Notes under the pieces: generated by a model | The model's database searches: none | Told to the model about the DNA's origin: nothing | What the model saw: only the letters and a program-made list of their open reading frames with translations | Program-made: the position numbers and the translations under genes | Source: Allomyces macrogynus ATCC 38327 | Taxonomy: Eukaryota; Blastocladiomycota; Blastocladiomycetes; Blastocladiales; Blastocladiaceae | Direction: 5' to 3' | Assembly (NCBI GenBank): GCA_000151295.1 | Contig: GG745345.1 | Span: 922,733 to 986,732, forward strand | Length of the DNA stretch: 64,000 bases | Shown: positions 1 to 64,000 of the stretch, one piece after another | Numbering within the stretch: the first letter of the stretch is position 1 | How the letters are laid out: every line of letters begins with the position of its first letter

Positions 1-270
1 CAGTCGGCCGCGGGTGATGATGGTCGCGAGGAGGATGCAGAGGAGGGCGAGGAAAGGGAGGACGATGATGCCGACGGGGCGGCGAGCGGTTCTGACGACG
101 ATGGGAATGCGGAATCGGGGCCAACGGTGACGCAGGAGCGCGCAGCCACGGCGCTCAAGGTTCTGACCGTCACGATTGCCGAGACGCTGCAAATGGTCCT
201 GCGCGCGTGGTCGAATGTGTCGACCGTGACGACATGCATGTCGCGAGACGCGCTTGGTATGGCGGCTCAT
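1..270 (-). CDS. Type II membrane protein, N-terminal part (runs off left edge)
   Basis: An ATG at 270-268 opens a frame with no stop to base 1 (90 codons). The first about 60 residues are rich in Arg and His. They are followed by one strongly hydrophobic stretch, PVGIIVLPFLALLCILLATI, bounded by basic residues. This is the layout of a type II (signal-anchor) membrane protein, such as many Golgi enzymes, but no catalytic domain lies in the window. Third codon positions in the hydrophobic part are almost all C, as in the confirmed genes here. The opposite strand is also open and would give an acidic peptide, so the call is an inference. Confidence 0.45.
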   Translation of the reverse strand, partial: MSRHTKRVSRHACRHGRHIRPRAQDHLQRLGNRDGQNLERRGCALLRHRWPRFRIPIVVRTARRPVGIIVLPFLALLCILLATIITRGRL

Positions 271-957
271 TGGTTTGGTGTCGACTGCCGGCCAACTTTG
301 AGCAGCGTCAGATTTATTATAATTCAATTTTTCTTGGGTAAATGGCTGAGCGCCGACATGTGGATTGCTCACGGTGGAAAAAATAGACGCACGAGGTGGA
401 GTTTGAGCTGGGGACTTTCACCAAGGCCTGTCTTGCGTGGCCCAGAGTGACGATTTTCCAGAGTGATGGTCGCAACACCCTCACTTTGGAGGGAACCCAA
501 TGCACTGTTTGTCCTTGAACTGACGATGGTGGCCCGGCGCGCGAGGTCGGTGTTTTGCTCGTTCTGGAGAGTGAGGGTGGGCTCTGGGCAACGCGGTCAC
601 GTTGCTCAAACCATTTTGTGTGCACGTCTCTCAAGTTGCGCACTGGCACCAATTTGCTCGTCTTCCTGGCGCAGCTCGGACGTCCGTGGAAAATCAGCCG
701 CGACGTGAAGTCGCGACTAGACGGGTAAGCAAACCCGGCCGGTACCGGTCGCGATCTCGTTGCTCAGCGGAAAACGACCTCCAAGTGTGTCAGAAACGCA
801 ACGACATTTAATCGCAAACTACCTAAACCGAATGTGGTATTGCATCCCTCCCTTCTCCACCCGACGGCACGTCGCTCTCGCCGCGACCTCGCAACAGAAA
901 CGATCAACACCGCTTGCGCGCCCCAATGTGCGCTATTGGTCCGCGCACCCTCGAACC
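271..957. other. Intergenic region, leftward promoter side
   Basis: No supported gene. It separates the start of the left-edge gene from the 3' end of the lectin-like gene. It holds one exact copy (591-605) of the 15-mer ACGCGGTCACGTTGC, which recurs at 3157 and 4390. Confidence 0.5.
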
Positions 958-2345
958 TTAGAGCTCCGACCGGCGCACGACGCCCGGCAGCTTGCACAGG
1001 TAGAGCCGGTTCTTGTTGATTTCCTCGGGCACGACAACGGCGCCCGCGCCCGATTGCGACCCCGTGGCCAAGACGAGGTGCTGGTTCGAGTGCTCCTCCC
1101 AGCCATCAATCCAGACCTCGGCGTTGGCGCCCGCGGCAGCGAACGCGAGCCGTGACGCCGTCTGGAACTCGTCGAGCCGCTGGGCGCTCAGAAGCGCGAG
1201 CGTGGCCGTCCCGCCGAGCCCCTTCGTGCACATGGTCGCCGCCGACGTCGACGGGCCCGCGGGCCCGACCACGGCCAAATCGCCCGACTGCTGTGAGATC
1301 GTCGCGGGCGGGGTCGCACCGCCCACCGCCGGCTGGCAGAGCGGGTAGTGCGCAGCCGTCACGAGCGTGATGCCGCCGTTGTAGATCGTGCCCGCCGCGT
1401 CCTTGCGCACCGTCAGCTGCAGGTTCGAGCCGGCGTACGAGTCGCCGTTCCAGGAGCCAATAATGACGGCGTCGGTCGGGTTCAGCGACAGCGACGTGTC
1501 CTTGCCAACAGCCTTGACCACGGCCGCCCAGTTGGCCGCTGTCACGGCCGCGAGTTCCATGCCGCGAGCCGCACACGCTGCAGCGGCATCGGCGCGCGTC
1601 GAGACGCGGCCATTGGTCGTGACGACAGTGAGCTCGTTGGGCGTCGACAGCGCCGGGTCAACGTACTAGCCGTGCATGGCGATCAAGTCCAGAACGTCAG
1701 TCAACATGCGTCACGTCGGCTCGCATCAAGATGCGCCGCCCATTATGCCAAAGACGAACGAGGTCCACGAAAAGGATCTGTACCGCCCCAGTCCCCAACT
1801 TAATGAACGCGTCAAGAACCCCCTTCACGACCTTAGCAGCCGTGATCTTGACCGTGTAGTAGCTGCCCGGGATAGTCTTGCCCGACAAAGAGAACGAGCC
1901 ATGCGAGAACTCGGTCCTGGCCAGCGCCTTGTCGGGGGACGACCCGACGCCGTCACTGCACGACTGCGACTCGACCGGGGTCGACGTGAGCCCTATCAAA
2001 CAGAAACAAACAAAAAAGACCGTGTGCGTCAGATCAGGCCGAACGGCACGGGCAGCGCGCAGGCGCAGGCGTGGGTTGCGTGCCTTGGTTAACGCCATCA
2101 ATCGATACGGTCATCTGATCGCCGGGACAAAACGCGTCGGTGATCACCACATGGCCCGGTACCGACAAATACACCTTGTACTCGACGTAGTCGTTAACGT
2201 CCTTCAGTTTGAAGCTGGTCCATTCGTTGAGCGTGGAAAGGGAGATGGGGCTGCCAGGAATAGCAAGCGCCGGACTGGCCGCCGCGAGCGCGAGCAAAGT
2301 GACGGCCAGCAGGAACGCGAAGACGCTGCGGGTCGACAGGGCCAT
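958..2345 (-). CDS. Secreted beta-sandwich plus double C-type-lectin-like protein
   Basis: Three exons: 2345-2084, 1992-1832 and 1665-958 (about 376 residues). A signal peptide (MALSTRSVFAFLLAVTLLAL, cut near ALA) is followed by a beta-sandwich module with the signature VITDAFCPGDQ and GLTSTP. That pattern is shared with secreted fungal proteins and bacterial PEP-CTERM proteins. Two lectin-like repeats follow. The first has ANW, a SWNGDSY core and PLCQ; the second has EVWIDGWEE, LVLATGS and LYLCK. Intron 1 sits at the same phase-1 site as in the paralogues at 13623 and 15179, but its donor is GC (GCACGC). The intron 2 donor is uncertain: 1831 (GTCGTG) matches the paralogues, 1783 (GTACAG) would add 16 residues, and both keep frame. 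A role in cell-surface or wall carbohydrate binding is inferred. Confidence 0.8.
1993..2083 (-). other. GC-AG intron
   Basis: The paralogues at 13623 and 15179 have a phase-1 intron between the lysine of DKG and LTSTP, with donors GTGCGT and GTACGT. Here the equivalent junction reads CAAG then GCACGC, with a good acceptor TTGATAG. No GT lies at the required place and phase. Confidence 0.7.
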
Positions 2346-2458
2346 GATGGGAATTGGGCGACGGGGAGCACGGCGAGAGCGGGCGAGTGCGGGCGAGAGC
2401 GGGGCGGACAAGACTGCAGCGCTGCAGAGAGCTGCCGGTGGGCGGCAGGGGTGCTCGA

Positions 2459-2465
2459 ATTTATA
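2459..2465 (-). promoter_or_regulatory. TATA box of the lectin-like gene
   Basis: On the minus strand the sequence is CTATAAATTCG, about 114 bp upstream of the ATG at 2345. The paralogues have TATA motifs at similar distances. Confidence 0.55.
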
Positions 2466-3653
2466 GTGGGCGCGCAGAGGAGTGCGCGGACGCACCCAAC
2501 GCGTGGGCCATTGTTGGTCGTGCGCGAGTCGGTGCGTGCACGCGTGCGTGTGGAAAATGAAAGGGAGCTGTGGGAATGTGAGCGGGAGACAAGTGTGCAG
2601 CCGCTGGTGCGAGACGCGCCGCGCACCCACCTGGAGTTGCGCCGCGCACCTGCTCGAGCCGTGTGCATTAACGCCGGCGCGCTGTGCGCTTTCACGGCCA
2701 ACACCGGCGCAGTTATGTTGTTGCGCCACATGTCCGCTTGTTTCGACCGCTCCAGAGGAAGGAATGTCAAGGCATGCCTCTCGCAAGACTTTGCCCGATC
2801 GCTGCAAGGCCGCGAGTGGACCCAGGTCGTGGTAGATCAGGGTGGCCGCAATCGCGTCGTCTCCTGGATCCCGCCGTTCCCTGGAAAAAATTAATGGATG
2901 AAAGAACCAGGTCCGGCGTAAGGGTTGCCTCGCAAAGCGATCGACACGCGTTCAGTGCGAATTCGATGATCAGTCGTCGCGGCCGGGATTCTGGCGCTGC
3001 TGCGCGCGTGCCGTGGTGCGCAGGTCAATCGTGGTGGGAAGTTGGGCGGGAGACGTCGCGGTCATTGCTTTTGCGGTGGGAGACGGGCCTCAGCGGTGGG
3101 ATACATGCTGCAGCTGGTGCTCTGGTGCCCAAGGCCAGAGAAAAAGAGACACGGTGACGCGGTCACGTTGCAGGCCACGATGATCGATGCCAGTGCGACA
3201 GGGACCATCCACCTCGTTCACGTCGAGAGGAACCACCACCAAGTCCGTTGGAGACCGGCGACCAATCGAAGACCGGATTTTATGTCGATCAGCCCGTGCG
3301 CGACGGGTTGAGTGGGCCAAGGTTGAACGGCAAGGTTGGACACAGCGTCGGATCGTGCAATGGAAGTCGAGGAACACGGAGAGTGCATCAGTGGCAGAGA
3401 CGGGGAGATCCATGCACGGTGTGATGGCCGAAGCGATGCGGTCACGGAGTGTTTTAAAGCCTGTAGTGGTGCTCTGAGTGGAGGAGGAGGACCTGCAGGG
3501 CGAGCACAAAGGAACCGAAAGTCGCCCAAACTTCAGGAATCATCAACATGTTTTAGAGAACAAACTGGACAACTCTCGCCTCGGTATCGGAGAGCCCAGC
3601 AAATACGGTTTCGAAAACAGGGAGGGAGGGGAGGGGGAGGGGGGTGGGGATAA
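2466..3653. other. Intergenic region
   Basis: No gene supported on either strand. Open frames here lack conserved motifs and are explained by high GC. It contains the second exact copy of ACGCGGTCACGTTGC at 3157-3171 and a G-rich run near 3622-3650. Confidence 0.5.
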
Positions 3654-4215
3654 TCACGAGACAGGAAGTTTGAGAACGATGCGAGCTGGTGCCGGGGCCT
3701 TCGACTTGCTGCACAAGTAGAGCTTGTTGCCGTTCGCGTCCTCGGGCAAGACGGCCGACCCGATGCCCGCGGACCCGGTCGCCAGCACCAGCGCGCCGTT
3801 GTCCATTTCCTCCCACCGGGCAATCCACACTTGCACATTGGCGCCGGCCGCGCTGAACGCGAGGACGCCGTCTTGAACTCATCCGGACGCGCGCCGCTCA
3901 AAATCGCCCGTGCAAAGTCCGACCCGAGCGCTTTGCTGCACGTGCTCTCGCCCGACATGAGGCTCTCGGCGGGGCTGACGACGGCCATGTCGCCACTGCG
4001 CTGCAGGACCGTGGGCGTGCCCGGGAGCGGCGCCGGCTTGGGCGGCTGCACAGTGGGTACCGCGGCACCGTGACGAGCGTGATCCCGCCATTGGAGACAG
4101 CGCCCGTCGCCGCGTCCTTGCGCACGCCCAACTGCAGGTTCGAGTCGCCGTACGAGTCGCCATTCCAGGTGCCAATGATCACGGCGTCGGTCGGGTTCAG
4201 CGATCGTGTCCCAGT
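3654..4215 (-). pseudogene. Broken paralogue of the double-lectin secreted gene
   Basis: Parts of all three frames align in order with exon 3 of the gene at 958-1665. GTWNGDSYGDSNLQLGV to YPLC lies at about 4182-4040. LQRSGDMAVVSPA to PDEFKTAS lies at about 4035-3875. VQVWIARWEE to LATGSAGIG and NKLYLC ends at a stop at 3654. At least two single-base-type frame breaks (near 4045 and 3870) and a further break near 4205 separate the blocks. The signal peptide and beta-sandwich exons are missing. Sequencing error could explain one break, but not the absent 5' exons. Confidence 0.75.
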
Positions 4216-5083
4216 TGGAAACTGGCGCGACGTGCACGTCTGGCCGGGGGTGCTTGCAGCAGTGACTTGGTCGCATCGGGGGCGGCTCGACGGCGTGAGA
4301 ATCGTGGCGTGCAGCCGCGGCGAGGTGGGCGGTGAGCGCGAGCACCGGTTGGCGGGAGAGGTGGCGGACAGCGTGCGCGACGCTGGGCGACGCGGTCACG
4401 TTGCGCTGCGTGACGCGTAGCCGTGATCGGCAGGGACCGCTTCGTGGGGCGCCACGCTCGGATTGGCGCAATCCTGGATTCGCCTCGCATTGGCCCTGAA
4501 GTCTGGACCAGCAGGCTGCCGGCCTGAAAGGCCGAATCACGCCTCACGGCTCTTGCCAAATCCCATTTCCCACGCTCGCCTTGGCCTTTTCGGCGCGCCG
4601 CCCAACCAGCGCCAGCTGCGCGCGAAAACCACCCAGCCCACACACCAACGCCAACCTCCCCACGCCAATAAACCTCGGCCAGACTCCGACCACGCCGCGC
4701 CCGCCGCCGCCAGCACGCTCGCTCTCTCTCGTGCTGCCCGTGCCCGCTCTCTCTCAAGCCTGTGCCGCCTGCCTGCCCGCTCGCTCTGGTTGCTGCCGCT
4801 GCTGCTGCTGTCCACACCGCCGCTTCTCTTGCCGGCCTCTGCCTCTGCCTGCTCGCCGACGCCCTCGCCGCCACCGCAACCGGATTCCTGCCGCGCCGCC
4901 TGCCTGCTTGCCTCGCGCTCGCCTCGTGCCGAACCACTGCCGACCGACCTGCCGCCGTCTCGGTTGATTGATCCCCCGTTCGCGCTTGTGCTCGCGACCC
5001 AAGTCGCTCTTGCCTCTCTCCCCACCGGTCTCACCCTCACGCCCGCCCGCCCACGCACGCACGCGTGATCCTTCTCGCCCAAG
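4216..5083. promoter_or_regulatory. Upstream region of the sugar-phosphate transporter gene
   Basis: No gene supported. The 3' half is C-rich on the plus strand (pyrimidine tracts of a probable promoter and 5' UTR). It contains the third exact copy of ACGCGGTCACGTTGC at 4390-4404, 680 bp before the transporter start codon. Confidence 0.4.
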
Positions 5084-6241
5084 ATGGCCGCCGAAAAGCG
5101 CTTCCACCCGTCGGTCTACATTGCCGTCTGGATCTTCTTCTCGTCGTCGGTCATTCTCTACAACAAGTACATTCTGTCGACGCTCGACTTTGCGTTCCCG
5201 GTCTTCTTGACGACATGGCATCTCGTCTTTGCCACCATCGTCACGCGCATTCTCAAGTCGCGCACCAACTTGCTGCCCGCTGCTAAGAACTCGACCATGA
5301 CCTGGACCAAGTACATGCGCTCAGTCGTGCCGATTGGCCTTTTCTTCTCCGGCTCGCTGATTTTCAACAACATTGCCTACCTCTACCTGTCGGGTACGTT
5401 CTCTCTTGCAATCTTTTGGCCTAGCGAGTTGCACGCGCGCGCGCTCTTTCTCTAGAGCCCGTGCTCGTGGTCGTGTTCGGAGCCGTCGCGGCTGAGGTGG
5501 TCGCTGGCCCAGATCGCCTCCCTTTTCCCACGCTCAGACCAAAATGAACTGACCACTCTTCACGTGCCTCGTGCCTCCCTTCCCGTACCTCCACCAGTCT
5601 CGTTCATCCAAATGCTCAAAGCCACGACGCCGATTGTCGTCTTGACGCTCTCGTTTGCGACGGGTCTCAAGGAGCCCAACATGCAGCTCTTCCTGAACGT
5701 GCTCGGCGTGGTCGTGGGCGTGGTCATTGCCTCGATTGGCGAGATCCAATTCGTGTTTATCGGGTTCGCGTGCCAAGCGGCCGGCATCTTGTTTGAGTCG
5801 GCGCGCCTGGTCCTCGTCCAAAAGCTCATGACCGAGCAAATGGACCCGCTCTCGTCGCTCTACTTCTTTGCGCCCGTCTGCGCCGTCTTCAACGGCATTG
5901 TCTTCCTGTTCAAGGAGTACCCGACCATGACCTGGGCCGATATCGAGGGTCTCGGCGCGTTTACGCTGCTGTCGAACGCCTCGGTTGCGCTGCTGCTCAA
6001 CTTTGCCGTGGTCTTCCTGATTGGGTGCACGTCGTCGCTCGTGCTCACGCTCTCGGGCGTGCTCAAGGACCTGATCTTGATTGTTCTGTCGATGGTCCTG
6101 TTTGGGTCGGTCACGACGCTCACGCAGGTCGTTGGGTACGGGATCGCGCTCACGTTCCTCGTCCGGTACAAGACGCTCTCGATCAACTGGAAGACCGAGT
6201 ACCAGCGGATCATGGGCCAGGACAAGGCCCTGCCCAAGTAG
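5084..6241 (+). CDS. Nucleotide-sugar / triose-phosphate transporter family protein
   Basis: Two exons, 5084-5393 and 5598-6241, give 317 residues. The 204-nt intron has donor GTACGT and acceptor CCACCAG. Splicing restores YLYLSVSFIQMLKATTP, the classic family segment. The protein is a small drug/metabolite-transporter-type carrier with about ten predicted membrane helices and a short lysine-bearing tail. Motifs include ILYNKYILSTLDFAFPVFLT near the start and the LTLSGVLKDLILI helix near the end. It most resembles the fungal triose-phosphate-transporter (DUF250) branch, which sits in Golgi or ER membranes and exchanges nucleotide sugars. Substrate cannot be assigned from sequence. Confidence 0.93.
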
Positions 6242-7044
6242 AGAGGGTCGAGTCGCGGCCCTGGGTCGCGGCTTGCCGTGTTGTTTGCGTTTTGGATTTG
6301 GATTTCTTGGCTTTTGCGTTTGGTGCTCATGTTTTTTTTGGTTCGGCTCTCGGTGTGCGGCGTGGTTCAGTGTGCGCGTCTCCTCCACCCACACGGTGGA
6401 CGGGCGCGGGCACCAAGTGCTCCCGTATCTCGTTGTTCGTCTCCTCTCTACCCTACCCCTCCCGCACGATCCATCTTTTTACAGACCAATGTATCTTTGG
6501 TGACGAACTGCGTGTTGACCTAGGCTGAGTTCCACTTCTCGGCGCATGCTGCGCTGTACTTGTTCCTCTTTGCACCTCCCAAGCGCGACAGACGCGCGGT
6601 GTGCGGCCGACCGTACGGGCTGATGAGAACCGATTACGGGCTCAATCCTTGGCACTCGACCGTCCCCCGCACTCGCCGTCGTGGGGCGCGAGACGAACAC
6701 TGATTACAAACTCGGCGAGCCTTTTTTGAGGGACAGCCCTCGGCCCGTAACGCGAGCCTTCACCGCACACGTTTGGATCTGCTCCCCATCGTTGGGTGGG
6801 GTTGACAATCCTGTCTTGACTCTGAGTGGATATCCAGGATTGTCGGTACATGGGAATCTTGCTGACGTGCATCCAGAGATCGGGTGCACGGCCCGTTTCC
6901 ACGGAAAACAGGGTGGACAAGACACGCACCCGCATCACATTCACCATCGCCACGGGACCAGTCCACGATAATCAACACCAAAATCCAATTTTCCCTCGCG
7001 GCCACCTTCCCGGTCGCCCAGTCTCCACGCTCCAGTCCGAATCC
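6242..7044. other. Intergenic region between convergent genes
   Basis: 3' flanks of the transporter (plus) and the large membrane protein (minus). It has T-rich stretches just after 6241 that fit a polyadenylation region. No gene seen. Confidence 0.5.
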
Positions 7045-10015
7045 TCACTGGCACATCCGCCACACACTCGCCTCCCGCCGGGCAGCACCCGCACCACACG
7101 TCACGACCACCGCGCGCGGTCCGCCCGATCCCAATCCCGCCCCTCCCCCAACGACACTCTCATCCTCCTCCCCATCCACCTCATCCCCACGCGCGTACAC
7201 CGCAACCCCATCCGTCCCCGCATCCACGATCCAGTACACGACTCCGCCCATCCGGACAGACGCGCCGTGCACGTACTCGACTGGCCCGTGCGGTAACGCG
7301 AGTGTGCGGTGCAGGAACGACGCGGGTGTGCGCGCGGCCGCACGCGCGTAGGCCCGCGCGTGCGCGGTCGGGTCCCTGCCGAGTCGGACGGCAATGACGC
7401 GCAGCACCGTCGACGGGCGGGACGCCGAGGCGCGAGGTGGTTGCGCGACGGCCCAGGATCGAGCGACGCGGCCGAGCACCGACGGCCGCGGTACGTCAGC
7501 GTCGGAACCGGACGCGCCACTGCCGAGCGGGACGGGACGTTCTTGGTCGGTCGGTCCCGCACTTGCGGTCCTCGTCGAATCGGGATCAATCGGGTTGGCG
7601 AGCGCCGGCGGATCCACGACCCGCGCTCCCTCCGGCACCTCGGCGCGCGCGATTCGTAATATCTCGACCGCGCACATTTCGATCTCGTCGACACCAGCAC
7701 ACTCGGAATTCGCGGCGGCCGCGACGAGTTCCGCTGCGGGTCTCGACAGGGCCACGACGTTGTCATTCGCGAACCGCACATACCATACCTTGTTCGGATG
7801 CAGGCCGTCGACCGCCGCCGCGACTTGTGCGGGCACCCACGCAATGTCGGCGCTCGAAACAAGAACCCACGCGGCGTTCGACGCACGGGTCAGTGCGAGG
7901 GCGACGGCGTGAGGGGCGGAAGTGTTCCGCGCGGGCACCCATGCGCGCAGGACGCCGTGGTATTGCGCGTGCAAGAACGCGCGCGTCGCGAGCGGGATGC
8001 CCGTGGTTCCCGAAGTGGGGAGGACGGCGGCGGCGAGGTGCGCGGCGCGGACGCCGTACGCGGGGTGCGACCGACGGTGCGTCCGCGGCGGCGACTGCAT
8101 GTTGGGTTCGGAAAATGGTGGGACTTGCACGAGCACACGGTCGGCGGTGGAAGTGGAGTCCTTGCGCGACACAGCGTGCACGCCCGTCGCACGCGCGTCC
8201 GGCAGCAGCACGACGTGCATGACCTTGTCGCCATCCTCAGCGGTCGCCCACGGTTTCGCTGCACGCGTCCACTCGTTCGCTGCTGCCATCCCGCCAAGCA
8301 CCCCGCGCGTCACGCGCACGTCCTCAACGTAACTCCCGACCACGACGAGCGCGACCACCCCCGCGCCAACCCACGCGTACTTCCTGACCACCACGCGCCA
8401 CGCCTTCCCCTTCGCACCACTCATCCGCCCGACCCCCGGCGACTGCCCCGCGGCTTCGCGATCAAAGTACGCCGCGGCCCCGACCGCCGCCGACTCGGCC
8501 GCCGCCGGCATCGGCGGCCACAGCGCGACCCTGAGAAACACGAAAACTTGGAACGCGAGCGTCGCGTACAGTCCCAACCAAGCCGGTGGGATCCGAGCCG
8601 CCGCGATGAGGGTCGTGGACGCGATAATGGCGATGAAATCATGGACCAAGTGCACAAGCGCGTGTCGCGCGAGTCGGCCGCGCGTGTACCGCGTGCGGGT
8701 CGGGCCTGACGCGGTCGCGAGCCAGGGGGCGTCGTCGGTGGCGGTGGTCGGCGAAGGGGGGAAGTGGAAGGTGGGGGTCGGGTGCAGGGAGAGGGTGACA
8801 AAGGCCAGGAGCGGGGCGAGGGGGGACGAGACGAGGTATTCGAGGTCGAAGGATGGCCAGTCGTGCCATGTCGCGAAGAGGGTTGTGATCAGGACGGCGA
8901 TCAGCGTACGGGTGATGCTGGATGGCCGCGTGGTGGTGATGTGGAGAAAGGAGGAGGAGAGGAGTCGGCGTGCGAGGAGGGCTACGAGGCTTGCGATGGA
9001 GGCGGCGACGACGCTGTCGTGTGCGGTGGGAAGGAAGCCGGTGGACCAGGCGATGCCGAGGACGGTTAGAAGGAGGGTCGCGTGGAGGTGGTTGGCGAGC
9101 TCGATGCCCGTGAACGAGATCTGCGGGAAATGGCGCGTCAGTTGGAACGAAACGAGGGAGGACACTCATGGTGGAGGATAAACGGACCTTTCCAAGGACC
9201 AATCCGAGCACATTCCCAAACGTCACGGCACGCGTCCACGCAAGCGTTTCGAGTGCCTCGAGCGCACCCGCCACGACCATTCCACCCAGGTACGCCAACT
9301 TCTCGTGTACTTCAGGTGCAATCGTGACCATATTCCCGCTGCCGCCATGGTCTTTGTCGTTCTCCACCGCATCCTTGGTCGTCGCGTTCAACTTGGCGTC
9401 CATCATCGACGGCAACAGGCTCACCGTCGACGCCTCGCGCGTGTGTCCTCCATTCAACTCTGCATCCGCGCGCGTTTCCGAGACCGCCGATCGCACGACC
9501 GACCCGACGAGCCGCAACACGAGCGCGAGCGTGGCCACGATCCCCGAAAACGGCAAGGCTTGCACGGCCTGGTGTACCGCGAGTACGGCCGCGACCCCGA
9601 TGGCAATCCTCGCCCACTCATCGAACGTGGCCAAATCCGCAGAAAACACGCCGTGCCAGCGGGGTCCCACGGCAACGGGCCCATCGTGCTCGTTACTCGT
9701 CAGTGCATCAACGAGCGTATCCGCAAGCGACGCCGCGGCACTCGGCTGTCGCGACCGTCCTGTAGCGACGAGCGGTGGGGACGTGGCGGTCGGTGGCGGC
9801 GGCGAATTCGATCGGGCGAGCGCCACGTTCACGGACGCACGGCGGCTTCGTGCGCCGGACCGGGAGGCTGGGTGGAAGCTGGCCGACCGGGCAGATGGGT
9901 GGAAACTTGCGGAACGCGTGATGCTGGATGAAGTGGGTGGGGGTGGCGGTGGGGCGTCGCCGCGCGCGACGGCGGCGAGGCCGTGCTGCAGCGAAATGGC
10001 GCGGCGCATGGCCAT
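7045..10015 (-). CDS. Large multi-pass membrane protein of unknown function
   Basis: Two exons, 10015-9188 and 9120-7045, give 967 residues. The 67-nt intron (donor GTCCGT, acceptor CCCGCAG) joins LGLVLGK to ISFTGIELANHLH in frame. The start has a good context, CACCATGG. Residues 1-100 are a Pro/Ser-rich disordered region with the repeat RSASFHP. Then come at least eight hydrophobic helices (for example IAIGVAAVLAVHQAV, LLLTVLGIAWSTGFL and VGAGVVALVVVGSYV). The C-terminal about 400 residues form a soluble domain with few recognizable motifs, although KVWYVRFANDNVVALS looks globular. I recognise no family. It is divergently placed against TPI, sharing a 526-bp promoter region. Confidence 0.8.
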
Positions 10016-10541
10016 GGTGCGTGCGGGCGGGCGCTCGGTTCGGGTCCTTGGGTGCTGTGGAGAGAAGGGGCTGAGCGAGCAGAGGATCGTAGTGAGCGGT
10101 GATCAGCGATCAGCGATCAGCGACAGGAGAAGACGAAGAAGGCAGCGGCGGTGGGACGTGAGGTTGGCCAGCAAAACGTGACCGCGCTGCGTTGCTTCTG
10201 CACGATGCACGCGCGAGTGACGTGGAATGCAATTTGGGTGGGATCAGCAGTGCGATTGGGGCCGATTGGCGTGACAGGTGCTGCACCTTGCCGCGCTCCG
10301 AGACGCGCCGCGCGGGGCGCCCACCAACAATTGAGAGCCAACGCCCAAAACGCCCAACACGAGCGACAAGACGCGGCGTGCATGATTGCGCTCCGGTGAT
10401 GCCAGCCGGAGGACCCACTCCGTGCGTGAACGACCCACCAGGCCCATAAATACGCGGCACGCCCGCGAGCCGTGCCTTTGCTCTCAACGCGCCCCTGCAG
10501 CTCCACGTTCAACACCACCAACACCAACCCAACCAGCAACC
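10016..10541. promoter_or_regulatory. Shared promoter region, unknown membrane protein / TPI
   Basis: Divergent start codons at 10015 (minus) and 10542 (plus). Features are three tandem copies of GATCAGC near 10099-10121, a near copy (inverted, 10174-10188) of the CGCGGTCACGTT motif, and CATAAATA at 10445-10452, about 90 bp before the TPI ATG, a likely TATA element. Confidence 0.5.
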
Positions 10542-11110
10542 ATGTCGCGCCAGTTCTTTGTCGGTGGTTTGTACCCGTCTTTACCACGATCACCATGTCC
10601 GCGAGATCCGACGCGTCCTGACGCGCCCACCATGCTCTGCTCCGCGTAGGCAACTGGAAGATGAACGGGACGACCGCGTCCAACGAGGCCCTGATCGAGA
10701 CGCTCAACGGCGCCGAGATCCCCGAGGACGTCGACGTGGTCGTGGCCCCACCCGCCATCTACCTCGAGTCGGTCCGCAAGGCCCTTTCGCCGCGCATTGC
10801 CGTTTCGGCGCAAAACTGCTACCACGCGCAGTCCGGTGCCTTCACGGGCGAACTCGCGCCGGCGATGCTCGCCGACTTGGGCATCACCTGGACGCTGCAA
10901 GGCCACTCGGAGCGCCGCGAGTACTTCCACGAGTCGTCCGAGTTTGTTGCCAAGAAGACCAAGTTTGCGATTGAGCATGGCATCAAGGTGATTGCCTGCA
11001 TTGGCGAAAAGCTCGCCGAGCGCGAGGACGGGACCACGTTTGATGTCTGCGCCGCGCAGCTCGCGCCGATTGCCGAGGCCCTCTCGGCCGAGCAGTGGGC
11101 CGATGTCGTG

Positions 11111-11141
<31 letters not shown>

Positions 11142-11374
11142 CCGGTAAGGTGGCCACGCCCGACCAGGCGCAGGAAGTGCACGCCTACATTCGCGCCTGG
11201 CTTGCCGAGAACGTGAGCGCCGAGGTCGCCGAGGCCACGCGCATTATTTACGGCGGGTCGGTCAACGGCAAGAACTGCAACGAGCTCGCCGGGCAGCCGG
11301 ATATCGATGGGTTCCTGGTCGGCGGCGCCTCTCTCAAGCCCGAGTTTGTTAACATTATCGCGGCGCGCGCGTAA
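10542..11374 (+). CDS. TPI1: Triosephosphate isomerase
   Basis: Two exons, 10542-10566 and 10650-11374, give 249 residues, the normal length. The 83-nt intron splits the active-site segment, and splicing gives FVGGNWKMNG. Catalytic residues are all present: Lys12 in NWKMNG, His94 in QGHSERR and Glu166 in AYEPVWAIGTGK. The phosphate-binding GGSV and GGASLKP near the end are also intact. The cytosolic enzyme interconverts dihydroxyacetone phosphate and glyceraldehyde 3-phosphate in glycolysis and gluconeogenesis. A start-proximal intron is notable because the 8-residue first exon has no function on its own. Confidence 0.98.
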
Positions 11375-11605
11375 GCGATGGAGAAGCGTTGGTGACGGTG
11401 GCGCGGCTTGGGGTGGGGCCGCCAATCGTGTTCATACTTGGAACCCTCCCGAATAGCTATATTTGATTCTCGCATCCGTCGTGATGTCGTTTGCTGCGGC
11501 TACTGGAGCGGCAAAGGAGCCTGCTCGCTCCCTGTTCAGATTGAAAAGTCAGCACCCGCGCCAACCGTTGAAAAAAAAAACCATCCATTTCATTCCTTAC
11601 CGCGG

Positions 11606-13037
11606 TCACCCCTCGCTCTCCTGCCCCGGCGTCGTCGCGCCGACTTGCGACCGCTTCAATTTCGGTTCCGTGACCGGTATCATGTCCGAAAACATTTCAA
11701 CGAGCCGCACACGATCATTCGGGAAATCCTTCTTCAAAAGACTGCCCAGTACGCGGTTCGGTCCAAACACGAGAAAATCGTGCACCCCGCCTACGTCGCG
11801 GCAGTACTGGATCGACTGGTGCCACCGGACCGTCGATGTGATTTGCCGCACGAGCAGGTCCGGGATCTGAGACGCGTCGGTGACGGGTTCCACGGTCACG
11901 TTGGAAATGACGGGTAAGCGCGGGGTAGCGAACTTGGTGGAGGCGAGGTGTGGGGCCATGGCACGCGCCGCGGGGGACATGAGTCGGCAGTGGAAGGGCG
12001 CGGAGACGGGTAACTCGACGGCGCGAGCCGCAATGCGCGCGGTTTGGAAAGCGCGGCAGGCGCGTTCTACGGCGTCGTGAGTACCGGAGAGAACCGCCTA
12101 GAAGGGATGTGGAACGGTCGGTCAGTCGTGTGGCCAGAGCCACGGCTTGCAAAAGGAAGAACAATCGAGGAACGCACCTGCGTCGACGAGTTGACATTCG
12201 ACAAGTCGACCACCTCGTCGGGCTCGAGCGTCGCCTGGATCTCGGCCAGTTTCTCGGACAGCGCGTCAAACTTCCTTGGCCGCATGATCAGCGCGACCAT
12301 GCTCGTCTTGACGTTTTCGGGTAAGCCCTGCTGCATTGCCCGGCCGCGCAAGTGCTAAAAATGGACCGCCCCGGTGGCGTGCGTGAGCGGTGCGCGTTCC
12401 GGTCCCTGCGATCGGTTCGGTGGGAGGCACATACCACCAGCTTGACCGCGTCGGACAAGGTCAGCGACCCGGCCGCGTAGAGCGCCGTGTACTCGCCGAG
12501 CGAGTGGCCCAGGACGTAAGCTGCGTCGCGCTGAAGGTCGAGCCCCGTCTCCTCGCGCATCACGGCGAGGAGTGCGGCCGATGTGGCGAGAATGGCGGGT
12601 TGCGCGTGGCAGGTGAGCGTGAGCGTGTCCTAACGATCACGCACAGTTGGTAAGCAGTGGGACACGCGACTACGGGGACCACGAAGCAATGCGCGCGCGT
12701 ACGGGCGGGCCGTGGAACATGATATCGGTGAGCTTGAACTGCAACGCGTCGTCGACCTCGTTGAGCACGGCGCGCGCGGCTGGGAACAGCTCGTAAATGT
12801 CCTTGGCCATGCCAACGTATTGCGATCCTTGCCCCGGGAACAGCACGGCCATGGGTTTACGCAGTGGACACGACTATGGTCGTTTTTTTTTTTTGGGTGG
12901 ACACGGTAAGCGATCGGACATCGCTTTCGGGGACGGCAGCGCCAGCAGCTGTTGGGGCGTACCGTGAGCGATCGGCTCGGTGCGACCACCGTGCGCGGCA
13001 CAGCGTGTGCGAGGCCAACGAAACGTGCAGACAACAT
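11606..13037 (-). CDS. MCT1: Mitochondrial-type malonyl-CoA:ACP transacylase
   Basis: Five exons: 13037-12963, 12873-12703, 12629-12435, 12354-12178 and 12097-11606 (369 residues). All four introns are 73-89 nt, phase 0 and GT-AG. The first 25 residues (MLSARFVGLAHAVPRTVVAP) are basic and hydroxylated like a mitochondrial presequence. Family motifs follow in order: AVLFPGQGSQYVGM, LTLTCHAQPAILATS, the nucleophile elbow GHSLGEYTAL, LRGRAMQQ, and the catalytic histidine in SAPFHCRLM. It loads malonyl groups onto acyl carrier protein in mitochondrial type II fatty-acid synthesis. The C-terminal NRVLGSLLKK stretch is also typical. Convergent with TPI, with about 230 bp between stop codons. Confidence 0.95.
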
Positions 13038-13622
13038 GGTGCGCGCATTTGCGCCGAGACTTGGTGGCATCGTGGTCGGCAACGAGCTGAATGAACGGTC
13101 GACGGGAACGCGGGGTTGGGGGAGGCTAGTTGATCAGCAGGCAAGGTGCGACGCGGTTGCAGGGCTCTTGCAGCTTGACCATGACGGGTGCGCGGCACAC
13201 GGGGACAGCAGGGGGCAGTGCAGCAAGTCTGGGCCTTGGTGCACGGCGTGTCGGGGCTGGTTGTTGTTGGGGGAAACGACGGAGCGCAATGTCCAGCAAC
13301 GGAAAGGCTCAGGCTGGCCGCGCGAGCCGGCAGGGACGGCGGCTCACGGTCGCGTGCGCGTGATGTGGATACATGCGGTGCAAGACTGTCACGCCAAATC
13401 CACGTGCTGCCAGCCGCAACGACGCGCGCAACGTCTCGCAGCGAACGGCCGCACGCTTTGCTGCTGCTGGGCGAGGCCGCACGGTGCAACGTGCGAGCGT
13501 GGCCGCGTTATAACTCTCGCCGACCGCACTGCCCACGCCGCCAGACTCTCTGCGACTGATCTCTCCTGCCTTGGCCCGTCGACTGCGACCACGACTCCAC
13601 GGACTCGACCCCGCGATCCGCC
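13038..13622. promoter_or_regulatory. Shared promoter region, MCT1 / lectin-like gene
   Basis: Divergent start codons at 13037 and 13623. TTATAACT at 13508-13515 lies about 110 bp before the plus-strand ATG and matches the TATA position seen in its paralogues. No open frame here is supported. Confidence 0.5.
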
Positions 13623-14651
13623 ATGCTCTTGCCGCTGCTGGTCCTGACTTCTTTCGTTGCGGCTGCCGCCGCAGCTGCCGTGCCGGCGACGGTTGCCGAC
13701 ACGACGGTCGCCACCATGCCCGTCACTACCATCGACGCGTGGACCTACTTCAGTTTTGGGGACACGGGGCCCTCGACCGACAACTTCTCGGTTACGATGC
13801 AAGACGAGGGCTGCCTGATCGTCTCAGATGCGTATTGCTCGGGCGACCAGTTCCGGGTCGCGATCAATGGAACCGACAAGGGTGCGTTTTGGCCGCGCCG
13901 CCCAAGAAGGAGAGGGAGAGAGAGGGGGGGGGGGGGGAGAGGGAGAGAGATTGCGGTTTCTCATCCATCGAACGAGTCTTTTTGACTGTAGGGCTCACCT
14001 CGACACCAGTCGGGTCATGGTGCAGTGTTGCCGTGGGCGAGGACGTCGAGTCGGCCCTGACCAAGCCCGAGTTCTCCAAGGGCTATTTCCCGCTTGCGAG
14101 CGGAACGTCGACCTTCAATATCACAGTCGCCTACACGCAGGGCGGCGGCGGTGCGTACTGGAAAGTGGCCTCGGCACCAGTACGGACCGTTCTCTTGTCT
14201 CCCCACCCGGATCGCACACCCGGCTCATCGCTCTTGGCCTTCGAACTAGTGCCCCGCGCCATTCAAGGTCGTCACCTCCGCTGGCAAGCTCACCGCGCGC
14301 GCTGCGGCCGTCTCCGCGTGCGAGGTCGCCGGGATGGCCCTCGCCGACGTGACCTCGGCCAACACGGATGCGGTCGCCGACGTGGTGCGCAAGAGCCCCG
14401 ACATCAAGCTCAACCCGGTCGACGCAGTACTCGTTCGGTCTTGGAACGGCGACACGTACGGCAACGTCGACCTGCAAATGACGGTCTCGGCCACGACCAG
14501 CGCTGTCACGATGCGCATGAGGCCGGCGTTCCCGCTGTGCCAGAACCCGACACCAAACCTGGTCGCGTCGGCCGAGGAGACGGCCGAGGGCGAGGCGGCC
14601 GCAGCGGCCGCGCCGGAGACCGACAATGGGCGCGCGTTGCAAGGGAAGTGA
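13623..14651 (+). CDS. Secreted beta-sandwich plus C-type-lectin-like protein, tandem copy 1
   Basis: Exons 13623-13881, 13992-14179 and 14250-14651 encode 282 residues. A signal peptide (MLLPLLVLTSFVAAAAAAAV) precedes the beta-sandwich signature GCLIVSDAYCSGDQFRV and GLTSTPVGSWC. One lectin-like module follows with ALADVTSAN, SWNGDTYGNVDLQMTV and FPLCQNP. The tail is Ala/Glu-rich. Intron 1 carries a long G/GA-rich tract (about 13918-13948). Intron phases (1, then 0) match the next gene and the gene at 958. Close tandem duplication with the gene at 15179 is clear from shared residues throughout. It is probably an extracellular or wall-associated sugar-binding protein; ligand unknown. Confidence 0.85.
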
Positions 14652-15178
14652 ACTGAGTTGAAGTGGGCCGCTCGTTACCAACATTGATTGACATACCAAT
14701 TGAATCCATCACATTCTGTTCGTAACTGGGCAGGTGCACAGTGCTACCTCTCTCGCATCAGCGTGAGTTCGTGCGCGTACCTCGTGGCCAAATCTTGCTC
14801 GAATCCGCATTTTTTCTGATTATTCGCCGATGCGCAACTACCCCCACCGCAGCGAGAAGAGACAGCAATCAACTTTCCCCATCCCGATCGCTGGAGTCCA
14901 GATCCAGCGCCAGGCTGTCGAGTCTCTTTTCCAGCTCGGCGCCGCTGCTGCGCGCGAGCTCGCATGAGGCCAGGCTGCCAGCTGTGCCAACGCTGCCAAC
15001 AACGCCATCCAGCGCCATCGTTTCCGAGCGTTGCCGTACCCGGAGAGACGAAACGGACGGTCAATCCCGCCCCCCTTTGAACGCGTTGGTCGCGCGACGC
15101 ATATAAAACGGCAGCGGTACCTCAACCAGCGCCCATACTCAGCCCCCGCCTTCTACCATCTCCTCCGTCGCTGCCACC
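14652..15178. promoter_or_regulatory. Spacer between tandem lectin-like genes
   Basis: 3' flank of copy 1 and promoter of copy 2. It ends with the TATA box at 15102. No other gene supported. Confidence 0.5.
15102..15108 (+). promoter_or_regulatory. TATA box of tandem lectin-like copy 2
   Basis: GCATATAAAACGG lies 77 bp upstream of the ATG at 15179 and is a near-perfect TATAAAA. Confidence 0.65.
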
Positions 15179-16242
15179 ATGGCCCCGTCCACGCGCTCTG
15201 CCACATCGCTTCTGCCCTTGCTGGTCCTGCTCGCCCTCGTGGCCCTCGCCGCACCCGCGCTGGCCGACACGCCCGTGACGAAACTTGATGAATGGGTCTT
15301 CTTTGGGTTCGGCAACGCCGGTTACAACACGGATACCTACACGATCACGTTGCCCAAGGAAGGATGCCTGATCGTCTCTGACGCGTTTTGCTCGGGCGAT
15401 CAGTTCCGGGTGACCGTGAACGGCCAAGACAAGGGTACGTTTGTCATTTAATTTTTGCAGCACTATCCTCATTCAACCCCGTCTGACGCGTGATCTCATT
15501 TCTCATATGCACAGGGCTCACTTCGACCCCGCTGGGCGCGTGGTGCGCGACCCAGGTCGGCATGGAGGTGGAGAGGGCGATGGCCAAGCCCGAGTTCTCC
15601 AAGGGCTACTTCCCGCTCAATGGGGCGTCGACGTTCAAAATCACCACGGCCTACTCGGAGGGCGGCGGCAATGCATATTTCAAAATCACGTCCGCGACGG
15701 TACGCGTCTCTTCGTTCGCGATTTTATTGCTCGATATCGTTTCTGGTCCATTGGTCTTTGGATCGCCGCACTCACCCACCATCATCACGTTCCAAACCCT
15801 CCAGTGCCCGCCGCCATTCAAGGTCGTGACTGCTGCTGGCAAGGTCTCCTCGCGTGCCGCTGCCACTGACGCATGCAAGGCCGCCAACCTGGCCCTCGCC
15901 GACGTGACGTCTGCCAACTGGAACACGGCGCTCACCGTCGTCCGCACGAGCACCGACATCAAACTCAACCCCACGGACGCCGTTTTCATCAACTCGTGGA
16001 ACAGCGACGCGTACGGCGGCGTTAACCTGCAGCTGACCGTGTCGGCGACGAGCGGCGCCATCACGCTCCTGCCGGACCCGGCTGGCACGGGGCCGGCCTA
16101 CCCGCTGTGCCAGACGCCTGTCCCGACGCTCGTCGATCCGAAGACCCGCACGACGGCGGCGGCGTTTGCGGCCGAGCCGGTGCCCAAAGATATGAGTAAT
16201 GGGAAGCCAGCAAGCGAGGAGGCGCTGATTCGTGGATGGTAG
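15179..16242 (+). CDS. Secreted beta-sandwich plus C-type-lectin-like protein, tandem copy 2
   Basis: Exons 15179-15434, 15515-15699 and 15805-16242 encode 292 residues. The signal peptide is long and hydrophobic (LLPLLVLLALVALAAPALA). The beta-sandwich has GCLIVSDAFCSGDQFRV, GLTSTPLGAWC and EFSKGYFPL. The lectin-like module starts CPPPFKVVTAAGK, continues LALADVTSANWNTA and SWNSDAYGGVNLQLTV, and ends YPLCQTPVPTL. The start has a Kozak-like ACCATGG. Donors are GTACGT and GTACGC; acceptors are CACAG and CCAG. It is the best-preserved single-lectin member and a useful reference for reading the broken copies. Confidence 0.88.
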
Positions 16243-16476
16243 AGAAGTTTGGATGCTCTCCACCCGGTATTTGTCAAGAAGGGGTTTGAACACAGTGGCC
16301 TGATGGCCGTCAGATCGTGGGTTGACCAATTGTGGCGTCATTGTCGCTTTTTTTGCTTCATGTCCGATTGTCAATCTCCAATGCTGGTCCACGATCTCCG
16401 ACACTAAGCTCAACCCAAGCTAAGCAGTTCTCATGGGGCCATGGCACAACACGCGCCGTTGCGATGCACACTCCTG

Positions 16477-17055
16477 TCAGGTCCACTGGCTGGGCGCCAG
16501 ATCGAATAACGCGCCGTCAGTGGTCAAAGCAACATGAGCCGGCGCACTCGTCATGAGAAGCGACGCCATGTCTGTGGTCAGGTCGTGGCAGTGACATAGT
16601 GAGAATTGCGTGAGATGTGGTGCATGATGCAGCAGTGGAGTGAGACACCGTTCGACAATGCTCACGCCAGACAACGAGACTGTTCGAATCGTTGAGATCG
16701 CGTTCTTCAGGATTGCAACGAGTGCGAGGGCCAGGTCCAATATGGTCATTGGAGCGACGCCAAGGAACTGGTCGCCGTGGAAGACGTGATGCTGCCAGAA
16801 GTCAGCAGGCAAGGATGTCGACTGGTGCGTGATGACCAGTGGGCGAACAGAAATGAGCCGAGGAAGGCGTGCAAACACAATTGCGGCCAGATGCCGGGTC
16901 GCCAAGTCGTAAATATATTGTGGTTGGTCCAGTATGTCCGGAGTGATTACGGGACGGAGGGGTGGGTCTTCTCCGCGCGGATCATCGTTGGGCGATTCGT
17001 GCACGGACGCTGTGAGAAAGGTCGGCGACAAGTTCAAACTCGCGAATTCGGCCAT
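16477..17055 (-). CDS. F-box/LRR-like protein
   Basis: A single 192-residue frame from an ATG at 17055. The stretch ITPDILDQPQYIYDLATRHL resembles a weak F-box. The C-terminal half has leucine-rich-repeat character: TVSLSGVSIVERCLTPLLHH then LTQFSLCHCHDLTTDMASLL. It is shorter than typical F-box/LRR proteins and could be a truncated member of a lineage-specific family. Related but longer sequences lie at 26049 and 27469. A ubiquitin-ligase adaptor role would be inferred only. Confidence 0.5.
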   Translation of the reverse strand: MAEFASLNLSPTFLTASVHESPNDDPRGEDPPLRPVITPDILDQPQYIYDLATRHLAAIVFARLPRLISVRPLVITHQSTSLPADFWQHHVFHGDQFLGVAPMTILDLALALVAILKNAISTIRTVSLSGVSIVERCLTPLLHHAPHLTQFSLCHCHDLTTDMASLLMTSAPAHVALTTDGALFDLAPSQWT

Positions 17056-17235
17056 CCACAGGCTGAATGAGTTTTAAGTTGCGGAGGTGGGGAGTCGTGC
17101 TGAAGCAAGCTCAAATCATGTGCTGGCCTCATCTCAAATGTGATCCTTTTGATTGCAAGTAAGGCGACGCTGTCACATCTGCTCACTAGTTCTACAGGGA
17201 TGACGCGAATGCGTGATGGTCAAGCTGAGTGTGAT

Positions 17236-17280
17236 GCATCGCTCGCATCGCTTCCATCGCTCGCATCGCTTCCATCGCTT
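17236..17280 (+). repeat. 18-bp tandem repeat
   Basis: Alternating GCATCGCTC and GCATCGCTTCC/CCATCGCT blocks form about two and a half copies of an 18-bp unit, just upstream of the Pex39-like gene. Confidence 0.7.
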
Positions 17281-17351
17281 GCAAGTTCTGACGACTTGCA
17301 ACCACGAAGCACTTTCAACGACGCAGCACGAAGTAAATATATCAACCAACC

Positions 17352-17863
17352 ATGGCCTCGCCACTGCCCGCATTCGCCCATTACGATTTTGACCACGACA
17401 CCACGTTCCAGTCGGGCCTGGCCGCCATCCTTGCGCGCACCGACGCTGCGGATCCATCGGCGCGTGCCAGTGCCACGACCAAAGCCAAGCAGTTTTATTA
17501 CCACAAGTACGGAATCAACAGCGACATTGATTAGAAGAAACTCGAGGGTCATGACTGACGGTTATGCGTGTGTTATCAAGGCTCCAGCAAGCTGCTAGCC
17601 AAGTAACCGCGTCGGCACCTGCCGTGGTTGATGCTGCTGCAAGCGCAATGACCACGCACAAACCATCAGCGTCCGCCGATACGAACACGACTCCCAACGA
17701 CGAGCCCGCGTACCCGGCCACGTTTGCCGAAATCGTGAAGCTCGTAAGCGAGGGCAAGCCCGTCCCGGGGATTCGCGACATCCCAGACGTGCTCAATATG
17801 GCCCCGCCCGCCGTGTCGCGCATGGCCGCGCCGCGCAAACCGTGGGAGCAGGCGGCGTCGTGA
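17352..17863 (+). CDS. Pex39-like peroxisomal import factor (C6orf226/YJR012C family)
   Basis: Two exons, 17352-17506 and 17581-17863, give 145 residues. The 74-nt intron (GTACGG...TCAAG) contains CTGAC and restores frame at YYHK|LQQAA. The N-terminal region has FQSGLAAILARTDAADPSAR and a KAKQFYY motif. The C-terminal half reads ATFAEIVKLVSEGKPVPGIR then IPDVL and ends with KPWEQAAS. The PGI(R)-IP and terminal (R/K)PWE motifs are hallmarks of the small fungal/animal family recently linked to PTS2 protein import, where the motif is shared with Pex13 and contacts Pex7. The role here is inferred from these motifs. The N-terminal exon junction is less certain than the C-terminal domain. Confidence 0.72.
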
Positions 17864-18105
17864 GCAATGCTCGACAATTGAGTAAATAGTGATTCTGTCC
17901 CACGAATTGTCCTGCCAGGCCGGAACTAGAACGTTTTGGCTACGAACGGTGCTCATGTTTATCGCTTCCTACGAACCTAACTAGCGCTACCTGATTCCTC
18001 CCAGTCCAGTCTCCACACGTCAACAGTCCCGCTAAACTCGCTCTCGGCGCCCGACCCACGAAAGTCCACCCGGCAAATCTCCGCTGCACCTCCAAATCCG
18101 ACCAC

Positions 18106-20010
18106 TTAGCTCGATGCGCGCGCAGTGGGCCCCGTCGGCTGGTTCCCGTGCTGCAAGAGCATGACCAGAAACAAGACGCACACTGCGCCGACACCCAAAA
18201 TCATCGCGTGGCACTTGACCTTGTGCACAAACCGCATCGTCGGCGACATGACAGCCAGCTGCTCGTTGGTCGGGTAGCACGATGCGCACAGTTCAGTCCC
18301 CTCGTCATCAAACACGACGACCGGCAAGGTGCCATGGTGGTGGTGAACGTGGTGGTGGTGCCCGTCCTCATCGGTCGGCGACTGGTCGGGCACGTACTCT
18401 TCGCCCGTGTACTCGGGCATTTCAAACAGCTTGACGTCGTCGGGCGTGACCGCGTGGTCGCGGAACAGCGCGCGCATCTTGGACGACTCGAGGTAGTCGT
18501 TGTCGGTCCCGACCAGGATCGCGTCGTACGTGTCGACGGCGACAGCCTGCGAATCGAGAGCCGTGGCCGACGCACTAGGCTCCTCGTGAATCGCCTGCTC
18601 CTGCTGCTGTTGCTGCACGCGCACGACGGCCGTGCGCAACTGCTTGGCCCACACGTCGCCGTCGACATGGCCCGAGTTGGACAGCGACAGACCGCGCCGA
18701 CGCCGCGGTGGGGTCGGTGGGCGCTCCATCTCGACCTCGGGCACTGGCACGGCGAACCGCGTGATCGTGCCGCGCGGCACCGTCACCTTGACCGTGTGCG
18801 ACCGGTGGTTGTTGATGTTGAGCGGCTTGTCGGGAGGCTTGGAGACTATCTCGACATTGGCCGCACCTGCGGTACTTGTACCGCTGCCCGTACCCGGAGT
18901 CAGCGACATGGCGCGCCCGCGCGTCGCTGCCGCGGAAAACTTGGGCGGAGGAGCATCGCGCGCACTCGACGACCGGTGCCGCGTGCGCGTCGGCGCCGTG
19001 CGCGCCTCGTGCGCGTCGCTATTGTCGAGCGCGCTGGTAATCGGCATGGCCGACTCGGACCGGTCGCCAATAGCCGCGAGCGTGTTCATGGGGCCGGGTC
19101 CACCGACAATTACCGACAGACGACGACCGGCATTCGACAAGCGACGTGCCGCAGCTGCGACCACAGTCGACGGCACCACGAGTCCGCGCGACTTGCGGCG
19201 GATCTTGGTCGGCTTGTCACCGTCCGTGGCACCACGGTCGTCGTCGTCACGCAGTTCCGTGACGAGCTGCGTGTTGATGGTCCAGTCGGCGGGCCCCGAC
19301 GCAGACGCGGGTGTCGGCAGCGGCGTCTGCGTGCCCGACGCGCGCCGCCGGCCAAACACGGTTGAGGCCGTGGTGCGCGACGACGGTGTCGGTGCCGAAA
19401 TGATCCCCGACGGCACGGCGGCTGCGCGCTCAACGTCAACAGCCAGCAGAGCTGGCGGCTGCTTGGGCGGGTCGTTCCCGACGTGGTCGCCGGGCGACAC
19501 GGGCGCGATCGCGGCCGACTTGACAACGTTGCTTGGTCCTGCCGTGGCGGGCACGTCCTTGGGCTGAACCATAAAGTACTGCACGTTGCCGATGATATCA
19601 GTGTTGGTGAGCGGGTTGAGCACGTGCAGGCGATGAATGAGCTTCTTTTTCAGGTAAATCTGCGTCTGAAAGAGGATCTTGTTGAGGTGGTAGGCGTTGT
19701 AGTAGGAAAAGTAGGCGCGGCCCGGCTGCTTGGCGTCCCACGTCTGCACGCGCGCGAGGATGAAACACCGCGGGCGCAGCGGCGGCGACATAGACTCGCC
19801 CGATTTGATCGTGCCGGCCGGGTCAACGGTCTTGGGCTTGGGCTGGTCGACAGTGAGTGCGGAGTGCATCTTGATCAGGTCGGCAAAGGTTTCCAGGCAG
19901 AACGAGTCCTCGTAGTCGCCCGAGACCGAGTCGAGCAGGTCCGCGCCGTTAGCGTCCAGCAGACGAATGATCTGCGCGGCGCCCGGCGCGCCGTTGCTCG
20001 TGTCGGCCAT
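18106..20010 (-). CDS. Predicted tail-anchored protein with conserved N-terminal domain
   Basis: A single exon of 634 residues from the ATG at 20010, chosen because the frame upstream has no family-like sequence. Residues about 15-150 form a globular domain (FCLETFADLIKMHSAL, YFSYYNAYHLNKILFQTQIY, LHVLNPLTNTDIIGNVQYFM). Residues about 150-600 are disordered, Ser/Thr/Arg-rich, with basic clusters and a His-rich HHHHVHHHHG stretch. One membrane helix (MILGVGAVCVLFLVMLL) lies about 15 residues from the end, so the bulk should face the cytosol. I do not recognise the N-terminal domain. It could be an ER or vesicle tether. Confidence 0.75.
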   Translation of the reverse strand: MADTSNGAPGAAQIIRLLDANGADLLDSVSGDYEDSFCLETFADLIKMHSALTVDQPKPKTVDPAGTIKSGESMSPPLRPRCFILARVQTWDAKQPGRAYFSYYNAYHLNKILFQTQIYLKKKLIHRLHVLNPLTNTDIIGNVQYFMVQPKDVPATAGPSNVVKSAAIAPVSPGDHVGNDPPKQPPALLAVDVERAAAVPSGIISAPTPSSRTTASTVFGRRRASGTQTPLPTPASASGPADWTINTQLVTELRDDDDRGATDGDKPTKIRRKSRGLVVPSTVVAAAARRLSNAGRRLSVIVGGPGPMNTLAAIGDRSESAMPITSALDNSDAHEARTAPTRTRHRSSSARDAPPPKFSAAATRGRAMSLTPGTGSGTSTAGAANVEIVSKPPDKPLNINNHRSHTVKVTVPRGTITRFAVPVPEVEMERPPTPPRRRRGLSLSNSGHVDGDVWAKQLRTAVVRVQQQQQEQAIHEEPSASATALDSQAVAVDTYDAILVGTDNDYLESSKMRALFRDHAVTPDDVKLFEMPEYTGEEYVPDQSPTDEDGHHHHVHHHHGTLPVVVFDDEGTELCASCYPTNEQLAVMSPTMRFVHKVKCHAMILGVGAVCVLFLVMLLQHGNQPTGPTARASS

Positions 20011-20625
20011 GGCGGGGGAGGTGAGGGCTGGTCGCCCGGTTCCGAGAGATCTTGGTGCCGTTGCTGCAAGTGCGGCCAGATCAGGCGTGTGAAGTTGAGG
20101 GCTGCGCTCGATAAATCGGCCCTGGTGTGCGCGACTGCGCGAGCGTCTTGCGGCGATCAGAATGCGCTCGTCGTCGTCGGCGCGCGTCGTGGCCTTCGCC
20201 CTTGCGGTCGTGGCGAGGCGGACTGGAGCGAAGGGCGTTGCTGCGAGCGCAACGACGGCAAACGGGGCAAAATAACGTGCGTGAGTGTTCCTGAGCAGGA
20301 GGCATCGGATGCCTGCTGGGCCGGGGCCAGTCTTATCTTGGATAACACTGCGCTGCCTATTGGTCCGCCGCTCGCCACACCGTGATTCGCGCACTTCGTG
20401 CGTTCGTTCGCTTGCCTCGACCAACGTTCAGAACGGCTCACGATTTTCTGAGGCCGACAACAGTCCAGCTCGAGCACGCGAAAGTCCTCCGCAACAGCAA
20501 GCTACAAGGCGCGTCGTGGCTCGTGCTCCGCGTTCCCCGACGGCGTTCTTCACGCGAGCTGCAAGTCGCGGCTCTTTGCGCCAACCAGAACTGGAGCCTT
20601 TCGACCTTGCACCAGCATCAACACC

Positions 20626-22729
20626 ATGGGAGGCCCTGCTGCGGGTTTCCGCCCGCTCCATCAACACGACGACGTCGACGCGAAACCGAGTTCGCGTGGT
20701 TTGCTGCTCGGACCGGCATGCGCAGCCGACAACACCGCTCACTCGCCGCGCGACTCCTTCGACTCGACTATCGATATCTTTGCCGACAGTCACGGCATCC
20801 CGCTCCGTCCGACCGTCGGAAGCGGTGGGGACGGCGACGACGATGGCGATATCGAAGCCGCGAATGGACGCGGGACCATGGGATTGTGGACCAGTACGTT
20901 TTCCCGTCCTGTCGGCAAGCAGAATGGACCCTGTTCTTCGTGGTTAAATAACGCGCGCTCATCAGCGAAACCACGTTTTCTTTTGACGTAGGCATCTCCG
21001 TCATTGTCGGCGCCATCATTGGTACTTTCGCGCTTCTGCCAGCAGCCGTTCGTATACACGCCCTGAAGTGGTCGCGCTGACCCGTGGTCGCGATTGAACA
21101 GGCTCTGGTATCTTTGTGTCGCCGGGCCCGATTTACTCGTACACGAACAGTGTAACACTCTCCATCCTGGTGCGTGTTCTCCACCGGATCCGATTGTTCA
21201 GCCGCACGCAGTCGGAGCTAACGCAGCGATTCTTCCAGATCTGGGTCCTTGCCGGCATCATTTCCATGTCGGGCGCGCTCTGCTACGCCGAACTCGGCAC
21301 CCTGATCACGGGCAACGGCGGCGAGTACACGTACCTGCTCGAAGCGTTTGGCCGGTTCCCGGCACTCGCATTCCTGTGGACGTCAGTCACGCTGCTCAAG
21401 TCGGGCAGTGCCGCGATTCTCGCGTCCGTGTGCGCAAAGTACCTTCACCGACTGATCACCATGACCAGTGCAACACCGACCGTCGAGCGCGACGTTGATG
21501 GCGACGGTGCTGGGCCAGCGCCCGGGATTCTCGAGCTCGCGGTCGCATTGCTCGTCTTGACAGTCACGGTCGCAATTAACGCCACGTCGATGAGGTCCGT
21601 GAACCGCATGCACTCGGTGTTCATGGTCATCAAGCTTTCGGCCATTGCTGTCGTGTGCGCGGCGGGTATCACCGTCTATGCGCGCGGGTCGGGACTGGGA
21701 CCCTTGGTCGTGCAGGACAAAGTAGCCGCAAGTGCATCTGGGAGCGGTATCTCGTCGCACAGCTGGGTTCTCGCGATGCAAGCCGCGCTGTGGGGGTTCG
21801 ACGGCTGGTGCGTCTCGCTATCGCATCCATGTTCTTGTGCTTGATTTGAAACTGACCTGATCGCGATGACCACCCAGGAACAACCTCAACTACGTGACCG
21901 AAAAGGTCGCGCAGCCCGAAAAGAACGTGCCGCGCGCGTTGATCCTGGGTGTCACTTTGGTGACTGTTTGCTACGTCTTGACCAATGTCGCGTACCTGAT
22001 CGTTTTGCCCGCGTCGATGCTGCGGCAAGACCAGGGCATGGTCATGGAGTTTGGCTGGCTTGCGTTTGGCCGCGTCGGCCAAGTTCTCTTGCCCGTGTTC
22101 ATTGTGATTAGGTGCGCGGCCGCTCTTCCTTCGAGCATCTCCCGAACACTAATGACCAATCGTTCCCCTTTCACTTCCGTAGCACGTTTGGCGCGTTGCA
22201 CTCGAGCATTTTCAGCGGCGCCTACCTGATCCAATCGGCCGCGCAGCAATCGCACTTCCCCGCGGCGTTCGCAACCCCACCAAACCAACCCCCACTGCGC
22301 GCCTTGGCGCTGCAATGGGTGCTCGCGGCCGTCATGCTCGCGTCGGCGCAGCTCATGCAGCTGATTCACTGGTACGCGTTCGCTGCGTACCTGTTCTACG
22401 GCGCGACCGCCGTCGCGCTGTTGGTTCTACGGTATGTGTCAACCACGTGGAGGTACGCCGAGCGCCCGTACCAAGTATGGCCATCGACGGCCGTTGTGTT
22501 CCTGCTCGCGTGCACGGCCATGCTCGCCGTGTCGGTCGCCAATGAGTGGATGCACGCGCTCTACTTGATGCTCTGGACCGCGTTTGGGTTCCTGTTGTGG
22601 GCCGTCGGGCAAGCTGTCAATAGGGCGCGGGCTGGGAATGTCGCGCCTTCGGGGTACGCGCGGCCGGGTGCGCCGGCGATGGGGGAGGCGCGTGCGGAGG
22701 CGGATGAGGTTGGATTGTTGCGGGAATAG
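20626..22729 (+). CDS. L-type amino-acid transporter (APC/LAT family permease)
   Basis: Six exons: 20626-20893, 20992-21021, 21102-21169, 21239-21807, 21878-22111 and 22183-22729 (571 residues). A 30-nt exon encodes part of the unwound first helix, giving ISVIVGAIIGSGIFVSPGPI, the substrate-binding motif of the family. Further motifs are GALCYAELGTLI and GGEYTYLLEAF, FDGWNNLNYVTEKV, PRALILGVTLVTVCYVLTNV, and a gating-helix segment TFGALHSSIFSG. Twelve helices are expected. The N-terminal about 90 residues are hydrophilic and acidic. It probably exchanges neutral amino acids at the plasma membrane or vacuole. Fungi rarely carry SLC3 heavy-chain partners, and none is seen nearby. Confidence 0.93.
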
Positions 22730-23037
22730 AAGGGCAACATGGATCGGTTTGCTTTGCAAGCTTCGCAAGCTGTGTTTCGTCAAATGACACAGTCATCGAC
22801 CGGTTCGCATTGCAAAGTGAATGTTCTCAAAGTTTCAACGACGAAAACGCTGCGAAGCTGTTCAGTCCCCACTTTTCCTTTTAGTTCGCATGACGGAGAG
22901 TGCAAAGATGACCTGGCCTGTAGCCTGCTCTCCGCTCGCCGAGCTTACTTCGTCCACCAAATGTCCAACAAAGTGATCTACTCGAACGATCTACAAATTT
23001 TACATACAAACACTCCCAACTCGCACCCCCGTCTCGA

Positions 23038-24989
23038 TCAAAACGGCGGCACATTCGTCGTCGTAGTCGACACCAACACCGTTGACACCGTCGACCTTGT
23101 GCCCGTCGAACTCTGCGACAATCGCCTTCGTCGAGGCGGCGGCCACGCGGCAGACGCAAGAGCTGGCCTTGACGGTGGCGGCGTATCCTCACGCATATTC
23201 ACAGGCGCGGCTGGACCTGCTAACCCGCGCGAGGCCGGCGATCCGACCCCACTCGACTCCAGCGGCGGCGGCGGTGGCGGTGATGCCCTCGCCCACGTCG
23301 TTGGCCACCACCCAGCACCTGCGACCGTCGCGGGCTCACCACGTCCCGCCGACGGCGCCGTCCACACGGCCACTTTCCCTGCATCCCTTGCCGCGGCCGT
23401 CGGCGGCGGTCTTGGCAACAACCTCGTCCCCGAATGCCACTGCGCGGACAACGACGCGGCCGACGACGACGCCGACGACACGGACCACGGCGCCGGCACA
23501 TGGTCCGACACGACGCGCGTGACTGCATCCCCAGCCGAATCCACGTTCCGCCACGCCGTCGTGGGCGCCGACACGAGCACCGTGACCACCTGCGTCGGCT
23601 CCATTTCCACCCCAACACCATCACCGCCGTGCGCGGTGTGTCGCGGCGACCCGGGTGGGCGATTGCGGTCGGCCGCGGGCGCCGCGTCGAGGCCCGGCAA
23701 GCACGCGCGGATTAAGTACGTGGAAAAGTAGACTTGCGCGTTGAGGAAACCTTGCAGTGGGCTCGTGAGGGCGTGCAGGACGGCGAGACCGAAGACGAGG
23801 TCGTCAGGGTGCAGCTGGCTGTGGAGCCGGTTGATGGTCGGGCCCGTCCAGGTCAGGAAGAAAGCGAACGAGTAGAGCATCGCGCGGATGATGTAGTGCT
23901 TGCGCGCGCGCGACGAGAGACGCAGAACCGGTGCGGTGCGTGGTGGTGCGGCGGCGGAGGTGGCGGCGGTGGGGGAGGCCGCGGGGTTGCCAGCGCCGTG
24001 GCTGCTTGAAGACTTTTTGCGGCCCGAGAGGATGATCCTGGATGAATTGCTGGGTGAGGAAGATGCCGACAAAGCGAGAGAGAGGGAGAGTGAAGGCATG
24101 AGCGTACAGCCAGCGCGTATTGGGCCGAATGATGGCGATACCAGCGACGAGGTAGACGAGGATCGTGTAGACGAAAACGAGCCACAGTGGGATGTAGAGA
24201 AAGTACTACAAAATGGGATATGAGCTAACGAGAATTCTCCACCCGGTTTCGTGACATGGATCATGCCTCCGAACGCACCTGGCGAAACGAGCGGTACTCA
24301 TTCGAGATCCAGCACCACAAAACCGCGTCGCCATAAAACGGCGGTCGCTCGTCGTCCACGGCAGCAATCGTCAGCTGGGCCCGAATCGACGCCGACTCGA
24401 ACGTTCCGGGAATCGTCACGGTCGAGTTGGCCGTGCTCGAAATGGACGTGCGCGGGCCCAAGTCGTGCGGCATCGGCGTGAAATCGATCATAAACGGCAG
24501 CGTCGCAACGACGGCTGGAACCGTCCATGAGATGAGGTGCTGGCTCCATTCGATGGCATGCAATCGATGCGTCGGGAATTGGCGAAAAATGACAAGGGCC
24601 AGGTTCGTCGACTGAAACAGGCCCCAGAAGATGGCGACGCCGAGACTATCCACTCGGAAATGGAGATCCAAGTCAGCGGAATTCACCACCAGCGAGATTG
24701 AACAGGTGACAAAAAGAAACGAAAATCACCTGTACTGAATCACCCATGCTTGGACCGTGCACAACGTCGTCCACTGTTGCCGAATAGCGAGCTGCGCGAG
24801 CGAGATGGGCAGGACAAAGAGCAGGTCGGCAAACGACCAATACAAAATCACGCGATGCGGCGAGTACTTGGCGGCCGGCCAGTGGCGAATGACGTCGGCA
24901 AAGATCGCAACACATGCGACAATCGACAGACTGGCCGAGATGCGCGCGATGACCTGCAGCGTGTCGAGCTGCGTCGAGGTGAAGGTCAT
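23038..24989 (-). CDS. cAMP-receptor-like seven-transmembrane GPCR
   Basis: Four exons: 24989-24730, 24645-24279, 24205-24108 and 24037-23038 (574 residues). Introns of 84, 73 and 70 nt all restore frame. Seven hydrophobic segments are visible, including IARISASLSIVACVAIFADV, RVILYWSFADLLFVLPISLA, SLGVAIFWGLFQSTNLALVI, FLYIPLWLVFVYTILVYLVA, and after a basic loop AMLYSFAFFLTWTGPTINRL. The order and the loop between helices 5 and 6 resemble the Dictyostelium cAR / fungal Git3-like class. The last about 200 residues are a Ser/Thr/Pro-rich cytosolic tail suited to phosphorylation. The ligand is unknown. A nutrient or chemotactic receptor is an inference. Confidence 0.8.
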
Positions 24990-26048
24990 GGCGCGTGCGC
25001 CGTTCGCGCTGTCGTGGCCAAACGACACTGCACCTCACCCGGCCAATGGCACCGAGGCAGTCCGCCACGTTGTGCCGACGATAATTTCGAGCAAAGAGCA
25101 ACGTGGTCGAGAGCTGTTATGGCGGGCGGGTCGAGCTGGATCTGCACAGCACGTCAGCGTGGGCCGTCGTTTGACGTGGCCAAGTTGCCAACACGAAAAC
25201 AAACCGTCAAGGGCGGCACGGGTATCGCTCTCTACCACAATGTTGAGCTGTCCGGCCACGGTGACCGGTTGACGAGCAATTCAAAGTCACGACCTGGTCT
25301 CCGGTAAATATGATGCGCGGCGGCGAGTGTTCCCTCAACGGTCCCAAATTAATTACAGATAGATCTGGCCGTGATCAATACGCTGGCATGCCCTGGCCGG
25401 TCGACAGTCGAGCAGGTCGAGCAAGGCAACAGCAACCAATCAAGGTCGGTCTGTGTAATAGTCTCCACCGACTCTCCGCTGTCCACCGGATCACACTGGT
25501 GAATCCAACGTTGGGCCGGCACTTGATACGAAGAGAGTCACGGTGAGCTGGAGGAGTGCTGAGGCTGGAGCAAGCGGGGTCGGGGCTGGAGGTGGCACAA
25601 AACGGATGCCGGTGCAAATACGATACTGCTGCACGCGGCAGCAAGTCGTGGGCGGGAATGAGAATGGTTGCGATGGTCGAGATGCATCTGCTTCAAGCTT
25701 GATGTGGACAACAGGTTGGCAAGTCTGACCGGGTCTGGCGCCTCTTGACCTCTTGACAGGCGCGAAAAATGGAAATGCAGGCGGGCGGAAGTGGGCGTAA
25801 GCACGTGTCGAAAACGACGAAAACTGAGCGAAAGAAAGCGGAAGCGTTAGCTTTCACAAATCATGCGCTTTTCGTATCTTTCGGCTGTTCCTTTCGCTTG
25901 TGAATGACGTGGTTCGGCGAGCGTGCGTGTGTTGCAGTCAAGTTCGCCGCTTCTCAGTTGTTGTGGCACCCAGAAAACCTTCACACCCAAGGACGTCCGG
26001 CCGAAAGCGCACTGACAAAATCAACGAGCAGATCACGACCTGTCCATC
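24990..26048. other. Intergenic region upstream of the GPCR gene
   Basis: About 1 kb without a supported gene. Composition is less GC-rich than the surrounding genes. No conserved motif was recognised on either strand. Confidence 0.5.
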
Positions 26049-26950
26049 ATGGGTGTCAGTGCATCGAAAATACCGAGCCCCGCACCTGCGACTGCAGGCA
26101 TCATCGATGTTGACGATGCTGCTCCTGCGCCTGTTCCATCAATTGCCCAAGGCCTCTCCCTGCACGAGCTTCTGACCTCGTCCTGTCAACTCAGGCGAGC
26201 TTGATCCCGAACAAGACAACTTTCAAGTTGCAGTCCACGCCAACGACCAGTCCCAACTCTTCAAAGGAGCTTCAGCTTATCGGGCTCGCACACAGGCGCA
26301 TCAAGTTGATTCCGCTGGCTCCATTGCCAAGGCCTCGAATGGTCAACCTCGCCATATTCTTCTCCTCCCAGCTCTTGACGCTCTTCGTCGCACCCTCCCA
26401 GTCGATTGGATGCAAAAAGGAGGTCTCGTCGCGACTCACGGCTCAGCAAATTGGTCGCTGCTTCCGATTTCTGGCGATTGCATTCGACATTAGTTCGCGT
26501 ATAACCATGACCTCTGGCTCGTTCCGGCTGCGGTCAAGACCGTCCACCTTGTTATCGCGGGTCTGAGAGAATGAATGGATTACGGTACTACGTATTTCAA
26601 ACCTGGTCTTGGGGCACGATTGGCTTTTTCAAGCTTACGTTGGCGCCCTTTGATTGTGTTATTGGGCGCACCAAGCTGAGTGAAATCACGGTTGTTGCTT
26701 CAATCTCGACTCATTCTTGGTGTTTATGAAGCAGAGCGATCATAATCGAGCATCCGCATGGATTCCGGCGCTGCCCGAATCGCTGGAGATCTTGGACATG
26801 AGCGGGACAAAGGAGGTGCATGTGTTGGCCCCACTGCTCGCATCTTCGGTCCGCACCATGGACACGGCGCGACTGTCGCTTGGTGTTGCGTTTGAATGTC
26901 TTGGCGATGATGTGGCACGACAGCTCAAGGCGGTGTTTCATTTAGTTGAA
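26049..26950 (+). pseudogene. Decayed F-box/LRR paralogue
   Basis: Blocks align in order with the intact gene at 27469-29211 but in changing frames. GQPRHILLLP and SANWSLLPISG (about 26340-26470) match GRPRRYLLLP and SAKWSLLPIRD. HDLWLVPAAVKTVHLVIAG (about 26505-26565) matches the following region after a frame break and a stop. ASAWIPALPESLEILDMSGT to RLSLGVAFE (about 26750-26945) matches the C-terminal repeat. The central roughly 300 residues of repeats are missing. An in-frame start MGVSASK at 26049 may be the original N terminus. Confidence 0.75.
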
Positions 26951-27468
26951 AAACGAGCCAAGTGGACCAGAGTCTGGCATTGCCAATTTTTTTTATCACA
27001 ACGTGTCTAGATGTTGGACATGAAATGCAACAGAGCTTCGGGCTGTTCCACCTTATGAATGTGACAAGGCCTGGCGACGTGATTGTTGTCTTCAAACAAT
27101 TCGGCGATGGGTGGGCAGATGGGTAGGCCATTTTTGCAACCTGGTCACTGTGACGCTTTGCTGCAAAATCTCACTGTGTTCTCATTACCCCTGATAACAA
27201 ACTTGTCACTCTGTTCAAGTTCTCACAACTGTCGGCTTCCCCAGTTCACTTTGATCGCTCTCAAGTCAGCACCTGCTGCCAACACCACCCACGAACCCAC
27301 CAGCAATTTGCACCAAAGAATGCCATCAAATCGCGTCAATCCGCTCGACCAGCTCCCTCATCGCGCGCGCACACTTTGTCCGGAGCCTCAAGCGCAACAG
27401 CTGTGACCCTGAATGCTTCTGCCGCTCGACCTGCATTGATCGACGACCCAAGCTCATCACCTGCCGCA

Positions 27469-29211
27469 ATGGCTCTTAAAAATGCGTCCACGACGCTGGA
27501 TAACATCCCGTCCGACGTGCTTCGGGTCATTTGCCGCCATGTCAACACCGTGGACCGTGTTTCGCTCACATATTTCGCACTGGCTGCTCCCGCCTTCTTT
27601 GCTCCGGCCGCGCATGCTATGCTGGCGCACCGTGGTACCTGGCGCGTCGATCCGCATTCAGGCATTGCCGATATGGCGGCCGGCGTCATGATCGAGGAGG
27701 AAAGTGAGGAGTTTAGCTTCATGATTTCGACCGAGACGGCCCCGTACCCGGTCGGCGCGTTTGGTCTCCACTTGGACTCGGACGGCGAGGATATTATCAA
27801 GGATTCCGGCGGTCGGCCCCGTCGATACTTGTTACTCCCTCCGCGCGATCCTGAGCGCGCCTTCCTGGCCGACGCCAAGGACGTGTCACGAAGAAATATG
27901 CTTGTTGCGGGCTGCTCTGCGAAGTGGTCGCTGTTGCCGATTCGCGATCACCAGATCCGGTTCTTTTCCGCTCGCTTCAAGTGGCTATGGCTCGCTCCAT
28001 CTACTTGCAACTCTCTCCACCTCATTGTCGCATCGACCAAGGTGCAGCGCGACCAGTTGGCCACGATTCCGCCCTCGGTGCAAGATCTGACACTCCATTT
28101 CGCGGTGGACCGCAAGTTTGACTTGAATCACGCAAAACAAGTTGTTGATGCGCTTCCGCCAGCGCTTCTCTCGCTGACCGTGCGACTCCACCCTGAGCAA
28201 GGCGACCTGTTCTCGTACTTTCTTGACCGGGTTCCACCCACGGTGCGCCGTCTCACCGTCAATCTGGACGGGGAAGGTGAACTCGACGCGTTGTGCCTTT
28301 CCCGCCTGGTTGCGTGTCTCCAGCGGCTCACGTCGCTCGTCTTGCTCTCGCTGGATGTGAACGCTGGACCGACAAGGCTCGAACCGATCGTACTTGCCCT
28401 GCGTCATTGTGCACTGCTTCGTGATTTGACGCTGAACGTGACTCTGCGCACCAGCGACGAGACTGCTGATTGCACACGGCTCGAGCAACTCCTTCCAACT
28501 GGTCTTGACCGTCTCGTCTTTGCCGTGATCTCGGAGCACCATTTCGAACCCATGCCGTTTTCGTTTCCACCCGCGGCGCGCGAGCTGGGTGTATCCCGGT
28601 CGACATGGCCCCTCGAAGTCGGCCGGTCTCTGCCGCTGCCCTCGACTCTGGCCCGGCTCGATTTGATTGCAAAACTCACGGAGCGGCAGCACCCAGCAGC
28701 GCTTATCCACATTATTCCGCGACTTCCTGCCACCCTGACCAGCCTCGTCCTTAACGGCATGAACCTGCACGAATTCGGGACGTTTGCGCTCCTTGCATTG
28801 CATTGGCCGCCGAAGCTGCAAACGCTGCAATTGACTCGGTGCGCGCTCAAGGACAGCAACTTTTCCGGCATGTCCAGTCAATGGCCGCAGACGCTGACGC
28901 GGCTCGACATATCGTTCAATCCTCTCACAACCGTTCCTGTGCCGTTGCCACTGCATTTGCGCGTCTTGGTTCTGCAAAATCTGATGCATCTGGACTGTGA
29001 CGAGCAGCCGAGCACGTGGATTGCCGCCCTGCCGACCACGCTACAGGTCCTTGACCTGCGTGAAACTTGGGCCATGAACGCAATCGCCTTGCGGCTCGTC
29101 GCGTGGACGCAGCCGGACCGCGCGCAGCGTGTTTCGCTTGGAGTGGAGAGCGAGACTGTGGACAGAGAGATCATGGAGCAGCTCAAGACGGCGTTTCACG
29201 TGTTTGAGTGA
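27469..29211 (+). CDS. F-box / leucine-rich-repeat protein
   Basis: A single exon of 580 residues from the ATG at 27469 (the open frame extends upstream only to non-ATG codons). Residues 10-60 form an F-box-like segment, LDNIPSDVLRVICRHVNTVD with following helices. The rest is a solenoid of irregular leucine-rich repeats, for example LPATLTSLVLNGMNL, PPKLQTLQLTRCALKDSNF and PQTLTRLDISFNPLTTVPVP, ending ALPTTLQVLDLRETW. Such proteins usually recruit substrates to SCF ubiquitin ligases. The target is unknown. It belongs to a small local family with the pseudogene just upstream and perhaps the gene at 16477. Confidence 0.8.
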   Translation: MALKNASTTLDNIPSDVLRVICRHVNTVDRVSLTYFALAAPAFFAPAAHAMLAHRGTWRVDPHSGIADMAAGVMIEEESEEFSFMISTETAPYPVGAFGLHLDSDGEDIIKDSGGRPRRYLLLPPRDPERAFLADAKDVSRRNMLVAGCSAKWSLLPIRDHQIRFFSARFKWLWLAPSTCNSLHLIVASTKVQRDQLATIPPSVQDLTLHFAVDRKFDLNHAKQVVDALPPALLSLTVRLHPEQGDLFSYFLDRVPPTVRRLTVNLDGEGELDALCLSRLVACLQRLTSLVLLSLDVNAGPTRLEPIVLALRHCALLRDLTLNVTLRTSDETADCTRLEQLLPTGLDRLVFAVISEHHFEPMPFSFPPAARELGVSRSTWPLEVGRSLPLPSTLARLDLIAKLTERQHPAALIHIIPRLPATLTSLVLNGMNLHEFGTFALLALHWPPKLQTLQLTRCALKDSNFSGMSSQWPQTLTRLDISFNPLTTVPVPLPLHLRVLVLQNLMHLDCDEQPSTWIAALPTTLQVLDLRETWAMNAIALRLVAWTQPDRAQRVSLGVESETVDREIMEQLKTAFHVFE

Positions 29212-29737
29212 GTGTTATCTTGACTTTTCACTTGTCTTGTCCGTTGCCCTTTCCAAAATCATCTTGACCGCACGATCATGGCCCAGGCACGCTCTCCATC
29301 CAAGGGTGTGCAAAGTGTTCTCGCGCATTTGAAGAGAATTCAACCATTTACTTTGTGACTGTCTTCGCGGACAGTCTTGGCGATCGTTGGCGGCTTGCGC
29401 TCACGAAGTCTGGAGCTCGACGCAGACTGTGGTGTCATCGCTTCGCACACAACCACCGCGATGTCCGTTTGTCCATGTGGCGTGCACCTCTCACAATCGA
29501 TAAACTGAATGGCCGTGCGTTTTCTTCGTCTTCTCCACCCAGTGCGACCAACGCAAGATAAAAATAAAGCGCCAGGCACGCCCGACGAGTCTATGTACGG
29601 CATCTATAGTTTTGCCCCGTCCACCCCTACCAAGTCGCACCCCAAATCGCACGTTGCGCCAAACGCGTCCAAGCGCGCGCGCATACACGTCCTCGAATCC
29701 CACGACCGACATCCCGCACACCCATTCTCCGCGCTCG
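29212..29737. other. Intergenic region between convergent genes
   Basis: 3' flanks of the F-box/LRR gene and FAM72. No gene or clear repeat seen. Confidence 0.5.
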
Positions 29738-30647
29738 CTAGCGACACATAGCCTCCTCGTTGACGAGTTGGTTGTCCGGGTCCTTGTCGGGCGTCGGAAG
29801 CAGCGACCACATGAGCAGCTTGCCGCCTGGTGGTGGACCGCGTCGGGATTAGCATCTCTCATTTGATCGATCAACCTCGGATGACGCGAGCGTGAAAGCC
29901 GTACCCATCGCGTCCATGCGCTCCGAGTACTGCACGCCCTCCATGTTGAACATCCAAAAGTGGCCGTTATTGCACGCGCCAAGGCATGACTTGCACGGTT
30001 GCGTGACGTGGTACCCGAGCGAGTTGCCGCTATGGAACAAGAGCGTGAGCATTTTGACCGACGCGGCGCGACACTACGCGACGAATGACCCGATCGAGAG
30101 CGAGCGTACCACGTCAAGCACGCAACGTCGCGGATCCGGCAATGGCACTTTTCCGTCGTGTAGTCCTCGCCAATCATCCCGACCCTACCGCACGCGCACC
30201 GACCGGCTGCGTGAGTCGGGATTCCAACGACGACGTATCGAACCGCTAAACATACGTGGGCGGCGGGAAATCCGTCGAGAACAGCTCGACGCCCGCGTCC
30301 GCGAGCAAGATAGCCTTCATTCCGCGGTTGCACACGGGCGTGCGGCAATACCGGCACTCGAGCTTGCACACGACTTTCGTGTGGTTGCGCGACGTGGTGG
30401 CCGGTTGTGCCGGTGCCGGTGCGGGCGCAAACGAGCTTGGGGCAAACGGTGCCGGCGCGCCGCCGTTCTGGTACGTCGAGAAGAAGGGCGGTGGCAGCGG
30501 CTGCGTGCTACCCGCCGCGTACCCCATCATATGGTAGAGGTTGGCGGGCGTCATCGTGAACCCGGCGGCGCGCGTGCCGAATGTGAACGCCGTGGGCGGG
30601 GTCATCGGGTTGCCGTTGGAGGCCGGGTTGGGGCTGCTGTTGGGCAT
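29738..30647 (-). CDS. FAM72 family protein
   Basis: Four exons: 30647-30256, 30184-30110, 30029-29905 and 29826-29738 (226 residues). Splicing yields the full FAM72 signature in order: VCKLECRYCRTPVCNRGMKA, ILLADAGVELFSTDFPPP, CHCRIRDVACLTCGNSLGYH, PCKSCLGACNNGHFWMF, a short linker, and LLMWSLLPTPDK to the end. All CxxC pairs expected to bind zinc are present, and splicing at 30110/30029 recreates the CGN motif. Animal FAM72A antagonises UNG2 and modulates DNA repair. Here the about 75-residue Pro/Ala-rich N-terminal extension is not part of the animal family. The start is the first ATG in frame. Confidence 0.93.
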
Positions 30648-31520
30648 CGTGGCGCGCGGAACCGGTGGGGACGGTGCGAGATCGGAAGGGATCGCACGCG
30701 CGGCGTCGACGAGAAGGCGACCGACGCGGGGCAAGGGGTGGGACGAGTGAATGGCGGTGGCGATGGGAATGCGTGGCGACGACCGGGCGAGGGCAGCGCA
30801 ACGTGCAAAACAGAGAGGAGTCGGAATCGTCTATCAATATGGAGTCGAGGGCCCAGGCGACGGCGAGTCGACGCTGGAGAGGGCAAGGGCTTGGATGGCA
30901 AGGAAGACGGCGACGGCGAGTATGGGCGGTCGATTTGGAGGAAGGGGCAAGGTGCAAGGGAGGTAGTGTAGTCGCACGAGCTGGCGAGGGAAGGGGAGGA
31001 GAAGTGAGGAGAGAATGAGGGAAGACGACGTTGGGCTGTTCAAGTCGGGGTGCGAAGAGCTGGCCCCGGTTTTCGCTGGCGCAGGGACGTTGGCCTGCCC
31101 TGGTCGAGATGCTAGTAAATATCGTCTATATTTGAGGCACGAGAATGCAATGCGCCAAGTTTTCGTTGAGCTTGCTGCGTTTTAGCGGCTCTTTGCTGGC
31201 TGGAAACGGTGCTGGTGCCGGTTGCAGCTTTGCGCTGGCCCAAACTCCAAAGCCGCGGTAAAATATGATCGTGATAAATGTCGAGTTGTGTGCCAGCCCA
31301 GTGCCAGCCCAGTGCCAGCCATCGGCCAGGCCTTCCTCACCCAAAACACGAAGCAAACGGATCTCCTGGTCAGCCCCGATTAGATCGCCACAGAGTGAAC
31401 CGTCAAGCCCTCGACGCTCGCGCTCCCTCGACACGCGATCACTTCGCGCGTTCCCTCCCTGCTGCAATCATAGACGTAGACGCGTCCCCGACGCCATTTT
31501 TTTTTCGAAAATTGTCGACC
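30648..31520. promoter_or_regulatory. Shared promoter region, FAM72 / Rho exchange factor
   Basis: Divergent start codons at 30647 and 31521. It contains a short direct repeat of CCAGCCCAGTG near 31294-31320. No gene supported, although several GC-driven frames are open. Confidence 0.45.
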
Positions 31521-33717
31521 ATGGAGCCCTCCACGCAATCCGGCTTGCCGTCACTGGTCCCGCTCGGCGCCTCGACCGCTCCGCGCGATTCGGCGTGTTC
31601 AGTCGCCTCGGGCAGCCAAGCGGCCAACAGCAAAGCTGGCAGCGACGTACGCTCCAGATCGCCAACCGAGCCTGGGTCGCGCGGGTCGCCAATTCTCCGC
31701 ATCATCAACAAGTACAAGGAGATCGCCGTCTCGGCCACGTTGACGCACGCTGCCACCGCCGTTCTCCCATCCGAGCGTCACGACTCAGACGCTCATGGCC
31801 TCGCGCACTCGTCATCAGCGCCCGTCGTTGAGCATGCCTGGGATCCGAATCCCGTATCGCCCCACCAACAGTCGGTGCCTCACGCGACGGACCAGTCGAT
31901 CACGGATGCGGCCAAGTACGCGCAGCGGCGGCAGAGCATCGCCTACGAGCTCTACACGACCGAATGCAGCTACCTCGACGGCCTCGAGGACCTCTTGACG
32001 CGCATCGTCGATCCGCTCGTCGCGCACGCGCGCACGGCAACACCGCCGCTCCTGACGACGCAAGACTGCACTCAAATCTTCCGCAATCTCGTCGAGATTG
32101 TAGCGCTGAGCCGGTCGTTTTTGCTCGCGCTCGAGGTGCAGCTGTTTGGCGGCAAGAGCCAGATGAGCGCGCGGCCAATGCCCAAGTCGACAATGCGATG
32201 GCACGGTGCAGCTCCGATCGCGCTCCTTCTGCAGCGCATGGGCCCGTTCTTCAAGGTCTACGCGACGTTTGCGAGTGGATACCAGGCGTCGCTGCTTGCG
32301 CTAACGCAGTTTTTTGCGCGGTTCCCGCAGGCCAAGAATGTCGTTCGGGTGCGTACCGGTTTGACGTGCCGCTGCCGAATCTTGCATTAGTTCAACTAAC
32401 AGGCCGTCGAACGGTGGACACATAGGCCGGCGACCACCCCATCTTGCACATCCAGTCGCACCTCATTCTGCCCGTTCAGCGCATCCCGCGGTACCGGCTC
32501 CTCGTGCGCGACCTGCTCTCCACGACCGAGCACCTCAAGGCCTGTGCCACGGCTGGGGCCGCCGTGCCGGCCGACCTCATCCAAGACGTGCAGCAACTCG
32601 AAGCGACCGCACGCATCATTCACGACGTGGCCGATTTCGTCAACGAGGCGATTCGGCAAGAGGAGCACGCCAACTACGTGCTGCAAGTTCAACAGCGGTT
32701 GCTCGGGTGCTCGATCCCGTTGCTCTTGCCCTCGCGCAGGCTCGTCCTGGTTGGCGACTTGAAAAAAGTGTCGCGCAAGTCGCGCGACGACCGCCACGTC
32801 TTGCTTTTCAACGACGTTCTGATCCTGACGAGGTACGAAATTGTCTCTTGAGTTCTCTTGCCGTGATCTCGTACACACACTCACGAACTCTTGTTCGCTT
32901 TTCTCCACATAGCCGCGCCCCAAGCAACCGGTTGCTCTTCCACCGAAGCGTCGACGTGTCCGACATTGCCCGCGTGCGAACCGTCACGGCCGTCGCGTTT
33001 GCGTTTGAGATTGTCACTCGTGATAAAAGCTTTGTCCTCGTGGCGGGTACGTGTACTATTGGGTCTCCTTCATTACACTGTCCTGACGCCGACACGGTTC
33101 ATCACATAGAATCGGAATCCACGGCGCAAGAATGGATCCGGGCCATCACGCGCGCCAAGACCGACCTCGCGCAATCCCCGCCTCCTGCATCGGCGCGTGC
33201 CCCGGTTCCGTCGGTAACCGCAGCCGTTCGGCCGGACCGACCACACTCGGTTCCAGTCATTCGCGACTACGTCGCGCCCGTGTGGGTGCCCGACAACCAG
33301 GCAAGCACGTGTGCCGTGTGTGCCAGCAATTTCACGCTCCTTTCGCGCCGGGTAGGTCTGCTCACTAGATAATTTTGCCAAGCCAAGACTAACGACTCGG
33401 CACCTACGTAGCACCACTGTCGAGTGTGCGGCCACGTCGTTTGTGGCGATTGCTCGGGCGGGCCGTACGTGATCGCAGCCGCGCCCGTGCGCGTCCCCTC
33501 GTGCGAGACGGCGCCGCTTCGACACTTACGAGCGTGCCGCGAGTGCTACGGCGCACACATGCTCGACACGCTCCTGGTCGAGGCGCACAGGGACGATGGC
33601 GATGTTGACAAACATGATGTGACGACTCGGGCGCGATGGGTCCCGCCATTTGTGAGCGGGTTGGGTCTTGACTTTGCTGGCGATATGGAGCGGGCGTTAG
33701 GACTCTTGCTGGACTGA
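31521..33717 (+). CDS. DH-PH-FYVE Rho guanine-nucleotide exchange factor
   Basis: Five exons: 31521-32348, 32426-32832, 32913-33046, 33110-33351 and 33412-33717 (638 residues). After a disordered N terminus (1-130), a Dbl-homology domain spans about 137-350: IAYELYTTECSYLDGLEDLL early and SHLILPVQRIPRYRLLVRDL in the conserved helix. A PH domain follows (about 370-480) with VLLFNDVLILT and the C-terminal AQEWIRAITRAKTDL helix. A FYVE zinc finger starts near 520 with CAVCASNF, the RRHHCRVCG core made by splicing, and CRECY. The order matches the FGD family. It should activate a Rho/Cdc42 GTPase at PI3P-containing endosomal membranes. Introns are 60-80 nt, two with ACTAAC branch sites. Confidence 0.93.
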
Positions 33718-34395
33718 ACGGGGTCAACAAAATTTATTTTAGACAATTCTCACGTTTTGATTGGTGCCCAATCGCGTTCTTCCACGATCTGCCCTCCCTT
33801 GATCTAGGCACGCCTCTTCCCACCAGCTCACAGTCTATTCTACCATTCAGGGTTGTTTTCTTTACTCTCCACCCACTCAGAACGCGATCAGGAGAGACAT
33901 GACCAGTGAGCGATGGGACATCGGTCGGCACAACGAGTAAAGTGCCGGTCTTGCTTTTGCAGCCGGTCATCGTCGAACGAGAGCATGATTCAAACTTCGG
34001 ACCACTTGCCGCACACTAATTGCACCGTCTTGCCAGCAGAAGTGATCAGACTTGCACGGATAGAGGATGAACAGCCGATGTTGCCAGGTCTTGCACGTCT
34101 TTCTTCGGATCCACATGTGTGTCTGCTTCAGCCTTGGGCGCAGCCCACCACGCGCAAGCTCCGCTGCACATCCGCGTCGATTCGCAACCATGTCGATGTC
34201 TAACCATGTCTTCATGTACAAGCTGCCAACCTTCCAGGTCATTTGCAACATTATGACAGGCCTGCATCTGTTGGCCCTTCTGGTCTGGCTTCCACTCTTC
34301 CTGCGTCGACACTCAACACAAGCGCGACGAAGCCGGCAGTACTGTGTGCGAGAATCGCTGATCACGACCATCAAAGCTCGCCAACGACGGTAAGG
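33718..34395. other. Intergenic region upstream of the DUF1399 gene
   Basis: 3' flank of the exchange factor and likely promoter/5' UTR of the next gene. Short frames such as one starting near 34195 show no conserved motif. Confidence 0.5.
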
Positions 34396-36160
34396 ATGAC
34401 CGCAAACGGCGAGCTTAATGACGCCCCGCCAAGTTACGAGCAATCTCAGAAAGCGGCCGTCAGCGTCTCGCCTATCGTTGCTGCAGCTGCTGAGAGCAGC
34501 TTGGCGTCCTCGGCAACAGTCTCCGACCATTCACATCCGGTCATCTTGTCCACCAAGGACGGGAAAACGCCCGTCGTTGTTGATTCGTGTGTGACGAAGG
34601 CCCGGTGCGAAGCCCACCTGCTTATTCTTGGCGAATTCGACAAACTGCAGGCGCCATATGATGAAGTTGCCGACTTGTACGTGATTGGCGTTGGTTTGAT
34701 TGGTTTAGTGATGATTGGTAATGCTGACTGCCCATAACAGAACGTTCTTGTGCCGGAGCGAGATTCGGTACGAAGCATGGATGCGCGCGCTCGCGAGCGA
34801 GCTCAAAATTGACCCGCACCTCATTGACGATCCGCCGATTCCACCTGTCGATGTGGCCAAGTTTTGGTTTGCGCACATGGTTCGTGGCCATTTTATCTTC
34901 TAACTTCCTTTCCTCGAGTAGTGCCTCGAGTTATGCGACAGCTTGGCTAGCGACTTTTATCTGGGTTAGCTCTCGCCGATTCGTTACTGCGACGACATGA
35001 ACCGCCTTTTTGGTCGGGAAATTCTCGATGTTTCCTTTCCGCTCGAGCGCATGGTTCGGATCCACCCACCTTTGCCGGTTTGACAGAGTGGATCGGCTCC
35101 AACTCACCAGATGGTGGACCAACAGGCGCAGCATCTCCATCACGGCACCACGTGCCAGACCTCGCACAACTTCTGGTATTTCAAGGTCTCACGCACGATG
35201 CCGTACAAGGTGGGCCCTTGGACCGCCGAGTCGCTCTTGCCGCTGTCCGTCCAATGTCCGAAATGCGGGCGCGTGCTTGAGCCCGACGCCGACGCCTACC
35301 TGCGGTACCGGTTCAACGGGCAGCAGCTGACGTGTGCCGATTGCACGACCGTCTTTTCCGTTAACGAAGTCTCGGCGCGCAGGTTCCTCAACGAGATCAA
35401 GGCCGCCGTGGAAGCGGGCGGGACCTACACGGCGCTGCCGGGCGTCCATATTGAACCGAAAAGGCGCACGTGGAGTCGCAGCAACGGGGTCCCGGAACTC
35501 GGACTTCTCCTCGGTCATTCGAGCTGGACCATGCTGTTCGCGTCGATGCAGGACAAGAAAAGCCCTCTGCCGACCTGGGAAACAGTCCTGAACACGGCCG
35601 TGCGCCCATCGTTCGACGCCACGCGGGATAAGATGAACCTGTGCCGCACGCTTGTCGCGGCGTACCGCGACATTGCCACGGGCCCGTGGTCCATGGACCT
35701 GGTGCAAGCCGTCTTGCGGCAGCGCGACTTCGCGCGCAAAATAGCGGTGACCGACTACTCGGACCGCACGCGGCGCATTGCGACGCAGGCGACAGTCCGC
35801 TGGCGCAATTTGCTGCTATTGCTCGAAAAGCACCGCGATCTGTTCATGGTCCCGACGCTTGACATTGATCTTGCATGGCACACGCACCAGCTCCACCCGC
35901 GGCGGTACGCCGACTACACGCTCAACAAGCTCGGCGCCGTGCTCAACCACGACGATACGATCGAGTCCCCGCGACTCAAGAACGGGTTCACCAAGACGGC
36001 GCGCGCGTGGGCGAGCATGTTCAATGAGCCGTACGCGTGCGACGCGTCGTTTCGGTCGTATTGGACCCCCGGTAAAGTCGCGGCCGCGACGATTGCCGCG
36101 CCGGTCGCGCTCCCGCTGCTGATGCAGCGTGCGACCAAGCACAAGGCTGCCATCAACTAG
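34396..36160 (+). CDS. DUF1399 / glycine-rich-domain-containing (GRDP-like) protein
   Basis: Modelled exons: 34396-34676, 34741-34879, 34970-35029 and 35087-36160 (about 517 residues). The N terminus has a PPSYE motif. Family landmarks are FLCRSEIRYEAWMRAL, KFWFAHMLSPIRYCDDMNRL (restored by splicing) and the hallmark PTLDIDLAWHTHQLHPRRYA. A zinc-ribbon-like pair CPKCGRVLEP and LTCADCTTVF lies between. The third intron is the weak point: an in-frame TGA at 35080-35082 must be removed, and the best option is a 57-nt intron with donor GTTTCC. After the TAG at 36158 the same frame stays open to 36589 and encodes a Cys/Gly-rich tail typical of fungal DUF1399 proteins, so the true end may be 36589 through another intron. 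Function unknown in fungi. Confidence 0.8.
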
Positions 36161-36589
36161 CAGGGCGGGTGCATTGCACTGCCCGCGACTGCGACGAAGC
36201 CGCAGCAGCTGCGGAGCGCTTTTGTGATGCGTTCGCGCAACGCAGTCAGCGCGCCGAGTGCCCCCACCAAGTCGACCAAGTCGGGCAGCTCAAAGTCGGC
36301 GGCCGAGCACGACGATTCGCGCGCTTACCCGCCCGTCATGCCGGTGTACTTCTACAGCGCGTGCGCGATCTCGGCCAATTACTTTGCCTCCGCCGCGTGC
36401 GCGGGGGTGGGCGCACCAGATTTGGGCTTGCCGGTTGGTGAAGTCGAGTCGTGCGGGTCTTTTGGGACAACGGGATGTGCAGGCGCCGCCGCGTGTAGTG
36501 GAGACGTTGGATCACCACTGTGTGGAGGGTGCGGTGGAGGAGGTGACGCCGGCGGTGGTGGAGGGTGCGGTGGTGGTTGCGGAAGTTAG
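36161..36589 (+). other. Probable last exon of the DUF1399 gene (Cys/Gly-rich tail)
   Basis: In frame with the preceding gene beyond its TAG. It reads YPPVMPVYFYSACAISANYF, then CGSFGTTGCAGAA, and ends in a run of CGG/CGGG repeats with a TAG at 36589. Such tails close many fungal DUF1399 proteins. One frame-keeping option is donor GTGCGA at 36130 with acceptor CGCAG before 36246 (116 nt). Confidence 0.5.
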
Positions 36590-37730
36590 ACGGAACGTTC
36601 AGCACAGACGAAACGAACAGCGCACGCGAAAGAGCGCGCATTCCCGTTGTTGATTATGCTTGTCATGGACACGATCTATTTTGGAAATGGTTTCCCCGGC
36701 TTTCGAGTTGAACATGAGGTGTTGGGGTGTGGATGTTCCTCGCCCGCAATAGCTTTTGTGCTGAAAGTCTTCGCATGGGGTCGCCAGCAAAATCGGACAC
36801 CCATGATGAGACACTCATCTGCTCTTTCAAATGTCAGGCGACGGATTGCGGTCGTCCCTGCGCTAGGTTTTCACCCTTCGTGTGTTCTGTTCTTGCAGGT
36901 GGGAGCGACCGGGCCTGTGTGAGCGGATGCTGCGACGAGTTTGTGTTTCCAATTCCCAATTGCACATGAAGATCAGCATCAGTCTTCTGATCGCAAGAGT
37001 ATGCACTAGCACAAAGGAGAAGAAGGGGCGAAGAGCACGAGAGTAGAGATTTTCATTTTGCCATTTTCTGTTCACGACAAAGACAAGCAGCTCGCAAGGC
37101 CGCTCGCAATCGTTCCGCCATTTTCCACACACTGAGCAGATGGTGTTCTTGATTCTCATCATGCGATCCTTCAACGATACGCACGAAACTAATGCGCGTT
37201 GAGTCAGGGAGCTGAAATCGCGACACCCAAAGAACAGCGCCTATGCACATTTGCTGTTTTGGAGACGGACTGGTGGCAAGAACAGTGAGCTGAACGTGGG
37301 GCATGCGTGAAGTTTCAATACCAATCTGGGTTCGATTCCCACTCGCACTTGATTATGCACACCTATACGTAATCTGCGATCAAGGTGTTAGCCTTGCTGG
37401 TGTTGGGGAACGCGGAGGTGTGCTCCATTGTTTCCGAGCTTTCATCTGAACAGGTCGTGTTGCCCCATCGTGACTGAGCGCAGCAAGTATCTGTACCGAC
37501 CGGCTTTGATAACGATCCGTCGAACCATTGCGACACTTCAATGGGAGCAGCAGACTGGCGGCTGTGCGTATCCATTTTCTACCACCTTGTCCACCCTGGC
37601 AGCGCACAACTCCGCGAGTAACCCGACCCCAGTCTATCCATGCGTCCCCCCGTCCCCATCCCCACCTTCTCCACTCCCATCCCCACCCACCTTACCAAGT
37701 CCCACACCTCTCCCCAGCCCCGCGCTCACC
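36590..37730. other. Intergenic region between convergent genes
   Basis: About 1.1 kb with no supported gene. A tRNA-like T-loop near 37330 was examined and rejected. The right end (37620-37730) is strongly C-rich on the plus strand. Confidence 0.5.
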
Positions 37731-39743
37731 CTAAACGCCTTTCGGCGAGCTCATCCTGCGATTCCCCGCCCCCTGTCCAGCCAACTGCGCCGCAATCCGT
37801 TTTCTCTCCTCCTCGCGGTCCTCGACCGCCTCCTCGAACACGTCGCGCGACCGCGGCGCAAATTCTGGATCACTGCGTGCGGCCAACTGGTCGGCGAGCG
37901 ACATGTGCTTGCCGAACCCCGATAGCGGCGCGGCAATCGTCGCCGTGCGCTTGAGTGCGGGCGGCGACGAGACGGGGCCCGACGCGGGACGCGCGAGGGT
38001 CTCGGGCAATGGGACGTCGGTTGGATCATGGTTCACGACGGCCGGTGGTGCTGGTGGTGGCGCGCCGCTCCGTGCGGACGCCTCGAACGAGTGCCGGCGC
38101 GAACTTGGTGCAGCGGTCGCGGCGGCGGGACTGGTAATCGCGGTCCCAGTCGGTGTAAGCGGTGTCGGGTGCGTCCCCGCACGATTGAGTCCCGGGTCCG
38201 TCTGGACCACCGGGCCACTAAGCACCGCCGACGCCGAAACCGCCCCACGCGCCGCTTGTGATGCCGAGACCGGTGCAGGTGCGGGCGGTGCAACGACCGC
38301 GACCGCCGGCACGCTCTGCCCCACGGCGGGCGTACTGTCGTCGTCCTCGGTCGTGATAATCGCCGGGATCATGCTCACCATGGACGCGGCCACGTTTTTG
38401 GTGCCCCCTGCTGTGTCGTCTGGGTCGAGCAATACGGTCAGTCGCGACGCCGACCGGCGCACGCCGCCCGCCCCGAGACCACCGCCGCCGAGCGCCGCGA
38501 GCCGCGACGAATCCGCCCCCACACCGGCGGTGGGATTCACCGCCGTCGTGGGAGACACGTCCTCGTCTTCTTGTTCCGCGAGCGCCGCCGAAATATCGTT
38601 CCCGGACGCCGAACCCGGGTTGACCGACGACCGACGTGAGGTGTCGTTCGGATCAATCGAGAGTTCCGACGCGAACGGGTTCTTGTTGAGCGGGGGCGGG
38701 ACAAACAGCGACATGCCGCGGTTCGTGGACGTGCCGTTGGGCGAATTCCCTTGGGCTTGCGCCGACAGGAGCGCGTTCAGGCGGCGGTATCCCGACCCTT
38801 GCGACTTGGTGCGCGGCCGCAACAAGCCTTGCGTCGCGGCTTCTTCCGGTTCCGGTACGAGCCCGACAAAGTCGGGCAACACGGGCCGTTCGAGCCGGTC
38901 CATGTCGAGTGAGAGCCCGACGGACGTGACAAACCGGATATGGAACAGGAACAGGTTGATCGTGAGCGTCAGGTACGTCGGTGTCCCGACCGTCAGCAAC
39001 CCAATGGCCAAGTCGATGATCGCCGACAGGTAGAGGAACAAGACTTTCCCCTGGATCACCTTGGCATTCACTTCATTGTAGGCCATGATCGGGTACTGCG
39101 ACGTGATCCAGAACAGGAAGAACCGGATCGCAATCACGTAGAGCACGTCGATAATGATCACGTAGAGGAACGTGATCCACTGCACGTCAAGGAAATCGCC
39201 CGTCGTGGCCGCGTACGTGACGGCCACCGTTGGCGCGACGTGGATTAACACCATGCACGCGAATCGCCGGTACGAGAACTTGAACCACCGGCACAGGAGC
39301 GACGCGAGGACCAGCATGCAAATGCCCGGGTCGAGACTCACGACAGTCATGGCAAGCCCGAGCGCCGCGCGCGGCATGATCGCGTCGGCCGGTGGCGCCC
39401 CCGGGTAGCCCGTCCATACGAGGAAGAGCACGTCGACGACGAGGAACAATAAAGCTTGCACGATTTCGACGCTGCGTCCAATCAAGTCGAGTTGGCTCGC
39501 ATAGGACCCGGAACTCGACCATTCCTCGGACTGTTTTTGGAGCGTGCGAACCAGACGTCGAACGCTGCTCAATACGGCGGCCGCGGCGATGAGCGACGAG
39601 AACATGAAGAGCAGCCGGAACTTGAAGTCGGCAGATAGGTCGGGGAAGTCCGCGACGGCCCTACTGGACCTCTCGGCGAGCGCGAGCGCAGTAAAAGCAG
39701 CTGCAGCGGCCGGAGATGTTGTTATTGCGACGTGAGCGGGCAT
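37731..39743 (-). CDS. Seven-helix membrane protein with long disordered tail, unknown function
   Basis: A single exon of 670 residues from the ATG at 39743. Residues 40-290 contain about seven hydrophobic helices: FKFRLLFMFSSLIAAAAVLS, VQALLFLVVDVLFLVWTGY, RAALGLAMTVVSLDPGICML, CMVLIHVAPTVAVTYAATTG, FLYVIIIDVLYVIAIRFFLF, KVLFLYLSAIIDLAIGLLTV and YLTLTINLFLFHIRFVTSV. The remaining 380 residues are Ser/Thr/Pro/Ala-rich and disordered. The layout is that of a fungal receptor or sensor, but none of the GPCR class motifs I know is visible. No neighbours suggest a pathway. The C-terminal KRIAAQLAGQGAGN segment may form a short helix. Confidence 0.75.
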   Translation of the reverse strand: MPAHVAITTSPAAAAAFTALALAERSSRAVADFPDLSADFKFRLLFMFSSLIAAAAVLSSVRRLVRTLQKQSEEWSSSGSYASQLDLIGRSVEIVQALLFLVVDVLFLVWTGYPGAPPADAIMPRAALGLAMTVVSLDPGICMLVLASLLCRWFKFSYRRFACMVLIHVAPTVAVTYAATTGDFLDVQWITFLYVIIIDVLYVIAIRFFLFWITSQYPIMAYNEVNAKVIQGKVLFLYLSAIIDLAIGLLTVGTPTYLTLTINLFLFHIRFVTSVGLSLDMDRLERPVLPDFVGLVPEPEEAATQGLLRPRTKSQGSGYRRLNALLSAQAQGNSPNGTSTNRGMSLFVPPPLNKNPFASELSIDPNDTSRRSSVNPGSASGNDISAALAEQEDEDVSPTTAVNPTAGVGADSSRLAALGGGGLGAGGVRRSASRLTVLLDPDDTAGGTKNVAASMVSMIPAIITTEDDDSTPAVGQSVPAVAVVAPPAPAPVSASQAARGAVSASAVLSGPVVQTDPGLNRAGTHPTPLTPTGTAITSPAAATAAPSSRRHSFEASARSGAPPPAPPAVVNHDPTDVPLPETLARPASGPVSSPPALKRTATIAAPLSGFGKHMSLADQLAARSDPEFAPRSRDVFEEAVEDREEERKRIAAQLAGQGAGNRRMSSPKGV

Positions 39744-40551
39744 ACTGAAGGGTCGGGGAACGGTGCGGGATAGACGACGTTGGCGGGTGCGCGCTCGGAA
39801 GGCAGCGGGGCGCCGAGCAGTGTCGGCGGCGGCTCGAGACGGGAATTAAGGGCCAGCGAAACCCTTGGGCAAGAAGCACGACTCGATCACAATGGACGTT
39901 AGCCACGTCGAGCTGGAAAGCGTTTGGCTTGGTGCGTTACTCCGGCCTGGGCAGTGAGGCACGCGTGGACGGCGATCAAGCGGAATTCCGGGTGGACAAA
40001 GGGGCCGCTGGTACGAGGACGCGATTCGTTGCCAAAATGAGCGGGCAGTGTTGCGAGATCTTGGTGAAGTCGCTGGAATGCGCAGCGACTCTGAATGGTC
40101 CGTGCTGATGCATGCGCTCACGCGCCGCGACTTGTCACCTTGCGACACGCAGTCAATTGCGACCAGTGAGTGCCGCAGGCCGAGGTTGGAGAGATGCATG
40201 CTAATCGAAGGGTCCGCGACGATGCCGCTTGCACACGGCGGGCATGGAGCAAAGTCGCGGTCACGTTGTGAATCGTCGATATCACTCCCTGCCTCGCATG
40301 CTGTGTTGCGCTTCCACTCTCCTGGACCCTCGCACCAGCGCTCGCTTCTGGCCTGCTCCTGCGATCGTCGCTGCTGTCGTGAGCTCGCCCTCAATGTTTC
40401 CTGACGGCGCACGCGTCGGCAGCCCGCAACGCTCACAACTAGCACCTGGCATAAACCACGCCCGCCACTCCACAATTTCCCTCGGCTCTAGAACGCAATG
40501 CGAGCCAACCCAGTACTTCCCGACCTTCCGTTCCCTTCCTCCACCACCCCA
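39744..40551. promoter_or_regulatory. Intergenic region with promoter-like motif
   Basis: Upstream of the seven-helix gene and downstream of the next minus-strand gene. A close match to the recurring motif, TCGCGGTCACGTTGTG, lies at 40255-40270, about 510 bp upstream of the ATG at 39743. Confidence 0.45.
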
Positions 40552-41881
40552 TCAAATGATCGCAGCGCACGTCATGAAGGCCCCATTCGCCACCTCCGCT
40601 GCCGTCGCCAGGCTCTCCCATCCATCACGATTCAAGCCTCGTCCTCGACTACGACCTTGACCTCGCTGTTCCGCTCCCGCGTCCCCGCGGTCGCTACTCT
40701 CCATGGCCACCAAACACTGCCCGACAAACCCGGCCAAATCCACGACATCATCAAACGTCCTGATCGGTCCACCCAACAACCCCGCATGCACGAGTTCCGC
40801 ATGCAGCAGGACCAGGTGCCGCCACATGGCTTCTTTCGCGCGCTCGTCCTCCTGCGCCGCACGCGCCCAGTGTAATCCGCACGCGAGCATGTGGCGCCAA
40901 ATCGCGTCGCGGTTACGCGCACCGCGCACGGCAGCGAGGACCGACAGTTGCGTGCACGTGAACACGGGCGCCGCCGCCCAATCGTCGTGCGAATAACACG
41001 CGAGCAGCGCGCGGAGTTGGGACGCGGGCGGGTTTAACACGGCGCGGGAGGCGGACGCGTCTATATGCGCCGGGAACGGCCACGACACATCCATTTCGTC
41101 TTCGTGTGCTGCAACACTCGTCGAAGGGTCAGGCTTGCGCACATCGACCAATGACTTGAGCACCGCAACCCCCTGCACGTGCGCGAGCTGCGCGTGAAAG
41201 AAATGCAGCGCCCACGAACTCGGCAACGACCACGCGCGCGTCCACAGTGGGTGGTGTGACGGGTCCATGACGACCGCACGGTGTACGGCGAGTCGCGACC
41301 GGCGCAGGGCGGCGCGGACCTTCAGCGCGGGGTAATGGGCGAGCCGCGACGCGAGTGTGCGTAACGTGGGCACTTGTGCGACGAGCGCCGCAACCACGTC
41401 GGCGTCCAAGTCGGCCGTGGACCCGCCATCAACGAGCGCGCGCTGCGCGGCCGCGAGTTCGATCGCCGGCCGGTGCGTCATTTCGAGCGCCGCCCAGTCG
41501 TCGGCAAGCTGGGTGAGGGTCGCGTCGGTGGTTGCGAGGACGGCGCGGTCAGACGCGGAGAAGAGGCCAGGCAGGTCGACGAGGTCGACATGCGGGTCGA
41601 GAAGGGCGGGCCAGGCAGCGTGACCCGGGTGCGGGAGAATGTCGACGGTTGCGTCGTGCGTTAGGAGCGCAGTCGCTTCGGTCGTTGCGTCAATGGGAGA
41701 AGGTGGGCGGGCGCGCGGCTCGAGCAGGGGCACCGACGTGGACATATTGCGCAGAACGCAGGGATATCGAGCGATTGGAGCTTGGAAGCGGCGAGATGCG
41801 GTCAGATCGCGGCGGGAATCAGCGCTCGATACGGCGGCCGGCGAGCGGGTGGGAGAGCATGTCGAGAAGGAGGCCGTTGTT

Positions 41882-41913
<32 letters not shown>

Positions 41914-42036
41914 CGTCGTCGTCGATATTATTGGGGTGGATGAGGAGGCCGCGAGAACGCGCATCGTCGTCGAGGCAGTGGCAGCGCGGCGGGCGGCGGC
42001 TCCGAAGCATGCGGTTGTCGTCTTGCGAGCGAGCAT
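40552..42036 (-). CDS. Probable mitochondrial protein of unknown function
   Basis: A single exon of 494 residues from the ATG at 42036; upstream in-frame codons are not ATG. The N terminus, MLARKTTTACFGAAARRAAT with more Arg/Ser/Thr and no acid, looks like a mitochondrial presequence. A run of threonines near residues 40-60 is encoded by a GAC/GTC-type triplet repeat and probably varies in length. The rest is largely alpha-helical and Ala/Leu-rich (DLVDLPGLFSASDRAVLATT, PALKVRAALRRSRLAVHRAV, WALHFFHAQLAHVQGVAVL). It has no enzyme motif I recognise. A second good Met lies near 41744 (MSTSVPLLEPR). Confidence 0.7.
41876..41924 (+). repeat. GTC-type triplet microsatellite within a coding exon
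   Basis: About 16 GTC/GCC/GTT triplets in a row. On the minus strand they encode an Ala-interrupted threonine run. Confidence 0.85.
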
Positions 42037-43165
42037 CGTGGGCGCGATCAAAGTGTTGTCGGAGATATGCTGAAGCGAATGTCGAGAGCAGAAGAGCGAG
42101 ACAGAGTGTGGGAGGGAGGAGCGAGGCGGGGACGTTGTCAACAGTTGATCTTTATGTGGGGTGGAAGCGCAGCCGGCCGGTGGTTGCTCCGCTGCTGTTC
42201 TTCGATAACGCGGCGATTGGCAGCCACGTCCCGCACACCAACGTGATCAACAGGCCGCAAAGAATGGCGCGTCTCGCACCTTATGTTGACCATTGTTTAC
42301 CTGTCGTTTGTCGCCCTCTCGGCGCGCGCGTTTCTTGCTTTGCTTGACCTGCCCGGTCTCACGCGCCGACTTGGGAAAATTCACATCCTGTTGACCGCAA
42401 CCCGCGCATGTCTCCCTCCATACCCCACCTCATTGCTGTGCCTCGACACCCGCATCCAATTTGACTGGCTGCCTGGTCGCGACCCGAAATGACTAACACC
42501 ACGAGCTGGCTCGATCAGTCGACACAGAGCGTCGTCAGAGCTCGCTAGGGCTCGAGGGATTCGAGGGAGGGTGGGGCGGCGGCCGATGGCGCGCGCACAA
42601 TGCAACCGAAAATTGAGTGATCGGGATGACCGAGATGGCCCAGCATAGCGCTCGATCTTGCTACACGAGCGCATTCGGCGTGCCGGCCGTGATGGTGGCG
42701 ACATTGAGAAATGCAGCCCCGAGGCAGAGGAGTGGGCAACGTGGCCGAGCGCGACGGAGAGGCCGCCAGCAACTGTCGACAAAAAGTGATAATGGATCGG
42801 CGTGAAAATACCGAAGTGGTTCTCTCAATCATTTATGAGCCATGGCCGCGATGTGATCGCGACACAGCTCTCCGTTCTCACATCCCTCTCTTCACTCCTC
42901 CCACTGATCCGCTCCCCCCAAATTCGACACGACCACAAAACGACCACCAACCGCCGAGTCCCGACCGCCAACCTGCTGCAAAAGATCCTCAACACTCGCC
43001 TTCTCGCCCACGTCCTCCGTGACCAAGGCCGCCTTGGCACGACCTGCACGGCTGCAACCCACCAGTTGGTCGCGGCTTCCGGTCCTGCGAGCAAGAACTC
43101 GGTGCCCGTTGATCAGTCTCGCACGGCCGAAATCGCTCACGCGACCGATTCCACCGCGGATCGCG
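42037..43165. other. Intergenic region with a possible extra upstream exon
   Basis: Promoter side of the mitochondrial-type gene. From an ATG near 42835 a frame (SHGRDVIATQLSVLTSLSSL onward) stays open to 43278 and may be a 5' exon of the next gene, but no convincing splice junction was found. Confidence 0.35.
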
Positions 43166-43699
43166 ATGCGCACTCGCCCCCCCACAGCCGACGCACCGCC
43201 ACCTCCCGCTCCGCCCGCATGCGACGCGGACCTGGTGGTTCAACTGCTCAAGGAATTGCATGCGTGGATGAAGGGTAAGTGCGATGACAGACTTGAACAA
43301 TCTTTGCGTGCGAGCCTGACAAGACGACGTTTAGAGCCAAGGAAGAAGTCCAAGAGCAGGAACTCACCCTTTTGAGGGAGTCTGCGGCCTCGGAGAAGCG
43401 CTACTGTGCCGACATGCGTGCGATCTTTGCAGTCCATAATGCCTGTTTACTCCTGGGTAACTGATTTCCCGTTGCTGACGCTGCCGTCGTTGCTTTGAAG
43501 GCGACCGCGTTTATCTTTTTTGGCAGCTATGTGGCTCACTCGCGCATGGAAGATGCAGCGGAATGAGGAGCGCAAGGAGGCGTGGGCGCCCGCGGTGGAG
43601 AAGGTGCACGCCGAGGAGAAGGTATGCGCGGTGGAGAAGGCGAGTGTTGACCCGTCAAGGAAGAGCGTGTGGTCGGTGGTTTCGGAGTACCAATCATGA
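43166..43699 (+). CDS. Small coiled-coil, single-helix membrane protein
   Basis: Three exons: 43166-43274, 43337-43456 and 43527-43699 (133 residues as modelled). The donors are strong (GTAAGT, GTAACT). The second acceptor follows the pyrimidine tract TTTATCTTTTTTGGCAG. The joined protein has a Pro-rich start, then LVVQLLKELHAWMK|AKEEVQEQELTLL (charged coiled coil), a hydrophobic segment AVHNACLLLAMWL, and a basic/charged tail NEERKEAWAPAVEKV. No family recognised. The start is uncertain because an upstream frame could belong to the same gene. Confidence 0.5.
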
Positions 43700-43867
43700 T
43701 CATGATTTTTCTCTTGTCCCACCACCATTATGTGATTTCGTTCATGTTCTCTCGCTTGCCGCGCCAGCGTTGATCACAAGCTGGCCTTTATTCTCGCGCG
43801 TCGTTGCAAAAATCGCGTCACATTGACTGCAACCCGCGCACCTCTCCCCTACCCACCTCCACATTCC

Positions 43868-46800
43868 TCAACTCGACGCCGTGCGCCGTGCCTCCACCCC
43901 ATTCCCCGCCGCCGACGCCGCAACCGACGGAGCCCCAACCGACGCCCCGCGACTCGGCGCCGTGACGCTCGCGACCGACGCGAGCCCCGTCCACGCGAGC
44001 ATCACCTGCACGACCTCGTGCGGCGACTGCAAGTGCCACCCGGCCGTCGTGCGCTTACTCGCGGGCCCAATCGTGACCGTCCAGACGGCCGTCTGCTGCG
44101 ACCCGCGCGCGGCGGCATTGGCCCCGGCGTCACCGCCCGCGAGGGAACCGGTGCATGACGTGGTGCCGACGGTGTCGACGATCGGGTGGTGGTAAGCGGC
44201 GACGGGTGAGGGCGGGACGGAACCGGCGCCAGATACGCCGGCTGAGGTCGTGGTGTTTGGGTTGTTGGCGTTGGTCGTGGAGGGAGATTTGGCCGGGTGC
44301 CGGAACTCACGGCGGAGACGCTTGAACTGGGTCATCGTATGAGCACAGGTCAGCAACCGCTCGTCGGAAAATAGTCGCTAGAGGGAGCACATACCATCGT
44401 CTCATCTGTGACATCGTCCCCCGCGCAAAACACATACGTGAACCGCGCGCCCCTTGGCGCGGCCGTAGCCAGCAACCGGTGCACAATCTCGCCCTTGTTG
44501 ATGGCCAGCGGCCGCACCTCGAGGTTCTTCTTGCCCTTCATTACCTCGAGCGGCAGCTTCGAGAGCACCGCGTTCTCGAGGTGGTTCTGGCACTCCTTGG
44601 CCTGGAACGCGCCAAACTGCGGGTCGGCGAGCCGGTGGTGCCAGACAATGCTCGATTTCTTTTCCTCGATAAACGAACCGGGCTAGACGATGTCTCGACC
44701 GCGTCAGGTCTCATCTGCTTCGCCGCAGCATACATGAAGCAAATCCATACCGTGCGCTCCTGGTAATACTGGAAGATCTCCTTGATCTCAGCCTTCCAAA
44801 CCGCCGCGTCGCCCAACTCCTCGGTCAAGTCGAGCCACCCGCGCGCGTCGTAGGGCATGCGCAAGTAGCACCCGTGCTCGGCGCACAGACCGAGACCCGG
44901 GATGTGTCCGAGCCACGCGTCGAGTGTCGCCTGGTCGCGGCCGGAAATGATGAACACGCGGTTCGACCGGTCGGCGCAGAGCGCCGTCAAGGCTTGCAGG
45001 AGTTCGGGCGAGGGTTCAGCGGCCGACGGCACGCGCACAATCTATCGGTAGAGCGGACGAGGTGAGCGAGATGGCTCGACATGGCCCGATAGTGCAGGAA
45101 GAACATACCGGCGTCAGCGTCCCATCATAGTCAAATAAAATCAACCGCATCGGCTTGACCGCGCCGACCGCCGCGGCCCCATTCGCACCCGACACCGTAC
45201 TGTTCGGCGGCACCACCCCACCGCCAATCCCGGCGGCACTGCTGCTAATCGACGAGCTGCGTGACCGCGCCGCTGCTGCCGCGACCGCCGCAGCCTGCAC
45301 TTTCTCCTTCTCCCCCTCGCTCCCCGACATCGGCGCGACGACTACGGCGGCATGAAAAGCGGCCACGCACCGAGCAACATCCAGCCTCGGCGTGGTATGC
45401 GTCGCGCTCATCAAGTGACGCGCGTGCGACCCTTCGAGCGCGCGCACAAATGACCGTGCCCATTTCGGGCTCGTGTACTTGGTGACCATGGCCATGGATT
45501 GCCGGTGCCGCTGAATGCGTTCGGCGCGCGGCATGGATAGGGCGTCGGCGAGCGTGGCTGCGACGCCGAGGTAGTCGTACGGGTTCACGATGAGCGCGGC
45601 CGAGAGCGATCCGGCTGTGCCGGTGAATTCGGACAGGATGAGCGGCGCAGGGGCCCAGGAAGGATCGGTGTCGGCGTCATCGAACGTCGACGAGGTGGAC
45701 GAGGTCGGCGGCGGTTGTTGGCAGACGATCAGTTCGTGCGAGACCGTGTTGTACCCGTCGCGAATCGACGTGATGCAGCCCTAGATGCACGAGCCGCGGT
45801 GCGGTCACTTCACGCATCAGCGTACCAGCACCACGAAACACGCTGAAACGACGAAACATACCACATCCGCGACCGACAAGAGCGCATAAAAATCGTCTGG
45901 CTCGACAGTCCGATGCACATGATGCACCGGCGAATACTCGATCGTGCCATACGTCCCATTAATCTGCGCGACCAGTTCCGATACTTTGGCCTCCAATTTC
46001 GCATTCGCATCCTTTTGCCCCGCCGCCGGCTGCGTGATCTGCACGAGAATCACCTTGTTCTGCCACTGCGGGTAGAGCTGCAGCAGTTTCGCAAACGCGA
46101 GCAGTTGGTGCACGACGCCCTGCAACTGGTCCGACTTATTGCGCGAGACAATCACGCGCTTGCCTGCGTAGAGCTCGCGCAATGCCGCAGTTTTCGCGCG
46201 AACTGCGGGGGAACGGCGGCGCGCGTCCGAGTGGGCCGCGTCGATGCCGATCGGGAAAATGCCGATTTCCACGTGCCGACCGTGGTATTCGATGCCTGTC
46301 GGCGTGGATTCGAGGCCGAGCACGCGCGTGCAGCACGAGACAAAGTGCCGCGCGAACGAGTAGTTGTTGAAGCCGCTATTTCGAAGAATCGTCGTCGAAA
46401 GCATCCGGTCAATGAGAGACCACCAACACGCACCGCATCACACACAACAGCAATACGCACATGAGCGACGCACCGAGAATCGCCTCGAGCAGTGCCGCGC
46501 GCTTGGGCAAACACCGGAACAGTTCCGACGACGGGAACGGCGTATGCAAGAACAAGCCAATCGACATATCCTGTGTCTCCCAGCTGGTCGCCATGGACGC
46601 CGAATCATCGTCGACCGGCGGTTCCGTCGGCAGCCCTTCGCCATTCCACCCGCGCAAGATCATCGACATGAACGTCGACGACGCATTCGAATCGACCGAC
46701 GGTGTCGGCGGCGGGCGGCGACCGAGTACCATGGCGCGTAGTTGCGCGGGAACGAGCAGCAGGTGGTAATCGTGCACAAAGACGAGGTCCCCGGGCAAGT

Positions 46801-47713
46801 AGGTGCGCAGTGCGGCCTGCGCGTACTCGAGGTTCGCGCGGACATAGGCCTCCCAGTGCCGCTGTTCCTGGCGGCCGTCCGTGGCCACACCTTCCCAGAG
46901 CGAGTAGTGAAGCAACGGCCACAGCACCGTCTTGCAGTACCCCTCGTAGTGGTCCGTTGCCGTGGCCTCGTCCAGGAACACGGCCACCGCAGAGTGGTCG
47001 CGCCAGAGCAAACTCGCGAGTTCCGCCTGGTCGGCGGGCGTGAACGCGTAGCCCTCGATTACGTGGCCCGTCGAATCGACCGCCGGACCGACGGCACCGA
47101 CGTAGACAGACGGGTAGGCAATCACGTCGTCCGACTCGGCGGCCGCCGCGGCCGCACTCACGGGCAAGTCGCGCGCCGACCGGTTGGCCAGCGGGACCGT
47201 CGGCGGTGCAGCATGCGCGAGCGAATGGATACCCGAGTACAACGCCTGGTGGCCAGGGCGCGGCACGAGTTTCCACCGCGGGCGCATATCAGAAGCCGTA
47301 TCGGCCCCATCGGCAGGCACAGGAGGAGCCAGCGGTGGCGGCGGCGTGTGCCGCGTCGTTCCTGTCCCCACCACATTATGCATGTCCGCGCGGGGAAACG
47401 ATGCATGGTCGATGACCGCAGGCGCATGGCTCCAGACGGGCGTCAGCGGGTCGTCGGGCACACACGCCGGTGTTGGGAGCGGGAGCGTGACGGTTGGGCG
47501 AGCCGAGAGCGCACGGCGCAGAGAGGACGTGGCCCCGGGCACGTCCGAGATGCGCGGCACGTCGCGTGCGTCGATGAGCATGGCCTGCACGGACAGGGTG
47601 TGCAAGATGTGCAGAATACGCGGTGGTGTAGCCGCAGGTTCGGCGCCGTCAGTGAGCTCGTCGGGGCTCTCGGCGCGCGGCGGCAAGGGTGGGGGCGCCG
47701 TGACGGGCGTCAT
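43868..47713 (-). CDS. TPS2: Trehalose-6-phosphate synthase/phosphatase (Tps2-like)
   Basis: Six exons: 47713-46461, 46375-45862, 45780-45109, 45041-44751, 44682-44395 and 44326-43868 (1,158 residues). The GT20 domain shows VFVHDYHLLLVPAQLR, GLFLHTPFPSSELFRCLP, GASLIGFNNYSFARHF (created by splicing), GIFPIGID and SIRDGYNTVS. The C-terminal HAD phosphatase has the nucleophile motif DYDGTLTP near residue 806, FIISGRD, CAEHGCYLR, PGSFIEEKKSSIVWHHR, AINKG and GDDVTDETM, so it should be active on trehalose 6-phosphate. In the GT20 domain the usual RLDYIKG-type segment is SRNKSDQLQGVVHQL, with Gln in place of the UDP-glucose-binding lysine, so the synthase half may be inactive, as in yeast Tps2/Tsl1. 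It makes trehalose for spore and stress tolerance. Confidence 0.94.
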
Positions 47714-49444
47714 GGTTGGAAAGTAGGTTGGTTGCAGCGAGGTACAGCAGTTTGCAAGCAGCGAGGAGTCTTGTCGTTGTGAAGAGAAGGAATGGTGGAG
47801 GAGGGTGGTTGGTGGCGGACTGGCGGTTGGTGGCCACCCCGGTGGTCGGTCGCGCTGTAGTTGTGATTTGGCGTGTGCCGACTGGAATCATCTCCACGCG
47901 TTTCTCACGTTAGACATATACGTATATCCTGATGGAGCACATCACAGTTCACACCCAACAAAATTGCCGCATCAGACTTCATTACTTTTTTTCCACTCTC
48001 TACTTGTCCTCCTTCCTCCTCAGCAATAGCCAGACGTCGCGAGTCCCTCTCTCTGCTTCGCTTCGTCAATAAAAAACGACGGCTGACGTCGCCAACTCCT
48101 CGCACACACACGCACACCCCGATGCGACATCTCGTCCGAACCGTCTTAGGCCGTGGCCCCGAGTCCCGCGGTCCGCGGGTGCTCCTAGCCACCACGCTCG
48201 TCCCCTCCCCCAGCGTTCGGCTTGGTTCGGTCCTTTCTTGCAAGACTCTCACGCGCTACCATCCATGGATCCATGGATGGTACTGACCGGCAACGCTTCT
48301 GCGATGATAATATGTAGCAATTCACGGGACGACTATGTTTGTCGTCTTAATGAGCCTTGCTTTCACAATCCAACCGGTAAACGTCTGAACACTGCTTGCC
48401 GGATTGACCATGATGGAGCGATGTGATCCCGACGGCCCCTGACATGATCGTTTTGAATCCCGTTTTCCTTGTCTGCTTTGCACTAACTACGTGGGGGGTC
48501 AAGGACGCTTACTTCAAGGCCACGCGCGACACGTGAGCCAAGGTGCGGCGCTTCATGAACCCGCCAGCATCAGCGACGGCGACGGAGACGCCGTCGGTGG
48601 GGGACCAGGAGCGTTGTAAAACCTGTGGCCGATAATATTGGCTCACCTGCGTGATCGAAAAGTGTCGGCGAGCGAGTCGCTGTTTTCATCGGGAGTTGCG
48701 AGTGTCTCATGCACCTTTGTCTGATTGGATTGGATTCGAGTTCGATTCAAGTCTGGTCTCATGTTCTGGCGAAAGCAAGAAGTGATAAACACCTAGAACT
48801 CAATAGCCTTCCCAGTTTCTTCACGCACACTGTTAAAGTTATGCCACGCCGCAAGCACGCCGGCAAGAGTCCAGGGTGGACAGCACCAATGGCCGCTCGT
48901 GCAGCGCGAGGAGGGGGCTTGTGGGGCCCGGTACGGTGGAGCTCAGCGCAGTATGCACGGCATGTGAGCGTGCACATCACGGCGGTGTGGAGGTCGCAGC
49001 GACGGACCTGGTCGCGCCGGTCTTGGTCTGAGTTCCTCGGCCGGGCGGTTGGCTGCTGGCGCGGCTCGACGCGCTCAGAAATGATGATGCTCGCGATGAT
49101 TGCTGGAATCCATGCTTCTTTCGCTCGCTCTCACACCAACCGAGTCGAGGAACAACATTACTTCATTATTTACACTCTTCCACGCGCCGTCGTCCTCGCA
49201 ACAAACAGCGACAATAATAAAATGCTTGCAGACCGCCTGGCAAGCGCAAGCGCGCTCTCGACGGCCGCGTCGGCGGTGGTGGTATGAACAAGCAGACCTG
49301 TCTTGGTCTCAGCAGAACAGCAAAAAAGCAATACGGCAGGCGCGAACGACACGTGCGCGCGCAGCGAAACGTCATGCAGCGACGGCGCGAACCGCGCGCT
49401 TGGCCCCGTCACGACCCGGCAGCAACGACAACGGTTCAGACCGT
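47714..49444. other. Long intergenic region with palindrome
   Basis: About 1.7 kb with no convincing gene. It contains a 26-bp perfect palindrome at 48257-48282. A short frame from ATG 48444 (VLNPVFLVCFALTTWGVKDA) ends at a TGA (48534), after which the same frame continues AKVRRFMNPP and could be a relic exon. Confidence 0.5.
48257..48282. repeat. 26-bp perfect palindrome
   Basis: The half-site TACCATCCATGGA is followed by its exact reverse complement with no spacer. The core repeats CCATGGATCCATGG. Symmetry stops on both sides at a C. Confidence 0.9.
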
Positions 49445-49879
49445 TTACGCCGGAACAAACTTGATCGACTTGACGATGAGCGGGATCTTGGGGTTGGCCG
49501 GGTCCGGGTAGGCCGACCCCTTGCCCTTGTAGCTCGAGATCTCGGCGACCGGCGCGCCCGTGCAGCCCCAGTCGCGGTAGAGCCGCACCTTCCACGCATC
49601 GCGCCCGTCGTTCGCGTAGGGCGGCTGCGTCTGCAGGTACACGAACCCGTCGGCACGGCCTTCGAGACCGCGGCACTCCTTGATCACCGACAGGTAGTCG
49701 CCGTAGACTTGGACCGTCGTGGGGCCGCGCGGCTCCTGCGCCCAGTAGAGCGTGACGAGCGGGTCGTTGGGCGGGAACGGGCCCGGGTTCTGGCCGTTGG
49801 GCACGGGCGTCGCTGTGGCTGCGGCAATGGCGAGGACTGCGATGAGCGCGAGAAGCAGCACGTGCTGGATCGTGAGCAT
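49445..49879 (-). CDS. Small secreted protein
   Basis: A single exon of 144 residues. The signal peptide MLTIQHVLLLALIAVLAIAA is followed by ATATPVPNGQNPGPFPP. The mature part is about 120 residues with two cysteines (VIKECRG, DWGCTG), so one disulphide is possible. Beta-rich segments such as LVTLYWAQEP, WKVRLYRDWGCTG and IVKSIKFVPA vaguely recall beta/gamma-crystallin-like folds, but this is weak. A clear TATAAAA lies about 90 bp upstream. A secreted structural or effector-like role is possible; nothing more specific is supported. Confidence 0.75.
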   Translation of the reverse strand: MLTIQHVLLLALIAVLAIAAATATPVPNGQNPGPFPPNDPLVTLYWAQEPRGPTTVQVYGDYLSVIKECRGLEGRADGFVYLQTQPPYANDGRDAWKVRLYRDWGCTGAPVAEISSYKGKGSAYPDPANPKIPLIVKSIKFVPA

Positions 49880-49964
49880 CTTGGAGATGAGAGTAGTTGG
49901 TTTGGTTGGTTTGCTTGGTGTGTCTTGATTGACAAATGGCCAAGTTGGGCGGCGTGCCACGCGC

Positions 49965-49971
49965 TTTTATA
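49965..49971 (-). promoter_or_regulatory. TATA box of the small secreted-protein gene
   Basis: GGTATAAAAGCGC on the minus strand, 86-92 bp upstream of the ATG at 49879. Confidence 0.65.
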
Positions 49972-50467
49972 CCTGAGGGGCACAGCACGAAGGCTCAACG
50001 ATGGCTGCGGGCCAGCAGCGGCGGCTGCCCGGCGGGTGCGCGTGGGCGTGCTCTCGAAGCGTATCGTCGAGCACAAACATTCCGATGGTGGCTCTGGCAC
50101 CCGACGGGCACCAAGTCGGCCGAGAGAGCGAAGCTGTGCGCCAGATCGAGACCAGCCGGAGTGGAAAGAATGACGCGCTGTGAAGCGGTCCGCAGCGGAC
50201 GCGCCTCGGCATGGACGCGACGAGGGAGGTTCACCCGGACCGGACGGCCAGAACGCGAACCACGAAGCACGGAGCTGATCAGAGTTGATGGGCGTCGCGT
50301 CTCGACTTGCTGCGAACGCGTCACGCCGAGTGCTCCGCAGCACCCAGGTGGAGAAACCATCGCAAACGTCCACGTCAGGTCGACTGAGTTGCGATGCCGT
50401 GAACAGCGTTGGCTGCAGCACGACGAGCACGGCCGGATTTCGGCGGCATTCGAGCTTGCTGACCTTA
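49972..50467. other. Intergenic region
   Basis: Upstream of the small secreted-protein gene. No supported gene or notable repeat before the inverted-repeat element. Confidence 0.5.
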
Positions 50468-51082
50468 GAGCATCTCCAGCGGCCAGGCCAAAGCCAAAGT
50501 CCAAACCACGATGAAACACAACTTTGTGCGCTCAGGCGAAGGCCAAAAGGAGCATCTCCCCCTGTTGTGTCAAAGTTCAAGCCAAACGGGAGTGACAACA
50601 ACCTCAATCCAACTTTGAAAGACACTCTCCTGCCTACAGACTATCCGCAAATGAATGCTAGAAGCCTGATAGGTCGCCTGGGGCAATTGCAGACGCCGTT
50701 GCGGCCGTTTAATAATCGTCGGCCACCTGGAGGGATTTTGGTGGTGTTTTTGAACTTGCGTAATGCCGCATGAATGCGAGCGCAGTTTCTCGTGGAGTGC
50801 GAGGAGTGTTGGCAATTGATGGTGGTGGTGGTGGTGGTGGTGGTGGTGGTGGTGGTGGTGGTGGTGGTGGTGGTGGTGGTGGTGGATGTCGATTTGTGTG
50901 TTGATAAGTCTTTGCTCACGGGCCAAACAAAAAGCCAAAGTTTGGTTCTTGGCTCTCAAGATAGCTCTCGGGACAAGTTTGGGATGAACTTTGGTTTTGG
51001 AAATGAGCCGGTGGGGTCGATTTGTTGCAAGTGTTAGCCGAATTTAGCTTTAGCCCTGCCGCTCCAGCCGCTGGAGATGCTC
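50468..51082. mobile_element. MITE-like element with 16-17 bp terminal inverted repeats
   Basis: The left end GAGCATCTCCAGCGGC (50468-50483) is repeated exactly in inverted orientation at 51067-51082. Homology continues inward imperfectly (AGGCCAAAGCCAAAGTCC against AGGGCTAAAGCTAAATTC, with an 8-base insertion on the right). The 615-bp element has no transposase. Flanking triplets are TTA on the left and TCA on the right, close to the TWA target duplication of PIF/Harbinger elements but not identical. The terminal sequence closely resembles GAGCATCTCCA ends of Harbinger-type MITEs known in other eukaryotes. Confidence 0.7.
50821..50885 (+). repeat. (GGT)21 microsatellite inside the MITE-like element
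   Basis: About 21 uninterrupted GGT triplets. Open frames across it (poly-Val or poly-His) are artefacts of the repeat. Confidence 0.97.
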
Positions 51083-51772
51083 TCAGAGTTTGGGCGGCAG
51101 CGTGACAAAGCGGGTTGTCACAAGCATGCGCAAGGTGAGCCAGGGTGATCTGCTGCGTGTCCTCTGGGTCGAGCTGGCTGTACCTCGAGCCGACACGGGT
51201 GCGGTGGAACCACACGTTCAAGTCGCGTGCGGCGCGATGTCTCCCGCCATTTGGCGGGCTGTGTCTCCCACACGTGCTCCTCCACCCAGCCGCCGGCCGT
51301 CCTCTGGGCACGCCGATGGCCCCGCGGCCGGCGCGGTCGATCGCGAGCGGCTGGGAACGCGAATTGCCCGCTCACTCCCCCGCATTCTCACATGTGAACG
51401 CTGCCCCGACTTGTCGCGCCCGTGCAGCACCATCGTGGCCGTGGTTGAAGTACCCGCTTCAGCCCTCTGCTTTGCAACCGCACCCCTGCCGGTCCCCGAT
51501 TCGCGACCTGACCAGCAGCGAACCACGCCCGACACCAACACGGGCGACCGCGCTCCACGTGTCCCACTGGCTGCTTTGACGCCCATTGTCTCGTCGGAGA
51601 ACCGTTGGACATGATCCGCTGCCGTCTTCGCGCGCAAGGCCCGCCATTCCTGCTTCTGCCCGTATTTCATTGCAACGACTCTCCTTTGCACCGCCACGAC
51701 CACCTACGAGCACTTTGGATTTGCGACGTGACTGACTCCACACCGAGCCGCGCCTGCCCTCACTGCTGGCAA
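51083..51772. promoter_or_regulatory. Upstream region of the fusion redox gene
   Basis: No separate gene supported. The coding frame of the next gene is open from about 51605, including an upstream ATG at 51611, so a longer N terminus is possible. The signal peptide favours the start at 51773. Confidence 0.4.
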
Positions 51773-54700
51773 ATGGCCCTCGTTATGGCCGACTTGATCG
51801 AACCGACCGCCTGCCGGCCACCGCCCAGGCTACCGCCAATTGCTCGACCGCGGCATTCTCGCCCGGTGCTCGCCCTCGCACTCTTGCTCATTTCGCTGCT
51901 CCTCTCTTGTGTGCCCCGACTTGCGCGCGCTCAAGCCGTCCAGTCGGCCGCCGGCTGGGGCAACAACCCCGTCAAGCCCTGGTGGGGTGCCGCGGGCCGC
52001 CCTTTGTCGCGCTCCGTCGTACCCAGCGGATTCGCCGACAACATCTCGGCCGTGGCCTGGACGGCGCCGTCGCCGCGCTTGATTGCAAAGTCGCTCTTTG
52101 ACAATGCCGCGATCCAGGCCGCCTTGACCAATAACGGCGCGTCCACGACCTGGTCGGCGCTGCTCTCTTACTTCAATGAAGTGCGTGGCAGGTCATTCAT
52201 TTCGTGCTCGGACGCACAACTTGGTTTGAGCCTCGGCTGATTGGACTCACGATCGGTTGCTATACGGATAGCTCTTGTACCTCGACCTGGTCCAACTCCA
52301 ACTCGACCCGACCGCGCCGTTCCCGATCCCTGTTCCGGCATGCGACGCGACGCTCGACCCTGGCTGTACCGGGAACATGGTCATTCAGCAGGCGCGCGCC
52401 GCGGGCAATTTTTCGGGCCCCATCAACGAGTTCCAGGCCTACAATCTCGCCACGGCTTTCATTGACGCTGGGTTTCTCTACGGTCCGATTGTCCAGTCTT
52501 GCCGCTTACTTCTCCACCATGTCTCAACTGACGTGCGCTCTCGTGATAGGCACGAGCACTTCGACACAGCAGTCGCTCCGCACCCTGACCGGCGGCCTGC
52601 TCAACTTGCACAACAACCAGCTGCCGACCGTCACCTCCTCGACGCCGTTCACGCTCGGGTCGACCGTGGTACCCGCGTTCCAACCCGTGGCGCTCGCCGG
52701 GGACTTGCGCATCAACAAGCACCCGGCGCTCGTGGCGCTCGTCACGATTCTCGCGCGCGAGCATAACCGCAAGGCGGTGGTGCTTGCCGCGGCGAATCCG
52801 ACGTGGACGGACGAACAGTTCGTTTTGCTGGCCTTGGCGGACAAGACGGTGTTTGGTGATGCTCATTCCTGCGCGTGTCGTCCTCTAGGCTCTTCCAGGG
52901 CGCGCGCCGGTGGGTTATTTCCGTATGGCAGCGCACGATCTTTGACGAGGTACACCCAATTCCGCCCCCGCATTCTCGTGCAACACCTTGCCCCACCGCT
53001 CACCCACCCTCCAACTCGGTAGACCTATGGCGCGACGATCGGGACCGGGTACCCCAGTTTTCCGGGCTACTCCAACGCCACCAACCCGGAAATCGACACT
53101 TTCACTGCCGTGTGCGCGCTACGACTCGGGACCATGGGCCGACAACCCGTTCTCTACCGGTACAACGACGACGGGTCGGAATTCGCCTCCGGTCACATTT
53201 ACACGACCGGCTCGTTCACGCCATTACCCGCCGTCAATTTCTCGGCACCCGGCGCACTCGAAGCCGTCCTCCGCGGTCTGGTCGGTTCCGCCGAGGCGCG
53301 GATGGGCCCGGGCGCGCATACAAGTGTCGCTGCGGACTTGGCACTCATGATTCACCGCGCGCGAGATTTGGGCGTGCCATCGTACGTGGCTGTACGCCGC
53401 GCGCTCGCGCTGAGTGCCCCAACGACCATGGCGGATATCTCGTCGAATGCCGGCGTGCAGGCTGTACTCACGTCGCTTTACGGGTCGGTGGCGAATGTCG
53501 AAGGGTGTGTGGGCGCCTGGGCTGAATCGTTTGCGTCGACGGCGCGGGTGGGCCCGACGATCGCCGCGGCTATGGCCAAACTACTCACGACCGCCTACAA
53601 GTCGGACACGTTCTACTATGCGTCGCCGACGTCCGGGTATTCGGCGAACGCGATTGCTGTGAAGCAAGCGACCATGGCGTCGATTTTCGTCGCGAATACC
53701 AACCTGGCCGTGTTCCCGAACAACGTCATCAACCCGGCGAATCCGCTCGTCGCGTTCAAGAATGCGACCGCGGCGACAACGCCGGCGGCGGACTTGTATG
53801 CGGCGCGCACGGTGCAGCTCGAGGCCGGGACCACGCTCAACTGGACGATTACCGAGCCGTACATCACGTTCCAGCTGGCGACATTCAACACAGGCTGGAT
53901 GGCGATTGGCGTCGGCGGGTACGGGATGCCCAACACCATGGACATTGCGCTCATCACGTGGCCAACGACCGCGAACCCGGTCGTTGACGACTACTATAAC
54001 TCGGGCTACTCGCCATTGCGCGACACGGCGAATGGTGGGACCGCCGACTTGACCGGGTTTGCCTACACAGTCGACGCGACGGGCCGGAACCAGTACACGT
54101 GGCGTCGGCGCCTCGCGACAGGCGATGCACGCGACTTGAACATCACGACCGGCTATATGCCCCTTGCGTTTGCGTACGGCCCGACACCCAATCTCGCGTA
54201 CCACGGGTCGCGCCGTGGTAAGACCTACGTCAATTTCTACGCGACAGCGAACACCCCGACCGTCACGAACGGCGGCGGGAACGGGACAACGACGCCGCCG
54301 CCACCGACCAAGTACTCGAAACCGATTGGGCTCAAGGTGCTGCACAGCTTGTTGATGATCCTGGCCTTCTTTTTCGTGATCCCGTTCTCGGTCTTCACCG
54401 CGCGGTACTGGGCGTCCAAGAACTGGCTCGACCTGCACTTCAAGACGAGCCAATTCGTATTTTCGCAAACGGCCCTGTCCCTCCTCTCGGCGCTCGTCTC
54501 GCAGGGCGGGCAATTGTCGTCGGCGCACGGGATCTGGGGGATCGTCACGTCCGTCGGGCTGGGACTGACGATGCTCTTGGGGATTTCCGCGAGTATGATG
54601 GCGCGGTTCGGTCGCACCGCGCAGACGTGGTCGCGACGATTGCATTTGCCTTTAGCAATTGGCACGTGGTGTGCGGGGGTGTACGACTCGTTGCTCGGGT

Positions 54701-56880
54701 GCGACGCGATTGAGAAGTTGAATCCGGCCTACAAGTGGTTCCGTGGATTGACGTGGGCGTGTTTGGTGGTCGTGCTCGTGTTGCTCGTGGTCGGCGAGTT
54801 CTGGCGCGTCAAGTACGGCCGGGTCGCGATCAAGGCGCTGCACAAGGTCCAGCGACTCGCGAATTTTTCGCTCGTCGCGTCCAAGTCGGGACTGCTCAAG
54901 GACGAGGACGAGTACCGCCGACTGCCCGAGTTTACGTGGGCCGAGCTAAATGAGAAGGTGGCGAGCGGGCGGCTGTGGCTCGTAATTGATGCGGTGATCT
55001 ACGTACGGCTTTTTCCTGGCAACGGCGTGCTATTGCATGTACAAAAACTGACTCGACCGCCTACGTGTGTTTAGGACGTGACGGCCTACATCGACACGCA
55101 CCCAGGCGGCCGCGACATTCTTCTGCGTTACGTTGGCGCTGACGCGTCGATGGCGTTCAACGGCATCATGCGGTCGGCGAGTGTCACTTCCACGGCCACG
55201 GCCAACACGGTCATGCGACCGCGGCACGTCTCGGCCATGCTGCAGCGACTTGTCGGCGCAAGTCCCGCGCCTTCCGCATCGGGCATGGCACGGAGCATGT
55301 CCGCGCGGCGACTCGTCGTGCACTCGCACTCGCGGCTGGCCCGGCTCAAGCTCAACACGCTGGCCATTGGTGTTCTCGCCGAGGACTCAGACGAGAAGCG
55401 GCGCGCAACGGCGGCAAATGCGGCGGTGGCGGCGGCCAATGACGAGTGGGTCGAAGGCGACCTCGTGCCGTCGTGGATCCCGCGGCCGCCGGTGCTCGGT
55501 ATGGCCGAGGAACAGTTCCGCCCACTGCGACTCGTGAGTAAAAGACGCGTGTGGGGTCCCGGCGGCGGCGGTGCCGAACCGGGCCCGAGTATCCTTGGTG
55601 GCCTGACGGCCGCCATGTCGCTGACGCCCGTGGCCCCCACAGAACCCGCGGCGAAAGCGCACCCGGTGTACTTGTTCCGGTTCGCGTTCCCACGCGAGAT
55701 GGACGAAGTGTGGCTGAAACCGGGCGACGCAGTACAGATGCAAGTTCCTGTGCCCAACACGACGCGGTTCGTCGTGCGCCATTTCACCCCGCTCGTCTGC
55801 CACTGCATCGGGCACATGGATTTACTGATTCGCTTGTACCCGGACGGCGCGCTCACGTCGGCGCTCGACCAGGTTGAGATCGACGACGATGTGCTCATGC
55901 GCGGACCGATCCGGTGCCCGAAATCGTTGTTGAAACTGGCACCGGCGGTGGCCGGGCGCACGTTCCCAGGGACCGACGACCAGGCGGGTGCCGCGGTCGG
56001 TGGATGGCCGACGGTCGTGGACGGGATGGAAGTGGATCGCGACTCGCGCGGGTGTTTTGAGACGGTTGGTCTTGTCGCGGCGGGGACGGGGATCACGCCG
56101 ATGCTCTTGCTCATTGACTATTATGCGCGGTTCTGTCCGCGGGACTCAGTGACCGGCCAGCCGGTCGCGAAAATCACGCTTCTGTACCAGGCGAGTACCG
56201 CCGCGGACCTGGTCTACGCGGCCGAACTGCAAGATCTCGCAACGTCGCTCGCACCGATGCTGCGCGTCGAGTTCTTTATCTCGCACTCGAATCCGGCCAC
56301 CGCGTCGTCGGCGCTCGCCGCGGCCACGCCCACTGCAGTACCCGCGTCCGGCCCTATTCCAGCCCACACGGCATCCCGGATCACCAAGAACGCGTTGCGC
56401 ATGTACCTCCCGCCGCCCGCGACCCGCACGGCCAGTGGCACCAGCACCAACGGCGCTCCCGCGTCGCGCCCTCCGTCCGTATTCGCGCGCACGCTCGCGG
56501 GGGGCGGGTCCGTATCGACGGTCGGCGGCGCATCCGTGTCGGTCCACGGCACGTTGCGCCGGCGGCCGTCTGTGTCGTTTGTCCTCGGCGGCGCCCCTGG
56601 GGTGCCAATTACGCCCGTGGGGCCACCGCAGCCGGCAACGGATTTGGCGGACGATGCGATGGCGCCCGCGGGCACGTTGGGCCGGCGTGGGATGCCAACG
56701 GCGGCAGCCCAGGTGCCGGTGCCGGTGGTAGATGCGGATGCGACGACGACGGATTTGGGGGTGGGGGTGCAGCAGGACGCTTTGATTGTGGTTTGTGGAC
56801 CACCGGGTTTCAATACGGCGACGGTCGAGATGTTGCAGCAGTTGGGGTACGGCGGGGCAGCGAATGTCGTGGTGTTGTGA
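51773..56880 (+). CDS. Peroxidase-like / DOMON / cytochrome b561 / cytochrome b5 / FAD-NAD(P)H reductase fusion
   Basis: Six exons: 51773-52180, 52272-52482, 52550-52817, 52889-52949, 53023-55002 and 55075-56880 (1,577 residues). A signal peptide (VLALALLLISLLLSCVPRLA) leads to an animal-haem-peroxidase-like domain (about 50-560): FIDAGFLYG, LAGDLRINKHPALVAL, ILAREHNRKA, WTDEQLFQGARRWVISVWQ. The usual DHD distal site reads DLV and the proximal GH site reads GT. A DOMON domain (about 575-720) has LNWTITEPYITFQLATFNTG. The b561 core (about 745-925) keeps four histidines in KVLHSLLM, LDLHFKTSQ, SSAHGIWG and RRLHLPLAIG. The b5-like domain has THPGGRDIL. The reductase (1175-1577) has RHFTPLVC for FAD, GLVAAGTGITPM and VVCGPPGF for NAD(P)H. 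Predicted role: trans-plasma-membrane electron export. The substrate is unknown. Confidence 0.9.
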
Positions 56881-57161
56881 GGTGCGTCCCGAACTGGAGA
56901 GAGGAGGGGATGGAACTCGGAGGTCGGGGGAAGGAAGACTTGCGTTTAGGGGAAACATACCGCGTTTGGCAAAACGGTTTGTTGTTGTTGCTGTTGAGCA
57001 TCAGGAGCGCGTCACAAATGGAAACGCGTCAGATTGCTGGCCGGAGATGAGTGTGACCCAGACCGAAGCGAGAAGAACACGATCAACACACAAACTATTT
57101 GTATCCTAATATACCACCCAGTGGAGAAGATCCACATACCGCTTCCACATTTTAAACGACG
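56881..57161. other. Short intergenic region between convergent units
   Basis: 3' flank of the fusion gene and of the decayed lectin-like copy. No feature seen. Confidence 0.4.
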
Positions 57162-58095
57162 TTACTTTCCCACAATAATCTGTCCGTTGTGCGTATCCTT
57201 GGCCGCTGCGCCGTTGCTCGCAAACGACTTGGCAGCCGACGGCTTGGCCGGGACCACGAGCGTCGGAACCGAGGTGTTACACAACGAGTAGGCCGGCATC
57301 GTCAAGACCGTGACGGCGCCGCTCGTCGGCGAAACCGAGCGTTGCAGGGTCGCGCCATTGTACGTCACACGACGCGAGTCAGCCCGAACTAAATGGAGGG
57401 GGACGAGGATGCACCACCACATGGGGCACGGGCGTCGATGGGAGGCCGAAAGAGCGCTTGAGCATGAAGAGGAGCGCCAAGGGTCAGCAAGCGTGTCGGC
57501 AAGGTAAATGAAGAATGAGGAACCGATAAGAGTGAGCAAGTCGGGCATGACAAAGCTCGCAAGCAAAGCCAAGGCCGCGTCAACACAGTCGGCGCTTAAC
57601 TTGGCAAACTTGCGACCGGGCGAGCAGGCGCGTGTGCGACCACGACAAGCGCAGCGACGGTTCCCTTCACTTGGTCCACACGGGCGACGCCTGGCCTCGG
57701 CGGCGCAGATGCGGCTACTTGTATCAAGTTCAAGTCGAACTGCACCAGGTTGGGCGGCCAAGAAGGATGCGCTCTCTTGGTTGCATGCACAGCATCTCCA
57801 AGTGCCGGAGAGGGAGAGTCAGCCCATGTTGGTGGCGGATGGAATCGTTGTTGACGATGAGTAGGAACGAACCATTATCCTGGCCATTGGCAGTCACCCG
57901 GAGCTGGTCGCCCGAGCAAAACGCGTCGGAGATGATCAGGCACCCTTTCTTGGGCAACATGATCGTGACGGTGTCGGTCGAGGGCCAGTGTCCTCGAACT
58001 CAAACTTGACCCACGTGTCAACGCTCATGACGGGTGTGTCGGCCAGCACGGGTGCAGTAACCTCAAGGGCGAGCAGGAAACAGGCAGGAGCATGG
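57162..58095 (-). pseudogene. Decayed member of the secreted lectin-like family
   Basis: The 5' part (about 58095-57880) retains LADTPVMSVDTWVKFEFEDTG and, in another frame, LPKKGCLIISDAFCSGDQLR, the beta-sandwich signature of the genes at 13623 and 15179. One base is missing in the GGCCCTCG stretch near 57985, and a second break lies in the signal-peptide region near 58070. The 3' part (about 57390-57162) keeps LQRSVSPTSGAVTVLT, YSLCNTSVPTLVVPAK and a stop, matching the end of the lectin-like module. The middle exon (GLTSTP region) and most of the lectin core are not recognisable in the intervening 450 bases. Confidence 0.75.
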
Positions 58096-58174
58096 TGGTG
58101 CGCGTTGGGCCATGGTTGAAAGGGATCAAAGGTGGAAGGGTCAGTGCCGTTCATGAGGGGGGTACCGCAGCGGT

Positions 58175-58182
58175 GTTATATG
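58175..58182 (-). promoter_or_regulatory. Relic TATA box of the decayed lectin-like copy
   Basis: CATATAAC on the minus strand, about 82 bp upstream of the presumed ancestral ATG near 58093, the same spacing as in the intact copies. Confidence 0.45.
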
Positions 58183-58737
58183 CTGTCCGAGAAGCGCATT
58201 AAAAAGGGGTGGGAACAAGAGCGGCCTTTTCGGGTTTCCAAGTACTGAAGCACGCGGAAGCGATAGCGCGGGATGGCGTTGTTGGCATGGCACAACTGGC
58301 ACGCACGCAGCCCGCCCACGTTGGAATGGAACAATAGAAGCCTGCTGCACGAATGTCTTTCTGCACGAACGTGCAACCGCAGGCTGACCTCGTGGTGCAT
58401 CAGCGACACATCACGCAGGCCTTGAAGCCAACAATCTTGGCCTCAACAAGAATCCATCATTCTGTCGCAGGCAGCTGATGTGATCCCAACACGGTCTTGA
58501 AGGATGGGATGGTGTTCATGTGATAACCGTTCATTACTTAGCTTGTTTTGTGATTGTCGGCTCGCTCATGGCTGATACTTTGATGTAGGTCGCGCAGCAG
58601 GTGGGAGAAATGGACCACCAAGGCACATGTGGATCTATCAGTGCAGTGGAAGTCGTGGTCCTTGGTCGCCCTACAGATGCCCAAGGACAGCCGTCGAAAT
58701 CATTCAGAAACGACAACCTACCTCATCATCATCTACT
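58183..58737. other. Intergenic region
   Basis: No supported gene, repeat or RNA. Confidence 0.45.
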
Positions 58738-59040
58738 TTACTCGTTGAAACGCTCAGCAAAGCGAGCCTTCGACATGCTAAACACCAGCTGCAGTACTGT
58801 CCCTGTGTTGTCACTGCAACCTCCTCCAGTGCTCATTTGCCCAGCGAGCGCTTGTGGATTGTTGCGCGCAAATATCTCGTACGCCCTGACCGCGTGCAGA
58901 TCGTAGTAAAGGGCAAGGCTCTTCACACTGTCGTGCAGCCTATGCTCGACGAGCGCCGCATGCTCTTTTCGTCGCTCCCAGTCCTCAATTGGCAGCTGGC
59001 GAATCTGCTTGCACTCAGCACAGCATGGCCACACTGCCAA
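58738..59040 (-). CDS. Possible exon of an unrecognised gene
   Basis: A 100-codon frame ending in TAA at 58738. Its protein-like composition stands out from neighbouring shadow frames: AVWPCCAECKQIRQLPIEDW, then ALYYDLHAVRAYEIFARNNP and FSMSKARFAERFNE. The first in-frame ATG is late, so a 5' exon would be needed. The frame upstream of 59040 has no clean acceptor in the right phase. GC at third positions is lower than in the confirmed genes, so it may be a relic. Confidence 0.25.
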   Translation of the reverse strand: MAVWPCCAECKQIRQLPIEDWERRKEHAALVEHRLHDSVKSLALYYDLHAVRAYEIFARNNPQALAGQMSTGGGCSDNTGTVLQLVFSMSKARFAERFNE

Positions 59041-59677
59041 CTTGGTGAGCCAAACATGATATCAGTTTCATCACAACAGAGGATCCATTTGCCTGCTGAA
59101 CCGAGAAAGAGGATTAATGATCGACGCAGCGCGTCGTGCTGCGTGGATCCTCGTGGCCATGCTCCTGCACCAAATCTGACATGTCGGCTTTGATGAATGG
59201 GTGAGCGGCCTGCGGCAGCGCTCCAATCAGGAACCAGGGTCAGGAGGCTGGAGTATGAACGGACGGTTCCCTGATTTGCTTGCTCATTTCCCTGCCTTCT
59301 CCGCCAGGTGCCTCGTGCTAATCTCGTCCGCCCATCATGACTTGTCCACCGCTCTGCCCGAAGCGCAAAGGATGGTCGTCAGTCAGACAAAAACGAAGAG
59401 ACACCGTGCGCCTCTGCCTTTCGGAACAACGGCTGAGCATCTATGCGCGACATGATCCCGTTCGACGTTTGGTCGAGGGAGCTGATACCGTGCCTATCCA
59501 GGTTGACACGGACGCGCTACATTAACAACAAAAACCAGGCCGACGAAGACGTGCGCGCGAAAGCATGGGCAACACCGGCCACAACGACAAGAATACTTTC
59601 CACATGGCGCAAGACCAATCTCATGCCATACCTACTCCCGGCCCGACCCCGACCCTCGTCTCGCTCTCCGGCACCGT
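59041..59677. other. Intergenic region
   Basis: Plus-strand frames here (one starting near 59449) show no family motif and run into the 3' end of the next minus-strand gene. Nothing supported. Confidence 0.45.
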
Positions 59678-60369
59678 TCACTCGAGCATCTCGTCGTTCG
59701 GAGTCGCCACCTGCGTCGCCTCATCCCCGACCACCGCTGCTGCCGCCGCCTCCGCCGCAGCAGGCGCACCGGTACCCTCGACTGCCGTCACGCGCTCGTC
59801 AAACAGGTCACCGTAGGCTACACACGTTTCCCAGCACGTCAGTCAGCCAACCTACCCACGCCTCTCCACCCAAATTCATCCCATCCATACCGTTAAAGAA
59901 ATCGCGGTCCACGACCTGATTCACCCACGCAGCACCCCCACCACCGCCACCCGCATGAGGCGCCGCGGCCAGCAAGTCCTCGTGTGACCACGACGCGCCC
60001 GCGGCACTGGAACCGGCGCCGTACCCGCCCGAATCGTTGCGCGGCGCGCGTGACGAACTGCCGCTGTTGGATCCGCCGCGGCGCGGGTTGCGTGGGCCGC
60101 GACCGGACCGCGCCGTGGGAGGTGGCGGCGCCGGCAGGTAGCTGTCGACGTGCGGCGCGTCGGTGTCCATCGGTTCGCGGTCTAAGTGACACGCGGGCGG
60201 AGAGAAGGGTGTGAGTGGATCGGGATCGGGAGCGTGAGTGGGGTGCAGGAAGAGCAGAGGAGGGCGACGGACCAGAGTCGCCGGGTGACGGTGCGCGCGC
60301 GTGGTGCTGCCGGTGGTCGCGGTGGTCGCGCGAGGATCCGCCGTAGTGCCGGTTGCTGCGGCTTGACAT
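59678..60369 (-). CDS. RG-rich protein with COP9-signalosome subunit 9-like motif
   Basis: Three exons: 60369-60273, 60181-59891 and 59817-59678 (175 residues). Intron 1 is 91 nt (donor GTCCGT). Intron 2 is 73 nt (donor GTATGG, branch GCTGAC, acceptor TGTGTAG). It replaces an apparent stop and joins DRDFFN to AYGDLFDE. The N-terminal 95 residues are Arg/Ser/Gly/Pro-rich with RG motifs. A central helix WSHEDLLAAA is followed by VDRDFFNAYGDLFDERV, which closely resembles the DFFNDFEDLFDD segment of CSN9/CSNAP, the smallest COP9 signalosome subunit. The tail is Ala/Glu-rich. The motif match is good but short, and the long basic N terminus is not a CSN9 feature. Confidence 0.6.
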
Positions 60370-60888
60370 GGTCGTTGGGGGATCGGGTCGTGCTTGTGGA
60401 CGCGTCGGCGAGAATGTGCGGCAAGTCGTGGTGGTTGGCGTTGGCCGTGCGCGTCGTGGTCGCGGATTCGACGACTCGAGCGCACGGGCGTGGTTGGTTC
60501 AGTGGGGAGGACGAGGTTGAGCGCGTCGGAGCCGACTGACTCACTCGCGCGTGCCCTTGACGCAGCCAGCACATAGATGTTTGCCATCACCACTACGCAA
60601 AGATCATATCGAACGGATCACATCCACGCTCCACGAGCACTGAGCATGAGCACGAGCACTGAGCAAGAGCACGAGCAAGAGCACGAGCAAGAGCAAGAGC
60701 ACGAGCAAGAGCACGAGCACGACCAATCCAGATGAGACGACGACGACGCGCCAGCCGACCAGCGCCAAACGAGAATGTATATAAACACGGCGGCGACGAA
60801 AAAAAAAAAAAACCAGCCAGCCAAAAAAAAAGACGGATCAACCCAACCAACCGCCGCCCCGCCGGCCCCTCGACGCCCTCTCCCTCCT
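60370..60888. other. Intergenic region with hexamer repeats
   Basis: Lies between the CSN9-like gene start and the 3' end of SEC13. It contains a GAGCAC/GAGCAA repeat (60634-60722) and two poly-A runs near 60799 and 60822 (poly-T on the SEC13 strand). Confidence 0.6.
60634..60722 (+). repeat. GAGCAC/GAGCAA hexamer repeat
   Basis: About 14 imperfect copies of GAGCAM, with two GAGCAT/TGAGCA interruptions at the left. Open frames across it are low-complexity artefacts. Confidence 0.9.
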
Positions 60889-62042
60889 TCACTCTTCCAG
60901 CGTCGAAATGCACTCCCATTCGCCCTCCACATTCTCGCGCCACAGCGTCACCTTGTTGTCCCCACTCGAGACCGCCAACACGTCTCCCGCCAATGACCAC
61001 GACACGCGCCAGACCACATCCGCAAACGTGTGCAGCTTCTTCTTCTCAAACCCGGCCACCGGCGACGTCTGCGTCCAGATATAGACCGTCTTATCCTGCG
61101 AGCAACTGGCCAAGTACTGCGCCGGGATCCCGACGTTGGGCGCAAACGCGACATCGCGGACCCAATCCGTATGCGCATCGAGCGTGGCCACGGGCTCGTA
61201 GGTCTTGGTCTCGGGCGAAAACTGCCACAGCTTGATCAAGTTGTCGCACCCGGCCGATGCAAATCGCGCCGCCGACGGCGCGGGGGACTCGGCATGGGTG
61301 TCGTGCGCGGCATAGAGCGCGCCCGCGACGGTCGACGGCGCCCAGGCCACGGCATTCACGCCAATCACGTGCGCCTGGATCTTGGTCGACGTGCCCCACG
61401 TGCCGGACTCGCCGTCGTAGGTCGTGATGCACACGTACCCGTCGGACGAGGCCGAGGCGAGAACGAGACCGTGTTCGGGCGGCGCCCACGCGATCGAGTT
61501 GACTAGCAGTAAGTAATGAGATGGAGTCAGCTGGGAATGGCACGAAGAACCAGAGGAAAGGGAGAATGGCATGCGCACCCGACGCCGAGTGGCCCGTGTG
61601 CTCGTGAATCTTGGTAAACTGGCCGTTCACCTCCTTCCAAATGAAAATGCGGCCGTCGTACGAGGCCGAGGCCAGCAGCGAGCCGTATTTCGGGTGCGCC
61701 CAGGCGACCGCCCAGACAGGACCATCGTGACTACAATACGGCAGCGTGAGTCGCGGAGAGTGGTGGTGCGGATACGCGTGCGTAGCGTGCATACCCCTTG
61801 AGCGTGTCGATCAGCGTCTGCGATTCGCCATCCACGTCAAAGATGCGGATCGTGCGGTCCGACGAGCAGGTCGCGAGCCGCTTGCCGTAATAGTCGAACT
61901 GCGCGTCATGCTGTGTGTGCGAGGCGAGCACGTCAGTGGCACGGGTCCATGGGCCCACTTGAGCGAGATCGCGTCGAGGAAACGGCATAGGAAAGCGGAG
62001 AGCACGTACGATCACGTCCTCGTGGTGCGAATCAAAGTTCAT
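60889..62042 (-). CDS. SEC13: Sec13, COPII coat and nuclear-pore WD40 protein
   Basis: Four exons: 62042-62010, 61910-61795, 61730-61579 and 61502-60889 (304 residues). The first exon encodes only [11 protein letters not shown]. Splicing then gives [40 protein letters not shown], and [20 protein letters not shown], all diagnostic of Sec13. Six WD repeats follow to [32 protein letters not shown] and a short acidic end. Sec13 pairs with Sec31 in the COPII outer coat at ER exit sites, with Nup145C/Nup96 in the nuclear pore, and with the SEA/GATOR2 complex. Length and repeat number are normal. Introns are 99, 64 and 76 nt. Confidence 0.97.
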
Positions 62043-62447
62043 TGGGGCGTTCACCTGAAAGCGCGCGGCAGCAAGGGGGGACAGCACAGTCAGCGCGTGC
62101 GAACGCGGACTCGGAGGGATGCGGGGAGGGAGCGCCGACGCGGCGACAGCGGCAGTGGCAGTGGCGGAGAAGCAGCGGTGTACAAGATCCGCAACATAGG
62201 CGTGCGGGCGCGTGCCGACATCAAGTCGCGTGCGCAAATAACAGCTGTCCATGTGTGGCGAGTAGCGATCGCAGTCGGCGCGCGTTGGCCAGCCGCCACC
62301 ACCTCTGCCACCACGCGGCATGGTATTGTCGAACATACCATGCAGGGCCAAGCAAAAACCAGGGGCAGCGGGGGTTGGGGGACCGGAATCGCGCGGTCGC
62401 CGAATCGTGGTACTTGAAAGTCGAGTCGGGTCAAATGCGCGGCAGCA

Positions 62448-62484
<37 letters not shown>

Positions 62485-62895
62485 TTGAGGCGCGCTAAGG
62501 TCGAGCAGTCGTCGGCGCGGGTTGCGGGCAGCAGCAGTAGGGGTTCGTGCTGCAGCGGGTCCAAGTTGACGCTTGCTTGGGTTGCTGGTGGCGGACACGG
62601 AGGACGTCTTGTGCGGTCGTTGCGCTGGACGTGGTGTGGTGGTGCAAGCGCCGGCTCGCCAGACTGGCAAGAAGCTGGTCGGCCAGCTCGACGTTTCCAC
62701 CGTGGCCGTGGCGGGTCACGCGTCGACGATGGGTCTGGCACCCTGGTCTGACGATCACGAAAACCGAACGCAAAAATGGACTAAATTCATCATAAATACA
62801 TGAAGACAATCCCACTTCGTTTTGTCGCTTGCGCTTCCTTTCGCAGACGCCGCGGACGACAGGACACACGCCTACAAATAAATAAATCACGCCCA
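62043..62895. promoter_or_regulatory. SEC13 upstream region
   Basis: Between the SEC13 start and the 3' end of the right-edge gene. A CAG microsatellite lies at 62450. A minus-strand frame that reads from 62741 through SEC13 introns is a GC artefact. Confidence 0.5.
62450..62482 (+). repeat. (CAG)11 microsatellite
   Basis: Eleven uninterrupted CAG triplets about 410 bp upstream of the SEC13 ATG. Confidence 0.95.
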
Positions 62896-64000
62896 CTATC
62901 TCCCCTGTCGCTGCTGCCCGCTGCGCTGCGACAGCACCGCGACCGCGCGAAACGCCGCCCAGACATCGTCCTCGGCGCCCGCCGCCGTCTCGACCCCGGC
63001 TGCACACTGCAACGCCCACGCATCGAGCGCCTCGGTCTCGTCCTCGTCAGCCGCCGTCCCCTGGGAACTCGCGCGTGATGGCGGACTCGGGTCGTCGTCT
63101 TCACTCCATTGCACGTAGGTCATGGCGTCCTCGATCTCGTCTTGCGGCGCGCCGTGGCCCACGAGTGCAGCCACGTGTTCGGCCGAGCCGAGCGCGACGA
63201 ATGGGTCGGGTGCGGCGTGATGGCTGCGTCTGGATGACGAGCCGGGGGCGGTAGGGAGCGTGTGAGCGCCCAGCAGGGCGGCGACGTGGTCGGCGGACCC
63301 GATGGGGGCGAATGGCGAGTCGGCGGATGTCGCGGGGACGGGCCCGTTGTCGTCGGCGTCAAGCGCGTCGATCTCGTCTGGGTCGAGCAGGAGAAAGTCG
63401 GGCAAGGCGTGCCGTGACGGGAGCGGCAGTGGCGCGCCCGAGAGGAGCGACGACTTGCGCGCTCGTCGTGTGCGTTTCGGTGGAGGACGGGCCAGGACAT
63501 CGGGCGTGGAGGCGCGTGCCGTGGTGGAGAACCACATGGCGTCCTTGGTCAGGACGGACGAGACGTCAATGGCTGGTGCGGGGGTTGGGGCCGAGTGCGA
63601 CCATGTGGATGCAGAAATGCGGCGCTTGCGTGACGGTTTGCTGCTTGCTGATGTGGGTGGGTGCGCTGGCGCCGGTGGAGGTGGCGGGGCCGACGCGTCC
63701 GGGTCAGGCTTGATCGCGATATCGGGACTCGGCACACGCTTAGCGACTGCTGGTACTGGTACTGCCAGAGGTCGAGGAGCCTTGGCTGCCGCCGCCGCAG
63801 TCACGTTGGCTCCATTCGCCTCTGGCGTCGCCGCCGTCGCCGCTGCTGCCGTCGCGGTCGCGGTCGCAGTCGCAGTCGCCTGAGCCCCAGCGCGTTTTCG
63901 TTTCGCAGCACTGCCCTTGCCCGTCGCCGCTGCCGCGCGCTTGGTTCGCGGTTTCCGCTCCGCGTCCACGCACGTATCCGCCTTCCCGAGCCTTACGCAC
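62896..64000 (-). CDS. Basic nuclear-type protein of unknown function (5' end off right edge)
   Basis: The frame is open from the window edge to a stop at 62896 (368 codons visible) with no ATG early in the visible part, so the start lies beyond the window. Several lysine/arginine clusters look like nuclear localisation signals (KPRTKR, AAKRKRAG, KPSRKRRIS, PPKRTRRARK). The middle is disordered and Ala/Pro-rich with an Ala/Thr dipeptide run. Two short acidic repeats, FAPIGSADHVAALLG and FVALGSAEHVAALVG, are clearly related to each other. The C-terminal DAWALQCAAGVE and DDVWAAFRAVAVL may be helical. No known domain seen. The internal duplicated motif could be a binding peptide. Confidence 0.7.
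   Translation of the reverse strand, partial: CVRLGKADTCVDAERKPRTKRAAAATGKGSAAKRKRAGAQATATATATATAAAATAATPEANGANVTAAAAAKAPRPLAVPVPAVAKRVPSPDIAIKPDPDASAPPPPPAPAHPPTSASSKPSRKRRISASTWSHSAPTPAPAIDVSSVLTKDAMWFSTTARASTPDVLARPPPKRTRRARKSSLLSGAPLPLPSRHALPDFLLLDPDEIDALDADDNGPVPATSADSPFAPIGSADHVAALLGAHTLPTAPGSSSRRSHHAAPDPFVALGSAEHVAALVGHGAPQDEIEDAMTYVQWSEDDDPSPPSRASSQGTAADEDETEALDAWALQCAAGVETAAGAEDDVWAAFRAVAVLSQRSGQQRQGR

Follow-up and report, generated by a model that had tools for sequence, protein, structure and literature searches.

A predicted single-chain NAD(P)H oxidoreductase in the flagellated fungus Allomyces macrogynus whose peroxidase-homology domain has lost its haem ligands

Does one gene of Allomyces macrogynus ATCC 38327 encode a complete electron path from cytosolic NAD(P)H to the cell exterior, and what would a peroxidase-like domain do at the outer end of such a path? 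The question is raised by a locus in a 64,000-nucleotide stretch of contig GG745345.1 (the window), where first-pass annotation had proposed a five-module transmembrane redox fusion resembling dual oxidase (DUOX), which makes hydrogen peroxide in animals. We read the product, with a probability of about 0.6, as a single-chain plasma-membrane NAD(P)H oxidoreductase that would deliver electrons to an extracellular acceptor beneath a haem-less docking domain.

Splicing the six exons (Table 1) yields a frame of 1,577 residues with a single stop, at its end, which reproduces the exon number, span and length first proposed. A Pfam search of this model recovered the five modules in the order claimed for them, with b561 sub-threshold in this copy. 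An_peroxidase, DOMON, Cyt-b5, FAD_binding_6 and NAD_binding_1 each exceed their Pfam cut-offs, the PF03098 match covering model positions 2–522 of 530 and DOMON scoring 36.8 bits against a cut-off of 32.7; NAD_binding_6 reaches only E 0.29, under its cut-off. Cytochrom_B561 scores 16.5 bits here (cut-off 23, E 0.011) and 27 bits, above the cut-off, in a full-length duplicate on C61. Under a simple hydropathy threshold only three b561 helices register where five are expected, and one stretch of the NAD domain registers as well; this count and the sub-threshold b561 score speak against the reading adopted here. AlphaFold models had a mean pLDDT of 31.7 for exon 5 (2 sequences) and 32.4 for exon 6 (3 sequences), too low to be usable.

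Table 1. Exons and domains of the gene, in window positions; residues follow the 1,577-residue model.
Feature	Position	Strand	Content
Exon 1	51773..52180	+	Signal sequence, start of peroxidase-homology domain
Exon 2	52272..52482	+	Peroxidase-homology domain; distal His lost in this region, YLDLV (Y139 L140 D141)
Exon 3	52550..52817	+	Peroxidase-homology domain; Arg260 retained, Glu to Lys263
Exon 4	52889..52949	+	Peroxidase-homology domain, LFQGARRWVISVWQRTIFDE
Exon 5	53023..55002	+	C-half of peroxidase-homology domain (T353), DOMON, b561, N-half of b5; uninterrupted 660-codon frame
Exon 6	55075..56880	+	C-half of b5, then linker, FAD and NAD(P) domains and the stop
Peroxidase-homology domain (PF03098, An_peroxidase)	51941..53709	+	Residues 57–545, exons 1–5, Pfam E 2.7e-73
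DOMON (PF03351)	53833..54180	+	Residues 587–702, Pfam E 5.2e-9
Cytochrome b561 core	54340..54702	+	Residues 756–876; haem His H757, H788, H818, H857
Cytochrome b5 domain (PF00173, Cyt-b5)	54934..55179	+	Residues 954–1011, Pfam E 2.2e-15; split by intron 55003–55074
FAD-binding domain (PF00970, FAD_binding_6)	55660..55911	+	Residues 1172–1255, E 9.1e-11; RHFTP at 1211
NAD(P)-binding domain (PF00175, NAD_binding_1)	56071..56877	+	Match residues 1309–1370, E 1.9e-5
Low-complexity insert in NAD domain	56287..56781	+	Residues 1381–1545; carries RRRPS(1475)VSF

From module order and motifs we infer an electron path in which cytosolic NAD(P)H would reduce FAD and, through it, a tethered cytochrome b5; the two b561 haems would then carry electrons across the membrane to a DOMON haem on the outer side, which would hand them to an extracellular acceptor. 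Ferric or cupric ions are the most likely acceptor, and O2 is a possible one. The continuous inside-to-outside route suggested at first pass is thus plausible from the module order together with the FAD, NAD, b5 HPGG and b561 His motifs. The four b561 His are invariant in three genes (C58, C61 and C74), and the NAD(P) domain has GTGITP at 1313 and CGPPGF at 1550, with the low-complexity insert between them. In b5 the HPGG His985 is present; an insertion displaces the second His, for which His1027 downstream is a candidate by eye. Candidate DOMON haem ligands are M618 or M622, the choice between which stays ambiguous in an alignment with C26 and C45, and H710 just past the Pfam match. The displaced His and the ambiguous Met likewise speak against the proposed path.

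The nearest precedents share parts of this layout. CYBDOM proteins (HYP1, CRR) likewise place an outside DOMON before a b561 core with four His, and HYP1 mediates electron transport to external Fe(III) and Cu(II) over a proposed route of three b haems; HYP1 is described, however, as DOMON and b561 only, with ascorbate as cytosolic donor (PMC10784544). The feeding of b561 by b5 is a step we infer for the protein here, because HYP1 and other characterised b561 proteins take their electrons from ascorbate (PMC10784544). The eFRE clade of stramenopiles and Naegleria also sets an extracellular DOMON on a flavin-fed membrane reductase, but with a ferric reductase core in place of b561, and the parts of the source drawn on mention neither PF03098 nor b5 for them (PMC3591440). 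Sponge DspNOX joins b561-like helices to a flavin reductase in one chain, but has the three NOX core domains and an EF-hand, and the text of the paper nowhere mentions DOMON (PMC9524095). The literature searched did not contradict the first-pass view that no described protein combines all five modules. A 456-residue piece found no match by tblastn against plasmids.

Within the same genome, a gene on C74 encodes b561-b5-FAD/NAD in a single open frame, with 27% identity to this protein over the b561-to-b5 stretch and 24% from b5 to the end. It has the core in the same order, keeps the four b561 His and has linker residues in common, but shows no signal stretch by eye; Pfam places its Cyt-b5 above cut-off, and its FAD, NAD and b561 matches fall short of their own. 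Pfam found neither DOMON nor An_peroxidase on its contig, so the b561-b5-FAD/NAD core occurs without the outer domains. C45 carries a plain DOMON-b561 gene (DOMON by Pfam, b561 by eye).

The outer domain has lost the residues that would hold a haem. In the alignment, the distal His is replaced by L140 and the proximal His by T353, the ester-link Asp and Glu are replaced by Tyr139 and Lys263, and Arg260 and the cation Asp141 are retained. Both His are kept in all 22 bacterial relatives counted, the near full-length loci (L045–L066) among 55, the other 33 being partial matches dropped before counting, and also in three aligned PDB peroxidase chains (8s6c, 6erc and 6azp). Among PDB sequences the domain matches best the peroxinectin-type An_peroxidases PoxA (6erc) and 8s6c (136 and 177 bits), but these differ from it in keeping both His. 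A relative on C63, in which 250 outer-domain residues are readable, has the same changes at the sites covered. The 3' part of that relative is unreadable in its locus. We regard the outer domain as probably a docking domain that carries no haem, rather than a peroxidase.

DUOX1 offers the closest parallel. It too has a secreted N-terminal PF03098 domain, in which the haem ligands are missing from the same sites (distal His, proximal His, Asp94 and Glu242) while Arg239 and Asp96, matching Arg260 and Asp141 here, are kept (PMC7794343); the residues replacing the two His differ, being Ser/Ser in DUOX1 and Leu/Thr here. RDHG reads RDLG in both proteins, a weak likeness because 7 of the 22 bacterial rows lack that His too (one with Leu). 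Membrane haems followed by a cytosolic FAD/NAD module complete the resemblance. The DUOX1 peroxidase domain holds no haem, but its cation sites are important for assembly (PMC7794343); a 2015 review termed the function of this dead domain obscure (PMC4420034). By analogy, the domain here may be kept as a folded, cation-stabilised module for docking or assembly above the outer haems.

The membrane part is where the two diverge. DUOX has a NOX/ferric-reductase core, EF-hands and FAD_binding_8/NAD_binding_6 (PMC9524095), whereas the gene here has DOMON, b561, b5 and FAD_binding_6/NAD_binding_1. Neither the ferric-reductase/NOX domain PF01794 nor an EF-hand is among the 8 Pfam families matching the protein at E up to 10; the earlier description of a DUOX-like layout without a NOX core is therefore borne out by module order and Pfam matches, and a true DUOX was rejected for want of that core. 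DUOXA (PF10204), the DUOX maturation partner, had no match in the genome, in a search that also gave none in 14 of 14 control genomes. In a tree of 30 peroxidase-domain rows, the protein here and the DUOX peroxidase-homology domain (PHD) join with support 79/64, unstarred and on long branches; three quick trees were also run with rows left out, and one that omits MPO, PoxA and C63 places the two apart.

The protein might nevertheless do the work of DUOX, with O2 as acceptor and superoxide or hydrogen peroxide made outside the cell. The shared order, from a haem-less PF03098 domain outside through membrane haems to FAD/NAD inside, and the identical pattern of lost ligands speak for this, and fPoxDB counts 0 Duox genes in 0 of its fungal and oomycete genomes, leaving the niche open (PMC4029949). 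We nonetheless consider it unlikely, if the most serious competitor: the NOX domain and EF-hand are missing from the Pfam matches, b561 proteins are described in the sources cited as ascorbate and metal reductases (PMC10784544, PMC9524095), and the same genome has 17 PF01794 stretches, 15 above cut-off, and thus its own NOX/FRE-type candidates.

Selection bears on a different reading, in which the outer domains serve sensing or adhesion and the redox chain does no more than control a signal, such as the state of cytosolic NAD(P)H or a switch that depends on contact. The C61 duplicate has 92% identity and a dN/dS of 0.094, a value by which a pseudogene was ruled out. Purifying selection acts on every Pfam module tested in the gene pair, with dN/dS of 0.082 for peroxidase, 0.125 for DOMON, 0.041 for b561, 0.016 for b5, 0.084 for FAD and 0.082 for the first NAD part; the low-complexity insert, at 0.21, is the least constrained of the parts tested. 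A haem-less domain maintained under selection would suit a sensor, as would the RRRPS motif of the insert, a putative kinase site. The main redox motifs are retained, however, and among the Pfam modules the tightest constraint falls on b561 and b5, which makes this reading improbable.

Chances are slimmer still that the peroxidase domain is catalytically active and coupled to the reductase. The nearly whole-model PF03098 match, its strong constraint and the retained Arg260 would favour activity. The first-pass description of a haem-peroxidase-like domain holds as regards homology and fails as regards a working haem site, and peroxide chemistry or wall cross-linking, allowed for the protein at first pass, finds no support for this domain because both haem-iron His and both ester-link acids are lost, with the same changes at the covered sites of the C63 relative. 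An active peroxidase was rejected on these lost ligands.

That these parts belong to one gene, as first claimed, is supported by where the introns lie. All five are GT..AG, 67–91 bases long, and interrupt the peroxidase or b5 domains; a split at either of the two places named at first pass would cut through the former (52950–53100) or the latter (55003–55075). A two-gene reading was rejected on this ground. The C61 copy has all five at matching alignment columns and in the same phase, and these shared introns, with the identity and dN/dS of the pair, indicate one constrained gene. Although the six-exon model was built by eye and from homology, we give almost no credence to separate genes fused by a wrong splice model, given that exon 5 alone links the peroxidase C-half to DOMON, b561 and the b5 N-half in one open frame, and that each of the five sites in the C61 copy has its GT and AG. 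Exon 1 encodes a hydrophobic stretch (residues 32–50, by hydropathy) followed by ARAQAV, read as the signal sequence. Translation probably starts at the second ATG (51788), giving 1,572 aa, because the first (51773) is missing from the C61 copy and the second is conserved there.

The single-chain oxidoreductase reading, if correct, would reveal a b561 protein connected to NAD(P)H instead of ascorbate, and a surface reductase of fungi that falls outside the NOX/FRE family. A bolder proposal, which we hold tentatively and at less than even odds, is that flagellated fungi invented the dual-oxidase plan a second time and independently, by fusing a decayed haem-free cap to a DOMON-b561-b5-flavin chain, so that a single polypeptide would export electrons over b561, driven by NAD(P)H. 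A dead peroxidase domain on two different membrane cores, that of DUOX and the one here, is in effect a natural experiment, in which the features common to both caps are likely to reflect the domain's job. If the invention was indeed independent, the haem-less peroxidase cap would be a recurring way to control electron transfer out of the cell, irrespective of which membrane core lies beneath it.

The six-exon splice model of the fusion gene, first proposed in the first-pass annotation, was recovered with the same exons, yielding 1,577 residues with a single stop across five GT..AG introns of 67–91 bases each. When domains were assigned by hmmscan against Pfam at curated cut-offs, four of the five modules proposed there (An_peroxidase, DOMON, Cyt-b5 and the FAD/NAD reductase) scored above threshold, but the b561 module was sub-threshold in the window copy and passes only in the duplicate on contig C61 (27 bits, above the 23-bit cut-off). 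In a single 660-codon open frame, exon 5 carries the latter half of the peroxidase domain, then DOMON and b561, then the first half of b5. Because all introns lie within the peroxidase domain or within b5, splitting the gene there would leave broken domains. Upstream of the gene, 22 TGG/GGT triplets form a run at window 50820–50885.

Locations of the fusion gene, its domains and related genes in the same genome
Feature	Location	Strand	Evidence or remark
Fusion gene, exons	window 51773–52180, 52272–52482, 52550–52817, 52889–52949, 53023–55002, 55075–56880	+	splice model
An_peroxidase	residues 57–545		E 2.7e-73, above curated cut-off (hmmscan, Pfam)
DOMON	residues 587–702		E 5.2e-9, above curated cut-off (hmmscan, Pfam)
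Cytochrom_B561	residues 756–876		16.5 vs 23 bits, E 0.011, below cut-off in window copy
Cyt-b5	residues 954–1011		E 2.2e-15, above curated cut-off (hmmscan, Pfam)
FAD_binding_6	residues 1172–1255		E 9.1e-11, above curated cut-off (hmmscan, Pfam)
NAD_binding_1	residues 1309–1370		E 1.9e-5, above curated cut-off (hmmscan, Pfam)
Duplicate of fusion gene, C61	L016:7993–2891	-	six exons, 1,575 residues
Relative of outer domain, C63	L017:3109–4241		without distal His; 37–55% identical by exon piece; 3' part not readable
b561–b5–FAD/NAD reductase gene, C74	L042:3800–1293	-	one open frame, four b561 His, weak Pfam scores
Plain DOMON–b561 gene	C45		DOMON by Pfam, b561 by eye
Kelch-like repeats with b561 core, C66	L005:109–2928	-	940-codon frame, repeats by eye; unusual b561 fusion

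The C61 duplicate is 92.0% identical to the window copy over 1,569 aligned codons, and the GT and AG of its five introns match those of the window copy in alignment column and phase. Between the copies, dS is 0.495 and dN/dS 0.094 (Nei–Gojobori); by module, dN/dS is 0.082 for peroxidase, 0.125 for DOMON, 0.041 for b561, 0.016 for b5, 0.081 for the linker, 0.084 for FAD, 0.082 for the first NAD part, 0.214 for the low-complexity insert and 0.021 for the last 32 residues. The duplication extends into the flanks (window 49358–50422 and block 51781–57364, both at 85%). The C61 copy lacks the first ATG, and the second (51788) is common to both. Window 13766–16211 and 57866–58183 show recurrent similarity (73–85%, 46–489 bases) to a cluster of small genes that lies downstream of the fusion gene on C61, which suggests a putative short-gene family beside the fusion genes.

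The b561 histidines H757, H788, H818 and H857 are invariant in the window, C61 and C74 genes, and their order and spacing resemble those of the four in the DOMON–b561 protein HYP1, whose AlphaFold model, according to passages of PMC10784544, pairs the first with the third and the second with the fourth. In b5, HPGG is present (H985) and the second His is displaced, H1027 being the candidate by eye; candidate DOMON haem ligands in the alignment are H710 and either M618 or M622. The flavin part carries RHFTP, GTGITP and CGPPGF. The outer domain is preceded by a hydrophobic signal stretch. Of the five helices expected for b561, simple hydropathy brings only three over threshold, together with one NAD-domain stretch, which counts against a clean topology. 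In the favoured path, electrons would pass from NAD(P)H to FAD, then to b5, the inner b561 haem, the outer b561 haem and the DOMON haem, and so to the outside. HYP1 is described as an ascorbate-fed reductase of Fe(III) and Cu(II) (PMC10784544); by analogy, the acceptor would be Fe(III)/Cu(II), with O2 as a live alternative.

To assess the haem site of the outer domain, PDB chains and bacterial relatives (22 near full-length ones out of 55 loci found) were aligned with it. The distal His is replaced by Leu140 and the proximal His by Thr353, the ester-link Asp preceding the distal His by Tyr139 and the ester-link Glu by Lys263. Both histidines are kept in all 22 bacterial relatives and in 8s6c, 6erc and 6azp. 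The distal Arg (R260) and cation Asp (D141) are retained, while a Gly replaces one cation-site Ser. Of the C63 relative only 250 residues can be read; at the sites they include, L, Y, K and R recur. Judged by the aligned residues, the outer-domain haem site is predicted to be dead.

The DUOX1 chains 6wxr and 7d3e are changed at the same four sites (distal His, Asp, Glu and proximal His to S, L, R and S) and keep the same Arg and Asp. The RDHG motif reads RDLG in both DUOX1 and the fusion protein, a likeness that counts for little since this His is also missing from 7 of 22 bacterial rows (Leu in one). Excerpts of PMC7794343 describe the human DUOX1 peroxidase domain as haem-free, with ligands missing and two cation sites, mutation of which led to failed assembly with DUOXA1; its function is still called obscure in part of a review (PMC4420034). 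In the best tree (30 rows), which carries a warning of long branches, the fungal domains and DUOX share one side of a branch with support 79/64; a quick tree built without MPO, PoxA and C63 does not unite them. The likeness to DUOX may reflect common descent or convergence. The best PDB matches of the outer domain are 8s6c (177 bits), PoxA (136) and DUOX1 (103). For genomes of fungi and oomycetes, the fPoxDB table, as excerpted, counts Duox at zero genes (PMC4029949). The fusion protein resembles DUOX in layout and in the haem sites lost from its cap, but hmmscan against Pfam found neither a NOX core nor an EF-hand; DUOX identity is rejected on this ground, and the DUOX-like layout without a NOX core described in the first-pass annotation stands.

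Family counts come from exon-wise searches of the genome (54.0 Mb, 75 contigs) and are lower bounds: at least four DOMON matches (E up to 0.01), at least seven An_peroxidase stretches (on C61, C63 and the window contig, C58) and at least 17 PF01794 stretches, 15 above cut-off. Two pairs of the latter, C66:1314453–1317982 and 1328231–1331760, have identical scores and opposite orientation, a pattern as in a recent inverted duplication. The C74 reductase gene includes an SH3-like stretch (residues 570–615, E 0.026, below cut-off) and adjoins, by eye, a 2-oxoglutarate-dehydrogenase-like frame; exon-wise profile searches found no DOMON or An_peroxidase match anywhere on that contig. Since the genome holds both a DOMON–b561 gene and a b561–b5–FAD/NAD gene, the fusion could derive from a DOMON–b561 type front joined to a b561–b5–reductase back, in the order of events that we infer.

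Seven stretches in the genome match PF08407 (chitin synthase N-terminal family), which we take as a pointer to fungi, and nine match PF04712 (radial-spoke family; seven above cut-off, all on C73 or C75), presumably a pointer to a motile flagellum; the host would be a flagellated fungus whose genome has been duplicated, with Allomyces as a candidate. Window 46412–47887 (minus strand) holds a glycosyltransferase family 20 frame (E 3.8e-40), which we take to be of trehalose-phosphate synthase type.

Among the matches listed in a search of literature titles and abstract openings, none described a chain combining PF03098, DOMON, b561, b5 and a flavin reductase; relatives may well exist in sequence databases. 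Partial accounts describe DOMON on ferric-reductase cores in stramenopiles and Naegleria (PMC3591440) and b561-like helices on a sponge NOX (PMC9524095). The fusion gene is a real observation, and its protein is most aptly classed with the b561/DOMON electron exporters, as a new domain architecture with a fused b5-type flavin reductase.
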